A DNA stretch of 64,000 bases from positions 1,488,001 to 1,552,000 of the forward strand of contig NC_013061.1 in assembly GCF_000023825.1 (NCBI RefSeq), written 5' to 3'. Below the pieces are notes generated by a model. It saw only the letters and a program-made list of their open reading frames with translations. It did not search any database and was not told where the DNA came from. This DNA is from Pedobacter heparinus DSM 2366 (lineage in GTDB: Bacteria; Bacteroidota; Bacteroidia; Sphingobacteriales; Sphingobacteriaceae). A program made the translations under genes and the position numbers. The stretch's first letter is position 1. Each line of letters begins with the position of its first letter. Below are positions 1 to 64,000 of this stretch, in pieces.

Positions 1-1
1 C

Positions 2-1642
2 TTTACCGGTGTTACTTCTTACCTCCACAAACAGTGGACAGAGACGGAAATGAACCAGAGCAACATTGCCAATAACAATTTTAAATGGTACAGGTTTAGC
101 GGCGATGTGAATACTACAGCCACATCCGCTTACAGGATGCAAAAGACACTGGGTTTGTTAGGCCGTCTCACTTACGCTTATAAAGGCAAGTACCTTTTGT
201 CGGCTTCAGTACGCAGAGACGGGGCTTCGGTATTGTATAAAACCAACCAATGGGATACTTTCCCGGCAGTGTCTGCAGGCTGGAGGGTTTCTGATGAAAA
301 GTTTATGGAGGGTACGAAGAAATACATCAATAACCTGAAAGTTCGTGCTACCTGGGGTGTTGCAGGAACCGCCTTTATTCCACCTAATTCTTCTGCTAAT
401 TTTGTTGAACAAACCAATATGGCACTGGGTGGTGAGCTGGTTCCCATTTACAGGAGTTCGCAATTTATTACCAATCCAGACCTGAGCTGGGAGAAATCGA
501 AAACCTTAAACCTTGGTCTGGATCTGGGTATGTTTAACAACCGTATTGATATGGCCCTGGATTATTACAATACCAATACGGATGGGGTAATTTATAACGT
601 CAGTTCCCCAATCCTTAACGGGGCGTACAGATCTGGCAGTACACCTTACCAAACCTATCTCAATGTAGCGAAAACGAATAACAAGGGTTTCGAAGTGAGC
701 ATGAATACACGTAATATCGTGAGCAAGAATTTTGAATGGAGCTCTTCTGTTGCTTTTGCCCGCAATAACGAGAAAATTTTAAAATTAATAGGTGGGACAG
801 CCAATAATATCACCAATAACGTAGCGGCAGGAGAGAATCGTACACCTGGAAATTACGTATTGAGCATCGGAGAACCAATTGCCTCATTTAGAAATTTCAA
901 GATCGATGGCATCTGGCAAATAGGTGAGGAAATAGATGCTGCTGCATTTGGAAGGCGCCCGGGGGACATCAAAGTAAACACTCCAGGTATTGTGAAACTG
1001 GCTGATGGTGTATTTAAGAGAGAGGGCACAGACCTTTACTATTATACCAATCTGGCTGATGCGCAAAAATTTAATCCTGCCTTAACTGCTGCAAGTTCTA
1101 CTTACCTCTATAACAATACCAATGACTATCAGACTATTGGACACAATACGCCAGATTTTACATTGGGTTTTCAAAACAGTTTCAAATACAAGAATTTTGA
1201 TCTGGGTATTTATTCTTTTGTGCGATGGGGACAGACCATCAATTATGTGATGATGGGCTGGTACAATCCAGGTTCACTGGCAACGGTTGCCAGTCCGCCA
1301 AGAACGATGCTTGCTAATTTTAACTATTGGACACCAGAAAACCCGTCTAATGATTTTCCGGTTATGAATATCCAGACTGGTACCAGCATGTTGGGATTTT
1401 CGGGATTGAATTATGTAGACGGTTCCTTCTTTAAGATCAAGAACATCACACTGGGTTATACTTTACCACAAAATATAGCAAAAAAGGTGGCCATGCGTAG
1501 TGTACGTTTTTACAGCACCATTACCAATCCATTGGTGATTACCAAAAGTCACCTGTTAAAAGATTACGATCCGGAAATGAATGGGGAGATGGATTACCCA
1601 TTGACCAAGCAACTGGTGTTCGGTTTAAATGTGTCATTTTAA
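2..1642 (+). CDS. SusC-like TonB-dependent receptor, C-terminal part (5' truncated by window)
   Basis: The frame is open from base 2, so the gene begins upstream of the window. What remains is most of an outer-membrane beta-barrel. It shows the typical SusC succession: 'GWRVSDEKFM', 'NLKVRATWG', an 'LSWEKSKTLNLGLDLG' strand, a late 'GDIKVNTPG' loop, and an ending in '...FGLNVSF' with the C-terminal aromatic residue expected for barrel insertion. The family imports glycan oligomers across the outer membrane using TonB energy, together with a SusD lid. The SusD gene follows 32 bp downstream, so the two form one operon. The missing plug and N-terminal domains prevent saying whether it has a signalling (STN) extension. 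The family call is secure; the substrate is unknown. Confidence 0.93.
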   Translation, partial: FTGVTSYLHKQWTETEMNQSNIANNNFKWYRFSGDVNTTATSAYRMQKTLGLLGRLTYAYKGKYLLSASVRRDGASVLYKTNQWDTFPAVSAGWRVSDEKFMEGTKKYINNLKVRATWGVAGTAFIPPNSSANFVEQTNMALGGELVPIYRSSQFITNPDLSWEKSKTLNLGLDLGMFNNRIDMALDYYNTNTDGVIYNVSSPILNGAYRSGSTPYQTYLNVAKTNNKGFEVSMNTRNIVSKNFEWSSSVAFARNNEKILKLIGGTANNITNNVAAGENRTPGNYVLSIGEPIASFRNFKIDGIWQIGEEIDAAAFGRRPGDIKVNTPGIVKLADGVFKREGTDLYYYTNLADAQKFNPALTAASSTYLYNNTNDYQTIGHNTPDFTLGFQNSFKYKNFDLGIYSFVRWGQTINYVMMGWYNPGSLATVASPPRTMLANFNYWTPENPSNDFPVMNIQTGTSMLGFSGLNYVDGSFFKIKNITLGYTLPQNIAKKVAMRSVRFYSTITNPLVITKSHLLKDYDPEMNGEMDYPLTKQLVFGLNVSF

Positions 1643-1674
1643 TCGTTAAGTGATAGAAAAAAAATATTAGAGAG

Positions 1675-3732
1675 ATGAAAAATCAATTTATAAAGAAAGC
1701 ATTTAGTGCATGTGGTTTAGGTTTAGCTTTACTATTGACCACACCATCATGTAAGTTAGATGAATACAATCCTAATGCGCTTGCGGAAGAGGATGTGCTC
1801 AGGGATTTTAACGGGTTCAGATCGTTTCAATCTAACATTTATACCGGGCTTTGGGGCTCATTGATTGGCATGCCGTATGGATTTTTATCCGAAACCGGAA
1901 CCGATTTATGGACATCGCCAACCAATGGTGTGAGCAACAGACAAGTGATGCGGTATGAGGAGTTTACCAACAATTTTAACCTGGTTACCAATACCTGGGA
2001 TTTTGCATGGGGCTCGATCAAAGATTGCAATAAAACCATAGAAATTGCTCCGCTGATCAAAGATGGAAATGCCAATGATATCAAAACTTTAGTTGCAGAA
2101 GCAAAGGCGATGCGGGCTTACTATTATTCTGTACTGGTAGTACAGTTTGGTAATATCCCGCTGATCACAACAACTGATGATCCCGTAAAAAATTTAAATC
2201 CTACCAGAAGTACTGTTGCCGAAATTTATGCCCAGATTGTGGCAGATTTAACTGCGGCAGCACAAGATCTTCCTGTAGTACCTTATCAGGGCAATCTTCA
2301 GCGTGTGACCAAAAAAGGAGCGCTGGGTTTGCTGGCCCGTGTATATGCACAAGGAGGGGGAGAAGGATTAATGGAGGGAACCAAAAGTTACTGGCTTAGG
2401 GCAAAAGAAGTTGCTGAGGATCTGATTTTAAATAAAGGGGCCTACGGTGCTACTTTGTATACAGATTTTGCCCAGGTATTTGCTTATGCCAACAATAGAA
2501 ATAATGCGGAAGCCTTATTTACTGCGTATGGCCTGAATCCTTATAGTCCATCGTATGATGTGGCAACATCAAATTCAAAACCCAACTGGTACCTGCACTT
2601 TTATCCATCACTTGATAATGCATTTGGCGCAGGTACAGACCTTTTAAAAAGAGGTGTAGGTTCTAATACGTCAAACGCATATTATGGACGCCTGAACCAA
2701 TCGTTTATTGCGCCTACAAAATACCTGATCAATTGTTTTAATGCGACCTATGATAAGCGTTGGGAAAATTCATTTCAGACAGCGTTTGCAAACTATTCGG
2801 GGGTACAGGCAAAAACAACTAATCCGACCCCACCAAGTCCTGCAAATGTAACCTACGCTGATGCTACAGTTACGCTGACAGCTGCCATATGTACCAAATA
2901 TGGTATTAATCCTGCATTTGTTGGTCAAAAGATTTATCCTTTTGTAGATGTAGATGCTAAAAATGCTTCTGCGAATGCAACCTGGCAATATCCGCCAAAA
3001 GTTTGGCCAAAAGGAGTAACTACCGGTGCTATTACTTCTTTGCAAACCGTTGCAAATGCCAATGTGCACCCCTATCCGCTGGATGTTGATGAAGACAGGT
3101 TTTTCGCCTATTTAAGTAAAGATCCGCTAACGCCAGCAGAAAAAGCACTGCGCAAATATGCAGTGGTGAATATCAATGATCTTTTTGATCCGGCAGATCC
3201 GACAGGGGCTAAATACAAAGACCCTACAGGTAATGGTTTAACGCCGATAAATATGGCAAATCTTTTCCCGGCTTTAAGTAAGTTTAATCATAATTTTGAT
3301 GGTGGATGGCTAGGGGGTAACTTTCAGCAAAAACTAGGTAATATTATGGTGATGCGTATGGCAGAAGTTTACTTGCTTGCAGCTGAGGCTACGCTTAAAT
3401 CTGGTGGAAGCGGGGCAGTTGCTGCCGGATATTTAAATGAGTTGCGCAAACGTGCATGCCGCAATGCTGCCGACTTTAATACAGGTACCGGAATGCAGTT
3501 AACCAATGCGACAATGAACGATGTTTTTGATGAATATGCACGTGAATTATGTGGTGAGTTTACCCGTTGGGCACTTTTAAAACGTCATAGAGCATTCGAG
3601 GCGCGCCTGGCACAATATAACGGTAGGGCTGCAGCCAGCTTTATTCCAGCAAAGCATTATAACAGGCCTATTCCTTTCTCTTTCCTGAATACCATCAATA
3701 ATGGAAGCGAATTTGGGACCAATGGTTACTAG
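1675..3732 (+). CDS. SusD/RagB-family surface lipoprotein
   Basis: A 685-residue glycan-binding partner of the preceding SusC. It has a lipoprotein signal peptide with lipobox 'TTPSC' (lipidated Cys26), followed by Lys-Leu-Asp-Glu, which resembles the Bacteroidota surface-export signal. SusD hallmarks follow: 'WDFAWGSIKDCNKTIE', 'EAKAMRAYYYSVLVVQFGNIPLI' (split here as the classic helix and GxxPL turn), and a late 'MRMAEVYLLAAEATLKSG' followed by 'DEYARELCGEFTRWALLKR'. It is longer than the usual 500-600 residues, with extra sequence around residues 370-480. The gene ends just before a strong hairpin terminator, so this SusC/SusD pair appears to be the operon end. The ligand cannot be read from sequence. 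Confidence 0.93.
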   Translation: MKNQFIKKAFSACGLGLALLLTTPSCKLDEYNPNALAEEDVLRDFNGFRSFQSNIYTGLWGSLIGMPYGFLSETGTDLWTSPTNGVSNRQVMRYEEFTNNFNLVTNTWDFAWGSIKDCNKTIEIAPLIKDGNANDIKTLVAEAKAMRAYYYSVLVVQFGNIPLITTTDDPVKNLNPTRSTVAEIYAQIVADLTAAAQDLPVVPYQGNLQRVTKKGALGLLARVYAQGGGEGLMEGTKSYWLRAKEVAEDLILNKGAYGATLYTDFAQVFAYANNRNNAEALFTAYGLNPYSPSYDVATSNSKPNWYLHFYPSLDNAFGAGTDLLKRGVGSNTSNAYYGRLNQSFIAPTKYLINCFNATYDKRWENSFQTAFANYSGVQAKTTNPTPPSPANVTYADATVTLTAAICTKYGINPAFVGQKIYPFVDVDAKNASANATWQYPPKVWPKGVTTGAITSLQTVANANVHPYPLDVDEDRFFAYLSKDPLTPAEKALRKYAVVNINDLFDPADPTGAKYKDPTGNGLTPINMANLFPALSKFNHNFDGGWLGGNFQQKLGNIMVMRMAEVYLLAAEATLKSGGSGAVAAGYLNELRKRACRNAADFNTGTGMQLTNATMNDVFDEYARELCGEFTRWALLKRHRAFEARLAQYNGRAAASFIPAKHYNRPIPFSFLNTINNGSEFGTNGY

Positions 3733-3758
3733 TTAAAATAAAACCATTTAAAATGAGC

Positions 3759-3786
3759 AGAGGTTGTATCACATGATACAACCTCT
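3759..3786 (+). terminator. Rho-independent terminator after the SusD gene
   Basis: A perfect 12-bp stem (AGAGGTTGTATC at 3759-3770, complement at 3775-3786) with a 4-nt loop is followed by a T-rich run (TTTTTATTT). It lies 26 bp after the SusD stop codon and closes the first SusC/SusD operon. Confidence 0.9.
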
Positions 3787-3798
3787 TTTTATTTGTAA

Positions 3799-3969
3799 CT
3801 TAAGGTCTTCAGACTTGCGCCTTTAGCCGACCCTGATTATGGACTGCTCCTGCCTTTCTTCCAAGAAATGGTACTGTTTGAGAGCAATGGCCCTATGATC
3901 TCCGAACAAAAGGAGAAGCTGGATGATTTATAGGACAAAATATACAAATGGTTAGTGATAGTTTATTAA
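3799..3969 (+). pseudogene. Possible decayed 3' end of a gene
   Basis: An open frame without a start runs from 3799 to a TAG at 3931-3933. It reads as plausible protein (LAPLADPDYGLLLPFFQEM... then ISEQKEKLDDL). Past the TAG the same frame continues sensibly (DKIYKW...) to TAA at 3967-3969, as if the TAG had replaced a CAG. The family is not recognised. It may be a gene remnant or chance; the length is too short to be sure. Confidence 0.25.
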
Positions 3970-3974
3970 TTTTG
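3967..3974 (+). promoter_or_regulatory. Candidate -7 promoter box for the EVE-domain gene
   Basis: TAATTTTG matches the Bacteroidota -7 consensus TAnnTTTG and ends 24 bp before the start codon at 3999. No good -33 TTG is seen at the expected distance, so this is a moderate call. Confidence 0.4.
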
Positions 3975-3998
3975 GACATTCAGAAATCTTTTTAAACT

Positions 3999-4418
3999 AT
4001 GAGTAAAACACAACATTGGCTGGTAAAAAGTGAACCTTTTAAATATAGCTGGGAAAAATTTAACAAAGATGGCAGGACCTTTTGGGATGGCGTGCGCAAT
4101 TACCAGGCAAGAAACAACCTGAAAGAAATGAAAGAAGGCGATCTTGTGCTGTTTTACCATAGCAACGAAGGTAAAAATGTTGTTGGTATCGCTAAAGTGG
4201 TTAAAGAGTTTTATCAGGACCCTACAACTGACGATGCCAATTGGGTAGTGGTAGACCTGGCACCAGTTGAAGCACTTAAAAATCCGGTAAGCCTGGAACA
4301 GATCAAGGCAGAGGAAAGTCTTAAAGATATTTCTCTGGTCAGACAAGGTCGTTTATCTGTAATGCCGCTCAAAGCCGAAGAATTTGATAAGATACTGGAA
4401 ATGTCGACTGGGGAATAA
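3999..4418 (+). CDS. EVE domain-containing protein (thymocyte nuclear protein 1 type)
   Basis: A 139-residue cytosolic protein made almost entirely of one EVE domain. The opening 'WLVKSEPFKYSWE', then 'FWDGVRNYQARNN', 'GDLVLFYHSNEGKNVVGIAKV' (shown in part) and 'LVRQGRLSVMPL' are the family's recognisable segments. EVE domains belong to the PUA/YTH fold group, which binds modified bases in DNA or RNA. A physiological role for bacterial stand-alone EVE proteins is not settled. The gene is flanked by a convergent thioesterase gene (26 bp between stop codons) and seems to be monocistronic. Confidence 0.93.
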   Translation: MSKTQHWLVKSEPFKYSWEKFNKDGRTFWDGVRNYQARNNLKEMKEGDLVLFYHSNEGKNVVGIAKVVKEFYQDPTTDDANWVVVDLAPVEALKNPVSLEQIKAEESLKDISLVRQGRLSVMPLKAEEFDKILEMSTGE

Positions 4419-4443
4419 CACAAAAGAATGGTTTATTTTTGCT

Positions 4444-4968
4444 TTATTCTTCAGGAAAAAACAACGCCTTTAGCTCTTTTGCATCATTAGGTTTCATTTT
4501 ACCGCCTAATATCAAGCGCAATTGCCTTCTTCTTAAAGCTCCGGCAAACAATTCCTTTTCCGCTTCGGTTTCCGGTTTTAGTTCAGGAACAGGTATGGTC
4601 CTGCCGCTCTGGTCTACCGCCACAAAAGTATAATAAGCTTCGTTGGATTTGGCCCTGCTTCCAGAAGGGATATTTTCAGCCCATACATCCAGTCTTACTT
4701 CTACTGAAGTATTAAAGGCACGAGTTACTTTAGCCTCAATGGTAATCACATCGCCAAGTTTAATGGGCTGCTGAAAGGATACATTATCTACTGATGCAGT
4801 AACTACAATCCGGTTGCAATGTTTCTGAGCAGAAATGGCCGCTGCAATGTCCATCCAATGCAGTAAACGGCCTCCCATTAAATTGTTCAGCGTATTGGTG
4901 TCATTGGGTAATACCAATTCATTCATGATGGTGAAAGAGTCTTTCGGGCTTTTTATTTTTATACTCAT
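4444..4968 (-). CDS. Acyl-CoA thioesterase (hotdog fold, YciA/BACH-like)
   Basis: A 174-residue single hotdog-domain protein that hydrolyses acyl-CoA thioesters in the cytoplasm. The segment 'NTLNNLMGGRLLHWMD' followed by 'AAAISAQKHCNR' matches the N..GG..l.wmD motif of YciA/BACH-like enzymes, in which the Asp and Asn are important for catalysis. 'VDNVSFQQPIKLGDVITIEA' is the usual second strand block. I chose the ATG at 4968 (MSIKIKSPKDSF). The frame stays open upstream, but that region contains a good promoter, which argues against a longer start. It is monocistronic and convergent with the EVE-domain gene. Confidence 0.9.
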   Translation of the reverse strand: MSIKIKSPKDSFTIMNELVLPNDTNTLNNLMGGRLLHWMDIAAAISAQKHCNRIVVTASVDNVSFQQPIKLGDVITIEAKVTRAFNTSVEVRLDVWAENIPSGSRAKSNEAYYTFVAVDQSGRTIPVPELKPETEAEKELFAGALRRRQLRLILGGKMKPNDAKELKALFFPEE

Positions 4969-4976
4969 AACTGCTG

Positions 4977-5009
4977 CAAAAGTAAGTAAAATTGAACAGA
5001 CAGCCCAAA
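4977..5009 (-). promoter_or_regulatory. Promoter of the thioesterase gene
   Basis: On the minus strand, TTTG (5006-5009) and TACTTTTG (4977-4984) are separated by 21 nt, fitting the Bacteroidota sigma consensus TTTG/TAnnTTTG. The -7 box lies only 8 nt before the start codon, implying a very short or absent 5' leader. Confidence 0.6.
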
Positions 5010-5088
5010 TTGTAAAAATACCGCATAAAGATTTAATAATTTGCAACTGCCGACAAACAATTCATGTCTGCTGATGTATATTCATTAT

Positions 5089-6573
5089 ATGGATAATCAA
5101 ACGCTGTTGCAGTATTTTCACTGGTATTATAATGAAAATGAAAAATTATGGGTAAAGGCTATGAAAGATGCTGTTACATTAGCTGGTGCTGGTATAACCG
5201 GTGTTTGGTTGCCACCGGCTTATAAAGCAAATTCGGGCGGACAATCAGTTGGGTATGATCCTTATGATCTTTTTGATCTGGGGGAGTTTGACCAGAAAAA
5301 TACGTTGGAAACCCGTTACGGAAGCAAAATGGAATATCAGCAGGCAATAAAGGCATTTCAGGAGCATGGCATTGCGGTAATTGCCGATGTGGTGTTTAAT
5401 CATAAAGCCGGTGGTGATGAACTTGAAAAAATAATGGTAAGGACAGTAGACCCTGATAACAGACTGGAATTTACTTCTGATATATTTGAAATTGAGGCCT
5501 GGACTAAATTTACATTTCCGGGCAGAAATGGGCAGTATTCGGAATTTATATGGGATAAAAACTGTTTTAGTGGAATAGATTGGGCAGAAAACCTGAAAGA
5601 AACAGGGATTTACTCTATTCAAAATGAATATGGGGAAGGTTGGGAAGAGGTGCCCTCAACCGAACTGGGTAATTATGATTATCTGATGTATAACGATATT
5701 GAATTTAGAAATCCGGCTGTAAGAGCAGAATTGAAGTATTGGGGGGAATGGTATATTAAAAATTGTGGCATGAACGGTTTCCGGCTGGATGCCGTAAAAC
5801 ACATTTCGACGGATTTTTTAACAGAATGGCTGGATCATATAAGAGATACCTTTAGCCGGGATTTCTTTATCGTAGCCGAAAACTGGAACATTGAAGATCC
5901 TGCAGCCTTAACGCACTATCTGGAAATTACTGAGGGGAGGATGCAGCTGTTTGATCCTATGTTGCACCACAATTTTTATCTGGCTTCTACAACAGAAAAT
6001 TACGATCTGACCAGGATATTTGACCATACATTGGTTCAATCCCATCCCGAATTTGCTGTTACATTTGTGGACAATCATGATTCTCAGCCCTTACAGGCCC
6101 TTGAATCTTATGTCGATTTCTGGTTCAGGCCCCTGGCTTATGCCTTAATATTGCTAAGGGAACAAGGCATACCCTGTGTATTTTACCCAGATTTGTATGG
6201 TGCAAAATATACCGATAAAACAGAAGAAGGTTATGATGCAGGTGTTGAACTGGTTGCGTTGGCTGCATTGCCAGATATGTTACGCATCCGTAAGGACCTG
6301 GCTTATGGAGAACAGCATGATTACATGGATTTTCCTAGCTGTATTGGCTGGACTAGGGAAGGAGTACCTGAAAAAGAAAATTCGGGAATAGCTGTATTGA
6401 TGAGCAACGGAGATACAGGACTGAAACTGATGGAAATTGGCAAAGTACACACAGGAAGAGTAATGGTTGACGCACTGGGTATTAGGGCAGAAGAAGTATT
6501 GATTGATGAAAATGGTTGCGGGGAATTTTATTGTGATGCAGGCAGTGTTTCTATATGGGTTTTATCTTCTTAA
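5089..6573 (+). CDS. amyA: Cytoplasmic alpha-amylase, GH13 (AmyA-like)
   Basis: Hydrolyses internal alpha-1,4 glucosidic bonds of starch- or glycogen-type glucans. There is no signal peptide, and the 494-residue length matches the cytoplasmic amylase of enteric bacteria. The four GH13 signature regions are present: '[12 protein letters not shown]' (about residues 100-111), 'GFRLDAVKH' with nucleophile Asp234, 'VAENW' with acid/base Glu264, and 'FVDNHDSQP' with Asp331. The start at 5089 ([12 protein letters not shown]) begins exactly where the homologous fold begins; in-frame TTG (5041) and ATG (5074) codons lie upstream but add unconserved residues. It overlaps the convergent plug-protein gene by 12 bp at the 3' end. 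Confidence 0.92.
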
Positions 6574-7830
6574 AGTATTGACACTGCTATAGCCGATTAA
6601 CTCTTCCCATCTGGCGCCCGGCTTTCTGTAATAGGCAAATACCTGGTAGGTATTGGCAGTTTCAAAATAGGAGCCTTCAAAAACAGTTTGGTCGGTTTGG
6701 CCTGTTTCTTTATTTACCCAGACATATTTATAATCGTACAAACCCTGTTTAAGTAAGACCGTTCCATAGAAACGTTTTTTCGAAGTGTCGAAAGTCATTT
6801 TACTATTTTCATCAAGGGTGTAGTTGTTAAAACGGCCAACTACATAGGCATCTCCGTTTGCAGTTGGCGGGCTGGCATTCAGCGTAAAAAAAATACGCGC
6901 ATAATCACCATCGGTATTGTTGTCCCGGCCTTCCTGGTTACGTATGAAAAAGCTGCCATTCTCATCTACCAGGTTGGTGTATTTTGGTTTATTGCCATTT
7001 ATGTCCTGAAAAAGGACTACTTCATTGATCGCAGCTTTAACGATTTCCTGTACATTTTCGGCTTTATAGCGCAGGCTGCGGATGTCGAATTTTCTGAACT
7101 CATTGCCTGCCGGAAAATCGTTGGCCATCAGGTCGTTGTATACCAGCGATTCTGGTCTTATAAAAGTAGGCTTGGTATTTAATATCGCTGTTTGCGGGAT
7201 GCCATTCTGCATAACTACGGCCTTCAGGTCTACATATGGATTCTGAATAGGGATTTTATGGAAAATACTGAAGTTTACCTTCTGGTTACTAAAACGTAAA
7301 GGTACCTGTGAACTTGCAACTACTTCCGTACCTATATCAACCAGGTTTTCTACTACATAAAACCTTTGCGATATGACCGGCTTTTGCTGATTGCCATCTT
7401 CATAGATTTTGAGCAGGTAATTACCGGATATTTTTGGCCTAACCTGTGAGTTGGGCAGGCTAAGCTCATAATGTGTAAATTTTTGGAGGGTGCCAAATGA
7501 ATATTTATAGTCATTGATCCTGTCGTCGGGCAGACCATCAAGGTAATCCAGTACGGACAAACGCGAGGACTTCCAGTCGGATGTACAATGCTCTATCGTA
7601 TACCAGTAAATTTTGCTGCCTCCGTCTAAATCATCAAATGAAAATAACAAACGTTCATTTGATCTTAATGTGATGACCGGAATAGATTGTTCTTTTTTAG
7701 TGTTGTAACATTGTACAGTTTTGATGTTGGGTAGGTATACCTTATTATCGTACACAAAAGCCTGGTTTTGTGCGAACGTACCCTGAATGCTGAACACCAG
7801 CAAAAAGAACAATCCTATCCGTTTTGTCAT
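6562..7830 (-). CDS. DUF5103 protein, type IX secretion system plug protein
   Basis: A 422-residue exported protein with a signal peptide (cleavage near 'TFAQNQAF'). The body matches the DUF5103 family: '[11 protein letters not shown]', '[15 protein letters not shown]', '[21 protein letters not shown]' (abridged), '[15 protein letters not shown]', '[12 protein letters not shown]'. In Flavobacterium johnsoniae a family member plugs the periplasmic side of the giant SprA translocon of the type IX secretion system. The same role is inferred here. Its ATG overlaps the stop of the upstream ABC-F gene by 4 bp (ATGA type), so the two are translationally coupled. The 3' end overlaps the convergent amylase gene by 12 bp. 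Confidence 0.88.
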
Positions 7831-9743
7831 TTACTTTCCAGTTCCATAATCTGCGAAGCCAATTCTTCCCATGTATTTTGTGCGGTGTCCAGCAAAAACT
7901 TGGCCGTGGTATATGCTGCATTGGCCTCTGCTAACTTATTCGCATTTGAATAGGTTTCCTCGTCGGCTATTTTAGCTTCTATGGTTTTTACACTTTGCTC
8001 AAAAGCAGTAATTTCCTTTTCTGTTTTTTGCAGTTGGTCGTTTAGTTTTTTAAGCTGCTGCTGTGCATTTAAAGAAACTGGTTTCTCCTCCGCTTTAGGT
8101 TTTACTTCCTTTTCCTGTTTTACAGGTATTGGGGTAGCAACAGGTTGCGGCCTTTTGGCATTCCACTCTTCATATTCGGCATAGGTTCCAGGATATTCTT
8201 TAATGTTCTTCTCTTCTATGAACCAGATCTTATTGGCCACATTATCCAGGAAGTACCTGTCGTGGGAAACGGCAATAAAAGTACCTTCATACTGCTGCAG
8301 CGCCTGGATCAGGATATTTACAGACTGGATGTCCAGGTGGTTGGTAGGCTCATCCAGAATCAGGAAGTTAGAATCCGTCGTCAGTGATTTTGCCAATGCT
8401 ACCCTCGATTTCTCTCCTCCGGAAAGTACCCTGATCTTTTTGAAAACATCATCACCGGTAAATAGAAAACAGCCTAATATGCCACGTAGTTCTGTGTCGG
8501 TATGTTTAGGTGCAAAAGCCTGCAGTTCTTCTAAAATGGTATTGTCCAGGTGCAGCGATTCCAGCTGGTGCTGTGCAAAAAAGGTAGTGGTAACGTTATG
8601 ACCGGTTTCGCATTTCCCATCAAATTTCTCTGTGCCGGCAATGATCCTTAATAAAGTAGATTTTCCCTTACCATTGGCGCCGATCAGGGCAATTTTATCA
8701 CCTTTTTCGATTACCCCTTCAGCATTTTCCAGAATTTCTACGTTAGGATAGCTTTTGGTGGCATTTTCAATGCGGACAACATGACGACCTGAAGGTTTAG
8801 AAAATTTAAACTGGAAGTTAACTGTAGGATTATCATCGTCTACATCCTCTACACGTTCCAGCTTGTCCAGTGCTTTCATACGCGACTGTGCCATTTTAGC
8901 TTTGGAAGCTTTAGCCCTGAAGCGCTCGATCAGCCGTTCTTCCTGTTTGATTTTGGCCTGCTGGTTTTTAAATTCACCTTTCTGGATCTCGCCCCTTAAA
9001 GCTTTCTCTTCAAGGTAAAATGTATAATTACCTGCATAAGGTGTCAGTTTACCCTTGCGTGACTCTACAATTTTATTGACCACTTTATCCAGGAAATATC
9101 TATCGTGCGAAACGATAACTATGGCACCTTCAAAGCTTAATAAATAAGTTTCCAGCCACTTAATGGAAGGTAAATCCATGTGGTTGGTAGGTTCATCCAG
9201 TAACAGGATATCTGGTGTTTGCAGCAGGATCTTGGCCAGCATTACGCGCATCCGCCAACCCCCCGAAAAGGTATTCAAGGGTCTGTGCTGATCCTGGGTA
9301 CTAAAACCAAGACCTGCGAGGATTTCGTTGGCACGGTATTCAATGTTATAGCCATCAAGTGCTTCAAACTCCTGTTGCTTGTCGCTCAGTTTATTTAAAA
9401 CTTCTTCAGAATAATCAGTCTCAATTTTTTTTAAAAGTGCTTCAATCTCATCATGTAGCTGGTTTTGGCGTTCAAAAGCCTCCATTGCTACATGTAAAAT
9501 GCTATGATGCGAATCATAAGAAAGCAGATCCTGGTTGAGGTAGCCGATCTTGAGGTCTTTCGACATAGAAATCGTTCCCGAAGAAGGTGCATATTCGCCA
9601 ACAATTATTTTTAATAGTGTAGATTTTCCTGTTCCATTGGCACCAATCAGTCCAATTCTCTCTCCCGGTTTAATGTGCCAGTCTGCTTCGTCGTATAATG
9701 CCCTGGAGCCCAGCAGGAATGTTAAGTCGTTTATTGAAATCAT
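7827..9743 (-). CDS. ABC-F family ATP-binding protein
   Basis: A 638-residue soluble protein with two ABC ATPase domains and no membrane segments. ABC-F proteins bind the ribosome E site and relieve stalled translation or assist assembly. Walker A motifs are 'GANGTGKST' (near residue 34) and 'GANGKGKST'; the signature motifs are 'FSGGWRMR' and 'LSGGEKSR'; both 'LDEPTNH' Walker B/D-loop segments are present. The C-terminal ~90 residues are rich in Lys, Glu, Gln and Ala and predicted coiled coil, as in Uup-like members. The ATG at 9743 gives the normal family N-terminus ([12 protein letters not shown]). It is the first gene of a two-gene operon with the plug protein and is divergent from pyrD. 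Confidence 0.93.
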
Positions 9744-9750
9744 TTGGCTG

Positions 9751-9758
9751 CAAAAATA
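9751..9758 (-). promoter_or_regulatory. -7 promoter box of the ABC-F/plug operon
   Basis: The minus strand reads TATTTTTG, a full TAnnTTTG match ending 7 nt before the ATG at 9743. The transcript would be leaderless or nearly so. No clear -33 box is seen. Confidence 0.5.
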
Positions 9759-9821
9759 CAACTTTGCAGGTAAAAATGAGGGAATTAGATTGCCTGAATC
9801 GCAAATTTGTGCCATTTTTTT

Positions 9822-9829
9822 TATCTTTG
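9822..9829 (+). promoter_or_regulatory. -7 promoter box of pyrD
   Basis: TATCTTTG matches TAnnTTTG and ends 4 nt before the ATG at 9834, again implying a leaderless transcript. No convincing -33 element lies at the canonical distance. Confidence 0.5.
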
Positions 9830-9833
9830 CAGC

Positions 9834-10868
9834 ATGTATCAGCTCATTAAACCTATATTTTTCCGGTTCGATCCTGAAAAAGTGCATTATTTTGTTGTGA
9901 AAAGATTAAAATGGTTTCATGATCATTTTCCGCTGGGGAAGACAATTTTGCGTAGCAGCTTTGATGTTAACATTAAAGGACTGGAACGGGAGGTTTTTGG
10001 CATTAAATTCAAAAATCCAGTAGGTCTGGCTGCGGGCTTCGACAAAAACGGGGAATATATTGAAGCTTTGAGTGACCTGGGCTTTGGTTTTATAGAGGTA
10101 GGTACGGTAACGCCTTTACCTCAACCGGGGAACGATAAACCAAGAATGTTTCGTCTGGAAGAAGATAGTGCGCTGATCAACAGGATGGGATTTAACAACA
10201 AAGGGGTGGATACACTTGCTGAAAGGTTAAGGTTGCTGAGAGGTAAACATAAAGATATTGTTGTTGGTGGTAACATTGGAAAAAATAAGAATACCCCCAA
10301 CGAGGATGCTGTTAGTGATTATGTCAAATGTTTTGACCGTTTGTTTGATGTAGTTGATTATTTTGTAGTGAATGTAAGTTCGCCCAATACGCCTGGTTTA
10401 AGAGCATTGCAGGAGAAGGAACCACTAATGAACCTGTTAAATACCCTGCAGCAGCGAAATCAGAAGGATGGCATTTCCAGGCCGATCTTATTGAAAATTG
10501 CACCTGATCTGACCAATGAGCAGCTGGATGATATTGTAGAGATTGTAATGCATACAGGGATTGCAGGAGTTATTGCTACCAACACTACCATAGACAGGAA
10601 CGGTTTATATACTGCTGAAAAAGTAACAAATGAAGCCGGCGGCTTAAGTGGTAAACCTTTGACAATACGTTCTACCGAGGTGATTAAATATCTGTCGGAC
10701 AAATCAAATAAAGCTTTTCCGATTATAGGTGTAGGTGGGATTCATTCCCCACAGGATGCCAAAGATAAATTGGAGGCAGGCGCATCTTTGGTACAATTGT
10801 ATACTGGTTTTATTTACGAAGGTCCTGCAATCGTTAAACGAATCTGTAAAGAGTTGCTGGTAAAGTAA
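9834..10868 (+). CDS. pyrD: Dihydroorotate dehydrogenase (quinone), class 2
   Basis: Oxidises dihydroorotate to orotate in pyrimidine synthesis, using FMN and passing electrons to membrane quinones. The 344-residue length and the N-terminal amphipathic segment ([20 protein letters not shown]) are those of membrane-associated class 2 enzymes. '[18 protein letters not shown]', '[18 protein letters not shown]' and '[11 protein letters not shown]' (catalytic Ser in the SSPNTPG loop) are diagnostic, with the FMN-phosphate loop '[13 protein letters not shown]' near the C-terminus. The ATG at 9834 was chosen because a TATCTTTG promoter box sits just before it; the frame upstream is open but overlaps that box. 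A terminator hairpin follows the gene. Confidence 0.95.
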
Positions 10869-10890
10869 TACCGGCAAATAAGTTATATGT

Positions 10891-10921
10891 AAAAGCCTTT
10901 CTGTTTTGCAGAAAGGCTTTT
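10891..10921. terminator. Bidirectional terminator between pyrD and the 58-residue gene
   Basis: A 13-bp perfect stem (AAAAGCCTTTCTG at 10891-10903, complement at 10909-10921) has a 5-nt loop and A/T runs on both sides. It lies between converging pyrD and the small minus-strand gene and can terminate both. Confidence 0.88.
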
Positions 10922-10940
10922 AATTTTGTTTGAAAAAAAC

Positions 10941-11117
10941 TTATGCTTTTGCAGTTAATTGAGCAATAACAGCGTTGTTTTTAGCCAACTGATCTTTTGT
11001 AGATTGTTTAGATCTGCTGCCTAATTCGATGTTGGTAGCTAATTTTAAGAATTTCACATCTAATTTTGCGAAAGTTTTATTTCTTCTGTCTTTTCTTTTT
11101 AATCTGGTAACTGCCAT
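10941..11117 (-). CDS. Small basic protein of unknown function (58 residues)
   Basis: An uninterrupted 58-codon frame from ATG 11117 to TAA 10941. The product starts MAVTRLKRKDRRNKTFAKLD, continues VKFLKLATNIELGSRSKQST and ends in ...LTAKA. It is strongly basic in the first half (Lys/Arg cluster), has no signal peptide or membrane helix, and could bind nucleic acid; that is an inference from charge only. It lies 28 bp downstream of tRNA-Cys on the same strand, with no separate promoter visible, and ends before a strong terminator. It therefore probably shares the tRNA transcript. The clean codon structure and tight context support a real gene. I cannot assign a family. Confidence 0.72.
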   Translation of the reverse strand: MAVTRLKRKDRRNKTFAKLDVKFLKLATNIELGSRSKQSTKDQLAKNNAVIAQLTAKA

Positions 11118-11145
11118 GTCAATCTTTTTTATTTATTAATAAATC

Positions 11146-11219
11146 TGGAGGTCGAGAGCGGATTCGAACCGCTGTAGGAGGTTTTGCAGACCTCTGCCTA
11201 GCCACTCGGCCACTCGACC
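11146..11219 (-). tRNA. tRNA-Cys (anticodon GCA)
   Basis: The minus strand folds as a cloverleaf: acceptor GGTCGAG/CTCGACC (7 perfect pairs), D arm, anticodon arm GAGGT-CTGCAAA-ACCTC with GCA at positions 34-36, T arm AGCGG-TTCGAAT-CCGCT, discriminator T and an encoded CCA (11146-11148). The length is 74 nt with CCA. It is preceded by a near-consensus promoter and followed by the small basic-protein gene. Confidence 0.96.
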
Positions 11220-11236
11220 TGTTGAAATTCAGGCTG

Positions 11237-11266
11237 CAAAAATAGTAAATATAAGTTAGGATGCAA
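11237..11266 (-). promoter_or_regulatory. Promoter of the tRNA-Cys/small protein transcript
   Basis: On the minus strand TTG (11264-11266) and TATTTTTG (11237-11244) are exactly 19 nt apart, a full match to the Bacteroidota primary-sigma consensus. It ends 17 nt upstream of the mature tRNA 5' end. Confidence 0.75.
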
Positions 11267-11267
11267 C

Positions 11268-12017
11268 TTATTTGTTTAAATTTCTGCTAATATCTGCACA
11301 TAATATAGCGGCAGATATGGCAACGTTCAAGGACTCAGCACCTCCAATGCGTGGAATGGTTACCGGGTGTGTAATTAATTTCATCACCGGGGGGGTAATT
11401 CCTTGCCCTTCGTTGCCCAAAATAACCAGTCCTTCGTTGCCCCAGTCCGTCTTATAAATACTTTTGCCATCTAAAACTGCACCAAACACAGGCAGTTTGA
11501 CGTTTGTTAAAATTCCGGGCAGGTCTTCATAAAAAATATTAACCCTGCTTAAAGAGCCCATTGTTGCCTGTACTGTTTTTGGATTGTATACTTCCACACA
11601 ATTGTTGGAGCAGATGATGTTTTTAAAGCCGAACCAATCGGCTGTACGGATAATGGTACCCATATTGCCCGGATCCTGTACTCCATCCAGTACTAAAGAG
11701 AAAAGATTTTTAGGTGTAGCAGGTTTAAAAAGAGGTGGTTCGGGAATGTTTACCAATGCTAGAATGCCCTGTGGGGTTTGCAGTGTACTAATCTTATCAA
11801 GTTCAGCGTTGTTTACTTCAAATAACTTTATATTTGCTGGCAAAGCTGGAAGTAATGATTGGTATTGTGCAAGGTAATAGATGCTGTGTACCTGGTAATT
11901 GGAGTGAATAAATTCTTCAATAGATTTTATACCTTCAATAATAAATATCCCGTTTTCTTTGCGGTACTTTTTTTGATGTAACGATTTTATAAAACTTATC
12001 TGAGATTTTGAAAGCAT
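11268..12017 (-). CDS. TrmH/SpoU-family RNA 2'-O-methyltransferase
   Basis: A 249-residue SPOUT methyltransferase that transfers a methyl group from S-adenosylmethionine to a ribose 2'-OH of rRNA or tRNA. An N-terminal substrate-binding domain (KYRKENGIFIIEGIKSIEEF) precedes the knotted catalytic domain. The three SPOUT motifs are seen: 'DPGNMGTIIRTADW' (about 118-131), 'LGNEGQGI' and 'IPRIGGAESLNVAISAAIL'. The exact target nucleotide (e.g. 23S G2251-type or tRNA) cannot be read. The start at 12017 (MLSKSQISFIKSL) is conserved in form. It lies 10 bp inside the 5' end of the divergent tamL gene if tamL uses TTG 12008. Confidence 0.92.
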   Translation of the reverse strand: MLSKSQISFIKSLHQKKYRKENGIFIIEGIKSIEEFIHSNYQVHSIYYLAQYQSLLPALPANIKLFEVNNAELDKISTLQTPQGILALVNIPEPPLFKPATPKNLFSLVLDGVQDPGNMGTIIRTADWFGFKNIICSNNCVEVYNPKTVQATMGSLSRVNIFYEDLPGILTNVKLPVFGAVLDGKSIYKTDWGNEGLVILGNEGQGITPPVMKLITHPVTIPRIGGAESLNVAISAAILCADISRNLNK

Positions 12018-14386
12018 ACCACGATTATAAAAATAATGTTCTGTTTCCTGCAATATTACTATTTATTATTGTTTTTGTGACAGCTTGTTCATCAACAAAG
12101 TACATTGCCGATTACCAGTCGATCGTTAAAAACGTAGAAATAGACAGTATTCCGAAACAGTTTGAAGAAGAAGCTTTTAATTATATCCAGAAAGATATCA
12201 GGCCTGCATCAAGGCTGGGTATCAATGTGTTGATATATAATATGTTCAATACCAAAGACGGTAAGTATAAAACAACCAATATTAAACCTTTGGGCACCCC
12301 GCCACCAATTTTAGACAGTGCACTGGTAGAGATTTCACGTAACCAAATAGAAAAATACCTGATGAGTAAAGGTTATTTTAATGCTCGTGTCAAATCTGAT
12401 ATTGAAGTGAAAAATCAACGGGCAGCAGTGTTTTTTAAGGCTAATACAGGTTCGTCATTTGCAGTAAATAAAGTTTCATATGAAATTCCCGATGAAAATA
12501 TCAAAGCGTTGTACCTGTCAAAGAAAAATTCTTTCAGCCATCTGAAAGAAGGGCTGCGTTATGACGATGATTCGCTGGCTTATGAAAGGGATCAGATCTA
12601 TCAGGTGATGAAACAGAATGGTTATTTTGATTTTGCGCGCCCTTATGTGAAGTTTTCTGTAGATTCTAACCTGAACAACAGTAAGGCTAATGTAACACTG
12701 ATCATCGACAATCCTATTGATAAACCTAAACATCTTCCCTATGCAATTGGTGAAACCAATATTATCGTCGCGCCAAATGCCGATGGTTTTCCGGATTCTA
12801 TTCCGATGAACAAAAGGTTATTTAATGGGGTAAGGTATACCGATCTTTCTAAGAAATTCAGGCGAAATCCAATTAACCGATACAATTTTCTGCATCAAGG
12901 TGATATCTACGACATCAGAAATGAAAATTTAACCTATGACCGTTTATATGAACTGAATGTTTTTAAGAATGTTAAAATAGATTACAACAAAGCCAAAGAC
13001 AGTTCAAATCATGTAGAGCCTGTGATTCAGCTGATCCCTCAAAAGATCATGAGCAACCGTATAGAGGGTGAGATCCCCTTTAATGCGGGTACTGTAGGAT
13101 TCACCCTGAGTAATACCTATACCAATAACAATTTGTTCAGGGGAGCGGAAAAGTTTGAGTTTCAGATTAAAGGCGGCTTACAGTCCAGGCTAGGGGCAGG
13201 TACTTCTATTTTTAAAGACATTTATCAGCGGGACTTTTCTGTAAGTGCCACGTTAACTGTTCCACGCTTAATGATTCCCTTTGCCAGAACTAAGCCAGGA
13301 AGGGGTGGTATGCCACATACGATATTTTCTGCCAGTTATCTTTACGGACTGCAAAAAAGTGCTTTTCAACGTAAAGTAATCCTTACATCTTTTGCTTACG
13401 AGTTTAGGGAAACAAGGTCTAAATTCCACGTTGTGACACCATTAAATTTTGAATATCGTTTTGGAAACTTGTTGCTGGATTCGACCACGACAAATGTGGG
13501 GGATTTGATTAACAATTTATATACACTTGAATTATTCAGTAGGAAAAGTGTGACGTTTGGAATTAAGTATGCTTATTCCCTTAATGCAGAAAAACTATCG
13601 ACGAATAGCAATTTCCTTTACTTTAGGGGAGATATTGATCTTGCCGGTAACCTATTGGAGGGCATTTCAAAGGTATTAAAAACAAAGGTTGATACTGCGG
13701 GCAATGCAACTATTTTTGGTGTTCCGTTTAATCAATATGTACGACCTGACATTGATTTTCGCTTGTATAGAAGGCTGGGTGGAGACAGACAGCTTGTTGT
13801 CAGGTTAAATACAGGGATCGGTTATGCCTATGGAAACTCTAAGTACATCCCTTTTGAGAAATTATTTTATGGTGGTGGATCAAGCGGGGTAAGGGCCTGG
13901 CAGGCAAGAACTTTGGGGCCGGGAAATTACAATAGGGGAGAATCGTTAAAGACCGAAGAGGAACGTAGGTTGTATTATGGTCTTGATCAGACAGGCGAAC
14001 TGCATATTGAAACAAACATTGAATACAGATATAAACTACTGAATAAGTTTTTTGGTGCTAAATTAAAGGGTGCTGTATTTTTAGATGCTGGAAACATCTG
14101 GAATGTTTCCAATGGAACATCAGAAACGAGATTTGATTTTAAAAGGTTAGGCAGCCAGATTGCGCTGGGTGCCGGTACTGGTTTCAGGTACGATGTGCAA
14201 TATTTTGTTTTTAGATTTGATGTAGGCTTAAAGCTTAAGGACCCCCAGTTTTCCGGTTCCGAGCAATGGGTTATCAGCAAGTTTTTAAGTGGCGGTAAGG
14301 CCTTTAGAAGTGCTTATGATGCAATGAACAGCCCGGATAATTACCGTTTTGTACAGTATAATTTTGGTATAGGAATGCCTTTTTAA
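12008..14386 (+). CDS. tamL: TamL-type lipoprotein, BamA/TamA-family outer-membrane protein
   Basis: A 792-residue Omp85-superfamily protein: POTRA-like repeats over roughly residues 30-350, then a C-terminal beta-barrel ending in aromatic residues ('GIGMPF'). A lipobox 'FVTACSS' (Cys27) after a hydrophobic stretch makes it a lipoprotein, the feature that distinguishes TamL of Bacteroidota from TamA. It is thought to help insert outer-membrane proteins together with TamB. The start is unusual. An in-frame stop at 11990-11992 limits the frame, and the only plausible start is TTG at 12008 (ATT at 12005 is an alternative), since no ATG precedes the signal sequence. It overlaps the divergent methyltransferase gene by 10 bp and the convergent downstream gene by 4 bp (shared TTAA). 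Confidence 0.87.
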   Translation: MKAYHDYKNNVLFPAILLFIIVFVTACSSTKYIADYQSIVKNVEIDSIPKQFEEEAFNYIQKDIRPASRLGINVLIYNMFNTKDGKYKTTNIKPLGTPPPILDSALVEISRNQIEKYLMSKGYFNARVKSDIEVKNQRAAVFFKANTGSSFAVNKVSYEIPDENIKALYLSKKNSFSHLKEGLRYDDDSLAYERDQIYQVMKQNGYFDFARPYVKFSVDSNLNNSKANVTLIIDNPIDKPKHLPYAIGETNIIVAPNADGFPDSIPMNKRLFNGVRYTDLSKKFRRNPINRYNFLHQGDIYDIRNENLTYDRLYELNVFKNVKIDYNKAKDSSNHVEPVIQLIPQKIMSNRIEGEIPFNAGTVGFTLSNTYTNNNLFRGAEKFEFQIKGGLQSRLGAGTSIFKDIYQRDFSVSATLTVPRLMIPFARTKPGRGGMPHTIFSASYLYGLQKSAFQRKVILTSFAYEFRETRSKFHVVTPLNFEYRFGNLLLDSTTTNVGDLINNLYTLELFSRKSVTFGIKYAYSLNAEKLSTNSNFLYFRGDIDLAGNLLEGISKVLKTKVDTAGNATIFGVPFNQYVRPDIDFRLYRRLGGDRQLVVRLNTGIGYAYGNSKYIPFEKLFYGGGSSGVRAWQARTLGPGNYNRGESLKTEEERRLYYGLDQTGELHIETNIEYRYKLLNKFFGAKLKGAVFLDAGNIWNVSNGTSETRFDFKRLGSQIALGAGTGFRYDVQYFVFRFDVGLKLKDPQFSGSEQWVISKFLSGGKAFRSAYDAMNSPDNYRFVQYNFGIGMPF

Positions 14387-14913
14387 AACATTCCTTTTAA
14401 TCCGTCAAAAATGGTTTCAAAAAAAGTAGAAAGATTTAAACCGTTACTGTGGTTGAAATAAATAAAGATTATAAGTATGATGACTGCAGCTATGATGAAT
14501 TTTCTGAAGGCAAAAGCCAGAAATATAATAAGTGCGGGGAAAATAATGAGCCACATACTATTGATGGTATATGGGTTAAGTGAGCCATCTTTTTTATAAA
14601 CGTATAGTAACTTACTGTGCGTGCCGCTTTCGTTCTGATGTTTGATGTAAACAAATGCAGAACGTTCTAGCTGAAGTGGTAAAATAGCCACACCATCATT
14701 AAATGTAACAGGCTGTGTAAAACCACTTACAGTAAAGGTATAGAGTCCGTTGATCTTTTCTATAGGATTGTCCAGAGAATCAGCTGCTATAATAGCAAGT
14801 TTACTGTTTTTAAGCAGGCTTTCTTTAACTATGAAATTATTGATGGCTGCTTTTTGTGCAAAGGCAAAACTGCTGAACGCCAAAAACAGAAGCAATAAAT
14901 AGGTTCGTTTCAT
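14383..14913 (-). CDS. Exported membrane protein of unknown function
   Basis: A 176-residue protein with a signal peptide (cleavage near 'FAFAQKAA'), a ~95-residue extracytoplasmic beta-rich part ('LYTFTVSGFTQPVTFNDGVA'), and two adjacent membrane helices ('SMWLIIFPALIIFLAFAF' and 'FIIAAVIILIIFIYF') near the C-terminus. I do not recognise a family. Its ATG overlaps the stop of the upstream patatin-type outer-membrane protein (14910-14913), so the two are translationally coupled. It ends tail to tail with tamL, sharing 4 bp. A role with the patatin protein is inferred only from the operon. Confidence 0.8.
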   Translation of the reverse strand: MKRTYLLLLFLAFSSFAFAQKAAINNFIVKESLLKNSKLAIIAADSLDNPIEKINGLYTFTVSGFTQPVTFNDGVAILPLQLERSAFVYIKHQNESGTHSKLLYVYKKDGSLNPYTINSMWLIIFPALIIFLAFAFRKFIIAAVIILIIFIYFNHSNGLNLSTFFETIFDGLKGMF

Positions 14914-17237
14914 TCTGTAGATCGTTTATTGTAAATTAAGTACCCCAAATGTAACAAAACACCGTTTCTTTTTATGGGGTCATCGTATAAATTATAACTC
15001 AGGCCAATGGGGCCCAGGGGAGTATGGTAAACCAGTCCGGCTGTTCCGGCATAATGCCATTTGGTAAAGGCGGTTTTATGCGTAATACCCTGAAAACCTA
15101 CTTTTTCAAATTCCCGGTAAGGTAAGAATACATAGCCTTCTATCCGAATATCCAGACTTCTTTTTAAGCTGTATACATTTTTAATGCCTCCTGCGAGATA
15201 GGTAGTTGCCCTAAAATTTTCCAGAAATACGGACCTGCTGTCCTGTAAGGGATAAAATGCCGGGGCAGCCAACAGGGTTGAATAATAGTTGGAGAATAAC
15301 GGTTGATTGGAGTACACTGCTTCTGCCAGGTAACCCATGGTATATTTGTTCAGGTGCAAAAAATAGTTTTCCTCGCTCATTTTAATTTTTATCCATTGCC
15401 GGAACTGTTTATTTACACTGACTTTAGTATTAGCCAGCAGGGGTAAACTGGTGCCGTTAATGTTGCCTGGTGTATAACTTTCTCTTCCGGCAAAATAATT
15501 AAAGCTGAGCAGGAAATTGCGTCCTTTATTTGCATATTGTTTACGGTTAAAGGTATATTGTTCGAAGGCAAGGGTAGACATAGCGCCGTTTAACACTGTT
15601 TTCTCCAGTATATCGCCAATGGAAAAAGTATTGTTAGGGCTATAGCGGTCGTTATTGTTAATGAAGGCCGTGCTAAGTGTGATTTTGGCATTTCTGTTTA
15701 GGGGCATGCCCATTTTTAACTCTATTTTTCTATCCGACTGCTCAATATAGGTTGGGCGTGGGTTTTCTATAAAAATGGAGCTTGTTTTGTAATAATCAAA
15801 GTGGTTATAAGTTACATCTGCTGCCAGGAATAGGGGAAGGCCGGAAGGGTAATCTATTCGGCCATTCATCTGTAAAGATTCATAGAATCGACCTGAATAG
15901 AGGTTTAGGCCAAAAGTATAGGCTTTTCGTGCCAGATAATTGTACTGTAAACCTAAAAATACATTGCTGATAGGTCGGCTGGAAATATTTCCGCCGAAAT
16001 CAATTTTCAGGCTTTTCCTGGGCTGGGCAATGATTTCGAGGTTGTAGTTATCTGATACCGGATTATAGGATATCCGGGGATAAATGGTTTCAAATGTCTC
16101 ATCGGCTACCAGCTTATAATACCCTTGTTTGATGTCATTAATATTAAATGTGGGTTTGTTGTCTCTTTTAAAGAGCCGTTCAACGTATTTCTTTTGCTGG
16201 TCGTTGACGCCTGATACTGTTACATTGCTGAAAACCAGATCAGGTTTTCTATTGTTGAAATCGTTGCGCCTGGTCATCAGATCATTGATGTTTACCCGTC
16301 TTTTTATCTTTTTTTTAATTTCATCCATATTGGCCATCGTTGCATCATAACCTTGTTTGATCAGGGCCTGGACAGGGTTAAAATTAGTCACATTGTAATC
16401 TTTAAGGTCGGGTTGTATATAAACGCCGTTATCGCCAATCAGGGTAGAGTCAGATTTGGAAAGGAACATAAATACCATTAGCCTGTTTACCAGTCGCTCA
16501 TCCCGGTTTTTAGGATATTCGTTATAAGTTTTGGAAGAAACATTGGCACCGATCATGACTTCGGGGTTAAATTCCTTTTTCATTACATCAGCCGGAAAGT
16601 TGTTGTATAAACCTCCGTCGAAAACATATTTCCCCTCGAGTTTTATGGGGCGGTAGATTAGTGGAACAGTCATGGTTGCCCTGACTGCCTCGGCCAGGTT
16701 CCCTTTTTTTACTGTAATGCTGGTTTGCGATAAAACATCAGAAACCATACAACGATATGGAACAAACAGGTTGTCGAAATTGTCTTTAGATATCGCCGAA
16801 GCCTGCGAAAAAAGCTCAAGCAGCGCAAAATTCAGTGGAATATCGTTCACCAGGTTAGACCTGAATGTCATCCTTAAGCTGGTATCCAGGGATAGCTTGG
16901 CCGTAACAATAGAGGGGTTTAGTGGTTTCTTTTGAAAGAAAAAAGTATAGTCGCTTTTAAAGCGGCCACTTACCCAGTCTTGAAAGTCCGGACTTAAAGC
17001 AATTTTTTCAATCTGGCCAGGGGTATAGCCGGCAGCGTACATAGCCCCCACTATGCCACCCATAGAAGTTCCGGTGATGTAATCTATCGGAATGTTATTT
17101 TCTTCCAGTGCTTTTAGGGTGCCAATATGCGCTATTCCTTTTGCGCCGCCGCCACTTAATACCAAACCTACTTTTTGAGCATATACGGGAAATGTCAAAA
17201 CAGCAAGGGTAAATACAAGTAGTTTCTTTAAAAACAT
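14910..17237 (-). CDS. Patatin-like phospholipase with outer-membrane beta-barrel (PlpD-like)
   Basis: A 775-residue protein with a signal peptide (cleavage near 'VYAQKVG') and an N-terminal patatin domain. The oxyanion loop 'SGGGAKG' (28-34), nucleophile elbow 'GTSMG' (Ser58) and 'DGG' (Asp207) complete the Ser-Asp dyad. A POTRA-like linker around residues 320-400 leads into a C-terminal beta-barrel resembling the Omp85/FadL-like half of PlpD-type proteins. Such proteins act as lipid acyl hydrolases tethered to or secreted through the outer membrane. The start is ATG 17237; an in-frame GTG one codon upstream is less likely. It forms an operon with the small membrane protein downstream. Confidence 0.9.
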   Translation of the reverse strand: MFLKKLLVFTLAVLTFPVYAQKVGLVLSGGGAKGIAHIGTLKALEENNIPIDYITGTSMGGIVGAMYAAGYTPGQIEKIALSPDFQDWVSGRFKSDYTFFFQKKPLNPSIVTAKLSLDTSLRMTFRSNLVNDIPLNFALLELFSQASAISKDNFDNLFVPYRCMVSDVLSQTSITVKKGNLAEAVRATMTVPLIYRPIKLEGKYVFDGGLYNNFPADVMKKEFNPEVMIGANVSSKTYNEYPKNRDERLVNRLMVFMFLSKSDSTLIGDNGVYIQPDLKDYNVTNFNPVQALIKQGYDATMANMDEIKKKIKRRVNINDLMTRRNDFNNRKPDLVFSNVTVSGVNDQQKKYVERLFKRDNKPTFNINDIKQGYYKLVADETFETIYPRISYNPVSDNYNLEIIAQPRKSLKIDFGGNISSRPISNVFLGLQYNYLARKAYTFGLNLYSGRFYESLQMNGRIDYPSGLPLFLAADVTYNHFDYYKTSSIFIENPRPTYIEQSDRKIELKMGMPLNRNAKITLSTAFINNNDRYSPNNTFSIGDILEKTVLNGAMSTLAFEQYTFNRKQYANKGRNFLLSFNYFAGRESYTPGNINGTSLPLLANTKVSVNKQFRQWIKIKMSEENYFLHLNKYTMGYLAEAVYSNQPLFSNYYSTLLAAPAFYPLQDSRSVFLENFRATTYLAGGIKNVYSLKRSLDIRIEGYVFLPYREFEKVGFQGITHKTAFTKWHYAGTAGLVYHTPLGPIGLSYNLYDDPIKRNGVLLHLGYLIYNKRSTE

Positions 17238-17258
17238 CACACCCTAAAAATAGGGAAA

Positions 17259-17732
17259 TTAGTTCAGAATGAAGATATTATAAGTAAGTACAGTTGCAAA
17301 AGCAACCCATAAAATATAAGGGATAAAAAGCAGGCCCGCCAGTTTATCAATTTTATAAAATACAAGGGCATTGATGATTATTACAATAAGCAATGCTATA
17401 ATTTCGAACAATGCTACGCCAAGCTGATGGGCATAAAAGAAGATGAACGACCACATCAGGTTTAAAACCAGTTGTATGAGGTAAATGGCAATGGTACGTG
17501 GGAAGCGGGTTATGGTATGTCTTTTTTGCCATACCAGGTAGGCCGAAATACCTATCAATACATACAGGCTGCTCCACACCGGAGCAAAAATCTCATTTGG
17601 AGGGTTAAACGAAGGCTTTGTAAGGGTTACATACCAGGTTTTTACAGAACTTGCCGTAAAAAATGCTCCTATTGCCCCAATAATAAGTGGCACGGCTAGG
17701 TTAACAATAAAAGCAATTGGATTAAATTTCAT
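17259..17732 (-). CDS. tspO: TspO/MBR family protein
   Basis: A 157-residue integral membrane protein with five predicted helices. Family motifs are visible: 'WYVTLTKPSFNPPN' in the first loop, 'FAPVWSSLYVLIGISAYLVW' in helix 2, and 'NLMWSFIFF' in helix 3. TspO proteins bind porphyrins and related tetrapyrroles and have been linked to oxidative-stress and light/oxygen responses. The gene is on the same strand as the patatin gene but separated by 21 bp, so co-transcription is possible. The length is standard for the family. Confidence 0.95.
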   Translation of the reverse strand: MKFNPIAFIVNLAVPLIIGAIGAFFTASSVKTWYVTLTKPSFNPPNEIFAPVWSSLYVLIGISAYLVWQKRHTITRFPRTIAIYLIQLVLNLMWSFIFFYAHQLGVALFEIIALLIVIIINALVFYKIDKLAGLLFIPYILWVAFATVLTYNIFILN

Positions 17733-17775
17733 AAGTTAGTTTCGTAAATAACAACAGCGGATATTAAACTGTTTG

Positions 17776-18540
17776 CTATTTTGTTTTTTGACTGGCCGTA
17801 ATGGACATGCTGAAGTTATAATAAAGTACATCTCCCTTTTTCATCCGATGCTCACCACTGTAGTTATCAGCCAGAATGGCTTTGCCTTTTTGTTCGATAT
17901 GGATGCCTCCTTTATCTCCATTTGACCAGGAGATGGGGGCAGTTTTATGTTGATTGTCTTCCAGAGTATACAACAGGCCACCAGTTATATTGCCAACCCA
18001 TACTTTAGCCTGATCTTTGCCGGCAGCATCCCATTTCCAGTCAATTACCGGATCACGTTCATCACCCTTTTGGTTAAGTCCTCTTATATATTTTGCTGCT
18101 TCGGGTGTAAAGGGAATGTGTAGCCTGATGTTTTCCAGGTCTATATTATTTAATGCAGTGATTTTGACTACATAAATCATTTTTCCATGTAAGTTAAGGC
18201 TGCCACTTACTTCCATGTCAAGGCTGTCGGATGTGTTTTTTACGATCCAGCTTGCTTTGTCTGGCCTGCCTTTAGAGATCTCGAGCGGTGTGCTTTTAAA
18301 TTTAATGTCTTTGTGGTTAGTTAAGCGGGGTATATGAAAATGAATAGGCTCTGTGACGAGTTTAAATGAAGTCTGGATCATTGCAGGAAAGCCATCTGTA
18401 TTCAAATCCAGTTGCTTACCAGGAAGGTAAATACTAGTGCCTTTAACTGTAAGAGGGGGGTAAGCAGCTTGCAAATCCTGTGCGCCAGAGTTTTTAAACA
18501 GAAAAAGAATGATAGATAGGGTAATTATTTGTTTCATCAT
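17776..18540 (-). CDS. Exported protein resembling the N-terminal domain of DUF6067/GH123-like proteins
   Basis: A 254-residue protein with a signal peptide (cleavage after 'NSGAQ'). The segments 'HGKMIYVVKITALNNIDLE', 'HIPFTPEAAKYIRGLNQKG', 'DWKWD' and 'AKVWVGNITGGLLYTLED' resemble the beta-sandwich that normally precedes the catalytic barrel in DUF6067 glycoside-hydrolase-like proteins. Here the barrel is absent and the protein ends soon after the sandwich. It could be a carbohydrate-binding leftover of a larger enzyme or an independent binding protein. It lies 43 bp upstream of tspO on the same strand. The family resemblance is from memory of the pattern, so the call is moderate. Confidence 0.6.
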   Translation of the reverse strand: MMKQIITLSIILFLFKNSGAQDLQAAYPPLTVKGTSIYLPGKQLDLNTDGFPAMIQTSFKLVTEPIHFHIPRLTNHKDIKFKSTPLEISKGRPDKASWIVKNTSDSLDMEVSGSLNLHGKMIYVVKITALNNIDLENIRLHIPFTPEAAKYIRGLNQKGDERDPVIDWKWDAAGKDQAKVWVGNITGGLLYTLEDNQHKTAPISWSNGDKGGIHIEQKGKAILADNYSGEHRMKKGDVLYYNFSMSITASQKTK

Positions 18541-18620
18541 AGTTATGTCGGGTTTATCCGAAAATATTGAAATGGTAAAGATTTCTAAAAGTAAAACATT
18601 TTAAGCTTAGTTTATACATC

Positions 18621-19910
18621 CTATGATTCAATTTTCCTGGTCAGATGAACAATTTCCTTAATAGATTCATCCATTTGTATGGCTGTATGCTTAACCCTGG
18701 CCAGGAGCTCCAGGTTATCCGGATCGTCGGGCTCAATATTAAAAAGATCTACCAGCCCCAGTAAATTAGATACCGGGCCACGGATCTGATGTGCCTGTAC
18801 CCATGCTATTTCTTTAAACTTCTTGTTCTGGACCTCTATTTTATGCTGATAATTCTGCTGGGCTGTATTGTCGGTAAAATAAACTGCTAAGCCTGAATCT
18901 GTAGGGTAAGCATTAACCGAGAGCCATATATTTAATGGTGGATAAAATTCTTCAAAGTGAACTGAAACATTTTCTGATAAAGCTTTTTGATACAATTGAA
19001 AATAGGCCAGGTCTCTGGCCTCTGGAAAATATTCCCAAAGATTTTTTCCAATTATTCCTATCCTGCTTGTTTGAATGATCTTTTCGAATGCTTTATTAAT
19101 ATAGGTTAATTCCCAGTTTCTGTTTACGGTAAAAAAACCATCTGTTATGCTTTCCAAGATATTTTCTATTTCTTTTGCTTTTTTCTTAAGTGCATTTTCA
19201 GCCTTTACTGTGACATCAATATCTATGGCCGTCACCAGTTTACAGATTTTACCGGCAAACCGGATCTGGTGGGTGAATATATGTACATAAAAAATTTCTC
19301 CGTTTTTTCGTATATGCTGCCAGATACCCGCATTTGAATAAGCTGCAGGCAGTTCTTCATTGATCTTATAAAAAGCTTCCAGTTCGTCGACTGGCCTGAT
19401 GTCTTTTGCAGTTAGTTCGAGAAACTCCTCTCTGGTGTATCCATATTGACGCAAGGCTGCAGTATTTGCTTCCAGAAATTGAAAGGTGCCCTTTTCATAA
19501 ATGTACATCGGACTTGGATTTTCTCTGAAAATACTCAGGTAGTTGCAGGTGTTTTGCTTTCTTTCAATAGCCAGTTGTATGGTTTTTTTTAAGAGTAAAG
19601 GTTGCAGCCAGGATTCGAGCAACCAATCGTCTGTACCAACAGGGAATGGCTGTTCTGCAGTAGTTGTACCAATAATTAAAATCAGGGGGACATCAGGGAA
19701 ATCTGTATTTATTTGTGGGATGAATACGGCCGTTTGCTCCATGGCTTCCGTAAGTAAGAATATCACTTCGCAGTCAACGAAAGGAATTTTTTGTGCCGGA
19801 ACTGAAACAATCTGGCTTTGCTCATATCCTATATTTAGGAGCAGGTTGATGAGGTTTTTATCATTGTCAGAGACACTTTCTCTAACAATTAATATATTCT
19901 GATGGAACAT
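18621..19910 (-). CDS. PAS-domain sensor protein with HisKA-like helix but no ATPase domain
   Basis: A 429-residue soluble protein. Residues ~1-125 resemble a degenerate receiver ('QNILIVRES' ... 'VIFLLTEAM' ... 'PLILIIG') without the usual phosphoacceptor Asp pocket. Two PAS domains follow, about 130-245 ('NPSPMYIYEKGTFQFLEANT', with a 'WQHIRKNGEIFYVHI' PAC segment) and about 250-370 ('ITDGFFTVNRNWELTYINKA'). The end has 'WVQAHQIRGPVSNLLGLVDL', an H-box-like helix as in HisKA domains, and a second helix, then stops. The HATPase domain expected of a kinase is missing, and the 80 bp downstream cannot encode it. It may be phosphorylated by another kinase or be a pure sensor/scaffold. Confidence 0.82.
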   Translation of the reverse strand: MFHQNILIVRESVSDNDKNLINLLLNIGYEQSQIVSVPAQKIPFVDCEVIFLLTEAMEQTAVFIPQINTDFPDVPLILIIGTTTAEQPFPVGTDDWLLESWLQPLLLKKTIQLAIERKQNTCNYLSIFRENPSPMYIYEKGTFQFLEANTAALRQYGYTREEFLELTAKDIRPVDELEAFYKINEELPAAYSNAGIWQHIRKNGEIFYVHIFTHQIRFAGKICKLVTAIDIDVTVKAENALKKKAKEIENILESITDGFFTVNRNWELTYINKAFEKIIQTSRIGIIGKNLWEYFPEARDLAYFQLYQKALSENVSVHFEEFYPPLNIWLSVNAYPTDSGLAVYFTDNTAQQNYQHKIEVQNKKFKEIAWVQAHQIRGPVSNLLGLVDLFNIEPDDPDNLELLARVKHTAIQMDESIKEIVHLTRKIES

Positions 19911-20054
19911 AAACGGTAGGTATTAACATCAGCTGATGGTATAGCTATTGAATTTAAAGAATTATATAATGAGATCAAAATATGTTTCTATAAATTATTG
20001 CAGATTTGATTTATAAAGTATTTTTTAGCATTTTAGGAATAAAAAAGAATATAT

Positions 20055-20570
20055 ATGAAGAAAATAATCGCATTAACATGGGTAGCCCTGTTGTTTACTA
20101 CCTTCACTGTTTCGGCGCAACAGGACAAAAGTAAAAGGCCAAGTCCACCAGCTAGTGTAAAGGGCACACTAGGTTCCGGAATAGTTGTGAGCATTGATTA
20201 CAGCCAACCTTCGGTAAAAGGGCGTACAATAGGTAAAGAAATTGCCCCTTATGGTAAAGTCTGGCGTACCGGTGCCAACGAGGCAACCATATTTGAAGTG
20301 AGCAAAGACGTAAAGATTGATGGTAAAGTGCTGGCTGCAGGCAAATATGCGCTGCATTCTATTCCCGGTGAAAAGGAGTGGACATTGATCTTTAACAAAA
20401 AATGGCAAAAATCGGGAACAGAATATGCTGAAACTGACGATGCTTTACGTGTAGTTGTTAAACCTCTAAAGGCTACTTCCTTCACAGAAAAGATGACTTT
20501 TACCATTGATAAGAATGGTAAAATATCCTTAATCTGGGGTGATGTTGTTGTTCCTTTTACAGTAAAATAA
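20055..20570 (+). CDS. DUF2911 domain-containing exported protein
   Basis: A 171-residue protein with a signal peptide (cleavage near 'TVSAQQDK'). The core is a DUF2911 domain: 'VSIDYSQPSVKGRTI', 'LAPYGKVWRTGANEATIF'-type segment (here 'IAPYGKVWRTGANEAT'), 'AGKYALHSIPGEKEWTLIFN' and 'MTFTIDKNGKISLIWGD'. The family is widespread in Bacteroidota and of unknown function. It is monocistronic and followed 45 bp later by tRNA-Arg. Confidence 0.92.
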   Translation: MKKIIALTWVALLFTTFTVSAQQDKSKRPSPPASVKGTLGSGIVVSIDYSQPSVKGRTIGKEIAPYGKVWRTGANEATIFEVSKDVKIDGKVLAAGKYALHSIPGEKEWTLIFNKKWQKSGTEYAETDDALRVVVKPLKATSFTEKMTFTIDKNGKISLIWGDVVVPFTVK

Positions 20571-20600
20571 TTTGATGTGGATTTTAATTAAATGAATCCC

Positions 20601-20608
20601 TATATTTG
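20601..20608 (+). promoter_or_regulatory. -7 promoter box of tRNA-Arg
   Basis: TATATTTG matches TAnnTTTG and ends 7 nt before the mature tRNA 5' end. The -33 position carries only a partial match (TGG at 20578-20580). Confidence 0.5.
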
Positions 20609-20615
20609 CGCTCCG

Positions 20616-20687
20616 GTTTCCGTAGTTCAATGGATAGAATTTTAGATTCCGGTTCTAAAGATGGGGGTTCGAATCCCTTCGGGAACA
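20616..20687 (+). tRNA. tRNA-Arg (anticodon CCG)
   Basis: Cloverleaf: acceptor GTTTCCG/CGGGAAC (7 pairs including one G-U), D arm GTTC/GAAT, anticodon arm TTAGA-TTCCGGT-TCTAA with CCG at 34-36, T arm GGGGG-TTCGAAT-CCCTT with two G-U pairs, discriminator A. CCA is not encoded (CACA follows), unlike the tRNA-Cys of this window. It decodes CGG. Confidence 0.95.
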
Positions 20688-20691
20688 CAAA

Positions 20692-20714
20692 AAAAGCGGC
20701 CTAAAGCCGCTTTT
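20692..20714 (+). terminator. Terminator of tRNA-Arg
   Basis: A 9-bp stem AAAAGCGGC/GCCGCTTTT with a CTAAA loop is followed by TTT and lies 4 nt after the tRNA. A-rich sequence on the left side may let it also serve the opposite strand. Confidence 0.88.
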
Positions 20715-20757
20715 TTGCTATAATAGAGATTTTAGTTCCATACGAGGTAAAAAAGAA

Positions 20758-21258
20758 TTACTCAGGTACCATCATTCCAAATTCTTCCCATTCTTCTTTT
20801 GAAGGACCATAAAGTCCAGGTACCAATAATCCCAAGACGCGCATGATCACAGTCATTTGCCCCCTGTGGTGTGTTTGATGTGCAATCAGTACACGCAATA
20901 TTTTTCCTTTTTCCCATTGTTCATTGTACATCTCTACCTGATCCGTTAAGCCAGAGTCGGTCCATTTCAACCGAACAGCATTTGCTAATATTCTACAATA
21001 TTGATGATACAGGCTTAACAGTTCTGTATAATCAGATGGTGGCAAAATATATTCCAGTTCATCCTCTGTAAATAGTCCTGCTTTATGTCCCATTTCGGTA
21101 ATGGTTTGTGTTAAATGCCAGCCAAGCCGCGCAAGCGAGCGAACGTCAGGGTGGATCTTTTCTTTACGGGTACGCTCTGTAATCGCGGAAAGTACTTTTA
21201 GGGTTCCCTGGGTTTCCAATTCCCAATCTTTTGTGAAATCTTCAATGCTCCTGTACAT
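20758..21258 (-). CDS. DinB-like/YfiT-superfamily protein
   Basis: A 166-residue four-helix-bundle protein. 'LARLGWHLTQTI' and 'LIAHQTHHRGQMTVIMRVLG' supply the spaced histidines of the DinB-type metal site (one His in the second helix, the HxxxH-like pair in the third). Members act as metal-dependent thiol transferases or hydrolases; the substrate here is unknown. It is monocistronic and faces the terminator after tRNA-Arg. Confidence 0.88.
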   Translation of the reverse strand: MYRSIEDFTKDWELETQGTLKVLSAITERTRKEKIHPDVRSLARLGWHLTQTITEMGHKAGLFTEDELEYILPPSDYTELLSLYHQYCRILANAVRLKWTDSGLTDQVEMYNEQWEKGKILRVLIAHQTHHRGQMTVIMRVLGLLVPGLYGPSKEEWEEFGMMVPE

Positions 21259-21372
21259 GTTTTAAAAAATTAAAATCTATCTCACAAATTTATAAGTTAA
21301 AATCATAAATGCTAAATTTTTTGGCATAAAATAATTGTTAAAACTAAAATTGTTAGCTTGTAGCTGTGTCTT

Positions 21373-22518
21373 TTAATGACTGAAAAATGCCAGCATTTGT
21401 TCCAATGCGGTTTTTGAGTGCATTATTTCGCTGTTTTCTAATGTATCCTGTGTGGCTTCCGCACCTCTTTTAATCATTTGTTTTTCAAAATGTGAGATTG
21501 CAGTTTTCATATTTCTGAATTTGGTGCCGGCTAAACATTCTGCCAATTCAAATGCGTCTTGCATAGCTACGTTTGCACCCTCGCCGGCAAATGGCGGCAT
21601 ACAATGAGCCGCATCGCCAATCATGGTAAGGTTATCCTGCGTTTCCCAGGTTTGGTTGAGTGGAAAATAGTATTGCGGACGCGGAATAAAATGTACATCA
21701 TCGTTAGTGAAAAATTCATGCCATTCCTCACTCCAACTTGCATATGTTTCCTTAAACCATGCAAAGACTTGCGCTTTATTTTTAAAGTCAATGCCACTTT
21801 GTGTAACCGAATTTTCAGGTGCTTTGAAGCTTGCTACAAACATAATCGAGCCGTCGCCTTTTGTGCCATATCCTATAAATTGCTCATTACCAAAAGCCAT
21901 AACTTTTCCACCTTTTGTAAATTCAAAAAGTTTTGGTGCATTTTTTTCTGCATCATAAATATTTCCTTCAATCAATGTAATACCTGAATAGACCGGCTTT
22001 TCAGCGCTTAAAAACGGACGAACTTTTGATTTTGCTCCGTCGGCTGCAATTACCAGATCGGCATATATACCTGTTCCGTTTTTGAAATGCAGCAGCCAGC
22101 CCTTGCTTTGTTTTTCCATAGATTGGAAATGACTGTCCCACACGACTGTATCTGGTTTTAATGCATTCAATAAAATATCACGCAAAGGCGCGCGATCAAT
22201 TTCAGGACGATCCTCTGAAATTGTTTTTCCACTGTTATGATCATCAAATTTTATTTGGAGGGCTTGATCCACAATACGCATCTTGCTTGCAATTGGGCGA
22301 TGATATGCGTAAAATTCATCAATTAAACCTGCTCGTTTCATCGCTTCCAAGCCCGAACCTTCGTGTAAATCTAAGGTAGAACCCTGAACCCGGACATCAC
22401 GATTCATATCTCTTTCGTAAACTTTTACGTCAGTGTTTTTCATTTGTAATAGCCGAGCTAAAGTTAATCCAGCCATTCCTCCGCCAACAATTGCAACCTT
22501 TTTATTTTCCAGTAACAT
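21373..22518 (-). CDS. FAD-dependent monooxygenase, TetX-like
   Basis: A 381-residue class A flavin monooxygenase of the family that includes the tetracycline-inactivating enzyme TetX. The Rossmann motif 'VAIVGGGMAGLTLARLLQ' is at the N-terminus, then 'DVKVYERDMNRDVRVQGSTL' with 'DLHEGSGLEAMKRAGL'. The conserved 'EIDRAPLRDILLNAL' and the FAD/substrate loop 'MIGDAAHCMPPFAGEGANVA' follow. The GSTLDLH...GSG..AMK segment is notably TetX-like. Whether tetracycline is the substrate cannot be told; many relatives hydroxylate other aromatics. ATG 22518 was chosen because it places the Rossmann strand at residue ~8. An AraC-type regulator ends 29 bp upstream on the same strand, suggesting an operon. 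Confidence 0.87.
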   Translation of the reverse strand: MLLENKKVAIVGGGMAGLTLARLLQMKNTDVKVYERDMNRDVRVQGSTLDLHEGSGLEAMKRAGLIDEFYAYHRPIASKMRIVDQALQIKFDDHNSGKTISEDRPEIDRAPLRDILLNALKPDTVVWDSHFQSMEKQSKGWLLHFKNGTGIYADLVIAADGAKSKVRPFLSAEKPVYSGITLIEGNIYDAEKNAPKLFEFTKGGKVMAFGNEQFIGYGTKGDGSIMFVASFKAPENSVTQSGIDFKNKAQVFAWFKETYASWSEEWHEFFTNDDVHFIPRPQYYFPLNQTWETQDNLTMIGDAAHCMPPFAGEGANVAMQDAFELAECLAGTKFRNMKTAISHFEKQMIKRGAEATQDTLENSEIMHSKTALEQMLAFFSH

Positions 22519-22547
22519 TATCTTAGAATTTGTTTTATACTGCAAAA

Positions 22548-23306
22548 CTATTTCCTGGGTAGCGTTGATAATAGTATAAATCGGTCGTTTTTATTTTTAA
22601 ATAATTCTTTCGGTACTACGCCCGAAAATTTCTTTATTTCTTTGATGAAGTGATTTTGGTCAGTAAAATTCTCTTCAGGAAAAAGTTTTCCTTGTGCAAT
22701 GTGTTCCAGCGACGCCCTAAACCTTAAAATGTTGCAATATGTTTTCAGGGAAATACCGAATTGCTGATTGAAATAACGGTTGATTTGGCGGCTGCTCCAA
22801 AATACTTTTTCGGAAAGTTCTTTTACTGTAACAGCACCTTTTCCTACGTAAATGAGTTCAAACAATTTGAGTTTGCGTTTATCAATATCTTTCGGCAAAA
22901 GCGATTGGATTTTTTTCGTAGCTTTTTCTACAAAAAGGTCAAAATCCTGTAAGTCATCTTTTGTAAAGCCCCAAAAACCTTCGGGTAATAATTTCCCATT
23001 ATTTACGATGTCTGAAATGGTGTCATGAAAAATATATTCTATCGCAAGTAATTTAAAACTAATGGAAAACATCAATCCATTGGCAGGTATAACAGCTGAT
23101 TCGTGTTGTGCTGTCCCCAAGCCAAGAAGTGCGATACGGAAAGGTTCTGTGGGCGATTGAAAAAGGAATAAATCAACGCGTCCATCGGGCAATCCTGTAG
23201 TTTCTTTATTGCTGTCAGATTGATTGTGCAAAAACCAAAAACTATCTACAAAATCCGAAAGCGGTTTGTGGGGTTTTATGATTTCATAATGCAAATCATT
23301 GTCCAT
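22548..23306 (-). CDS. AraC-family transcriptional regulator (DUF6597-type N-terminus)
   Basis: A 252-residue regulator. The N-terminal ~110 residues ('PHKPLSDFVDSFWFLHN', 'GLPDGRVDLFLFQSP') look like the DUF6597 ligand-sensing domain. The C-terminal half is a double helix-turn-helix of AraC type: 'VKELSEKVFWSSRQINRYF' and 'FTDQNHFIKEIKKFSGVVPKE' (abridged). It lies directly upstream of the TetX-like gene, in one transcription unit, and is the likely regulator of that gene. The DNA site is unknown. Confidence 0.88.
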   Translation of the reverse strand: MDNDLHYEIIKPHKPLSDFVDSFWFLHNQSDSNKETTGLPDGRVDLFLFQSPTEPFRIALLGLGTAQHESAVIPANGLMFSISFKLLAIEYIFHDTISDIVNNGKLLPEGFWGFTKDDLQDFDLFVEKATKKIQSLLPKDIDKRKLKLFELIYVGKGAVTVKELSEKVFWSSRQINRYFNQQFGISLKTYCNILRFRASLEHIAQGKLFPEENFTDQNHFIKEIKKFSGVVPKELFKNKNDRFILLSTLPRK

Positions 23307-23689
23307 GTTGTCTGTCCATTAGCAAGGTTTCGCCTTTTAATGACGCCCAAGAGTTTAGCTTGGTAGTCCGGTTTATATTTGAAAAAAGTCAGTTCAAATT
23401 TAGCACTAAAGTTTAATAATAACACAAAGCTACATCTTTGCACATCAGAGTTATACCATTCCAGGCCATAGGATGGGGCTAATGCAATTTCTGTTCATTA
23501 TGTTGGCAGGTTACACTAAAACAGGAAGGTTACTTTATCCCCTGGATTATTTAATTTATATTTTCTTTTGTTTCAAAATATTTCATACCTTGGTTGTAAT
23601 TCGTGTACGTACACTTAAATACTGTTTCATTTATGGTCGATAGCGCAGAAATTATAAAAAATAAGCAGAAAAACCCATAATAAAACTTA
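23307..23689. promoter_or_regulatory. Divergent intergenic region with a 12-bp palindrome
   Basis: 383 bp separate the AraC gene (minus) from the ECF sigma gene (plus). No tRNA, ORF or terminator is apparent. The one clear element is a perfect palindrome GTGTACGTACAC at 23603-23614, 76 bp before the sigma gene, a possible operator. No canonical TAnnTTTG box with spacing was found for the sigma gene. Confidence 0.4.
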
Positions 23690-24280
23690 ATGAATATGCC
23701 GGAAAAAACAGAACTGAAAGGTGGACTTGCCAAGACCAAGGCACAGGAAATGCTTTTTAGTGAACTGTTCCGGACTTACGAACACCCACTTTATACGCTG
23801 GCATTGCGTTTGTCAAAAGATGATTTCGTGGCAAAGGATATCATTCAGGAAGTTTTCCTGACTTTATGGACAATGCGGGAAAAACTACACGAGATCAACA
23901 ATATTGAAGCTTATCTTTTCCGGATTACAAGATTTAAGGTAATTAAGTATTTACGTAAAGTTTCGGCCGATGACCGCTTAAAAGAAAAGATCTGGATCGC
24001 TTTAAAAGACCTGGAGGAAGATGGTGATGCAAGAATAGAGGCTCGTGAATTTGATTCCATCCTGATTTTGGCCATAGCGCAGCTTCCTGCTAAAAGAAAA
24101 CAAGTGTACCTGTTAAAAAATACTGAGGGCAAAACGTATAAAGATATTGCCCATGAGATGAAAATATCACAGCACACCGTAAAAAACCATTTGTCTTCCG
24201 CCAGTGAAGCCATCCGCAAATTTTTTGACCTTACCTTTAAAGCCATAGTGGTTGTGCTCACGACCTTCTGGAATATGTAA
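23690..24280 (+). CDS. RNA polymerase ECF sigma-70 factor (Bacteroidota PUL type)
   Basis: A 196-residue ECF sigma factor. Region 2 covers about residues 20-95 ('LFRTYEHPLYTLALRLSKDD', 'AKDIIQEVFLTLWTMREKL', 'AYLFRITRFKVIKYLRK') and region 4 about 125-180 ('AIAQLPAKRKQVYLLKNTEG', 'KTYKDIAHEMKISQHTVKNH'). It is followed by FecR and an STN-bearing SusC, so it should be activated by trans-envelope signalling and drive the adjacent SusC/SusD operon. The C-terminus carries a short hydrophobic tail (FKAIVVVLTTFWNM), which is common in this family. An alternative ATG lies two codons downstream. Confidence 0.94.
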   Translation: MNMPEKTELKGGLAKTKAQEMLFSELFRTYEHPLYTLALRLSKDDFVAKDIIQEVFLTLWTMREKLHEINNIEAYLFRITRFKVIKYLRKVSADDRLKEKIWIALKDLEEDGDARIEAREFDSILILAIAQLPAKRKQVYLLKNTEGKTYKDIAHEMKISQHTVKNHLSSASEAIRKFFDLTFKAIVVVLTTFWNM

Positions 24281-24385
24281 ATATTTCCGACTGATTTTCA
24301 GTTGTTTACCTTTCTTTTTAAGCAATCAGCTGGCCTACAATAGGAAATTGCCCTGAGCTGAAGCTACTATATATAAAAGCTTGAG

Positions 24386-25384
24386 ATGAAAGACCGCATA
24401 ACATACCTTTTCATGCAGTATTACACAAATAAATCGACTAGAAAAGAACTGGAAGATTTTTTTATGGTCATCAATGCAGCAAAGAATGATAAAGAGCTTA
24501 ATGACCTGATTAAGCGTGTATACAATGAAATCAAAAAAAACAACCCATCGCTTACCTATATAAATGAAGCCGGTAAACTTGTACTCAGAGAGCCAGACTG
24601 GTTATACGAACCGGAGGTTGAAACGCTGCAAACAAGGGCAAAAAAAAGAAGCTTTCATGTATGGCCTGCTGCAGCCTGCTTATTTGTAATTGTTTTTGGT
24701 GCAGTAATGTTACAGAAGTTTAATACTGATGTTGTTGAAATTGCCGTAGTGCAAAAGTTTACGGAAAGGGCCGAACATAAGTTTTTATTGCTGAGTGATA
24801 GTACCCAGGTGTGGCTCAATGCCTCCAGTACAATTAATTATCCTGAGCAATTTAACGGAAAAAAACGTGAGGTATACCTCAATGGTGAAGCTTATTTTGA
24901 TGTGAAACATGCCGATAAGATTCCTTTCGTTATCCATACCGGAGAGGTAACTACAGTAGTGCTTGGTACTGCTTTTAATATTAAGGCATACGACGGTCAG
25001 CAGCATATTACTGTATCTGTTAAAAGGGGTAAAGTCCAGGTATTGAAACAGGATAAAGTGGTTTCTACTTTAATTAAAGGGCAGGAAATAAAGATCAATA
25101 AAAAAGACCTGCAGCAATCTGCAGACAAGGTAATTGAAAATAACAATGCAGGATCATGGCAGTATGGATATTTAACTTACGAGGATGAAAACTTTGGTGA
25201 CATCATCAGCGATATGGAACGGGTATACAACACAGAGATCATCCTGATGAAGGGACAACTGGAAAAGCTATCTGTAACTACCTCCTTTAACCGTGACATT
25301 GGTGCAAAAAAAGCGCTTGAAATCCTTTGTGAGCTAACAGATTCAAAACTGGAAATTAAAAACAACCAATACCTTATAAAGTAA
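24386..25384 (+). CDS. FecR-family anti-sigma/sigma regulator
   Basis: A 332-residue inner-membrane protein. A cytoplasmic N-terminal region of ~88 residues precedes one membrane helix (about 88-108, 'WPAAACLFVIVFGAVML'). The periplasmic FecR domain follows ('LLLSDSTQVWLNASSTINYP', 'REVYLNGEAYFDVKHADKIP', 'VLGTAFNIKAYDG'), then a C-terminal DUF4974/STN-like domain ('TYEDENFGDIISDMERVYNT'). It holds the sigma factor until the SusC STN domain signals substrate. It lies 105 bp after the sigma gene and 147 bp before susC. Confidence 0.94.
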   Translation: MKDRITYLFMQYYTNKSTRKELEDFFMVINAAKNDKELNDLIKRVYNEIKKNNPSLTYINEAGKLVLREPDWLYEPEVETLQTRAKKRSFHVWPAAACLFVIVFGAVMLQKFNTDVVEIAVVQKFTERAEHKFLLLSDSTQVWLNASSTINYPEQFNGKKREVYLNGEAYFDVKHADKIPFVIHTGEVTTVVLGTAFNIKAYDGQQHITVSVKRGKVQVLKQDKVVSTLIKGQEIKINKKDLQQSADKVIENNNAGSWQYGYLTYEDENFGDIISDMERVYNTEIILMKGQLEKLSVTTSFNRDIGAKKALEILCELTDSKLEIKNNQYLIK

Positions 25385-25449
25385 CCAGACAACTAACAGA
25401 ATGTTAACTAAAAGATGAATTGATGAAAGGAACCAGCTAAAATAAATAA

Positions 25450-25479
25450 ACCGTTCCCGGGTACCAGCCGGAGAACGGT
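25450..25479 (+). promoter_or_regulatory. Hairpin in the fecR-susC gap
   Basis: ACCGTTC plus CCGG at 25450-25460 pairs with CCGG and GAACGGT near 25468-25479 (an 11-bp stem with one bulged A). No T run follows, so it is not an ordinary terminator. It may be an attenuator, an RNA-processing site or part of the sigma-dependent control region of susC. Function is inferred from position only. Confidence 0.45.
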
Positions 25480-25531
25480 ATTACGATTAATTAATAACCC
25501 ATTCGAGAATTATTAAAAACCATTCAAAACT

Positions 25532-28500
25532 ATGCAATTAATCTTTACATACAAGTTTGCTATTATGAAACTTTTTTATCTGATATGCTTTTTAACGCTT
25601 AGCGGAGTACTTCAGGCAAACACTTTAGTAGGGCAGGATCTGAACAAGATTGTCGTCTCTTTAGAACTAAAGAGTGCAAGCCTGAAAGAAACGTTGAAAC
25701 AAATAGAACAACGCAGCAAAATCCGTTTCACTTATAAAAGTGAAGACCTTTCAGGATCTGATCTTGTTACCTATCAGAAGAACAACCAGAAACTGTCAGA
25801 TGTACTTCAGGAACTGCTGGCCAACACCGGGCTTACCTATGAAAAAATCGCTACAAACGTGCTGATCATCAAAAAAGAATCTGTCTCTAAAGATGCAGAA
25901 ACAGCACAGGTATCAGCAGTTGTCATACGTGGTAAAGTCACTGATGATAAAGGAATGCCTATCCCTGGCGTTAACGTGTTGATTAAAGGGACCACTAACG
26001 GAACTGTAACTGCCCAGGATGGGACTTATACCCTAAATGCTCAGCAAAATACAGGTACGCTGGTTGTTTCCTTTATTGGATACATTAAACAGGAAATCAA
26101 TTTTTCAGGAGCAGGAACTTATAATGTGAGCCTCGTAAATGAGGATAAAGGCCTGAATGAAGTAGTAGTGATCGGTTACGGTACAACCACCAAAAAAGAC
26201 CTTACAGGATCGGTAGGCCAGGTAAAAATGGACGACCTGGTAAAAGCTCCGGTTTTCACTTTTACCGAAGCGCTTGCAGGCCGGGTGGCGGGTGTGCAGG
26301 TGTCTACAAGTGATGGACAACCAGGCAGTGCACAAGACATCGTAATACGAGGCTCTGGTTCGCTAACCCAAAGTACTGCCCCATTATATGTAATAGATGG
26401 TTTTGCGATGGAGAGTTTTCAAAGTAATTCTTTGAACCCCGACGATATTGAATCGATCACCGTACTAAAGGATGCCTCAGGCACAGCAATTTATGGCGCG
26501 CGCGGGGCCAATGGGGTAGTCGTAATACAAACCAAAAAAGGAAAAGCAGGAAAACCTGTAATTACACTAAACAGTTCCCTGGGCGTGCAGGAGTTGAGAA
26601 AACAAATGGAAATGATGAGCCCTTATGAATTTGTTAAAACGCAATCAGAGATGATCAACACCAATCTGGTAAACCAGGTTTATTTTCCCAACGGTAAAAC
26701 TTTAGAATCGTACCGGGATGTGGCGGGTGTGAACTGGCAGGACCTGATATTTCGCCGTGGAACCATGCAGACCCATAATTTTGCCGTCAGAGGAGGCGGT
26801 GAACAAAGCAGGTATTCTGTATCAGGTGTGTTAAACGACCAGGAAGGTTTAATGATCAATTCAGGATATACCCGTGCGCTTGCCCGGGTTTCGTTAGACC
26901 AGGATGTAAGTAAGAAGTTGAAGGTTGGTTTTAATGCCAACTACAGTAATGCCACCTCTTTCGGTTTGGCTGCAGCTTCCAATACCGGGAGCTCGAATCT
27001 CTCCAATTATATATTTGCCAATGTATATGGCTACAGGCCGGTTTCGGCAGATGAAAATGCCAATCTGGAAGAAGAACTGATCGACCCTGATGTGGCGGTT
27101 AGCAGCAATAATGTACGTATAAACCCGGTTATCACTGCCCAAAATACACACCGTAAAACCATTAACAGCGAAATTGTTGGCAATGCTTATCTTACTTATA
27201 ATTTTATCAAAGAATTGGCTTTCAATTCAAGAATAGGTTATAGAAAACGCGTGGTCAGAGGTGAAGCTTTCTATAATTCACTAACTCCGCAAGGCTCCCC
27301 CCTAAACCCGGTCAATACCCGTGGGATAAATGGAAATTTCAGTTTTGCTGAGAACAATACCTGGACAGCAGAAAATACGCTGACCTATCAAAAAACTTTT
27401 AAGGAAGACCATAAACTTACCGCATTAGGAGGCTTTTCGCTTGAAGGGGTTGGTACAAATACTTATGGGGCTACCTCACAGTTTGTTCCAAACGAACAGC
27501 TTGGAATGCTGGGATTGGATGAAGGGACACCTTTAGCAATTGCAGCTAGCGGTGGAGATAATAAACTGATGTCTTTTTTTAGCAGAGTGGACTATAACTA
27601 CAAGTCAAAATATATGCTCAGTCTTGTTGTCCGTGCTGATGGTTCTTCAAAATTCAGGCCAGGCAAACAATGGGGATATTTTCCATCTGCTGCTTTTGCC
27701 TGGAACATGACAAGTGAAAGTTTCATGAAGTCTGTTCCTTTAATATCCAATTCTAAACTTAGGTTAAGCCATGGTTTATCTGGTAACAACAGGATTGGTA
27801 ACTATGAAACTTACAACCGCATCAGTTTTGACAAGATCGTAAATGGTGTTTCCTTTAATGATACTCCACAGCAAACCTCTGCCTGGCTGTCAGAATTGGG
27901 TAATACTGATCTTGAATGGGAAACCAGTATTACCACCAACATAGGATATGACCTGGGCCTTTTCAGAAACAGGATTGAACTGACTGCAGAAATATACCGG
28001 AAGACAACCGACAACTTGTTGCTTAATGCCCAGATCCCATTCATTTCGGGATATTCGAACACCACCAAAAATATTGGTAAAATTAAAAATGAGGGTTTGG
28101 AACTTTCCCTCAATACGGTAAACATTTCTACACCTTCATTCAGATGGGAAAGTAATTTTAACATCAGCTTCAACAGAAGCAAAATTCTTGAACTGACAGA
28201 GTCAAGTACTTTATTCTCTGACGTTTCAGGTGGTTTTTCACCGGCTCCCAGTTTGTGGGTAGCAAAAGTGGGGCAGCCGATATCTGTTTTTCACGGTTAT
28301 GTTTTTGATGGTGTTTATCAGTATGAAGATTTTAATAATCCTGTACCTGGCCTTTATTCGCTGAAGCTTAATGTACCTACAAATGGAAACGCCCGCGCCT
28401 CTATACAGCCTGGTGATATCAAATACAGAGACCTGAATGGTGACGGGATTGTTAACGGTTTTGACCAGACCGTAATTGGCAGGGCCGAACCTGTACATAC

Positions 28501-28990
28501 CGGTGGTTTTTCCAATAATTTTTCTTATAATGGTTTAACGCTGAACCTGTTTTTTCAATGGTCGTCCGGAAATGATATTTTTAATGGCAATAGGCTGGTA
28601 TTTGAAGGTAACTCAAATTATTATTACCACATGAACCAGTTTGCGTCATGGGTAGACAGGTGGTCGCCTACGAACCCCACCAATAAGAATTTCAGAGTAG
28701 GTGGCCAGGGCCCCGCGGCAATGGGCTCTTCAAGGGTAATTGAAGACGGTTCTTATCTACGGTTAAAAACGGTATCACTTGCCTATCAGATCCCTTCAAG
28801 GTTCATTAATAAACTTTACCTGAAAAACCTTTCAGTTCATGCATCGGCACAAAACCTGCTTACCTGGACCAGTTATTCCGGCCTGGACCCTGAAGTATCT
28901 GTTAAGAGTTCGGCCTTAACACGTGGTTTCGACTATTCAGCGTATCCGCAGGCACAGACTATAGTTTTTGGATTGAACGCAACCTTTTAA
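25532..28990 (+). CDS. SusC-like TonB-dependent transducer with STN domain
   Basis: A 1152-residue outer-membrane receptor. A signal peptide is followed by an STN domain (about 45-115, 'VVSLELKSASLKETLKQIEQ', 'YEKIATNVLIIKKE'), a carboxypeptidase-D-like regulatory domain (about 130-205, 'VRGKVTDDKGMPIPGVNVLI'-type, here 'VIRGKVTDDKGMPIPGVNV'), a TonB box region, a plug ('LAGRVAGVQVSTSDGQPGSA', 'IESITVLKDASGTAIYGARG') and a 22-strand barrel ending 'IVFGLNATF'. The STN domain passes the substrate signal to FecR encoded upstream. The start may be ATG 25532 or ATG 25565; the latter gives a cleaner signal peptide. It forms an operon with SusD 22 bp downstream. Confidence 0.94.
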   Translation: MQLIFTYKFAIMKLFYLICFLTLSGVLQANTLVGQDLNKIVVSLELKSASLKETLKQIEQRSKIRFTYKSEDLSGSDLVTYQKNNQKLSDVLQELLANTGLTYEKIATNVLIIKKESVSKDAETAQVSAVVIRGKVTDDKGMPIPGVNVLIKGTTNGTVTAQDGTYTLNAQQNTGTLVVSFIGYIKQEINFSGAGTYNVSLVNEDKGLNEVVVIGYGTTTKKDLTGSVGQVKMDDLVKAPVFTFTEALAGRVAGVQVSTSDGQPGSAQDIVIRGSGSLTQSTAPLYVIDGFAMESFQSNSLNPDDIESITVLKDASGTAIYGARGANGVVVIQTKKGKAGKPVITLNSSLGVQELRKQMEMMSPYEFVKTQSEMINTNLVNQVYFPNGKTLESYRDVAGVNWQDLIFRRGTMQTHNFAVRGGGEQSRYSVSGVLNDQEGLMINSGYTRALARVSLDQDVSKKLKVGFNANYSNATSFGLAAASNTGSSNLSNYIFANVYGYRPVSADENANLEEELIDPDVAVSSNNVRINPVITAQNTHRKTINSEIVGNAYLTYNFIKELAFNSRIGYRKRVVRGEAFYNSLTPQGSPLNPVNTRGINGNFSFAENNTWTAENTLTYQKTFKEDHKLTALGGFSLEGVGTNTYGATSQFVPNEQLGMLGLDEGTPLAIAASGGDNKLMSFFSRVDYNYKSKYMLSLVVRADGSSKFRPGKQWGYFPSAAFAWNMTSESFMKSVPLISNSKLRLSHGLSGNNRIGNYETYNRISFDKIVNGVSFNDTPQQTSAWLSELGNTDLEWETSITTNIGYDLGLFRNRIELTAEIYRKTTDNLLLNAQIPFISGYSNTTKNIGKIKNEGLELSLNTVNISTPSFRWESNFNISFNRSKILELTESSTLFSDVSGGFSPAPSLWVAKVGQPISVFHGYVFDGVYQYEDFNNPVPGLYSLKLNVPTNGNARASIQPGDIKYRDLNGDGIVNGFDQTVIGRAEPVHTGGFSNNFSYNGLTLNLFFQWSSGNDIFNGNRLVFEGNSNYYYHMNQFASWVDRWSPTNPTNKNFRVGGQGPAAMGSSRVIEDGSYLRLKTVSLAYQIPSRFINKLYLKNLSVHASAQNLLTWTSYSGLDPEVSVKSSALTRGFDYSAYPQAQTIVFGLNATF

Positions 28991-29011
28991 ACCGTATTTA
29001 AAAATATTCTC

Positions 29012-30853
29012 ATGAAACAGATCACTTATTTATTAATGATCATAGCTTGTTTAAGTGCAAGCTCATGCAAAAAATTCCTGGAAACAGACCCTAAGGACTT
29101 TATTTCTCCTGAAAACTATTATCAAACAGAAGAACATCTCAATCTGGCTTTAAATGGTGTATACGTTCCACTATATTCAAGGCCCGTATATGGCAGCGTA
29201 TATATGGGCAGGATGAATATGTGCGCAGATGAAGCGTTTTACGCGCGGCAGGAAATAGGCTTGCGTACCAACTCACATGCCGCCGGTGACACAGAACTGG
29301 AAGGCATCTGGAAGAGTATGTATACCGGTATAGATCGTGCCAATGCGCTACTTGCCAACCTGCATAAACCCACAATGGATGAGGGTAAAAGACAGATCAT
29401 CCGCGGACAGGCCTTATTTTTAAGGGGTTATTATTATTTTATGCTGGTGCAGAATTTTGGTGGTGTACCGCTTGTGATATCGCCTACAACCTCTCCGGAA
29501 AGTGCCGGGAAACCGCGTGCATCTGTTGCAGAAGTGTATGCCCAGATTGTTAAAGATATGGAAGAATCTGAAAACCTGGTACAGCCTATACGCACATTGG
29601 GCTTTGGCGGCAAGATCAGTAAATCTGCTGTACGTGGTATGCTGGCACGTGTAAACCTTTATATGGCTGGCTATCCGTTAAATGACCAGTCGAGATATGC
29701 TGAAGCCAGTAAATGGGCAAAAAAGGTAATAGATGATCCAGAAGCTGCACATGTGCTGAACCCGGATTATAAAAATATTTTTATCCGCTATGCCAATGAC
29801 ACTTATGATGTAAGTGAAAGTATATTGGAAGCCGAATTTTACGGGAACAACTCAAACAGTAACAACACTTTTGGTGCTGTTGGCAGTCTGATCGGAATCG
29901 CGACCACAAATACTACAATAGGAGGTGCATATGGTATGCATCAGGTTACGGCAAAAATGTATCGTAAATACGAACCCGGTGATGACCGCAGGGACTGGAA
30001 CATTTCTGCTTTTAACTATAATGCTACTACCGGTGCCAAGGTGTTTTTTAGCCAGGCGCTTTTAGATAACCCACCAAATACGAATATTTATACCAGATAT
30101 GCAGCAAAATTCAGAAGGGAATATGAAAAGGTACTGCCAAAAATAAATTACAATACGCCCCAGAATTTCCCTATCCTCCGTTTTTCTGACGTATTATTAA
30201 TGTATGCAGAGGCAGAAAGCCAATCTAAAGGAGTGGTTACCACTGATGCAATTGAAGCTGTTAATAAAGTAAGGAGAAGGGCTTGGTCGCAGGGGATCAA
30301 GAATATTGCGGTCACCAGTGGCGGAACTGGTTATACTACCGCACCTTCGGTTACGATTTCGGGTACGGGTGGTGCTACGGCCACGGCAATAATATCAGGT
30401 GGTGTGGTAACTGCTATAGTATTAAACCCCGATGCCACATACGGCATGGGCGCAGGCCGGGGTAAATATGCCTCTGTACCTACTATAACATTTAGCGGAG
30501 GGGGCGGAAATGGGGCTGCAGCGGTTGCAACAATATACAAAACAGAGGATGCCAATCTTACGAATACCCAAACCGCGTCTAAAGAAAGTTTTATGGAAGT
30601 AATCCGTGATGAACGGATGAGGGAACTTGCCTATGAAGCGCTTAGGAAACCCGATCTGATCCGCTGGGGAATGTACATGGCAGAAATGAAACAGACATTA
30701 GCCATGATGCAATCAGACAATGCCGTGCAGCCGCTTACCGCATCATGGTATACCCTAACCTATTCAAATGTAGAAGAGAGGAATCTGTTATATCCTATCC
30801 CTACCCGCGAAATTACATTAAATCAAGCCTTAGTCCAAAACCCTGGCTGGTAA
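29012..30853 (+). CDS. SusD-family lipoprotein with a Gly/Thr-rich repeat insertion
   Basis: A 613-residue surface glycan-binding lipoprotein (lipobox 'SASSC', Cys19). Normal SusD segments are present: 'YTGIDRANALLANLHKPTMD', 'GQALFLRGYYYFMLVQNFGG', 'GMLARVNLYMAGYPLND', 'LRFSDVLLMYAEAESQSKG', 'IEAVNKVRRRAWSQG', and the late 'IRDERMRELAYEALRKPDLI' block. Between the last two, residues ~430-510 hold an insertion unlike SusD. It has the form GGTGYTTAP.VTISGTGGATATA, then a second weaker copy (ASVPTITFSGGGGNGAAAVA), a pattern met in phage-tail and adhesin beta-repeats. This may extend the binding surface. It is the SusC partner of this PUL. Confidence 0.92.
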   Translation: MKQITYLLMIIACLSASSCKKFLETDPKDFISPENYYQTEEHLNLALNGVYVPLYSRPVYGSVYMGRMNMCADEAFYARQEIGLRTNSHAAGDTELEGIWKSMYTGIDRANALLANLHKPTMDEGKRQIIRGQALFLRGYYYFMLVQNFGGVPLVISPTTSPESAGKPRASVAEVYAQIVKDMEESENLVQPIRTLGFGGKISKSAVRGMLARVNLYMAGYPLNDQSRYAEASKWAKKVIDDPEAAHVLNPDYKNIFIRYANDTYDVSESILEAEFYGNNSNSNNTFGAVGSLIGIATTNTTIGGAYGMHQVTAKMYRKYEPGDDRRDWNISAFNYNATTGAKVFFSQALLDNPPNTNIYTRYAAKFRREYEKVLPKINYNTPQNFPILRFSDVLLMYAEAESQSKGVVTTDAIEAVNKVRRRAWSQGIKNIAVTSGGTGYTTAPSVTISGTGGATATAIISGGVVTAIVLNPDATYGMGAGRGKYASVPTITFSGGGGNGAAAVATIYKTEDANLTNTQTASKESFMEVIRDERMRELAYEALRKPDLIRWGMYMAEMKQTLAMMQSDNAVQPLTASWYTLTYSNVEERNLLYPIPTREITLNQALVQNPGW

Positions 30854-30866
30854 TCATTGACATAAG

Positions 30867-31838
30867 ATGAAGCATATGAAATTTATATATCAAAAACTAT
30901 TCTTAGTATTATTTATACTATCAGGTTGTTCAAAATTTGATGAGGTGGGCCTGCCTGATTTTGAGGTCAGCACAACCTCATCTACATTTAAAAAAGGTAC
31001 TCCTGTTGAGTTTACTTTTAATGGAAATCCTCAGTTGATTTCTGTATATACCGGTGAAACTGGCAGAGATTATGCTTATAAAGATGGGAGGGTAATGGAC
31101 ATAAGCAGTCTTAACCTTTCTTTTAACAGTGCAGTAACAAATAGTGCAACAAGCAATCTTCAAACAGGAATGTTTTCCCTTTTGGTTTCTACCGATTTTA
31201 ATGGTGATTATTCAAATATTACCAGTGTTGAAAATGCTACCTGGACTGATGTAACCAGCAGGTTGAGCAAGCTGGAAGCGAATACGAATGCTACATCCAG
31301 TGCGGCCACACCAGCCGCAGGAATAGCACTTACCGATCTTAGGGTAGCAGGAAAACCATTTTTTATTGCTTTTAAGTACAACATCCGTCAGCAAAGCATT
31401 TATGGTGTCTGGAAAATATGGACTTTCCAGGCCTTTAGTCTTACCGCTACGGGATCTGCTGGTACACAAGTACTGGGCAATATGACCACTACTGCTTTTC
31501 GTGTTGTACAGAAAAATCCCGAGATCATTTCCAGGACTACTGCTACAACTACTGCGCTAACCTTGCAGCATGCAGATCTGACGCTTAATCCCGCAGCTGC
31601 AGAGATACCAACACAAAACTGGCTGATCACACAAGGGTTTACAAATACCAATAAGATAGACTATGGTCCCGATCTTGCTATCCCTATACAGGGGGGTACC
31701 AGTGCTGTAGAAAAAAAGAACTATACCTACACTTTTGCCAACGCTGGCAAATACAAGGTTTATTTTGTAGCTGCGAATGAGAATACAAAAGACAGAAAAG
31801 AAGTGGTAAGGTCAATCGAGCTGACCATTACTGAATAA
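30867..31838 (+). CDS. DUF5017 surface lipoprotein (SusE-position glycan-binding protein)
   Basis: A 323-residue lipoprotein. The lipobox 'FILSGC' (Cys21) is followed by Ser-Lys-Phe-Asp-Glu, a probable surface-export signal. The N-terminal Ig-like part ('FKKGTPVEFTFNGNPQLISV', 'YTGETGRDYAYKDGR') matches DUF5017, a family found immediately after SusC/SusD pairs and thought to bind the target glycan at the cell surface. The C-terminal part ends in a PKD-like strand set ('YTYTFANAGKYKVYFVAAN'). It lies 13 bp after SusD and is certainly co-transcribed with it. An internal ATG at 30876 is an alternative start. Confidence 0.88.
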   Translation: MKHMKFIYQKLFLVLFILSGCSKFDEVGLPDFEVSTTSSTFKKGTPVEFTFNGNPQLISVYTGETGRDYAYKDGRVMDISSLNLSFNSAVTNSATSNLQTGMFSLLVSTDFNGDYSNITSVENATWTDVTSRLSKLEANTNATSSAATPAAGIALTDLRVAGKPFFIAFKYNIRQQSIYGVWKIWTFQAFSLTATGSAGTQVLGNMTTTAFRVVQKNPEIISRTTATTTALTLQHADLTLNPAAAEIPTQNWLITQGFTNTNKIDYGPDLAIPIQGGTSAVEKKNYTYTFANAGKYKVYFVAANENTKDRKEVVRSIELTITE

Positions 31839-31936
31839 TAAAATACAATACAGGCCGCCATTATAGGTATGAAGTACCCAATCATTGGTGCTGAGGGATA
31901 CAAATGCCGCTTCAGCAGTAATGGTGTGCCCTTTTC

Positions 31937-31971
31937 AGAGTGCGTCTGTTTATGGTTTGACAGACGCCTCT
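31937..31971 (+). terminator. Probable terminator or attenuator after the DUF5017 gene
   Basis: The hairpin AGAG-T-GCGTCTGT (31937-31949) pairs with ACAGACGC-CTCT (31960-31971), leaving one bulged T and a 10-nt loop, and is followed by ATTTTAC. The T run is short, so it may only reduce transcription into the phosphoesterase gene 76 bp downstream. Confidence 0.55.
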
Positions 31972-32047
31972 ATTTTACAATCCTTTTAGATACAGTGCCG
32001 GAGAAATTAGGGAAAATATCATCATCATTAACATAATCTATTTAGAA

Positions 32048-33568
32048 ATGAAAAAAGTATTCCTGTTTTTAACAATTGCATTGTGCTTTTCACAATGTAA
32101 AAAGGCTGGCAACACCCAGTCAGCTGAATCCGCCAACAGCCGTAAACAGTCTGTCACACAAACGCCGACATCACTCCAGGCAGCTGCAGCAACTGATTTT
32201 ACGGTTATTTTTATACCAGATACCCAGTATTATATGGATGAAGATAGTCATGGAGGCACTTACTCCATGTTTGTCAAACAAATCGATTGGATCATTGCCA
32301 ATAAAACCAGTCAGAACATCGTTTATGTGGGCGGGCTTGGAGATATTGTAGACAATGGGAATAATGTTTCGGAATGGAATGAAGCAAAAAACCAATACGC
32401 GAGGTTATCGGCTGCCGGAATCCCATATGGTTTAAGTGTGGGTAATCATGATCAATATCCAAACGGGACTCCCGGAGGCAATTCCACTGCAGAATACAAT
32501 GCAAGGTTTGGAAGAACAGAGTTCCATAACCGTGCCCATTATGGCGGCAATTATTTAGGCCCAAGCAGCAACAACAACGATAGCCATTATGATTTATTTA
32601 CAGCTGGAGGTATTGACTTCATCGTAATCCATGTAGAATACGATGCTACAGAAGCACATGGATTATCGCTGAACAACTGGGTCGACGAAATATTGGCTGC
32701 CCACTCGTCACGGAAAGCAATTGTTGTAACGCATTATGTCATCAACGGATCAGGTGCATTTAGTTCCCAGGCTTCATTGTTGTATAGTAAAATCAAATAC
32801 CGCCCAAACCTGTTCATGATGTATGGTGGCCATATCAGCGCAAGGGTATCCAATACGGCAACAACCAATGGCAATGTTACACGCTTATACCTGGCAGATT
32901 ACCAGGGAGAGCCGAATGGGGGAGAAGGATTTCTCCGTATACTCAAATTCAGGCCAGATCTCAATGTAGTAGAAACCAAGTCCTATTCCCCATATCTAAA
33001 CCAGTATCTTACAGCGGCAAATGAACAGTTTACCCATACCATGTTTACCTTTCCCTATGCTTATCCCGTTGCACTCAATGCTGTTGCAGATGCACATGTA
33101 AGAGACGGCGTTAATGGGAATGTAAACTATGGCACCGCCTCATTGATCGTACAGCGCGCCAGCCCCGCAGTAAACAGCTCTTATAAAACCTATCTTAAAT
33201 TTGACTTAAACAGCATTACCCAACCCATTAAAAGTGCAAAACTCCGGGTATTTGGCAATTCCAATGTAACAGGTACAGGAACCTGCACCATTAATTGTTA
33301 CGGCAATGGCGATGCATGGACCGAAACCGGGCTTACCTGGAACAATGCCCCTGCTGTAGTCAACGTCAAGCTCGCATCAACCTGGGTCAACAGCCTGAAC
33401 AAATACCATGAATTTGATGTAACAGGCTATGTACAGGAGCAGGCAGCCGGAGACAAAATCGTTTCCCTGCAATTGAATATGACCGCAAACCAGGACAAGC
33501 AATGTAATTTCTATAGTAAAGAAAATGCTGCAGCTGCCAACAGACCCCAGTTATTTATATATCATTAA
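32048..33568 (+). CDS. Metallophosphoesterase lipoprotein with C-terminal DNRLRE domain
   Basis: A 506-residue lipoprotein (lipobox 'CFSQC', Cys17). A calcineurin-like metallophosphoesterase domain runs ~50-320 with all metal motifs: 'PDTQYY' (Asp58), 'GDIVDNG' (Asp99), 'GNHD' (Asn132-His133), 'VTHY', and 'YGGHIS'. A C-terminal DNRLRE-type domain (~345-505; 'DAHVRDGVNGNVNYGTASLI', 'TWNNAPAV', 'YHEFDVTGYVQEQAAGD'), of the kind associated with carbohydrate binding (CBM96-like), follows. Together this suggests a surface enzyme removing phosphate from a phosphorylated glycan or a glycan-attached phosphodiester; the substrate is inferred. It follows the SusC/SusD/DUF5017 genes on the same strand. 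Confidence 0.88.
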   Translation: MKKVFLFLTIALCFSQCKKAGNTQSAESANSRKQSVTQTPTSLQAAAATDFTVIFIPDTQYYMDEDSHGGTYSMFVKQIDWIIANKTSQNIVYVGGLGDIVDNGNNVSEWNEAKNQYARLSAAGIPYGLSVGNHDQYPNGTPGGNSTAEYNARFGRTEFHNRAHYGGNYLGPSSNNNDSHYDLFTAGGIDFIVIHVEYDATEAHGLSLNNWVDEILAAHSSRKAIVVTHYVINGSGAFSSQASLLYSKIKYRPNLFMMYGGHISARVSNTATTNGNVTRLYLADYQGEPNGGEGFLRILKFRPDLNVVETKSYSPYLNQYLTAANEQFTHTMFTFPYAYPVALNAVADAHVRDGVNGNVNYGTASLIVQRASPAVNSSYKTYLKFDLNSITQPIKSAKLRVFGNSNVTGTGTCTINCYGNGDAWTETGLTWNNAPAVVNVKLASTWVNSLNKYHEFDVTGYVQEQAAGDKIVSLQLNMTANQDKQCNFYSKENAAAANRPQLFIYH

Positions 33569-33647
33569 CAGCAATATAAATTGGGGGACAACAAATGAGG
33601 AAGCCGAAAATCAATAACAGAGTAGGCAAAACACTAATCATTATACC

Positions 33648-34088
33648 ATGAATATTTTTAATAAATTTAAATCATCCGGCTACAAAAGAGTATTTTTAGC
33701 CATTCCTTTGTTGATGGCATTCGTAATTTTTAACGCCTATAAAGGAAAGGATACATCAGCAGTTGTAAAACCAGCTGCACAATTCACAAAAACTACATTA
33801 AAAACAGATACCTGTGACCTTTCCAATGCCCTTACCACATTCCAATATCTGGATGGCATTACTCATATAACAACAGGTATTATAAATGTATCGACGAATG
33901 CCGTACCTGATGCGCTATACTATGTATGGTACCAGGATGATGCCTATCTAACAACAACTTATGTGCCTTATTTAGACACAGAGCCCTTATGCGGATGGCA
34001 TGATCTTGACGTCAGAGCGGTGACACCATGCGGTGAAACCAATCGGATCGGAAGTCCTTACACCGGAGCAGGTCCGCACTGTCCTTAA
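33648..34088 (+). CDS. Small exported protein of unknown function, Cys-containing
   Basis: A 146-residue protein with a positively charged start and one hydrophobic segment (about 15-30, 'VFLAIPLLMAFVIF') acting as signal anchor or signal peptide. The mature part has four cysteines (in 'KTDTCDLSN', 'EPLCGWHD', 'VTPCGETN' and the C-terminal 'PHCP'), consistent with two disulfides, and is rich in Thr, Tyr and Pro. I recognise no family. It follows the phosphoesterase gene by 79 bp and is followed by an imperfect hairpin. It could be a secreted accessory protein of the PUL, but nothing in its sequence says so. Confidence 0.75.
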   Translation: MNIFNKFKSSGYKRVFLAIPLLMAFVIFNAYKGKDTSAVVKPAAQFTKTTLKTDTCDLSNALTTFQYLDGITHITTGIINVSTNAVPDALYYVWYQDDAYLTTTYVPYLDTEPLCGWHDLDVRAVTPCGETNRIGSPYTGAGPHCP

Positions 34089-34098
34089 TAAATACCAA

Positions 34099-34136
34099 TA
34101 AGGCGCACTGCATTTCCCCCAAGCAGTGTTGCCTTA
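34099..34136 (+). terminator. Imperfect hairpin after the small exported protein gene
   Basis: TAAGGC-g-CACTGC at 34099-34111 pairs with GCAGTG-tt-GCCTTA at 34123-34136, with an 11-nt loop, 11 nt after the stop codon. There is no T run, so termination strength is uncertain; mRNA 3'-end stabilisation is an alternative. Confidence 0.45.
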
Positions 34137-34146
34137 AGCTGAATAC

Positions 34147-34174
34147 ATATTTACGCAAACGTTTGTGTAAATAT
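34147..34174. promoter_or_regulatory. 28-bp palindrome, LacI/PurR-family operator-like
   Basis: The two halves mirror each other at 13 of 14 positions around a central CG. The core ACGCAAACGTTTGTGT (34153-34168) differs by one base from the PurR-type operator ACGCAAACGTTTGCGT and fits the LacI/GalR rule of an odd-even palindrome centred on CG. It lies 77 bp upstream of the GH109-type gene. No LacI-family gene is present in the window. Confidence 0.65.
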
Positions 34175-34250
34175 ATGGGTTTCTCCAAAAAAATTAAATG
34201 ACTAATTTGGATTTGTTAAATACTAAATATCAACCATAACCAATACACAA

Positions 34251-35636
34251 ATGAACAATAGAAGAGATTTTTTAAAACTGACCAGCATTGCAGGGGCAGG
34301 GCTTCTTGCAGGATGCGCTACCAGAAATGCAAGTGCTGGTACTGGTATAAAAATGCATAACCGGAATTATACCCAAAAATTCAACATGTCTGGCTATGCT
34401 GCCCCAAAATTACAAACCGTTCGCGTTGGTTTTATAGGAGTAGGTAACCGGGGAACTTCAGCAGTAACAAGGATGAGTAAAATAGAAGGTGTAGAAATCA
34501 AAGCCATATGCGATTTACGACCTGAAAAAGCTCAGGCTGCCAAAAGAAATATCGCAAATACCCCACATAGGCCAGATCTTTATACCGGAGGGGAAAACGA
34601 ATGGAAAAAAATGTGCGAACGCAATGATATCGACCTGGTTTACATCGCTACACCATGGAATTTACATACCCCCATGGCAGTATTCTCCATGGAACATGAT
34701 AAGCATGCTGCTGTGGAAGTGCCTGCAGCCGAAACGCTTGAAGAGTGCTGGCAATTGGTCGAAACTTCTGAAAAGACAAAAAAGCATTGCATGATGCTGG
34801 AAAACTGTTGTTATGATTTCTTTGAACTGCTTACTTTAAATATGGCACGTCAGGGTTTCTTTGGCGAGATTGTTCATGCAGAAGGCGCTTATTTACATGA
34901 TCTGCTGGATGAAAACTTCTCCAAAACACAGTATCAGGGCATGTGGCGTTTAAAAGACAATTACAAAAGCGGTAACTTATATCCTACACATGGGTTAGGG
35001 CCTGTTGCACAGGCAATGGACATTAACCGGGGCGATAAGATGGATTATCTGGTATCAGTATCCAGTAATGATTTTATGATGGCCGCAAAGGCTAATGAAC
35101 TTGCTGCAAAGGATGATTTTTATAAAGAATTTGCTGGCAAAAGTTTCCGGGGAAATATGAATGTAACCACCATCCGGACCAGTAAGGGTAAAACCATTAT
35201 GATCCAGCACGATGTAACCTCACCACGCCCTTATTCAAGGTTACACACCATCAGCGGTACCAAAGCCATCGCCCAGAAATACCCGCTTCCTGCACGCATT
35301 GCCACCAATCATTTAAACTGGGTAACACCGGAAGAAATGAAAGTGCTTGAAGAAAGATATCAGCCGGCCATTGTAAAGAAAATTGGTGAAATGGCAAAAA
35401 AAGTTGGTGGACATGGGGGGATGGACTTCATGATGGACTGGCGCCTGATCGATTGTTTGCGCAACGGTTTGCCTTTGGACATGGACGTATATGATGCGGC
35501 TACCTGGAGCTCGATAAAGCCATTAAGTGAAATATCAGTAGCCAACCGTTCCAATTCTATTGATGTGCCCGATTTTACAGGTGGTTCATGGAAAACGAAC
35601 AAACAGGTTGACCTTACCTTAAGTCATCTTAAGTAA
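34251..35636 (+). CDS. GH109-type NAD-dependent glycosidase (Gfo/Idh/MocA fold; alpha-N-acetylgalactosaminidase family)
   Basis: A 461-residue protein. The N-terminus has twin arginines (NNRRDFLKL) and a lipobox-like 'GLLAGC' (Cys22), suggesting Tat export with lipidation. The Rossmann motif 'VGFIGVGNRG' (59-68) binds NAD. The segments 'ATPWNLHTPMAVFSMEHDKH', 'AVEVPAAETLEECWQLVE', 'MMLENCCYDFFEL', 'LYPTHGLGPVAQAMDINRGD' (His247) and 'GGHGGMDFMMDWRLIDCL' are those of GH109 alpha-N-acetylgalactosaminidases, which use a transient oxidation mechanism. Substrate specificity within GH109 is not readable. It is preceded by a palindromic operator and followed by a terminator, so it is a single-gene unit. 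Confidence 0.88.
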   Translation: MNNRRDFLKLTSIAGAGLLAGCATRNASAGTGIKMHNRNYTQKFNMSGYAAPKLQTVRVGFIGVGNRGTSAVTRMSKIEGVEIKAICDLRPEKAQAAKRNIANTPHRPDLYTGGENEWKKMCERNDIDLVYIATPWNLHTPMAVFSMEHDKHAAVEVPAAETLEECWQLVETSEKTKKHCMMLENCCYDFFELLTLNMARQGFFGEIVHAEGAYLHDLLDENFSKTQYQGMWRLKDNYKSGNLYPTHGLGPVAQAMDINRGDKMDYLVSVSSNDFMMAAKANELAAKDDFYKEFAGKSFRGNMNVTTIRTSKGKTIMIQHDVTSPRPYSRLHTISGTKAIAQKYPLPARIATNHLNWVTPEEMKVLEERYQPAIVKKIGEMAKKVGGHGGMDFMMDWRLIDCLRNGLPLDMDVYDAATWSSIKPLSEISVANRSNSIDVPDFTGGSWKTNKQVDLTLSHLK

Positions 35637-35639
35637 AAA

Positions 35640-35685
35640 TTAGCCTTCTGTGAAACAGCACCTATGCCGTTTCGCAGAAGGCTAA
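35640..35685 (+). terminator. Terminator after the GH109-type gene
   Basis: TTAGCCTTCTGTGAAAC at 35640-35656 pairs with GTTTCGCAGAAGGCTAA at 35669-35685 (17 bp, one G-T wobble), with a 12-nt loop, followed by TTTTC. It begins 3 nt after the stop codon. Confidence 0.88.
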
Positions 35686-35714
35686 TTTTCAAATCATTTT
35701 CGTTAATCAATTGA

Positions 35715-35891
35715 ATTTACTTCCAAGCTGCAAAACCTTGCAAGGATTATCCTTGTCCTGTTTATGATCTTAGCAGGTATCAACACCTCAGCATTCAGCT
35801 GCAGGAATTCCAGACACATGTTCCAGACTGGATTTCCCTGGACAAAGAGATCCTCAATAAGTCAGCTACCAAAATTGTTCCTTATATTTGA
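35715..35891 (+). pseudogene. Possible coding remnant without a start
   Basis: An open frame from 35715 to TGA 35889-35891 reads as plausible protein near its end (HLSIQLQEFQTHVPDWISL, then DKEILNKSATKIVPYI). No start codon is available, since a TGA precedes it at 35712. It may be the 3' tail of a lost gene. The family is not recognised and the length is small, so chance is possible. Confidence 0.2.
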
Positions 35892-35924
35892 ATAGCCACT
35901 TGGTTACATATAATCATCATTGAA

Positions 35925-36374
35925 ATGGAAAATCCTTATGTTGAAGTGCAGATGCTGATCAGAAAGCCGGCATCTGAAGTCTTTGAAGCATTTATTGATC
36001 CTGAGATCACTAAAAATTTCTGGTTTACCAGGGGAAGCGGAAAACTGGAAGAGGGCAGAACAATTACCTGGGAATGGGAAATGTACAATGTTTCGAGCCA
36101 GGTATTTGTTAAAGAAATTTTGCCAAACCAAAAAATATCGGTTCAATGGGATCAATACCAGACAACTGTTGATTTCGAGTTTAAGCCTTTAGGGGAGGAT
36201 TCTACTTATGTTACGATTAAACAATATGGATTTAAAACTACAGGCGCTGAGTTGCTGGCAGAGATCAATGGGGCAAGTGGTGGCTTTACCACTGTAATAG
36301 ATGGATTAAAAGCTTATATGGAACATGGTATCAATTTGAATTTGATTGCAGATAAATTTGCTAAACTAGCTTAA
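35925..36374 (+). CDS. SRPBCC/AHSA1-domain protein
   Basis: A 149-residue single-domain protein of the helix-grip (Bet v 1-like) fold. 'VQMLIRKPASEVFEAFIDPE' and 'TKNFWFTRGSGKLEEGRTIT' with 'WEWEMYNVSS' are the normal AHSA1-like opening. 'VTIKQYGFKTTGAELLAEIN' and 'GGFTTVIDGLKAYMEHG' form the C-terminal helix region that closes the ligand cavity. Family members bind small hydrophobic ligands or act in stress responses; the ligand here is unknown. A TATATTTG box at 35883-35890 may be its promoter. It converges on the GH105 gene. Confidence 0.9.
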   Translation: MENPYVEVQMLIRKPASEVFEAFIDPEITKNFWFTRGSGKLEEGRTITWEWEMYNVSSQVFVKEILPNQKISVQWDQYQTTVDFEFKPLGEDSTYVTIKQYGFKTTGAELLAEINGASGGFTTVIDGLKAYMEHGINLNLIADKFAKLA

Positions 36375-36436
36375 AGTACGTCAGGGTTTTATCAACCCGG
36401 CACTGTCCGCCGATTGGCTTAATACTTACATGGAGT

Positions 36437-37555
36437 TTAATTGGTTAATTTCATTAGCTCCGTTCCCGCCAGTAAAAATCCACCAATGGCATACACCTCG
36501 GTATCATCGGCTTTGATTTCGGCCTTTGCCTTATTGCCAATGGGCTGTACATTGCCCAGCATACCTGTAGCTGTTATGCTGGTGGTAAGTGCATGCCATG
36601 CTTTCCTTACTACGGGCAGATAGGTTTTGGCATCCAGTATTTTATGGTTGATGCCCCATGCCAAAGCATAACAGTAAAACGCAGTGCCGCTGGTCTCTTT
36701 TGAAGGGTACGATTCCGGATCGAGCAAACTGGTGCGCCAGCTTCCATCGGCTTGCTGCAATGTTTTTATTTTACCGGCCATTTCTTTAAAGAGCTGTATA
36801 TATTTCGGCCGGTCGGGATAATTTGCCGGCATATTGTCCAGCAGCCTTGCCATACCGCCCATTACCCAGCCATTGCCGCGTGCCCAGAATACCTTTTTAC
36901 CATTGGCTTCTTTTCTGTCAAAAAACCTGCTGTCGCGATAAAATAAATGTTCTTCCTTATCATAAAGATAAGCTGTCGTTTTCCACCAGAGTTTATTGCT
37001 CAGGTCAAGGTATTGGGTATTGCCGGTAGCTTTGGCCAGAAGGGCAAGGGCAGGCGGGCCCATAAACAGGGCATCACACCAGGCCCATTCCCTTCTGTTG
37101 ATTTTATTGATCCATTCCAGCGATTCTGTATGCGGCCGTGCCAGCAGGGTGTCGGCCAGTTGCCGAAAATCTTTGATCGTCCGGGGCTGTTTTTCCAGAA
37201 GGTAAAGCTCAGTGTACAGCTGGCCTACACAATAGAAATCGGCGAAATAACGCAAAGAGTCTTTGGTGATCTGCCAGTTTAGTTTTTCGCCAACCTCCTT
37301 ACGCAAAAAATCAATATAGGAACGGTTGCCAGATGCCTGGGCGTACGCCATCAGGCCGGTGTAAAGGGTACCATTGGTCCAGTCGTCTTCTGCATGTCGC
37401 CAGCCATGCTGTTTAATGCTGTCTACCTGCCATCTGGCTACTTTTTTCATGGTCTCCATTATGGCGGGCCGACTGCTTTGTCCATAGCATTTGTAAAAAC
37501 CAAAACTCAGCACCAAATTTAAAATCAACAGAAAAATACCCTTTGTTTTCATCAT
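36437..37555 (-). CDS. GH105-type unsaturated uronyl (rhamnogalacturonyl) hydrolase
   Basis: A 372-residue exported (alpha/alpha)6-barrel enzyme (signal peptide, cleavage near 'CYGQSS'). 'DDWTNGTLYTGLMAYAQ' (57-73), 'WAWCDALFMGPPALALLAK' with the catalytic Asp161, 'FWARGNGWVMGGMARLLD' and 'SKETSGTAFYCYALAWGI' are the family landmarks. GH105 enzymes release 4,5-unsaturated glucuronic or galacturonic acid from lyase products by hydrating the double bond. The start codon overlaps the last base of the upstream SDR gene stop (37555), giving tight coupling in the operon esterase-SDR-GH105. Confidence 0.92.
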   Translation of the reverse strand: MMKTKGIFLLILNLVLSFGFYKCYGQSSRPAIMETMKKVARWQVDSIKQHGWRHAEDDWTNGTLYTGLMAYAQASGNRSYIDFLRKEVGEKLNWQITKDSLRYFADFYCVGQLYTELYLLEKQPRTIKDFRQLADTLLARPHTESLEWINKINRREWAWCDALFMGPPALALLAKATGNTQYLDLSNKLWWKTTAYLYDKEEHLFYRDSRFFDRKEANGKKVFWARGNGWVMGGMARLLDNMPANYPDRPKYIQLFKEMAGKIKTLQQADGSWRTSLLDPESYPSKETSGTAFYCYALAWGINHKILDAKTYLPVVRKAWHALTTSITATGMLGNVQPIGNKAKAEIKADDTEVYAIGGFLLAGTELMKLTN

Positions 37556-38367
37556 TATACCCCGCTAAATGCAGAAAAACCACCGTCAACTTTAATGATG
37601 GTGCCCGACACAAATTTAGATTCTTCACTCAGTAACCATACCAGTGCGCCTTTAAGTTCATCGGGGTTGCCAAACCTGCTAAACGGTGTTTTTTTGATCA
37701 CCAAATTACCACGTTCTGTATACGATCCATCTGGCTGGGTAAGCAATGTCCGGTTTTGTTCGGTAATGAAAAAGCCGGGGGCTATGGCGTTCATCCGGAT
37801 GGCATCGCCATAACGGATGGCCAGCTCTGTTGCAAACCATTTGGTATAATTGTCTATCGCTGCTTTGGCCATGCTATAGCCCAGTACCCTGGTAATGGCA
37901 TGATCGGCCGCCATAGACGAAATATTTACAATACTGCCACTTCCTGTTTGGGCAATGGCTTCGCCAAATACCTGGGTAGGATTAAGGGTGCCCCAGAGGT
38001 TCAGATCGGCCACTTCGCGCATGCCGGGAATACTCAGTTTAAAAATGTCTGCCCCCGGCTGTAAAACCCCACCGGGCATATTGCCGCCTGCAGCATTCAC
38101 CAGGCCATCTATCCGGCCATAAGCCTCCCATATTTTATCCTTGGCAGTTACCAGCTCCTCTTCTTTCAATACATCTGCCTTTAAGGCAAGGGCCTTGCCA
38201 CCCATACTGTTTACCTGTGCTGCACGTTGTTGGGCTACCTCCATATTGCGGCCCAGTATACCTACAATGCCACCCGCTGCGGCAATGGCTTCAATAAAGG
38301 CTTGCCCCAATATTCCGGTACCTCCGGTAACTACAATTACTTTGTCTTTTAAACTGAAAGGGTTCAT
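37555..38367 (-). CDS. SDR-family oxidoreductase, D-mannonate oxidoreductase-like
   Basis: A 270-residue cytosolic short-chain dehydrogenase. The NAD(P) motif 'TGGTGILG' is at 14-21, 'NAAGG' near 91-95, and the catalytic triad is Ser150/151-Tyr164-Lys168 in 'NISSMAADHAITRVLGYSMA'. The overall pattern, including 'VLQPGADIFKLSIPGMREVA' and 'FSRFGNPDELKGALVWLLS', resembles the SDR-type fructuronate reductases (UxuB/YjmF). These interconvert fructuronate and mannonate in glucuronate catabolism. That role fits its placement between a GH105 and an esterase, but the substrate remains inferred. It shares one base with the downstream GH105 gene. Confidence 0.85.
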   Translation of the reverse strand: MNPFSLKDKVIVVTGGTGILGQAFIEAIAAAGGIVGILGRNMEVAQQRAAQVNSMGGKALALKADVLKEEELVTAKDKIWEAYGRIDGLVNAAGGNMPGGVLQPGADIFKLSIPGMREVADLNLWGTLNPTQVFGEAIAQTGSGSIVNISSMAADHAITRVLGYSMAKAAIDNYTKWFATELAIRYGDAIRMNAIAPGFFITEQNRTLLTQPDGSYTERGNLVIKKTPFSRFGNPDELKGALVWLLSEESKFVSGTIIKVDGGFSAFSGV

Positions 38368-38428
38368 ATCTTAAATTTTCTTTTTTAGATGAGTTTTAGT
38401 GTTACAAGTTAAGTTTTTGTATGATCAA

Positions 38429-39820
38429 TTACCAGTTGTCGGTACGAAAAGAAGAAGCCGGTAAACCGTCGTTGTTAAACAACTCTGCTTTTACCCATTC
38501 TTTATAGGCATATCGTACGGCTACTGGTCTGGCTACGTCCTGACTGCTTACGTTAACCTGATTGGCTTTGATCATAGCTTTGGCGGGGTAGAATTTTTTG
38601 TCCTCTCCTGCAATTTCAAATAAAGTGAGCGGTTTCCGATACGAGGTAAGGTAAGGGGCATAGTTAAAGGTAAGGACTGCCGTGTCACCTTTAATTTCCA
38701 TGCTTTTCAGTTCGGGCGATTGATAGCCGATGCCTTTAATGCCGTAAGTTTTACCCAGTGCCCAATAGGCCGATCGCTGGGCAAGTGTGGTTTTGTCCAT
38801 AAAATGGATATCGGTTTCCATACCCACATCCAGGGCAGAGACCATTCCGCTGTTGGGGATTATTTTAGCGGCATTAAGCTGGGCCTCACGCAAACGCGGG
38901 CCGCTGCGGGTTTTATCTGTACCCCCGTAAGGGGCAATCTGGATATAATAAAAAGGAATATCACCGAGGCCCCAGTTTTTGCGCCAGTCGGCCACCATTG
39001 CTGGAAAAAGTTTTTCATACAGCTCGGGCTCATGCCGGTTAGATTCGCCTTGCAGCCATAAAAAACCTTTTATTCCATAACCAAGCAGAGGTGCAATCAT
39101 ACCATTGTACAATACAGTGGGTTCTTTATGCACAGCCTGGGCCGGATCTAAACTTTCCGGCACTTTAACTTCAGGAAAGGCATTTAAGCTGTTTTTGCTC
39201 ATCCAGGCCTCAATCATGGTACCCCCTGTTGAAGATAAGATGATGCCCACGGGCACTTTTAATTTCTTTTGCAGGATCTGACCATACTGAAAGGCCAGGG
39301 CACTGAAATCGCGGGCTGTTGCTGATGTTGATTCCATCCATTGTCCTTTCAACTCAGCTGTGGGGGCAAGGGTTGCTGCCCTGCTTACCCGGTATAAGCG
39401 TAGACTGGGATTATCAGCATTTAGAATAATTTCGCTGGCATTTAATATAGGGGAGGAATTGCCCCTTAAAGCCATTTCCATGTTTGACTGGCCAGAGCAT
39501 AACCATACTTCGCCAATCAGGATATTGTGCAGGCTAAGCAGGCTGCCATCATTAAAACCAAGCGTATAAGGGCCGCCGGCCTTAGGTGTCAGTATCTTTA
39601 AATTCCATTTGCCGCTGGCCGGAACCTGTAGGATATAGGCCTTTTTATCCCAGCTACCCACAATACTGAGCCTGGCATTGGGTTTGGCAAATCCCCATAG
39701 CCTTACTGCCGATTGCTGCTGCAATACCATGTTATCGGTAAAGATTGAAGGTAACTGGACTTTGGCAGCAACTTGCAGACTAAAGCATAAAGCCAGCAAG
39801 ATAAAAGTGGGTATACGCAT
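38429..39820 (-). CDS. Sialate O-acetylesterase-family (SASA/SGNH) carbohydrate esterase
   Basis: A 463-residue exported protein (signal peptide, cleavage near 'QVAAKV'). The block-I motif 'GEVWLCSGQSNMEM' contains the nucleophile Ser112; 'GFLWLQGESN' and 'DVGMETDIHF' (Asp337-x-His339) complete the triad. The N-terminal jelly-roll part ('LPSIFTDNMVLQQQSAVRLW') is typical. Members remove O-acetyl groups from sialic acids or plant glycans; here an acetylated uronan is likely. It is the first gene of the minus-strand arm of the large PUL. Confidence 0.91.
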   Translation of the reverse strand: MRIPTFILLALCFSLQVAAKVQLPSIFTDNMVLQQQSAVRLWGFAKPNARLSIVGSWDKKAYILQVPASGKWNLKILTPKAGGPYTLGFNDGSLLSLHNILIGEVWLCSGQSNMEMALRGNSSPILNASEIILNADNPSLRLYRVSRAATLAPTAELKGQWMESTSATARDFSALAFQYGQILQKKLKVPVGIILSSTGGTMIEAWMSKNSLNAFPEVKVPESLDPAQAVHKEPTVLYNGMIAPLLGYGIKGFLWLQGESNRHEPELYEKLFPAMVADWRKNWGLGDIPFYYIQIAPYGGTDKTRSGPRLREAQLNAAKIIPNSGMVSALDVGMETDIHFMDKTTLAQRSAYWALGKTYGIKGIGYQSPELKSMEIKGDTAVLTFNYAPYLTSYRKPLTLFEIAGEDKKFYPAKAMIKANQVNVSSQDVARPVAVRYAYKEWVKAELFNNDGLPASSFRTDNW

Positions 39821-40080
39821 TGTTATAATTTGATTTTAGGCTAAGATAGGCCGCAAAGGCTTTGAATGTGCAGGTCATTTAAGTCAGATATACAGGAGGC
39901 ATGCTTCATCAGGAACTGTAAACCTAAAAAAGCGGGCGATTGGGCCTTCATGCTATATAAAAATGCAGATTGATCATTTAGTACGGTACTTATGCTTCAT
40001 TTAGCCTGTAAAATTGGCCCTGCAACGTTATACCTTGCAACAACCAAATAACCCAATTCTAAATCTATTTTAAGAAGCGC
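39821..40080. promoter_or_regulatory. Divergent control region between the two arms of the uronate PUL
   Basis: A 260-bp gap between the esterase (minus) and the GH2 gene (plus), so both arms must start here. Visible elements are an inverted repeat AGTAC-G-GTACT (39980-39990) and two copies of ATGCTTCAT (near 39901 and 39992). No complete TTG-N19-TAnnTTTG promoter was found on either strand. Confidence 0.4.
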
Positions 40081-42687
40081 ATGATCCGAAGGCTTTTGAT
40101 GTATCTGTTTTTATTGAGCAATGTATATACTTCTGCATCCGGGCAGCAACAGCCCAGGTTACAATGGTCCATAAATGACAGCTGGAAATATTTATCCCAG
40201 GGGGCAGATTTTGCACAGCGACCAAAAGCTGATGATTCCAAATGGCAATCGGTAAACATTCCCCACACCTGGAATGCAAAAGATCCTTTTGACGATGACG
40301 AGACTTCCAGGAGGGACATTAGCTGGTACCGGAAAAAGGTAATGCTTGACAAGCGGTTTCAGGGCAAAAAGATCTATCTGAATTTTGAAGGTGCCTACCA
40401 GGTGGCCGATGTATATGTAAATGGGGTATTTGCAGGGCAGCATAAAGGTGGTTATACCGCTTTTACTTTCGATATTACCCACTTGGTTAAGCTGGGCGAT
40501 ACCCCAACAGAAAACCTGATTGCTGTTCAGCTGAACAATGCCCAGGACAACTTTATACCGCCGCTATCTATTGGTTATGCTTCTTATGGAGGTATTTACC
40601 GTGATGCCTGGCTCATCAGTACCAATAAACTTCATTTTAAAATGTTGGACCATGGTTCTCCAGGCGTATTTATCAGCACCCCGAAGGTAGACAGCAGCCG
40701 TGCCTCGGTTAACATCAAAGGTATCGTAAGCAATGACGACAGTATAGAACGAAAGTTTGAAATGCTGCATGTTGTTTATGATGCCCGGCAAAAAGAAGTA
40801 GCCAGAGTAAGTAAAAATTACACTGTTGCTCCTGGCAAAGAACTGGTTTTTGCACTAGATGCCAGTGCACTTAAAAATCCTGAGTTATGGTCGCCCGATA
40901 AGCCTTATTTATATACTGTAAAAAGCCGGCTGATAGAAAGTGGCCAGGTGATTGATGAACTAAGCAACCCGCTGGGTTTCCGCTGGTTTAGCTTTGATGC
41001 CAATAAGGGTTTTAGTTTAAACGGTAAAAAACTGGTCTTAAAAGGCACCAACCGCCATCAGGACATGAAAGATCATGGTGATGCCCTATCGGCCGAAGAC
41101 CATTACCGTGATTTAAAGCTGATCAAAGATATGGGCTGTAATTTTTTAAGACTGGCCCATTATCCACAGGCACCTGAAGTATTGAAACTGGCCGATAAAC
41201 TGGGCATACTGATATGGGAAGAGATTCCGCTGGTAAATTACATGAACCCGGTGCCCGAGTTCCTGAAAAACTCAAAAACAATGATCAAAGAAATGATCAG
41301 ACAGAATTATAACCATCCATCTGTAATTATATGGGGTTCCATGAATGAAGTGTTGTTGTGGAGCGAGAAAGCGGAACGCATACAGGTACAGGAAAATGCA
41401 GCTTATGTAAATAAGGTGAAAATGTATGCGGTAAAGCTGGACAGCACAGTACGGGCAGAAGACCCATACCGGTACAGTACTATGGCGATGCATATGGGAG
41501 ACGATTATGATAAGTATGGGCTGTCGGACATTCCGCAGCTGGCCAGTTATAATATCTATAACGGTTGGTACAGCGGTAAATCGGAAGAATTTAAACCTAC
41601 GATAGATAACAAGCACCGGCAAAACCCCAGGCAGGTTTTGTTTATCAGTGAATATGGTGCGGAGGCAGATAACCGGGTCAATACCGAAAAACCGCAACGC
41701 TTTGATTTCACAGGACAGTACCAGCGCTTGTACCATGAATCTTATTTAAGCCAGATGAAGCAGATGCCTTACCTTGCCGGAACAGCGATATGGAACCAGT
41801 TCGATTTTTCACAGCCTAACGTGGGTGGGGTAAGCAACAACATGAACCAGAAAGGAATGGTAACCTGGGACAGAAAACCTAAAGATTCCTATTATCTTTA
41901 TAAGGCCAACTGGAATGCTGAACCGATGGTCTATATCGCCTCGCGCGACTGGACGCACAGGGCAGGCCTGTCCGGAAGCACAGCTACCATTGAAGTTTAT
42001 TCCAATCTGGACGAAGTTAGCCTGATGGTGAACGGTGTATCGTACGGAGCAAAGCAACCAGATCACGTAAAAAAAATGATATGGAAAGTGAAGTTAAATG
42101 AAGGTGTAAATGATATTGATGCCAGGGGTAAATCGGCTAAAGGCCTGGTGAACGATCACCTTAACTTGAATTATGATGTTTACACGGAAAACCTTAAAAA
42201 TACTGCACTGCCTTTCTCACAACTGGCAGTAAATGTGGGTTCTAATGCCCAATATCTGGACAATTCAGATCATATCTGGCTGGAAGACCGGCCTTATAAA
42301 ACGGGTAGTTTTGGTTATATTGGTGGAAGCCCTGCGATGCTTAACATTAAAACGGTAAAGAAGAATACCAACGACAGTCCGCTTTTCTATACTTACCAGG
42401 ATGACATCAAGGGCTATCGTTTTGATGTGCCTGACGGAAGGTATGAACTGGAGATGTGTTTTATTGAAAGCGACAAGATCCCGGCAAATGAACGGATTTT
42501 TGAAGTATCTGTAAATGGGGATAAGCTGATCGAAAACCTGGACCTAACGGCCCAATATGGTTTTGGTGTTGCCGTAAGGAAAAAATACAGGATCAGTGTA
42601 AGCAATGGCACAGGCTTACAGGTGATCTTTAAGGCCATAAAAGGCAAAGCTGTTTTAAGCGGGATTAAATTAAAGGCCGCATTGTAA
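40081..42687 (+). CDS. GH2 glycoside hydrolase with C-terminal malectin-like domain (beta-galactosidase/glucuronidase type)
   Basis: An 868-residue exported enzyme (signal peptide ending near 'SASGQQQ'). The jelly-roll sugar-binding domain (~25-180, 'VNIPHTWNAKDPF'), Ig-like domain (~185-300) and (beta/alpha)8 barrel ('GTNRHQDMKDHGDALS') follow in GH2 order. The acid/base is Glu423 in 'IIWGSMNE' and the nucleophile Glu524 in 'FISEYGAEAD'. A malectin-like domain (~715-865) ends the protein. The family covers beta-galactosidases, glucuronidases and mannosidases, so the exact sugar is uncertain. First gene of the plus-strand PUL arm. Confidence 0.9.
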   Translation: MIRRLLMYLFLLSNVYTSASGQQQPRLQWSINDSWKYLSQGADFAQRPKADDSKWQSVNIPHTWNAKDPFDDDETSRRDISWYRKKVMLDKRFQGKKIYLNFEGAYQVADVYVNGVFAGQHKGGYTAFTFDITHLVKLGDTPTENLIAVQLNNAQDNFIPPLSIGYASYGGIYRDAWLISTNKLHFKMLDHGSPGVFISTPKVDSSRASVNIKGIVSNDDSIERKFEMLHVVYDARQKEVARVSKNYTVAPGKELVFALDASALKNPELWSPDKPYLYTVKSRLIESGQVIDELSNPLGFRWFSFDANKGFSLNGKKLVLKGTNRHQDMKDHGDALSAEDHYRDLKLIKDMGCNFLRLAHYPQAPEVLKLADKLGILIWEEIPLVNYMNPVPEFLKNSKTMIKEMIRQNYNHPSVIIWGSMNEVLLWSEKAERIQVQENAAYVNKVKMYAVKLDSTVRAEDPYRYSTMAMHMGDDYDKYGLSDIPQLASYNIYNGWYSGKSEEFKPTIDNKHRQNPRQVLFISEYGAEADNRVNTEKPQRFDFTGQYQRLYHESYLSQMKQMPYLAGTAIWNQFDFSQPNVGGVSNNMNQKGMVTWDRKPKDSYYLYKANWNAEPMVYIASRDWTHRAGLSGSTATIEVYSNLDEVSLMVNGVSYGAKQPDHVKKMIWKVKLNEGVNDIDARGKSAKGLVNDHLNLNYDVYTENLKNTALPFSQLAVNVGSNAQYLDNSDHIWLEDRPYKTGSFGYIGGSPAMLNIKTVKKNTNDSPLFYTYQDDIKGYRFDVPDGRYELEMCFIESDKIPANERIFEVSVNGDKLIENLDLTAQYGFGVAVRKKYRISVSNGTGLQVIFKAIKGKAVLSGIKLKAAL

Positions 42688-42704
42688 TGCGTTAAAAGAA
42701 AAAG

Positions 42705-45700
42705 ATGAATATTAAAATATACCTGTTGCTGTTTATTTGTTTTGCTTGCCCCACTGTTAGGGCGCAGCAGCAAAATATTGCCTTACATAAAGAAGTTACC
42801 GTATCTTCTGAAGCTGAGGGGCATCCTGCCGGGAATATCGTAGATGGTAAGATATCCCGGTCATCGGTTTGGCGGGCAGCTGTTGCCAAAGCACCGCATA
42901 TTGTTGAAATCAATTTCAATACCTACTATAATGTGAATGAGCTGCGGATACATAGTGGTATTATGGACCAGGAAAAGAAGCCGGATGAAATGAGCCAGGC
43001 CGCTGGTTTCTGGTCGGTAAAGAACTTTAAGCTGCAATACTGGGATGATGCCAACTGGACAGATTTCCCGAAGGCTGAGGTACATGAAAACAGATTGACC
43101 ACTGTTGTGATGAAGTTTCAGCCAGCAGTAACTACTTTTAAGATCCGTTTGGTATGTGACGATGGAGAGCCCATCAGTATTATGGAAATAGAGGCCTTTG
43201 GCTCGGTTGCAGCCAACATGCCGGCACCACCAACCGGCAATGCCAATGTGCTGCAGCAAAAGAAATTAACAGGCCCCCAAAGCGCCAACATTAAAGTTAC
43301 ACCGAAAGTTGTGGGCAAAACCATGAAGTTTGTAGGCTATAACCAGGGCTATTATTTGCCAGGTACAAATGTCTCGGGCTGGATGGAATATGCCAATGTA
43401 AACAGTGTTCGCCTTTGGGCAGCTTTGAATGCTTTTGTACCAGAAAGAACCGTGCAGGTTGATCCGGGTATAACCTCGGTTGAAGTGTTTGACAAAAGAA
43501 AAAATGAACTGCGTACCAGCCCTGAGCACAATAAATACCTGAAATGGGATGAGCTGACACCACTATATGACCTTCCGGACTCATCCTCTACCAATGCCAT
43601 GGTATACAATTATGCTTTAAAAGAATTGAAACGTTTGGGCATTGCCGTGGTTTTGCAGGTGGGGAGTACCGATTTTAAAGATACCTGGGAAAATAAATGG
43701 AAGCAATGGCAGCGGTATTATGCCCTGGCTTACCATTCGGCAAAAACCGGGGATGTAAGCATGTTTGCGATGCAGAATGAACCAAATCACAGAAACGCCG
43801 GTCCTATGAAGCTGGACGACTGGATCATGGGGATGCAGATCACTTCCGATGCCATACACAGCGCCGTAGCCGACGTGAATAAAAAGTATGGCAAAAAGCT
43901 GGAGGCAAAATTTGTAGGGCCGGTAACTGCCGGTCAGAATACAGACTGGTGGGCGGCCGTAGCTAAAGCCATCCGTACAGATTACCATGGCAAACAGGTG
44001 GATAAGGACCTGATGGAGATTTTTTCTACCCATTCTTATAACTCGCCGGCCATAGGCTATGCGTCCAGGATCAGCAATATCCGTAAAATTATACAGGAAC
44101 ACCATCCAAAGGGAGCTTCACTGCCCATTGTATATACCGAAATCGGCCGCTGGATGAACGCTTACCTGATTGATAAGGAAGAGACCATGGACGATCCCTC
44201 ATTATTTACAGAATGGGCGGGCATTTATTCCAACAACATGAAAAATGCAGGTTATGGGATGTGGGCATTTAAGTTTGCCAATACAGCAAGCGGCCCTTAT
44301 GCAAGGGGTATCAAATCGGGACACCATTACATCTGGCAGGGCAGGCGTATTGTGGAAGATGCCTATCAAAACCTGGCGCTGCGGAAGTCGGTTAAAACCA
44401 GCAACTCAGCAAGCAACTCAGCAGTAGTTACCGATGGTGACAAATCCGATGCCTCGGCCTGGGTATCAGCTACCGAGGGTGAAAAATGGATAGAGATAGA
44501 TCTTGGAACTGTACATACCCTAGGCAGTTCGGTAGTCTACACCGGTTCTGCAGGAGGGATATATACTGCGCCAGACCGCATAAAAAACTTTAAACTACAA
44601 TATTTTAGTCAGGGACAATGGCTGGACATTCCCGGTACAGCAGAAAAAGAAAGCAGGTATGCTCAGATTTTCAGTATTTTTAAACAGCCGGTAAATACCA
44701 GCAAAATCCGTTTTATAAGCAAGGATAAAGGCAACCTGAAAGTAAGGGAAATCAAAGTATTTGCCAAAGGTGATGGTCCTTCCGATAAAGCTGATTTTAA
44801 TGTTTCAGGTATTCAGCGTACCGGAGAGGTGGTACGCCTGTTTGCAAAAGGCTTTAAAGATGAGCGTAACCTGCTGCAAACCAAAGTTTCTGTAAACGAT
44901 ACTGACCTGGATACCTATACGTCTTATGATGCGCAAACCGGCAATTATTATATATGGCTGGTTCAGCGCGGTACCTTTAGTTATAAGCTGTCTGTAGACC
45001 TTTCTGCATTAAACCTTGCCGCAGGTACTCCGGTTACTGCAGAGACCGTAAACGCTTTAAATTATGGTGAAGTAACCCATAACATCAGTCTGCCAGCCAG
45101 CCAGACATTTAATTTTGAACTGGCACCGCAAAGTGTGGTACTACTGACTATCCCATCGGCTAAATTGGTTAAGACTACCGTATATCCGGTTGCGGATGCC
45201 AGTGTAGCGGGTGGTAAAAATGCATTGCTCAGTAATGGTACAGCAAAGCAGCTTGCGGTGCAGCTTGACGCTGCTGTGCCGGAAAATAACCAGGTCGCTT
45301 ACCTGTACTTTAACCTCTCCAAAAATAACCTGGCCACTGCAAAAAAAATCATTGTGGGACTAAGTGGGGCAACTGATCAGAATAAAAGACCATATCGTTT
45401 GCATGTTTACGGAATTCCGGGGCCAAAATGGGAGCAGCAACAATTAAACTGGTCAAATGCGCCATTGCTGGACCAGAAAGAAGCCCTTATTAAGGGTGTG
45501 GGGGAAAAAGCCTTTGTTGCTGGCGAGCTGGCTTTTAACGGAAAGGAGCAATACCATCAGCTGGACATTACCGGCATGGTCAAAAAACATGTTAAAGAGG
45601 GCCTTACACTCGTACTGATACGGGAAACCAGGCAACTAGGTGATGATGAGGATAAGGGCAGGAAAGTAAGAATCAATTCGATGGAGTCGGTAAACAAGCC

Positions 45701-45734
45701 CAAACTGGAAATCTGGCATGAAACCTCAAAATAA
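42705..45734 (+). CDS. Multidomain clan GH-A hydrolase candidate (F5/8C - barrel - F5/8C - DNRLRE)
   Basis: A 1009-residue exported protein. After the signal peptide comes an F5/8 type C (CBM32-like) domain (~25-167, 'NIALHKEVTVSSEAEGHPA'). A (beta/alpha)8-like catalytic region (~200-550) follows with 'FAMQNEPNH' (Glu359, likely acid/base) and 'IVYTEIGRW' (Glu479, likely nucleophile), spaced as in clan GH-A. Then come a second F5/8C domain (~556-690, 'WIEIDLGTVHTLGSSVVYTG'), a beta domain and a C-terminal DNRLRE domain (~835-1005). The barrel resembles GH5/GH39/GH79-type folds, but I cannot assign it to a named family. It is in operon 17 bp after GH2. Confidence 0.78.
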   Translation: MNIKIYLLLFICFACPTVRAQQQNIALHKEVTVSSEAEGHPAGNIVDGKISRSSVWRAAVAKAPHIVEINFNTYYNVNELRIHSGIMDQEKKPDEMSQAAGFWSVKNFKLQYWDDANWTDFPKAEVHENRLTTVVMKFQPAVTTFKIRLVCDDGEPISIMEIEAFGSVAANMPAPPTGNANVLQQKKLTGPQSANIKVTPKVVGKTMKFVGYNQGYYLPGTNVSGWMEYANVNSVRLWAALNAFVPERTVQVDPGITSVEVFDKRKNELRTSPEHNKYLKWDELTPLYDLPDSSSTNAMVYNYALKELKRLGIAVVLQVGSTDFKDTWENKWKQWQRYYALAYHSAKTGDVSMFAMQNEPNHRNAGPMKLDDWIMGMQITSDAIHSAVADVNKKYGKKLEAKFVGPVTAGQNTDWWAAVAKAIRTDYHGKQVDKDLMEIFSTHSYNSPAIGYASRISNIRKIIQEHHPKGASLPIVYTEIGRWMNAYLIDKEETMDDPSLFTEWAGIYSNNMKNAGYGMWAFKFANTASGPYARGIKSGHHYIWQGRRIVEDAYQNLALRKSVKTSNSASNSAVVTDGDKSDASAWVSATEGEKWIEIDLGTVHTLGSSVVYTGSAGGIYTAPDRIKNFKLQYFSQGQWLDIPGTAEKESRYAQIFSIFKQPVNTSKIRFISKDKGNLKVREIKVFAKGDGPSDKADFNVSGIQRTGEVVRLFAKGFKDERNLLQTKVSVNDTDLDTYTSYDAQTGNYYIWLVQRGTFSYKLSVDLSALNLAAGTPVTAETVNALNYGEVTHNISLPASQTFNFELAPQSVVLLTIPSAKLVKTTVYPVADASVAGGKNALLSNGTAKQLAVQLDAAVPENNQVAYLYFNLSKNNLATAKKIIVGLSGATDQNKRPYRLHVYGIPGPKWEQQQLNWSNAPLLDQKEALIKGVGEKAFVAGELAFNGKEQYHQLDITGMVKKHVKEGLTLVLIRETRQLGDDEDKGRKVRINSMESVNKPKLEIWHETSK

Positions 45735-45766
45735 CTTAAAGCATATACCAACAACCGAATATAACC

Positions 45767-48706
45767 ATGATGAAAAGAGCCCTTTTACTTAGTTTTTTAT
45801 TTCTTATCCAGATCAGTTTTTCAACTGCGCAGTCTGCCTATCAGCTTACACCTTTTACCGGGGTAGATTATGTAAGGGTAGTGGTAAGCAGTGCATTTAA
45901 AACTGCTCCGGACAATACTTTTAAACTGCTCATCAGCTCGCCTAAAGATGGTAAGGTACTTTGGCAGGGGCCTGTTAAGGCTACAACAGCTGTAAATGAA
46001 GGCAATAACCACCTGGCCTTTACTGTAAGCAATTTAAAGCCGGTTTTATGGACACCCCATAACCCTTTTTTATATAATGTTACTTTGCAGCAATACAGTG
46101 GCAAAACCTTAAAAGCTGAGTTGAAAGAACGTGCAGGTTTCAGAAGTTTTGAGCGTCGCAAAGGCAACCTGTATCTGAACGGCAAGCCCATCTTTTTGAG
46201 GGGTATAGCCATTAATCCACCGGGCAGGGGAATTCCTGATGAACTGGAAACCAGCAGGGCTTTTGCGCTCGATTACGTGAAGTATATGAAAAGCATCAAT
46301 GTCAACATCATCCGTATCCCGGATGAAGAAGCCTGGTTTGATGTCTGCGATGAATTGGGTATGATGGTGTTTGGCGGAAACTACAGCGGTAAGGTCGCAG
46401 CCGGCGAAAAGGTGAAAGACCAGGAAAAAGTGGGCGATGAAACCGACGGTGGTTTTCCTAAAGACCATGACAAAGGTGTAGCCTGGTACGAAAATGAAAA
46501 ATTGGGTGCCATTGCGCACCATCCGAGTTTAATGGTGTATGCCATGACCAATGAAACACCTTTTAAGGGCAGCAGGGCTGATGCCTGGGAGAAATTTTTG
46601 GATTATGCTTTTGGCAAACTTAAAAAATGGGATGAAACCCGTGTATACATTGCCAATGCCGGCTATGGCTATGGTAAAACAGGTGATATCCTGGACATTC
46701 ACCGGTACTGGGGCTGGTATTACAGTTCACCCTTTACCTTTTTGCACATCCGCGACCATGCCAAAATTGTCCCTTATCCTAAAAAGGAAGATATGCCCAT
46801 TACGTTTACAGAATGCGTGGGCAATTATACAGGGCCCGATGGACGGTACAACCTGACCCCTCAGCATAAAAACCCAAGTTCGCAGCTGGCCTGGACAGGG
46901 CATGAGCGACAGGATCTGCAGGCGCAGCTAGCCGATGAACACCAGAGCTTTACTTTAAGGCAGGCAACAGAGTCTTTCCGACAGCTCCGGTCTGTAAATC
47001 CAGACCTGAGCGGGGTATTCCCTTTCACTATCCTTTTTTACAACTGGAATACCATTGAAAAGTTTGCCGATATGAAACCCAAGCCGGTTACCGATCAGGT
47101 AAAGATCAGCTATCAGCCGGTATTGCTGAGCTGGGAATGCTGGACACCTAATGTGTATGCCGGTGCAGAAATTAACCCTGTTGCACACATCAGCAATGAC
47201 GACAATGATTTTAAAGACCTTAAAAATGCAAAGCTGGTTTACCAGATCAGGGACAAAGCCTATTCCATTGTATTTTCTGATAGTGTGAACATCGGGGATA
47301 TCCCTTATTACAGTACGGCTAAAAAGAAACTCAGCATCCGGCTTCCTAAAGACCTTAATTCTGGAAAATATGAATTGACCGGTAAAATTATCTCTGCAGG
47401 CAAACAGGTATCCTACAATTATTATAAGCTTTTTATAGCCGACGATAATTTTACAAAAGCTGTGGTACCAATTGAGAGCGTTGAGAGCAGTGTATTGCTG
47501 TATGATAAAGAAGGAAAGACCAGGAAATCTTTAGCCGCTTTGGGACTGAAATTTAACAGCATCGGTTCCTTTGGCAAACTGCCTGAAAAGGGGGTGCTGA
47601 TCATCGGCGAAAATGCCGCCGATCAGGAACTGGCAGGTAATGCAACAGCCATCCGGAATTTTATAAATGGCGGGGGCAGGGTAGTTGCTTTGCGGCAGGA
47701 CAGCCTGCGGATGATCAACTTAAACCAGCTGGCCATCCATAAACTGGTAAACAGGAATGTAGATATTGATGATCCGGTATATCCTGTTTCCTCAAAATCG
47801 CCCCGCAATGGGTATTACGTTAATGCAGAAAGACCGAACCATCCTTTATTTGCAGGCATTACCCGTGAAAACATGCGCATCTGGTCTGATTACACCAATT
47901 GGGACGAAACAAAGGCCGGGCTGCCTGCCATCAAGCCCGTTACGGATGGTTTTGTTTTGGAGAACAAAGAGGATGTGGCGAATACGGCTATCCTGGCCAA
48001 TTACAGTTCTGGTTTACAGGGTATTGCCATTGCCGAACAGTTTATGGGCAATGGAAGCCTGCTGCTTTGTGGCCTGGACATTTCAAACCGGACCTCAGTA
48101 GATCCGGTAGCGGCAAGGATAATGCTCAATATGGTCAGTTATGCTGCTTCGGCTACTGGTCATGAACAACATCAGCTGATCAGTAGTCCGATTGTATGGG
48201 GAGAGTATGAAACGGAAAAAGGGATCGTGGTGGATGCTTACAGTGGGTTTCTGGTAAATGCAACCCCGCGTGTACCACCAAATTACCTGGGTAAAGGTAT
48301 TGTGGTGACCAAAGAAGGGTACCAGCTGGCAGGCGGCAACCGTTCGGGCTTCAATACCCGTCCGGGTATACAATATGTGGCCAACGGCCGCCGTCCTTTC
48401 GGGCCGTATGTACAAAGCTTTGGCGGACAGCCCCTGCCAGATAAAGACAGTACCGAAGGGGTTGGGAGTTTCTGGTGCCGCATTCCGCAAGGGCAGAACC
48501 TGGCTACATCTGTAGCATGGAACCCGGCCAAAGAACCAGTACAGCTTAAAATAAAAGTGAACGACCTGGCAGAAGTGAATAAAACCATTCCAGCAGGTGC
48601 TAAAATAGCCATTGAAACACCTGTAAATGCTGAGGTGGTAAAGATGACCTATTCGGGTGACCGCCGTGTGGTTATCCTTGAAACTGCATTTAGTAAAAAG
48701 AATTAA
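45767..48706 (+). CDS. GH2-like barrel enzyme fused to a glutamine-amidotransferase-like domain
   Basis: A 979-residue exported protein (signal ends near 'STAQSAY'). The N-terminus holds only an Ig-like domain (~25-125); the GH2 sugar-binding jelly roll is absent. The barrel (~130-460) has 'GNLYLNGKPIFLRGIAINPP', 'LMVYAMTNETP' (Glu263, probable acid/base) and 'ITFTECVGNY' (Glu349, probable nucleophile). Later a class-I GATase-like domain (~600-800, 'VLIIGENAADQELAGNATAI', 'FINGGGRVVALRQDS'), of the kind seen in GH42 trimerisation domains, is followed by a beta-sandwich. The substrate is unknown; a beta-linked uronic or galactosyl residue is a guess from context. It has the same 18-nt leader as the GH88 gene. 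Confidence 0.75.
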   Translation: MMKRALLLSFLFLIQISFSTAQSAYQLTPFTGVDYVRVVVSSAFKTAPDNTFKLLISSPKDGKVLWQGPVKATTAVNEGNNHLAFTVSNLKPVLWTPHNPFLYNVTLQQYSGKTLKAELKERAGFRSFERRKGNLYLNGKPIFLRGIAINPPGRGIPDELETSRAFALDYVKYMKSINVNIIRIPDEEAWFDVCDELGMMVFGGNYSGKVAAGEKVKDQEKVGDETDGGFPKDHDKGVAWYENEKLGAIAHHPSLMVYAMTNETPFKGSRADAWEKFLDYAFGKLKKWDETRVYIANAGYGYGKTGDILDIHRYWGWYYSSPFTFLHIRDHAKIVPYPKKEDMPITFTECVGNYTGPDGRYNLTPQHKNPSSQLAWTGHERQDLQAQLADEHQSFTLRQATESFRQLRSVNPDLSGVFPFTILFYNWNTIEKFADMKPKPVTDQVKISYQPVLLSWECWTPNVYAGAEINPVAHISNDDNDFKDLKNAKLVYQIRDKAYSIVFSDSVNIGDIPYYSTAKKKLSIRLPKDLNSGKYELTGKIISAGKQVSYNYYKLFIADDNFTKAVVPIESVESSVLLYDKEGKTRKSLAALGLKFNSIGSFGKLPEKGVLIIGENAADQELAGNATAIRNFINGGGRVVALRQDSLRMINLNQLAIHKLVNRNVDIDDPVYPVSSKSPRNGYYVNAERPNHPLFAGITRENMRIWSDYTNWDETKAGLPAIKPVTDGFVLENKEDVANTAILANYSSGLQGIAIAEQFMGNGSLLLCGLDISNRTSVDPVAARIMLNMVSYAASATGHEQHQLISSPIVWGEYETEKGIVVDAYSGFLVNATPRVPPNYLGKGIVVTKEGYQLAGGNRSGFNTRPGIQYVANGRRPFGPYVQSFGGQPLPDKDSTEGVGSFWCRIPQGQNLATSVAWNPAKEPVQLKIKVNDLAEVNKTIPAGAKIAIETPVNAEVVKMTYSGDRRVVILETAFSKKN

Positions 48707-48718
48707 TCCAATATCACA

Positions 48719-49954
48719 ATGTATAAAAAATTATTAATCGTATTAATTTGTGCCAGCCCGCAATGGTTATGGGCACAGAAAAATGCTGCTGTACCTGACG
48801 GACTGGCGCAGCGTGCCTACGAGGTTACGATACTTACGCGTATTGCCGATCCTGTACTGATTGCCTTAAGCAAAAACCAGCTTAAAAGTACCATGCCTGT
48901 AGAAGCCAAAGTGGCTAAAGACCGGGTGTACAGTACTTACCTGGAAGCTTTTGGCCGCCTGCTTGCAGGCATGTCACCCTGGCTTGAGCTTGGGCCCGAT
49001 AATACAGAAGAAGGTAAACTGCGCAAAAAATACATTGACCTGGCAGTTGCCTGCATTAAAAATGCAACAGACCCGAAAGCAGCCGATTTTCTGAATTTCA
49101 AAGAGGGCCGTCAGCCCCTGGTAGATGCTGCATTTTTTGCGCAAGCCCTTATCCGCGCACCTAAACAGTTATGGGCTAATCTGGACTCGCAAACACGTAA
49201 AAACGTATTGGATGCTTTAAGGTCGAGCCGGGTAATCCAACCTTCTTATACCAACTGGCTAATGTTTAGCGCTACTGTAGAAGCTGCCTTGCAGAAATAC
49301 GACAATTCGGGTGATAAAATGCGCCTGGATTATGCCATTAAAGAACACCTGCTCTGGTATAAAGGAGATGGGGTATATGGCGATGGCCCTAATTTTCACT
49401 GGGATTACTACAACAGTTTTGTGATCCAGCCCATGCTGGTGGATGTACTTAAAGTCCTTAAGGAAGCCAAGCAGGATCCCAAAAACTATTATGAGCTGAT
49501 CCTGGGCCGCGCACAGCGCTGGGCAGCCATACAGGAACGCCTGATCTCGCCTGAAGGTACTTATCCGCCGATAGGCAGGTCATTAACCTACCGTTTTGGC
49601 GCCTTTCAGGCACTTGCCCAGATGTCGCTCATGAAAACCTTACCAAAACCGCTAACACCCGGGCAGGTACGCTATGCACTTTATACGGTGATTAAAAAAC
49701 AGATTGAGGCGCCGGGAACATTCGATAAGGATGGCTGGTTAAGAATAGGACTTTACGGGCACCAGCCTAACCTGGGCGAGAACTACATCTCTACAGGCAG
49801 CCTTTATTTATGTTCACAGGGATTGCTTGCCCTGGGTTTGCCACCAGCTGATCCTTACTGGCAGGATGCCAATGCCGACTGGACCGCCCGCAAAGCGTGG
49901 AATGGCGAAATGATAGAAATAGACCATGCCTATACTGATCCAAAAGAAAATTAA
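48719..49954 (+). CDS. DUF2264-family protein (GH154-type, putative uronidase)
   Basis: A 411-residue exported protein with a signal peptide ending near 'WLWAQKNA'. The (alpha/alpha)-barrel signature 'YLEAFGRLLAGMSPWLELGP', 'PLVDAAFFAQALIRAPKQLW', 'TNWLMFSATVEAALQKY' and 'GDGPNFHWDYYNSFVIQPML' is that of DUF2264. As I recall, CAZy now groups this family as GH154 with uronidase activity; this is from memory. The acidic residues in 'YGDGPNFHWDYYN' are plausible catalytic positions. It lies 12 bp after the GH2-like gene and 13 bp before GH88, firmly inside the operon. Confidence 0.82.
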   Translation: MYKKLLIVLICASPQWLWAQKNAAVPDGLAQRAYEVTILTRIADPVLIALSKNQLKSTMPVEAKVAKDRVYSTYLEAFGRLLAGMSPWLELGPDNTEEGKLRKKYIDLAVACIKNATDPKAADFLNFKEGRQPLVDAAFFAQALIRAPKQLWANLDSQTRKNVLDALRSSRVIQPSYTNWLMFSATVEAALQKYDNSGDKMRLDYAIKEHLLWYKGDGVYGDGPNFHWDYYNSFVIQPMLVDVLKVLKEAKQDPKNYYELILGRAQRWAAIQERLISPEGTYPPIGRSLTYRFGAFQALAQMSLMKTLPKPLTPGQVRYALYTVIKKQIEAPGTFDKDGWLRIGLYGHQPNLGENYISTGSLYLCSQGLLALGLPPADPYWQDANADWTARKAWNGEMIEIDHAYTDPKEN

Positions 49955-49967
49955 ACCGAATATAACC

Positions 49968-51170
49968 ATGAAGACCACTAACAGCATTTTAATAACCGCA
50001 CTTATTTTGGGTACAACTGCCGGTACCGGCATTGCCCAGAAATTAAACTATAAACCTAAGGCAGACCTGGTAAAACTAATCGACAGGAACCTGAAAGATG
50101 GTGCAGCCCAGTATAAAGTATTGATGAAAAATGTACCTGCCGATAGTTTACCTGAAACCTTTGAAAATAACAGATCAAAAAGTACTACGCCCAAAAGCTG
50201 GGTAAGTGGTTTTTACCCGGGTACTTTATTTTACCTGTATGAAGGTACAAAGGACAAGGCATTGTATGAGGCCGGTCTGGCCAAACTACCGATTATGGAA
50301 CCTATAAAATACATCGATTCGCATGACATAGGATTTATGATGTATTGCAGTTTTGGCAATGCCAATCACATTAAACCCAGCGCTGCATACAAGGACATCC
50401 TGCTAACCAGTGCCCAAAGCTTAAGTAAACGCTTTAACCCTATAGTAGGCTGCACCATGTCATGGGGATCAAAGCCGGGAGAATTCAGGGTGATCATCGA
50501 CAATATGATGAACCTGGAACTGCTCATGTGGGCCACAAAAGTGAGCGGCGATTCTTCTTATGCAAAAATTGCCATCAGTCACGCCAATACCACCATGAAA
50601 AATCATTTCAGGCCAGATTATAGTTCTTATCACCTTGTAAACTACAATCCGGCAACAGGAGGTATCAATAAAAAGCAAACTGTTCAGGGCTATGCTGATG
50701 AGTCGGCCTGGGCAAGAGGGCAGGGCTGGGGTTTATATGGGTATACCATGATGTATCGTGAAACCAAAGACCCTAAGTATTTGGAACAGGCCAAACACAT
50801 TGCTGAATTTATTTTGAACAATCCAAACTTACCAAAAGATAAAGTGCCTTATTGGGATTTTAGTGCACCTGATATCCCTAATGCTTATCGCGATGCTTCT
50901 GCAGGTGCCATTTATGCTTCAGCCTTAATTGAACTTGCCGGTTATGTGGATGCGGTAGCGGCAAAAAAATACCTTGATGTAGCGGAAACCATTATCCGTA
51001 CCCTATCCAGCGATAGGTTTAAAGCTGCTTACCGAGAAAACGGGGGCTTTATTTTAAAGCACAGTGTGGGGCACCTGCCTAAGCCCGCCATGATAGATGT
51101 GCCGCTCACCTATGCCGATTATTATTTTGTAGAGGCCATGCTGCGCTATAAAGACCTGGGTAAAAAATGA
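49968..51170 (+). CDS. GH88 unsaturated glucuronyl hydrolase
   Basis: A 400-residue exported (alpha/alpha)6-barrel enzyme (signal peptide ending near 'GTGIAQKL'). The landmarks are 'KSWVSGFYPGTLFYLYEGT', 'SHDIGFMMY' (Asp120) and 'VIIDNMMNLELLMWA' (Asp178), the two catalytic aspartates of GH88, then 'GYADESAWARGQGWGLYGY'. It hydrates the 4,5 double bond of unsaturated glucuronic acid at the end of lyase products, releasing it. ATG 49968 is chosen; an in-frame ATG at 49926 lies inside the DUF2264 gene and would disrupt the signal peptide. The stop overlaps the next start (ATGA). Confidence 0.94.
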   Translation: MKTTNSILITALILGTTAGTGIAQKLNYKPKADLVKLIDRNLKDGAAQYKVLMKNVPADSLPETFENNRSKSTTPKSWVSGFYPGTLFYLYEGTKDKALYEAGLAKLPIMEPIKYIDSHDIGFMMYCSFGNANHIKPSAAYKDILLTSAQSLSKRFNPIVGCTMSWGSKPGEFRVIIDNMMNLELLMWATKVSGDSSYAKIAISHANTTMKNHFRPDYSSYHLVNYNPATGGINKKQTVQGYADESAWARGQGWGLYGYTMMYRETKDPKYLEQAKHIAEFILNNPNLPKDKVPYWDFSAPDIPNAYRDASAGAIYASALIELAGYVDAVAAKKYLDVAETIIRTLSSDRFKAAYRENGGFILKHSVGHLPKPAMIDVPLTYADYYFVEAMLRYKDLGKK

Positions 51171-52738
51171 GAGCCCTGGTTTTAAATCTATGCACCGTGT
51201 TGCTGGGGTTTTTCCTGTGTCTTTCTGTTCAGCCGGTAAAGGCACAGGTTAAACGTCAGATCCATGCCGACCTGAAATCGGTTGCCGGAAATAAAAGCAC
51301 AGTATTTAATGAATGTATTGGTGCGGGAAGGGCAAACGAGGGCCTGCGGGCCGACTGGCAGCAGCAGCTAGCCATGATCCAGAAAGACGTACATTTTAAA
51401 TACATCCGTTTTCACGGCCTTTTGCACGATGACATGCGGATTTATAGCCTGGATAAAACCGGTAAGCCGGTTTATAATTTTCAGTATGTAGACCGGTTAT
51501 ACGATTTTTTACTGAGCATCAACATCCGGCCTTTTGTCGAATTTGGCTTTATGCCGCCCGACATGGCATCGGGTACCAAAACCATTTTCTGGTGGAAAGC
51601 GAATGTGAGCAAACCCAAATCCTATACACAATGGGATACGCTGATTACCAAATTGGTGAAACATTGGCAGCAGCGTTATGGAGAAGAGGAAGTGAAAAAA
51701 TGGTATTTTGAAGTATGGAACGAGCCTGACCTCAAGGGATTTTTTGATGGAACCCAGGCTGATTATTTCGAATTATATGCTCATACCGTTAAAGCAGTTA
51801 AAAGTGTTTCCAGGGCTTACCGTGTGGGTGGCCCTGCTACCTCGGCTACCAAGTGGATCGCTGAGTTTTTATCCTATTGTGAAAACAATAGATTACCTGT
51901 CGATTTTGTGAGTACACATGATTATGGTACAACTTCGGTACTGGACGAGATGGGAACCAAAAAACAACAACTGAAAAGCATCCGTGACACCATTGCCATT
52001 GATGTAAAGCGGGTAAGAGCCACCATTAATACATCGGCCTATAAAAAAGCAGAGCTGCACTTTACAGAATGGAACACTTCTCCATCGTCCAGAGACCCGA
52101 TCCACGATACTTATCAAAACGCGGCGTATATTTTACACGTATTAAAAAAGGCTGCTGCCAATAGCAATTCCATGTCGTACTGGACCTTTACTGATATTTT
52201 TGAGGAAGCAGGCCCGGGCCCTACACCTTTTCATGGGGGGTTTGGACTGATCAATCTCCAGGATATCAAAAAACCGGGATATCATGCTTATCATTTCATG
52301 AAGGAGCTGGGTAATACAGAGCTAAAAAATGAGGATGAAAGCTCGTATGTCTGTAAATCTGAGCAAGGGGTACAGGCATTGATCTGGAATTACACCCATC
52401 CCTTAAATGGATACAGCTTTAACCAGGATTACTTTAATAAAGTACAGCCACCTGCAACCAACCATGATGTCCGGTTCAGTGTGGCCAATCTGAGGAATAG
52501 TACTTACCTGCTGGAAGAGTACAGGGTAGGTTACGGGCAAAATGATCCCTACACTGCTTACCTGAAAATGGGAAAGCCAGAACAATTAAGTAGGGCAGAA
52601 GTTAGCCGGTTAAAGCAGGTGTCGTCCGGAGCTGCATTCCGTAAAAGCACCATAACAGTAAGCGGTGGGAAATTTGAACAGCTTATCCGGCTTTCTGACA
52701 ATGAAATCGTATTCCTGAAGCTGATCAGACACCTTTAA
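51167..52738 (+). CDS. GH39 glycoside hydrolase (beta-xylosidase or alpha-L-iduronidase type)
   Basis: A 523-residue exported enzyme (signal ends near 'PVKAQVKRQ'). The (beta/alpha)8 barrel has 'YIRFHGLLHDDMRIY', acid/base Glu186 in 'YFEVWNEPDL', and nucleophile Glu301 in 'ELHFTEWNTS'; a C-terminal beta-sandwich follows ('VQALIWNYTHPL'). GH39 covers beta-xylosidases and alpha-L-iduronidases. In a uronate PUL the second is worth considering, but the active-site pocket cannot be resolved from sequence. It overlaps GH88 by 4 bp. Confidence 0.9.
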   Translation: MRALVLNLCTVLLGFFLCLSVQPVKAQVKRQIHADLKSVAGNKSTVFNECIGAGRANEGLRADWQQQLAMIQKDVHFKYIRFHGLLHDDMRIYSLDKTGKPVYNFQYVDRLYDFLLSINIRPFVEFGFMPPDMASGTKTIFWWKANVSKPKSYTQWDTLITKLVKHWQQRYGEEEVKKWYFEVWNEPDLKGFFDGTQADYFELYAHTVKAVKSVSRAYRVGGPATSATKWIAEFLSYCENNRLPVDFVSTHDYGTTSVLDEMGTKKQQLKSIRDTIAIDVKRVRATINTSAYKKAELHFTEWNTSPSSRDPIHDTYQNAAYILHVLKKAAANSNSMSYWTFTDIFEEAGPGPTPFHGGFGLINLQDIKKPGYHAYHFMKELGNTELKNEDESSYVCKSEQGVQALIWNYTHPLNGYSFNQDYFNKVQPPATNHDVRFSVANLRNSTYLLEEYRVGYGQNDPYTAYLKMGKPEQLSRAEVSRLKQVSSGAAFRKSTITVSGGKFEQLIRLSDNEIVFLKLIRHL

Positions 52739-52797
52739 CATGTATTTATGAACGATTAGACACGCACAAATCATTGGCTTAAAGACTAATATTGAAC

Positions 52798-52823
52798 AAA
52801 CAAACCAAATAAACAAACCAAAT
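52798..52823 (+). repeat. Perfect tandem repeat, 13 bp x 2
   Basis: AAACAAACCAAAT occurs twice back to back, followed by a degenerate partial copy (TAAACCAAAA). It lies in the 208-bp gap between GH39 and the next SusC gene. It could be a direct-repeat protein site in the leader of the SusC/SusD cluster or simple slippage. Confidence 0.75.
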
Positions 52824-52946
52824 TAAACCAAAAGTGTATGAGCAAAACTATACTTCAGCAGCATAGCCATTTTTCCGGCATGCACTTATGCAGCTATCTT
52901 TTTTAAGAACACTGTCAATTTAAACCTCATTTATTAAAACATATTT

Positions 52947-55736
52947 ATGTGTAATTACTACTTGAAAAGAAAAATAGTACGGTTACTTTTTTTATTGATC
53001 CCGGCTTTAACGCCGGCACTGGTTTTCTCTCAGACAGCTGCCGTAGACACAAGCCGCGTTTACCTGCTCAATAAAAGCCAGCAAAAAAGTAACCTGCTCC
53101 AATCAACTGCTACCGTATATAACGAACAGTTGATCACCACTCCCGCGCCCTCATTTCTACAGGCTTTGCCAGGCAGGTTGTCTGGGCTGTATACCAGGCA
53201 GAGAAGTGGGGTTCAGGCAACGGATGATCCCATATCGGTAGTTGATTTTAAGATCAGGGGCCAGATACCTACGATCTTAATTGATGGTGTACCCAGGGAT
53301 TTCAGTTCCATAGAACCCGAATCGATAGAGTCGGTCACCATCCTGAAGGATGCTTTGTCTACCGTTATGTTTGGTCAGCGTTCCTCAGGTAACATTATCC
53401 AGGTGATCACTAAAAGACCTGTAGCTACACCATTTAAATTGTCCTTTACTGCCCAGCATGGTCTGCAAAGCATGATCAATAAGTCTAAACCTGTTTCTGC
53501 TGCAGATTTTGCCATTCTTTACAATGAAGCCCGTAATAACGACGGACTGGCACCGGTTTACTCCGCTGCCGATATTCTGGCTTACCAGACTGGCTCTGAT
53601 CCTTTATTTCATCCCAATAACGATTATAGTAAACTTTTCCTGAACAAAAATGCAGCATTAGACCGTTTTAACATCAACATCAACAGCGGAAATGAAACTG
53701 CCCGTTTTTATGTGGCCATGGATTACCAGCGGGAGGGCGGCTTTTTTAATACTGCAGATATCAATACGTACAATACCAATTCTGGTGTAGACCGCTATAT
53801 TGTAAGGTCTAACGTGAGTATAGACCTCAATAAAAACCTGAACATTGGCCTGAATATTTTTGGCCGCATCCAGGATGCCAATCAGCCTGGTGGTACTACT
53901 TCCAGCATTTTTTCGGCCATAACTTATACCCCAAACAATGCCTACAGTATTTTTAATCCTGATGGTTCTTTGGGGGGCAACAGTACCTTTTCAAATAACA
54001 TTTACGGCATGCTCAACAATTCGGGATATCGTAAATCAAGCGCAAGGGACCTGGCTGCTGATATGGAGGTTACACAAAAGCTAAGTGATCTGGTACCGGG
54101 TCTATGGGTTAAAGGAAATATTTCCTATAACAATACCGTGGTTACCTCGGTAGACAGGAGCAAAGATTTTCTGGTGTACAATTTGGATATTGGCAGTGGA
54201 ACACCTGTTTACACACAAATAGGGACCAGCAGGGCCCAGTCGACCACCTTATCTATAGGTACGCGCCGTACTTATACATATGGTAAGTTAAGCCTGGGTT
54301 ACGATAAAAGTTTTAACGGGCACAACCTGAGCCTGCTGGCTTTGGCTGATAACCAGTCGACCACCGTCAACCTGGACCTGCCTGCCAGCTATACCAATAT
54401 TGCCGGTAATGCCACCTATAACTTTAAAGAAAAATATTTTGCTGAAGCGGCATTGAGCTATGGCGGGCATAACCGCTTTAAACCGGGCAACAGGTTTGGC
54501 TTATTTTATGCCGCAGGCTTAGGTTGGAACCTGGCTAAAGAAGATTTTTTAAAGGATGTATCCTGGATCAGTATCCTTAAGCCACGTATCAATTATGGCC
54601 GCACGGGCAATGCAAATGTAGGCTACTATGTGTACGATCAATATTATGATTATGGTGCATCAGCTGCGGCCTATTATTTTGGCTCAACACCAGCCGTTGC
54701 CAGGTATTACAGGGAACTGCCCCTGGCCAATCCAAATGCAACCTGGGAAAAAGCAAATAAATTAAATATAGGTTTAGACCTGGAACTATTTGCCAGTCGA
54801 TTTAAAATTACCTCAGAGTATTTTAACGACAGCTATTCCGACCTGATGCAGAACAGGGGCAAAACGATCCAGCTGATCGGGCAAACGTACACTGCAGAAA
54901 ATGTAGGCAAAAACAGGTATAGCGGCTTTGAGAACAGTGTTTCCTGGAATGATAAATCGGCCTCCTTCGGTTATTTTGTTTCCGGAAACATTTCCATCCT
55001 GCAATCTAAGGTGATTTATCAGGACGAGATTTTTCGCCAGTACGACTATCAAAAGCGTACCGGTTTACCTGTAGACCAGGTTTTTGGTTACCTGGCCGAT
55101 GGCTTTTTCCAGTCGCAGGCCGATATCAATGCCAGCCCTGCGGTAGATGGTTATACCCCTGTACCGGGCGATATTAAATATAAGGACCTGAATGGGGACG
55201 GCATCATCAACCAGTTTGATGAAACGGCATTGGGTACCCAAAAGCCAATGATCTATTATGGCCTGACTACCGGTTTTAATGTAAAAGGCTTTGATCTGAG
55301 TATTTCCATCCAGGGGGTGGCTAACCGGGACATTGTGTTTGCCAGTGGTTACAATTCGGTAGCTGATGCCAGGGAGTTTGATTTCCAGAACAGCGGCAAT
55401 GCACAGGCATTTGAGCAGCATTTAAACCGCTGGACCCCTGCCAATGCAGCCAATGCCACTTACCCAAGACTTTCTATCGGTACCAATACCAATAACCAGC
55501 GCGCCTCAAGTTTCTGGGTACAGTCTATGGCCTACCTGCGCCTGCAAAATGTAGATCTGGGCTATACCATACCGGCCAGTTTAACCAGCAGGATTAAACT
55601 GAGCAGTGTGCGTGTTTTTGCAAATGCATTTAACGTATACTCTTTTGATAAACTAAACTATAGCGACCCGGAAGGTTATAACTCTATTTTTCCGCTCCGC
55701 AGAACGTTCAATATAGGCCTCAATGTTAAATTATAA
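52947..55736 (+). CDS. SusC-like TonB-dependent receptor lacking the N-terminal carboxypeptidase-D-like domain
   Basis: A 929-residue outer-membrane receptor, shorter than most SusC proteins. After the signal peptide (ending near 'LVFSQTAAV') there is only a ~40-residue linker before the plug ('SFLQALPGRLSGLYTRQRSG', 'IESVTILKDALSTVMFGQRS'). The carboxypeptidase-D-like regulatory domain seen in the two other complete SusC proteins here is missing. The barrel is complete and ends 'FNIGLNVKL', without the usual terminal Phe. It pairs with the SusD gene 11 bp downstream. Confidence 0.92.
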   Translation: MCNYYLKRKIVRLLFLLIPALTPALVFSQTAAVDTSRVYLLNKSQQKSNLLQSTATVYNEQLITTPAPSFLQALPGRLSGLYTRQRSGVQATDDPISVVDFKIRGQIPTILIDGVPRDFSSIEPESIESVTILKDALSTVMFGQRSSGNIIQVITKRPVATPFKLSFTAQHGLQSMINKSKPVSAADFAILYNEARNNDGLAPVYSAADILAYQTGSDPLFHPNNDYSKLFLNKNAALDRFNININSGNETARFYVAMDYQREGGFFNTADINTYNTNSGVDRYIVRSNVSIDLNKNLNIGLNIFGRIQDANQPGGTTSSIFSAITYTPNNAYSIFNPDGSLGGNSTFSNNIYGMLNNSGYRKSSARDLAADMEVTQKLSDLVPGLWVKGNISYNNTVVTSVDRSKDFLVYNLDIGSGTPVYTQIGTSRAQSTTLSIGTRRTYTYGKLSLGYDKSFNGHNLSLLALADNQSTTVNLDLPASYTNIAGNATYNFKEKYFAEAALSYGGHNRFKPGNRFGLFYAAGLGWNLAKEDFLKDVSWISILKPRINYGRTGNANVGYYVYDQYYDYGASAAAYYFGSTPAVARYYRELPLANPNATWEKANKLNIGLDLELFASRFKITSEYFNDSYSDLMQNRGKTIQLIGQTYTAENVGKNRYSGFENSVSWNDKSASFGYFVSGNISILQSKVIYQDEIFRQYDYQKRTGLPVDQVFGYLADGFFQSQADINASPAVDGYTPVPGDIKYKDLNGDGIINQFDETALGTQKPMIYYGLTTGFNVKGFDLSISIQGVANRDIVFASGYNSVADAREFDFQNSGNAQAFEQHLNRWTPANAANATYPRLSIGTNTNNQRASSFWVQSMAYLRLQNVDLGYTIPASLTSRIKLSSVRVFANAFNVYSFDKLNYSDPEGYNSIFPLRRTFNIGLNVKL

Positions 55737-55747
55737 ATGCTAAGAAC

Positions 55748-57445
55748 ATGATAAATTATAAATATTCATTGTTTAGTCTGGCTTTTACAGCCCTGGTCTT
55801 TACCGCGTGTCAGAAACTGGAAGACCGTCCCCTGGAATTAATTACAGAAGAATACCTATGGGATTCCAAAGATTCGCTGGGTACCAATGCCAGTTATTTT
55901 TTAAACGATATTTATGCCGGCCTGCCCAATGGATACAACAGGATTGATGGTAATTTACTGGATGCAGCCAGTGATGATGCCGTTCCATCAGCCGACAATA
56001 CGGCCATTTCCAGGTTCACCAATGGGGGCTATTCAGCACTGGTAAATGGTGATGATGCCTGGGGTAGTAATTACACTAGCATCAGGAAATGTAATCTTTT
56101 TGTACAGAACTTTCCCAAAGTGAACCTGAAAAAGTCTGATCCTGCCATATTTATACAGGGCCAGTACTGGAAGGCAGAAAACCGCTTTTTAAGGGCCATG
56201 TTTTATTATGAACTGATTAAACGTTATGGTGGGGTACCTTTGCTGGGCGACCGCGTACTGACCATTAACGATGACCTGAGACTGCCACGCAATTCTTTTG
56301 ACGATTGTGTAAACTATATAGTAAGTGAATGTGATGCCATTAGCGGCGATTTAAGACCTGACCCGATCCCTGCTGGAGATTACGGCAGGATCACAAGATC
56401 CATTGCTTTAACCTTAAAGGCTAAGGCATTGGTACTGGCAGCCAGCCCGCTGAATAACCCAGGAAATGACATCGGTAAATGGAGAAAAGCAAAAAATGCA
56501 CTGGCTGATGTGATCAGGACGGGTGTATATAGCCTGGAAACTTCTTTTGCCAATGTTTTTCTTGTCCGTAAAAATAACGAGGTGATCCTGGCCTACCAAA
56601 GGGCGCTGACATTTGATGTGGAAACCAATAATGCACCTGTTGGCTTTATTAATGGTACTACAGCCAGCCGCGGGCGGACCAGTCCTACCCAGGAGCTTGT
56701 AGATGCATTTCCGACCAGAAAAGGTTTGCCGATTACAACTGACCTGAAATCGGGCTCCAATCCGACAGGTTATGATGCAAATGATCCTTATGCCAACCGC
56801 GACCTGCGCCTGGATTTAACGGTATTTCGGAATGGCTCACGCTGGTTAGGCCGTGAGGTCGAAACATTTAACGGCGGCAGGGACCGTCCGGGAAATTCAA
56901 CTGTACAGACCAAAACGGGTTATTATATGCGTAAGTTCATGGCCGATTTTTCTAATGGAACAGCCTATTCCAACCAGACCCATAATTTCCCGATATTCCG
57001 CTATGCCGATATCCTGCTATTGTTTGCAGAAGCTAAAAACGAAGTGGATGGCCCGGGTACAGGCGCGGATTCGGTATATACCTACCTGCGGGCCATCAGG
57101 GCAAGGGCCGGTATCCTGCTGGGTACAGCACCAAATACTTATGGCCTTACTGATGGCCTCAGGGCCGATCAGATGCGCGAACAGATCCGTAATGACCGGA
57201 GAGTGGAACTGGCATTTGAAGAACAGCGTTTCTGGGATTTAAGGCGCTGGAAAATTGCCGAACAGGTGTACAACAAACCTTTACATGGCATCCGTATTAC
57301 CAAAACCGGAACCGCATTGAGCTACCAGGTAGAAACCTTGAGCATACCTTTCCAGTTTTTTGCACCAAGGATGTACAGGTATGCCATTCCGTACAGCGAA
57401 ATTTCCAAAAATGTAAACCTAACACAAAATGAAGGATATCAATAA
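55748..57445 (+). CDS. SusD/RagB-family lipoprotein
   Basis: A 565-residue surface glycan-binding lipoprotein (lipobox 'VFTAC', Cys21, followed by Gln-Lys-Leu-Glu-Asp). The SusD landmarks are 'WGSNYTSIRKCNLFVQNFPK', 'AENRFLRAMFYYELIKRYGG' with 'VPLLGDRV', 'TLKAKALVLAASPLNNP', 'FRYADILLLFAEAKNEVDG' and 'RNDRRVELAFEEQRFWDLRR'. It partners the preceding SusC. The length is normal. Confidence 0.94.
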   Translation: MINYKYSLFSLAFTALVFTACQKLEDRPLELITEEYLWDSKDSLGTNASYFLNDIYAGLPNGYNRIDGNLLDAASDDAVPSADNTAISRFTNGGYSALVNGDDAWGSNYTSIRKCNLFVQNFPKVNLKKSDPAIFIQGQYWKAENRFLRAMFYYELIKRYGGVPLLGDRVLTINDDLRLPRNSFDDCVNYIVSECDAISGDLRPDPIPAGDYGRITRSIALTLKAKALVLAASPLNNPGNDIGKWRKAKNALADVIRTGVYSLETSFANVFLVRKNNEVILAYQRALTFDVETNNAPVGFINGTTASRGRTSPTQELVDAFPTRKGLPITTDLKSGSNPTGYDANDPYANRDLRLDLTVFRNGSRWLGREVETFNGGRDRPGNSTVQTKTGYYMRKFMADFSNGTAYSNQTHNFPIFRYADILLLFAEAKNEVDGPGTGADSVYTYLRAIRARAGILLGTAPNTYGLTDGLRADQMREQIRNDRRVELAFEEQRFWDLRRWKIAEQVYNKPLHGIRITKTGTALSYQVETLSIPFQFFAPRMYRYAIPYSEISKNVNLTQNEGYQ

Positions 57446-57487
57446 TAATCCCGGAAGGGCTTATTAAAACTTAAATGATATAAGATT

Positions 57488-60400
57488 ATGAAGAAAATAA
57501 TACAAATGATCATCCTGCTCAACTGTTGTTTGCTGTCATTTATTGCAACTGCACAAACAACAATTCGTGGTACGGTTAAAGATAATGCAGGTGGTTTACC
57601 GGGGGTGAGCATACAGGAAAAAAATGGAAAGGGCAACGGGACCAGCACCAATGAAACAGGCGAGTTCCGGATTACCCTGAAAGGGAATTCCAATATTTTA
57701 GAGGTTACAGCCATAGGCTACCTGAAACAGGAAGTGAATGTGGCAGGCAAAACCACCGTAAACATTACACTGAAAGAAGACACCAAGGGCCTGGAAGAGG
57801 TGGTGGTAATTGGTTTTGGAACAGCCAAGAAAATAACAAATACAGGTGCCATCAGTACCATTTCGGCTGCTGATGTGCGCACTACACCCACGCCAAATAT
57901 CCAGAATACGCTGGCAGGCCGTGCGCCGGGTTTTATTTCGCAGCAGCGCTCTGGCCAGCCCGGAAAAACCGGCGCCGATTTTTACATCCGGGGGGTCAAC
58001 TCACTTTCGGGCGAATCGCAGAAACCTTTGATCATCGTCGATGATGTAGAATATACTTACGATCAGGTGGCACAGTTAGATGTGAACGAAATTGAAACCT
58101 TTACCATCCTGAAGGATGCCTCTACTACTTCTGTATATGGAATCAAGGGCGCCAACGGTGTATTGGTGATCACTACAAGACGTGGCAAGATAGGTAAGCC
58201 AAAAGTATTTTTCAATACGGAATCTGGTTTGCAGTCTGCCGTACACAAACCAAATTTCCTGGACGCCTATACCGTCGCCAGCTTAAAAAACGAGGCCATC
58301 AGGAATGACGACAACGGCACACCGCCGGAGTTTACTGATGCAGACCTGGAGCACTGGCGTTTAAAAGACGACCCTTATGGACATCCGGATGTAGACTGGT
58401 ACAATGCCGTGTTTAGAAACAATGCTTACCAGGTCCGCAATACCGTAGACATTTCCGGAGGCAGTGAAAAGATCAAATACTTTGTATCCGCCGGACAGGT
58501 ATTTCAGAACGGGGCCCTCAGAAACTTCAGCAAAGGTACGTATGAAGCCCCCGATAACAATTATGCTTATCAGCGCTATACCTTCCGGTCCAACCTGGAT
58601 ATGCAGGCCACCAAAGACCTGGCCTTACGTTTAGACGTAACCGGACGCACTGGTACCATTACAGAACCACATATTGCCACCTCGCCTTTAAGCACCGTAT
58701 ATAGCTTTCAGCGCCTTCCGCCTTATGCAGAGCCCTTACTTAACCCCGACGGGAGTTACCCCTGGGCATTTCGCTCAAGGAGTTCCTTCTATGAAACCAG
58801 TCTGATTGGCCGCTTGGCTTTACAGGGCTACGATAAAACCTACAGAAATGAGTTTAATGTACTCGTGAGTGCCGATCATAAGCTCGATTTTATTACCCAG
58901 GGTTTATCTGTACAGGCCAGAATTGCCTATTCAGGTGATGTGAGTTATGACAGAAAACTTTACCGCAACAACATCCCGGCCTTTTATTATAACCCGGTAA
59001 ACAATACCTACACCATTCACAGCAATAACCTGTATCGTTTGGAGCCCTTAACCCTGGAGAGTTCTGCGGAAAATGCCATTACCAGGAAAACGCTGAATAC
59101 CCTGGCCAAGATTAATTATAACCGGTCTTTCGGAAACCACAATATTGGGGGGCTGGTGCTTTATAATATAAATGATGTTACAAAAGGCAGTTACAATACA
59201 GATACCAATGTTAAACTGCTACAGGAGTATGCACCGGTAAGTTCCAACGGATTTTCATACAGGGCCAGTTATGATTATAAGCAGCGTTACCTGGTCGATT
59301 TTAGCGGGGCATATAACGGGACCAGCCAGTTTGTTGGAAAAAAAACCAAAGGTTTTTTCCCGGCAGTATCTGCAGGCTGGAACATTGCTGAAGAACCTTT
59401 TATGAAAAATAACTTTAAATTCATCGATCTCTTAAAATTAAGAGGTTCCTGGGGAATGACCGGGTCCGACATTACAAAGGGCAACAACTATAAAACAGAA
59501 CAGATTTATGGAACGGGTCCAAACTATAATTTTGGTGAAAGTTCTAATACTTTTACCAGTATACAGGAAGGTAGTTTAGGAAATCTGGACATTACCTGGG
59601 AGAAATCCAAAAAAACAGATATCGGTTTGGATGCACAATTTTTTGGCGGAAAGCTAAGCTTAACGGCAGATTATTTCTATGATTACCGTTACGACCAGTT
59701 GTATATCAAAGAAGACGTGTTGAAGATTATCGGTGTCGACCTGCCCTATACCAATTCGGCCATTACCGAAAACAAAGGTTTTGACGGGCAGCTTGGGTTT
59801 CGTCATAAAACCGGTAACCTGAATTATTCGGCCAGCTTTACCTTCTCCAGGGCAAGAAACAAAGTGGTGTACCAGGGAGAGGCTGCACCAAGATATGCAT
59901 ACCTGGCAAAAACTGGCCTTCCAATAGGCCAGGGTTTTGGCTATAATGCCCTGGGCTTTTTCCAGACACAGGAAGAAGTTGATAATTATGCGCATGTTGC
60001 AAATGCCAAACCTGGAGATATCAAATATGAAGATGCCAATAATGACGGGTTAATTGATCAGGAAGATTACCGGGCCATTGGTAAACCTAATTTGCCACAA
60101 ACCGTATTGGGTACAGCCTTAGGTGTAGAATACAAGGGCTTCAGCTTAAATGTATTTTTTCAGGGCAGTTTCGATTACAGTTATCGGATCGCAACGGCAG
60201 GGGTTATCCCTTTCCAGGGCAACCTGCAAAAATCTGCCCTGGGCAGGTGGACACCAGAAACCGCGGCAACAGCAACGTTTCCACGCTTAAGCAATGATCT
60301 TGCCGGGCCAAGCAGTCCTTCAAATGCCTCTTCTTTCTGGATGGTCGATGCCCATTACATCCGGTTAAAATCGGTCGATATCGGATATATGCTGCCCAAA

Positions 60401-60577
60401 CAATGGACCAGTAAAGTCAAGATCAGTTCGGCCAGGATTTATGTAAGCGGTTATGACCTGTACACCTGGGCCAATTTTGATCTGTATTCACAGGATCCGG
60501 AAATCGCCAGCGGTGGCAGTGCCGGAACCTATCCTGTGCAAAAAGTAATTAACCTGGGCCTGCAAGTTGGATTTTAA
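57488..60577 (+). CDS. SusC-like TonB-dependent receptor with carboxypeptidase-D-like domain
   Basis: A 1029-residue receptor: signal peptide (ending near 'IATAQTTIRG'), carboxypeptidase-D-like domain (~24-98, 'TVKDNAGGLPGVSIQEKNGK'), TonB-box region ('GLEEVVVIGFG'), plug ('TLAGRAPGFISQQRSGQPGK', 'IETFTILKDASTTSVYGIKG') and barrel to 'VINLGLQVGF'. There is no STN domain, so it is a transporter, not a transducer. It is the second SusC of this PUL, 42 bp after the first SusD. The two receptors share little sequence outside the family motifs, so they are not a recent duplication. Confidence 0.94.
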   Translation: MKKIIQMIILLNCCLLSFIATAQTTIRGTVKDNAGGLPGVSIQEKNGKGNGTSTNETGEFRITLKGNSNILEVTAIGYLKQEVNVAGKTTVNITLKEDTKGLEEVVVIGFGTAKKITNTGAISTISAADVRTTPTPNIQNTLAGRAPGFISQQRSGQPGKTGADFYIRGVNSLSGESQKPLIIVDDVEYTYDQVAQLDVNEIETFTILKDASTTSVYGIKGANGVLVITTRRGKIGKPKVFFNTESGLQSAVHKPNFLDAYTVASLKNEAIRNDDNGTPPEFTDADLEHWRLKDDPYGHPDVDWYNAVFRNNAYQVRNTVDISGGSEKIKYFVSAGQVFQNGALRNFSKGTYEAPDNNYAYQRYTFRSNLDMQATKDLALRLDVTGRTGTITEPHIATSPLSTVYSFQRLPPYAEPLLNPDGSYPWAFRSRSSFYETSLIGRLALQGYDKTYRNEFNVLVSADHKLDFITQGLSVQARIAYSGDVSYDRKLYRNNIPAFYYNPVNNTYTIHSNNLYRLEPLTLESSAENAITRKTLNTLAKINYNRSFGNHNIGGLVLYNINDVTKGSYNTDTNVKLLQEYAPVSSNGFSYRASYDYKQRYLVDFSGAYNGTSQFVGKKTKGFFPAVSAGWNIAEEPFMKNNFKFIDLLKLRGSWGMTGSDITKGNNYKTEQIYGTGPNYNFGESSNTFTSIQEGSLGNLDITWEKSKKTDIGLDAQFFGGKLSLTADYFYDYRYDQLYIKEDVLKIIGVDLPYTNSAITENKGFDGQLGFRHKTGNLNYSASFTFSRARNKVVYQGEAAPRYAYLAKTGLPIGQGFGYNALGFFQTQEEVDNYAHVANAKPGDIKYEDANNDGLIDQEDYRAIGKPNLPQTVLGTALGVEYKGFSLNVFFQGSFDYSYRIATAGVIPFQGNLQKSALGRWTPETAATATFPRLSNDLAGPSSPSNASSFWMVDAHYIRLKSVDIGYMLPKQWTSKVKISSARIYVSGYDLYTWANFDLYSQDPEIASGGSAGTYPVQKVINLGLQVGF

Positions 60578-60588
60578 TATTTAAGACG

Positions 60589-62304
60589 ATGAAAAAGAAA
60601 ATATTTTTAGCTGCAATCTTTATGGTTCTAATGGCTGCAGCCTGTAAAAAAGGAGGGGTGCTGGAGCAGGTTAAAACCACAGATTTAACAGAAGAAAGTA
60701 CCTTTGCAGACAGTGCCCGCACTATGCAGTTCCTAACCAGGATTTATACTGATATTGGCTTTAGTTCCGATCCTAAAAGGTTTGGCAGCAGTGTAGGGGT
60801 ATACAGCATTTGTGATGAGGTGGAAGGCTCGTTGCTCAGTGCTACTGCATTTAACGTCATTTTCCAGACTGGAGCAATCAGTGCATTAAATGTGCCTACT
60901 GATGCCTGGGTAACTACATACGCCAACATTAGAAGGGTAAACTTATTGCTGAGCCATTTGCAGACCACACCGCTATCTCAGCGTTTAAGGGACAGGATTG
61001 CCGGTGAGGCCCGCTTTTTAAGGGCCTGGTATTATTTTATCCTGATTAAACATTACGGGGGCGTGCCGCTGGTAGGCGATGTGGTTTATGGCGCCACTGA
61101 CCCGGTTTCAGGCAAGCGTGCCACTTATGAAGAATGTGTGAATTATATTGAATCGGAATGCGATGCTGCTGCCCTGGCCCTTCCACTCGTACAAACCGGG
61201 CTCGATTTTGGACGCATTACCAAAGGTGCAGCATTGGCACTAAAATCCAGGTTGCTGTTGTATGCTGCAAGCCCGCTGTTTAACGGCCGGGTAGATATGG
61301 ATGGGGTATTGGGTTATCCGAATGCCGATCCTGCCCGATGGAGCAAGGCTGCAAAAGCAGCGCTGGATGTGATCAGCCTGAACCAGTACAGTCTTTATGA
61401 GCTGGCTGGCGGTCTGGGCTTTCAGAAAGTATTTACCCTGCGCAAAAACAGTGAATACATACTGGCTTCCATGGCTGGTAATAACCGTACGCTGGAAGCC
61501 ATCTGGGATCCGGCGACCAGGACAGGGTCGGGCAGTGCCATGCCCTACCAGGAACTGGTAGATGCTTTTGGTACCATCAATGGCAAAGCGATTACGGAGG
61601 ACCTTAAATCGCCTGGAAACCCTACAGGTTATGATCCCACAAATCCTTATGTAAACCGCGATCCCCGTTTCAACTGGAGCATCCTGTACAATGAAGCCCC
61701 ACGGTTGAACACCAGTAAAACCGTTACACCGGTATTTACTTACGCAGGTGCTGCGCAGGACGGTTTTAACTTTACCAAAACCGGCTATTATTTAAGAAAA
61801 ATGCTGGACGACAATACCATTGCCAGTAGCACCTCATCGGCAACAGAACGCTGCTTTCCTTTAATCCGCTATGCCGAGATCCTGTTAAATTATGCCGAAG
61901 CCAGTAATGAGGCAGGTGATACACAAACCGCATACACACAGCTCAAGGCCATTCGCAAGCGCGCAGGCATACTGGCTGGTCCGGAAGACGATTATGGACT
62001 GGCGGAGGGGCTTACTAAAGAAGGGATGCGGACGGTGATCCAGAATGAAAGAAGGGTAGAGCTGGCTATTGAAGAGCATCGCTACTGGGATGTACGCAGA
62101 TGGAAGATTGCAGAAAATGTATCCAATAAAACCCTGCACGGGATGAAAATCACCAGGCTAGGTACCGGTACACCTGCAACCTATACTTACGAACTGATCA
62201 ATATCCGTACACCGGCCTTTGTTGCACCGAAATATTACCTGTGGCCAATCCCGCAGGGCGAGGTCAATAAATCAGCAGAGCTGATACAAAACCCGGGCTG
62301 GTAA
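60589..62304 (+). CDS. SusD/RagB-family lipoprotein
   Basis: A 571-residue lipoprotein (lipobox 'LMAAAC', Cys19). SusD landmarks: 'VTTYANIRRVNLLLSHLQT', 'AGEARFLRAWYYFILIKHYG', 'GVPLVGDVVYGATDP', 'GAALALKSRLLLYAASPLFN', 'IRYAEILLNYAEASNEAGD', 'QNERRVELAIEEHRYWDVRR'. It partners the preceding SusC and has a similar C-terminal layout to the first SusD of this PUL ('NKTLHGMKITRLGTG' against 'NKPLHGIRITKTGTA'), so the two SusDs are related subtypes. Confidence 0.94.
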   Translation: MKKKIFLAAIFMVLMAAACKKGGVLEQVKTTDLTEESTFADSARTMQFLTRIYTDIGFSSDPKRFGSSVGVYSICDEVEGSLLSATAFNVIFQTGAISALNVPTDAWVTTYANIRRVNLLLSHLQTTPLSQRLRDRIAGEARFLRAWYYFILIKHYGGVPLVGDVVYGATDPVSGKRATYEECVNYIESECDAAALALPLVQTGLDFGRITKGAALALKSRLLLYAASPLFNGRVDMDGVLGYPNADPARWSKAAKAALDVISLNQYSLYELAGGLGFQKVFTLRKNSEYILASMAGNNRTLEAIWDPATRTGSGSAMPYQELVDAFGTINGKAITEDLKSPGNPTGYDPTNPYVNRDPRFNWSILYNEAPRLNTSKTVTPVFTYAGAAQDGFNFTKTGYYLRKMLDDNTIASSTSSATERCFPLIRYAEILLNYAEASNEAGDTQTAYTQLKAIRKRAGILAGPEDDYGLAEGLTKEGMRTVIQNERRVELAIEEHRYWDVRRWKIAENVSNKTLHGMKITRLGTGTPATYTYELINIRTPAFVAPKYYLWPIPQGEVNKSAELIQNPGW

Positions 62305-62329
62305 TCAAAATTCACAAAAAAAGAAGATT

Positions 62330-63835
62330 ATGAATCTAATAGCTGCGCATTCATCAGGCATCAAAACCCGACTCATCATGAGCATTATGATTATGGGTAT
62401 GCTGCTTAATTCCTGTAAAAAGGATAAATTTAACGTGCCACAAAATGTGGGTACCATCAGGTTTGCGGCCAATGCCTATACCATTGAGAACAATACCGTA
62501 GATCCTTTAACCATTGTCTTACCCCTATCCTTACCACTTGAAGCAGATGCTACGGCACTGATTACAGTAGATAACCAGAGTACTATAGCTGCAGACCAGT
62601 ATACTACCACACCAGCCATACCGGTTGAAGGCTTAACCCTTAACCTGCCTAAAGGTGCTACCCAGATTTCCTTTCAGCTGAGTTCTTTAAACAATTTTGA
62701 AGGAGAAAAAACGCTGGTATTAAAGCTGAGCTCTGCTACCGGAGGACTCAGTGTAGCCAATATCAACTCAACGGCCAGTATTACCATTAAAGGAAACCCA
62801 ATTGTAATTCCGGAGATCAGAACTTCAGAACCCGGACTCGCTTTTGGCAGCGTGGTTACCGGTACAATTTCTGATTCAAAATCGTACGTGCTCAACGCTA
62901 CGAAATTAACTTCAGACGTGCTGATCAGTGCAAGTGCAAACTTCCAGGTATCATTGGATGACAATACTTTCAGCAGCACTTTAACCATTCCTTTTGCTAC
63001 AGCCAACGCTACACCTGTAACTATTTATGCCAGATTTTTGGCCACTACAGGTATAAACCAGACAGTAACCGGAACCATTTCACATCGTTCGGGTACTGTT
63101 CCTGATGCGGTTGTAAATGTTAGCGGAGTAGAATTTGGAGTGGCCATACCTGGAGTGCTGGTGCATAAAGAAGATTTTAACTATGGTACGGTCGCAAATT
63201 CCATTACAGCGGTATCGGGTGGTAAATGGACTGCCTACTCTGCAAGTGCAACAAGGCCGGTTCAATATTTGTCACCTGGCTTAACCTATACCGGATATGC
63301 AGGGTCGGGTATCGGAGGAGCGTTGGTAATGCAAAACAATGGCTCGTCTTCTGAAGACGTTTCAATGAATTTTCCTGCGCAATCAAGCGGAGTAGTTTAC
63401 AGCGCACAATTGATGAATTTCGCCTCAGGGCCAACTACTGCCGATTTCTTCTATTCTTTTGGAGATGGGGCAGCAGGAGCAACGCCAGCTTATTTTAACA
63501 GGATCTATGCTAAAGCAAACGGCAGTAAAATGTCATTGGGCTTAGGCCGGAATTCTACAACTGTAACCTATGCTGCGGCAGATCTGGATTATGGGGTTAC
63601 TTATCTGGTGGTAAGCAAGTACGAATTCGCTACCAATAATTCAACCTTGTACATCCTAAGTGGAGTAATACCAACCATAGAGCCAGCTACACCAAGTGCA
63701 GTATCTAATGTATCTGGTGCCGATCCTACTGCTTTAACCAGGATAGTTGTTAGACAAAATACAGGTGTTCCGTTAAAGGTGACCATTGATGGCATCAGGA
63801 TAGCAACATCATGGAAAGAAGCAGTTGGACTTTAA
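62330..63835 (+). CDS. Surface lipoprotein with Calx-beta/Ig-like domains and a lectin-like C-terminus
   Basis: A 501-residue lipoprotein (lipobox 'LLNSC', Cys29, followed by Lys-Lys-Asp-Lys). The start at 62330 gives a long n-region; ATG 62378 (MSIMIMGMLLNSC) is an alternative. Domains seen are a Calx-beta-like module (~35-150, 'IAADQYTTTPAIPVEGLTLN'), a beta-sandwich (~160-265, 'GLAFGSVVTGTISDSKSYVL') and a concanavalin/LamG-like region (~275-500, 'YGTVANSITAVSGGKWTAYS'). Its position right after SusC/SusD makes it a candidate surface glycan-binding protein. No catalytic residues are evident. Confidence 0.78.
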   Translation: MNLIAAHSSGIKTRLIMSIMIMGMLLNSCKKDKFNVPQNVGTIRFAANAYTIENNTVDPLTIVLPLSLPLEADATALITVDNQSTIAADQYTTTPAIPVEGLTLNLPKGATQISFQLSSLNNFEGEKTLVLKLSSATGGLSVANINSTASITIKGNPIVIPEIRTSEPGLAFGSVVTGTISDSKSYVLNATKLTSDVLISASANFQVSLDDNTFSSTLTIPFATANATPVTIYARFLATTGINQTVTGTISHRSGTVPDAVVNVSGVEFGVAIPGVLVHKEDFNYGTVANSITAVSGGKWTAYSASATRPVQYLSPGLTYTGYAGSGIGGALVMQNNGSSSEDVSMNFPAQSSGVVYSAQLMNFASGPTTADFFYSFGDGAAGATPAYFNRIYAKANGSKMSLGLGRNSTTVTYAAADLDYGVTYLVVSKYEFATNNSTLYILSGVIPTIEPATPSAVSNVSGADPTALTRIVVRQNTGVPLKVTIDGIRIATSWKEAVGL

Positions 63836-63847
63836 AAAATTAAATAT

Positions 63848-64000
63848 ATGATCACATTAAAAAGAAATATTCCCGGATTGCTGCTGGTTCTTGTACTGGC
63901 CATGGGCTGTGTAAAGAACGCCCCTCAGCCTGTTGTACCTGTAATGCCTGAATTGCCCCCTGTTACCGGGGGCAACGGATCTGCAATGGTTACGGTAGAC
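63848..64000 (+). CDS. Lipoprotein, N-terminal part (3' truncated by window)
   Basis: The first 51 codons of a lipoprotein gene, 12 bp after the previous stop. The signal peptide is 'NIPGLLLVLVLAMGC' with the lipidated Cys near residue 22, then a Pro-rich linker ('NAPQPVVPVMPELPPVTGG'). The rest of the gene is outside the window. It belongs to the same operon and is probably another surface or periplasmic PUL component; the catalytic type is unknown. Confidence 0.8.
   Translation, partial: MITLKRNIPGLLLVLVLAMGCVKNAPQPVVPVMPELPPVTGGNGSAMVTVD

Follow-up and report, generated by a model that had tools for sequence, protein, structure and literature searches.

A probably secreted, multimodular protein of Pedobacter heparinus with a clan GH-A barrel that probably represents a family of its own

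The window, i.e., the whole stretch of DNA that was analysed, comprises 64,000 nucleotides of the genome of Pedobacter heparinus DSM 2366. It contains a gene for a putative multidomain glycoside hydrolase, which is flanked by two GH2 genes and followed by genes for further enzymes, all on the plus strand:

40081-42687, plus strand: GH2 protein with a malectin C-terminus, best NCBIfam match BetGlucuronLacZ4 (below cut-off), probably same operon
42705-45734, plus strand: whole gene of the putative multidomain glycoside hydrolase, 1009 amino acids from ATG
42705-42764, plus strand: probable signal peptide, residues 1-20
42765-43208, plus strand: N-terminal F5/8C domain, about residues 21-168
43263-44369, plus strand: TIM barrel beta1-beta8 with predicted clan GH-A topology, residues 187-555 (about 370 residues)
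43779-43781, plus strand: E359 in QNEPNH (residues 357-362), candidate acid/base directly after beta4
44139-44141, plus strand: E479 in YTEIGRW (residues 477-483), candidate nucleophile ending beta7
44370-44774, plus strand: second F5/8C domain, residues 556-690, which may interrupt the barrel between beta8 and alpha8
44778-45170, plus strand: alpha8 candidate and putative C-terminal beta-sandwich, residues 692-822, assigned by pattern
44805-44858, plus strand: candidate barrel alpha8, residues 701-718 (SGIQRTGEVVRLFAKGFK)
45174-45713, plus strand: CBM96 / DNRLRE domain, residues 824-1003
45767-48706, plus strand: second GH2 protein, Glyco_hydro_2_N undetected, probably same operon
48719-49954, plus strand: DUF2264 protein (Pfam E 1.8e-119), homologue of solved beta-D-glucuronate dehydratases (9o4u, E 7.5e-97; 9nwf, E 5.5e-96)
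49926-51170, plus strand: GH88-like protein, candidate unsaturated uronyl hydrolase (Pfam E 1.5e-9)
51167-52738, plus strand: canonical GH39 protein (Pfam E 4.4e-115), closest to solved beta-xylosidases (8i0j, E 5.1e-118)

The location in a uronate operon between GH2 genes, which had been proposed from the sequence, was confirmed, and the gaps to the two flanking genes are only 17 and 32 bp. The DUF2264 protein is equally homologous to 8oi4, which has been deposited as a beta-galactosidase (E 1.2e-96, PDB sequences). The canonical GH39 protein matches the NCBIfam model for alpha-1,4-L-rhamnosidase with 42 bits only, compared to a cut-off of 850. Genes for UxuA, PfkB and two GH115 proteins are located past the window. 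A pair of a glucuronate dehydratase and a GH88 enzyme is proposed for Bacteroides caccae in PMC12269599.

An artefact or a pseudogene was rejected as an explanation of the gene, as the frame is open and the protein could be aligned end to end with 12 full-length relatives. The product is probably secreted, judged from its sequence: the hydrophobic N-terminus was recognized by eye as a probable signal peptide, and residues 1-23 show little conservation, with a single invariant column of 23 among the aligned relatives. The sequence-only reading had F5/8C domains on both sides of the barrel and a DNRLRE domain at the end of the protein, and the library searches agree. Pfam places PF00754 on two stretches (E 1.2e-19; 71.1 bits, gathering score 28.2), the better of which covers residues 569-674, while the N-terminal domain is additionally touched by overlapping sub-threshold matches at 18-101 and 24-83. 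CBM96 was found at residues 824-1003 (E 2.8e-16; 60.2 bits, gathering score 26) and the DNRLRE domain of NCBIfam at 831-1004 (E 1.1e-13), and this domain resembles the alginate lyase chain 7vbo (E 4.6e-10, PDB sequences). For the putative beta-sandwich, the Pfam matches in 13 members were at chance level only, and the matches to PDB sequences were weak, the best one being unrelated.

Relatives of the protein were found at 14 loci by a scan of genome contigs, with barrel identities of 63-82%; the scan used exact short patterns from three sequences, so that distant relatives may escape it. They are scattered across the Bacteroidota, human gut Bacteroides included, and Bacteroides clarus and B. 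oleiciplenus are named members. All 13 full-length sequences of the alignment (the window protein and 12 loci) share the same domain layout and none has lost a domain, as read off the alignment without scanning each relative. The presence at 14 loci and the retention of every domain in the full-length alignment indicate that the architecture has not arisen by chance. The domain order is indeed unusual, as had been remarked before, but it is common to the aligned relatives and not peculiar to the Pedobacter gene. The lowest pairwise identity among 21 distinct aligned barrels is 57%, and no relative beyond this minimum was retrieved from overlapping samples of 59, 395, 281, 13 and 395 genomes. 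Two of 13 genome matches (L029 and L030; partial, E 2.6e-5 and 4.4e-5) were dropped, because their open reading frames look like BamA-like outer-membrane proteins by eye. A scan of viral sequences yielded 144 stretches that fit a pattern, none of which was confirmed, and a search of plasmid proteins at E 1e-5 gave no match. The Glyco_hydro_cc protein of the locus was rejected as a relative (best BLASTP score 23 bits, E 0.015, over 25 residues).

Of all domains, the barrel shows the highest conservation, with a mean pairwise identity of 0.68. N358, E359, H443, Y445, E479 and W520 are conserved in 21 of 21 sequences, and R236 in all 20 rows that cover it. An AlphaFold2 model of the barrel, built with 21 sequences, has a pTM of 0.77 and a mean pLDDT of 69.8, and 128 of 372 residues reach 90 or more. 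It shows a TIM barrel with eight strands in order, of which strand 1 is of low confidence. Model strand 167-171 is beta4 and is directly followed by N358-E359 (model residues 172-173), and beta7 (289-293) ends with E479 at model residue 293. The predicted barrel thus has the topology of clan GH-A, with Asn-Glu after beta4 and a Glu at the end of beta7, and the model and the fold matches agree with the clan GH-A contexts that had been noticed around the two glutamates in the sequence. The pLDDT is below 50 at model residues 1-36 (a region with strand 1), 174-179, 260-264, 294-317 and 333-372; the loops right behind E359 and E479 are among these, and the model is therefore weak at the active-site rim. 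A model of the full-length protein, based on three sequences, was discarded (mean pLDDT 49.4). Since the enzymatic role of the barrel is a prediction and the three accessory domains are of the binding type, the protein could also be a glycan-binding scaffold around a catalytically dead barrel. This is very improbable, as neither the two glutamates nor the clan residues around them vary in any row that covers the position, and no other domain is as conserved as the barrel.

Comparison of the model with solved structures, which had been suggested as a check, supports a clan GH-A barrel, and the best rows of VIA-align are mostly GH39. Row 1 is a Croceicoccus glucosidase and rows 2-10 are GH39 chains, including 1w91 and 6yyh, which we take to belong to this family; Z is 18.1-20.0 for rows 1-10 and 18.1-19.9 for the GH39 chains, at identities of 11-14%. 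GH51, a bacterial heparanase, GH5 and GH1 follow after row 10 at Z 17-18, and the GH51 and GH1 rows are at most about 2.5 Z below the best one. All best 50 rows read as glycoside hydrolases; families such as GH86 and GH50 are not among them, and a relation to these may still exist. The top rows of Foldseek (50 rows) are GH5, ranks 3-4 are an Acidobacterium beta-glucuronidase, and the TM-scores by query are modest (0.32-0.52). Because of these modest scores and the leading position of GH5 in Foldseek, GH39 is not clearly the nearest fold.

The searches with family models bear out the statement that the barrel cannot be placed in a named family. Neither the window protein nor 15 aligned sequences gave a credible barrel match in Pfam, NCBIfam or the PDB sequences, and no strong full-length match to a characterised glycoside hydrolase family with the same domain order appeared in these collections. 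GH5 (PF00150) and GH30 (PF02055) are absent from the Pfam matches of the 15 members; PF00150 has three matches in the same genome, all outside of this gene, and PF02055 has none. As far as Pfam and NCBIfam contain models of GH51 and GH79, these two families are likewise absent from the matches of the 15 members. The comparison covered Pfam, NCBIfam and the PDB sequences, and "own family" is meant relative to these three. The barrel might thus already belong to a CAZy family, or to the non-classified set, that has neither a Pfam or NCBIfam model nor a solved structure, and it would then be new only to the libraries searched. The occurrence of relatives in named genomes such as those of the two Bacteroides species is in agreement with this possibility. 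It is nevertheless rather improbable: the only PDB sequence matched by the 15-row profile at E values up to 10 is a nitroreductase (0.31), and no title or abstract in the literature searched describes the protein.

Profile-profile comparisons are weakly in favor of GH39 as the first relative at the sequence level. With one alignment the barrel scored 44.5% with GH39, 8.4% with GH5 and 1.5% with GH30, the profiles of which represent 19 of 23, 23 of 30 and 30 of 30 loci, respectively. The controls remained low, i.e., at most 1.4% for 16 other families of the window and at most 0.8% for three reversed alignments, but the 16 decoys are weak controls, as five are single sequences (MetPhos_CBM96, GH109, GH88_372, X501 and FecR) and the rest have 2-8 members. 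With a 13-row barrel alignment GH39 fell to 30.5% and GH5 rose to 20.3%. A far-diverged GH39 subfamily, which would share the fold, the catalytic machinery and the C-terminal sandwich of GH39 and would have acquired an inserted F5/8C domain, has to be considered. It would account for the GH39 chains in VIA-align rows 2-10 and for the leading profile score, in which NEP is in register with NEP and STHSYN with STHAYG. The modest probability is also compatible with it, since the profile of the barrel has little depth (Neff 1.8), which by itself depresses such values. However, 44.5% is below the 91.8% that connects GH39 and GH5, though from deeper profiles, and after a split of GH39 into two subgroups the barrel scores were 0.4% and 1.2%, with at most 4.4% for spliced versions. 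Furthermore, PF01229 (GH39) was found in none of the 15 members at E values up to 10, with HMMER filters that discard most weak matches, and in the whole genome its sole place is the other GH39 gene of the operon. Taken together, membership in GH39 appears unlikely.

The reading that we prefer is a probably secreted, multimodular and probably retaining glycosidase, the barrel of which forms its own clan GH-A family with GH39 as the probable nearest fold; we regard this as fairly probable. A barrel had been delimited before at roughly residues 200-550 (about 350 residues); the barrel itself stands, but these limits may be too narrow, as its last helix appears to follow the second F5/8C domain. 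Residues 701-718 are invariant in 16 of 18 columns, and outside of the barrel only the 18-residue stretches starting at 700 and 701 reach this value. The region after E479, around residues 487-506, reaches 17 of 18 in the sliding count. The barrel model and the conservation of residues 701-718, which lie past the second F5/8C domain and are equalled in conservation only around E479, suggest that this domain is inserted between beta8 and alpha8. A global profile alignment with the F5/8C domain cut out was tried as a test of the insertion; it gave 30.6% and 31.5% with GH39 and then 0.0% after a small change of column handling, while a control with barrel and second F5/8C domain reached 30.5% with GH5. 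As it is unstable, it was not counted as evidence. The sandwich alone scored 4.2% with GH39 over 19 columns, and the sole alignment that places residues 701-718 on the GIxKP of GH39 (4.2%) puts YWVFTD of GH39 on residues 542-550 (approximately), not on model strand 8.

A mechanism can be proposed on this basis. The two F5/8C modules and the CBM96 module would hold the glycan, and E359 and E479, which terminate beta4 and beta7, would act as acid/base and nucleophile, respectively, and hydrolyse a glycosidic linkage in a double-displacement reaction. The second F5/8C domain may be located in the beta8-alpha8 loop, i.e., on the same face of the barrel as the active site. The enzyme may act on an acetylated heteroglycan that bears glucuronate, either trimming or opening it, the substrate being a guess, and terminal beta-GlcA might then be taken off by the neighboring homologue of glucuronate dehydratases together with the GH88 protein. 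A more far-reaching proposal, which we put forward only tentatively, is a new clan GH-A family at the level of CAZy, with the Pedobacter protein as its founder, the F5/8C domain spliced between beta8 and alpha8 into the active-site rim as its defining trait, and a new specificity for a glucuronate-bearing heteroglycan in environmental and human gut Bacteroidota. If the family is indeed separate, its founding set would consist of 21 distinct barrels, with B. clarus and B. oleiciplenus among the members, and with domain limits and candidate catalytic residues that are ready for cloning and assay. To shape the active-site rim by a binding module within the barrel would, if true, be unusual, and the adjoining genes for the glucuronate dehydratase homologue and the GH88 protein offer a testable pathway.

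Among the closest known systems is GH39, a clan GH-A family of beta-xylosidases and alpha-L-iduronidase, which has the TIM barrel in common with the model of the Pedobacter protein. GH39 enzymes have their acid/base after beta4 and their nucleophile at beta7, as is predicted here for E359 and E479. On the other hand, the protein matches no GH39 HMM, its barrel shares only 11-14% identity with the chains compared, an F5/8C domain separates the barrel from the putative sandwich, and the protein has a CBM96 tail. The arabinofuranosidases of GH51 and the beta-glucuronidases and heparanases of GH79, also members of clan GH-A, belong to the same fold class, and the bacterial heparanase and GH51 chains have a Z of about 18, but their identity to the barrel is 10-14% in the rows listed. 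GH2 enzymes also have a clan GH-A barrel. The two GH2 neighbors belong to the same gene cluster, yet their profiles have no detectable similarity to the barrel (0.1% and 0.2%), which means that these two proteins go unrecognized as clan relatives by the method.

The focal gene (window 42705-45734, + strand) encodes a protein of 1009 amino acids. The flanking F5/8C domains and the closing DNRLRE domain proposed by the sequence-only reading were both found: Pfam recognized F5/8C twice and CBM96 once, and NCBIfam a DNRLRE domain in addition. Residues about 170-555 gave no Pfam match above threshold, and a PDB search with the focal sequence alone (E up to 1) matched the accessory domains only. The two-glutamate motifs are located as claimed, QNEPNH at 357-362 and YTEIGRW at 477-483. 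The placement of the barrel outside named families also held in the Pfam, NCBIfam, and PDB-sequence libraries. When 15 members were searched one by one, both Pfam (best E 0.018) and NCBIfam (best E 0.0083) returned only scattered unrelated families, and the single match of a 15-row profile among PDB sequences (E up to 10) was a nitroreductase at 0.31. PF01229 (GH39) matched one place only in the whole genome, the canonical GH39 gene of the operon and not the focal gene. No title or abstract describing the focal enzyme was found in the literature searched, which was mostly that of openly accessible journals.

A scan of genome contigs identified 14 loci with relatives of the focal protein (14 of 91 candidate stretches were confirmed), with barrel identities of 63-82%. 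The hosts are Desertivirga, Chitinophaga, Pedobacter, Persicitalea, Aestuariibaculum, Bacteroides oleiciplenus, B. clarus, Bacteroides sp. 51, and three uncultured Bacteroidota assemblies. In overlapping whole-genome samples, relatives were present in 2/59, 2/395, 11/281 (after removal of two false positives), 0/13, and 2/395 genomes, and the genome of the window itself is counted among the positives in all samples except that of 13. One domain layout is kept across the 13 full-length aligned rows, i.e., the window and 12 loci; the other two loci are cut by a contig end (L012) or N-terminally shortened (L018), and further relatives from the 281-genome sample were aligned across the barrel only. 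The lowest pairwise barrel identity among 21 rows is 57%, and thus no bridge to any known family appeared. Judged from these sequences, the family is real and narrow.

The GH-A-like barrel of the earlier reading was borne out by structure prediction and fold comparison. The model covers residues 187-558, was built with 21 sequences (protein number = model number + 186), and has a pTM of 0.77 and a mean pLDDT of 69.8, the core being partly above 90 and the ends and loops weak. Strands 1-8 span 24-27, 48-54, 128-134, 167-171, 216-223, 253-258, 289-293, and 330-333 in model numbering. N358-E359 directly follow strand 4, and strand 7 ends at E479, the candidate acid/base and nucleophile being E359 and E479, respectively. 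The rest of the usual clan GH-A residue set is also present: R236 lies on strand 2, H443/Y445 lie at strand 6, and W520 follows strand 8. N358, E359, H443, Y445, E479, and W520 are conserved in 21/21 rows, and R236 in all 20 rows covering that position. The first Foldseek rows were GH5 enzymes, a GH79 beta-glucuronidase, and an alpha-L-iduronidase, with modest TM-scores. In VIA-align, a Croceicoccus glucosidase came first, followed by nine chains of GH39 (Z 18.1-20.0, rmsd 3.4-4.8, 263-293 aligned residues, and 11-14% identity over these ten rows); GH51, GH5, GH1, and a bacterial heparanase scored Z 17-18. The predicted fold of the focal barrel is that of clan GH-A.

Past strand 8, the model shows no clear alpha8: a helix of six residues and some short strands are all that it contains there, at low confidence. 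Beyond the second F5/8C domain, 16 of the 18 columns at residues 701-718 are invariant across the 13 full-length rows. A count of 16 is reached by only 15 of the 992 windows of 18 residues, thirteen of which lie within 478-508, around E479, and the remaining two within 700-718; the second F5/8C domain reaches at most 9/18 in any window, and 29 of its 135 columns are invariant overall. Residues 701-718 are thus as conserved as the catalytic strand-7 region, behind a far less conserved module. We infer that they would return to the barrel as alpha8, and that the loop between beta8 and alpha8 would hold the second F5/8C domain. In one low-threshold alignment (4.2%), residues 701-718 fell on GH39's GIxKP stretch, which we take to lead into alpha8 of that family, but its support is poor because the YWVFTD of GH39 falls about 25 residues behind strand 8 of the model. 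A global splicing test of the insertion gave unstable results and is not counted as evidence.

Both flanking GH2 genes of the earlier reading were confirmed. The genes at 40081-52738 lie on a single strand, with overlaps or gaps of at most 32 bp, which suggests a single operon. The next gene but one encodes a DUF2264 protein that matches 9o4u, a solved beta-D-glucuronic acid dehydratase (E 7.5e-97), and 8oi4, deposited as a beta-galactosidase (E 1.2e-96). The 9o4u enzyme is reported to prepare saturated GlcA at the non-reducing end for GH88, and all of its family, formerly GH154, are argued to be dehydratases (PMC12269599). A GH88-like gene directly follows the DUF2264 gene, and the closest solved structures to the GH39 protein of the operon are beta-xylosidases. 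An AraC regulator, two GH115 genes, a PfkB kinase, UxuA, and a SASA esterase are encoded beyond the window end. A Glyco_hydro_cc gene begins within the final 153 bases of the window (start at 63848; L116:848-2335 in the DNA running past its end). Its 495-residue protein matches the family marginally (21.8 bits, cut-off 21), had no match among PDB sequences at E 0.1, and is another weakly placed barrel in this locus. A protein of 501 residues that follows the window's last SusD (62330-63835) has no Pfam match at E 0.001 and is possibly a surface glycan-binding protein. A metallophosphoesterase at 32048-33568 carries its own CBM96 domain, the module type that closes the focal protein.

By reading within the DNA around each relative, 12 of the 14 loci contain at least one homolog of the GH2, SASA, DUF2264, GH88, or GH39 genes. 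The second GH2 and SASA were found in seven loci each, GH88 in five, DUF2264 and the first GH2 (matches of 50% identity or more) in four each, and GH39 in two; the loci are 4 to 21 kb long and some matches are just 34-40% identical. None was counted in L011 or L013, the 36% partial GH2 match of the latter being disregarded. L006, L013, and L016 each have a sulfatase gene within 10 kb. In Bacteroides sp. 51 (L016:13866-16271), GH88 and DUF2264 (glucuronate dehydratase-like) domains form a single 801-residue open frame, in contrast to the two overlapping genes at window 48719-51170. This fusion agrees with the proposed pathway of a dehydratase and an unsaturated-uronyl hydrolase. In Desertivirga and a Chitinophagales MAG, a DUF4838 protein directly follows the focal-gene relative (L006:12381-14315, L009:7323-9290). 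One GH39 gene in a relative's genome (G009:C1:3262565-3264045) was matched as two pieces (L052 and L055), the second with one in-frame TAA. Judging by the neighboring genes of the focal and related loci, GlcA and acetyl groups are probably present on the target glycan, which may also contain xylose, alpha-GlcA, and, in some hosts, sulfate.

For profile-profile comparison, GH39, GH5, and GH30 family alignments were built from the genomes of relatives. The 21-row barrel profile scored 44.5% with GH39, 8.4% with GH5, and 1.5% with GH30, compared to at most 1.4% for 16 other window families and at most 0.8% for three reversed alignments. A 13-row profile gave 30.5% with GH39 and 20.3% with GH5. 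GH39 and GH5 scored 91.8% with each other, an uneven comparison, since both are deeper than the focal profile (Neff 1.8). The NEP motifs of the barrel and GH39 are in register in the profile alignment. Splitting GH39 into two subgroups lowered its values to 0.4% and 1.2%, which counts against the link. We read the profile values as a sign of common clan ancestry, with GH39 nearest, and as compatible with a barrel either inside or outside GH39. The earlier observation was right, and its interpretation withstood the tests applied. Most economically, the focal protein would be a retaining clan GH-A glycosidase that is GH39-like but belongs to a small family of its own, one that the Pfam, NCBIfam, and PDB-sequence searches did not match to a named family, and its barrel may incorporate a binding module.
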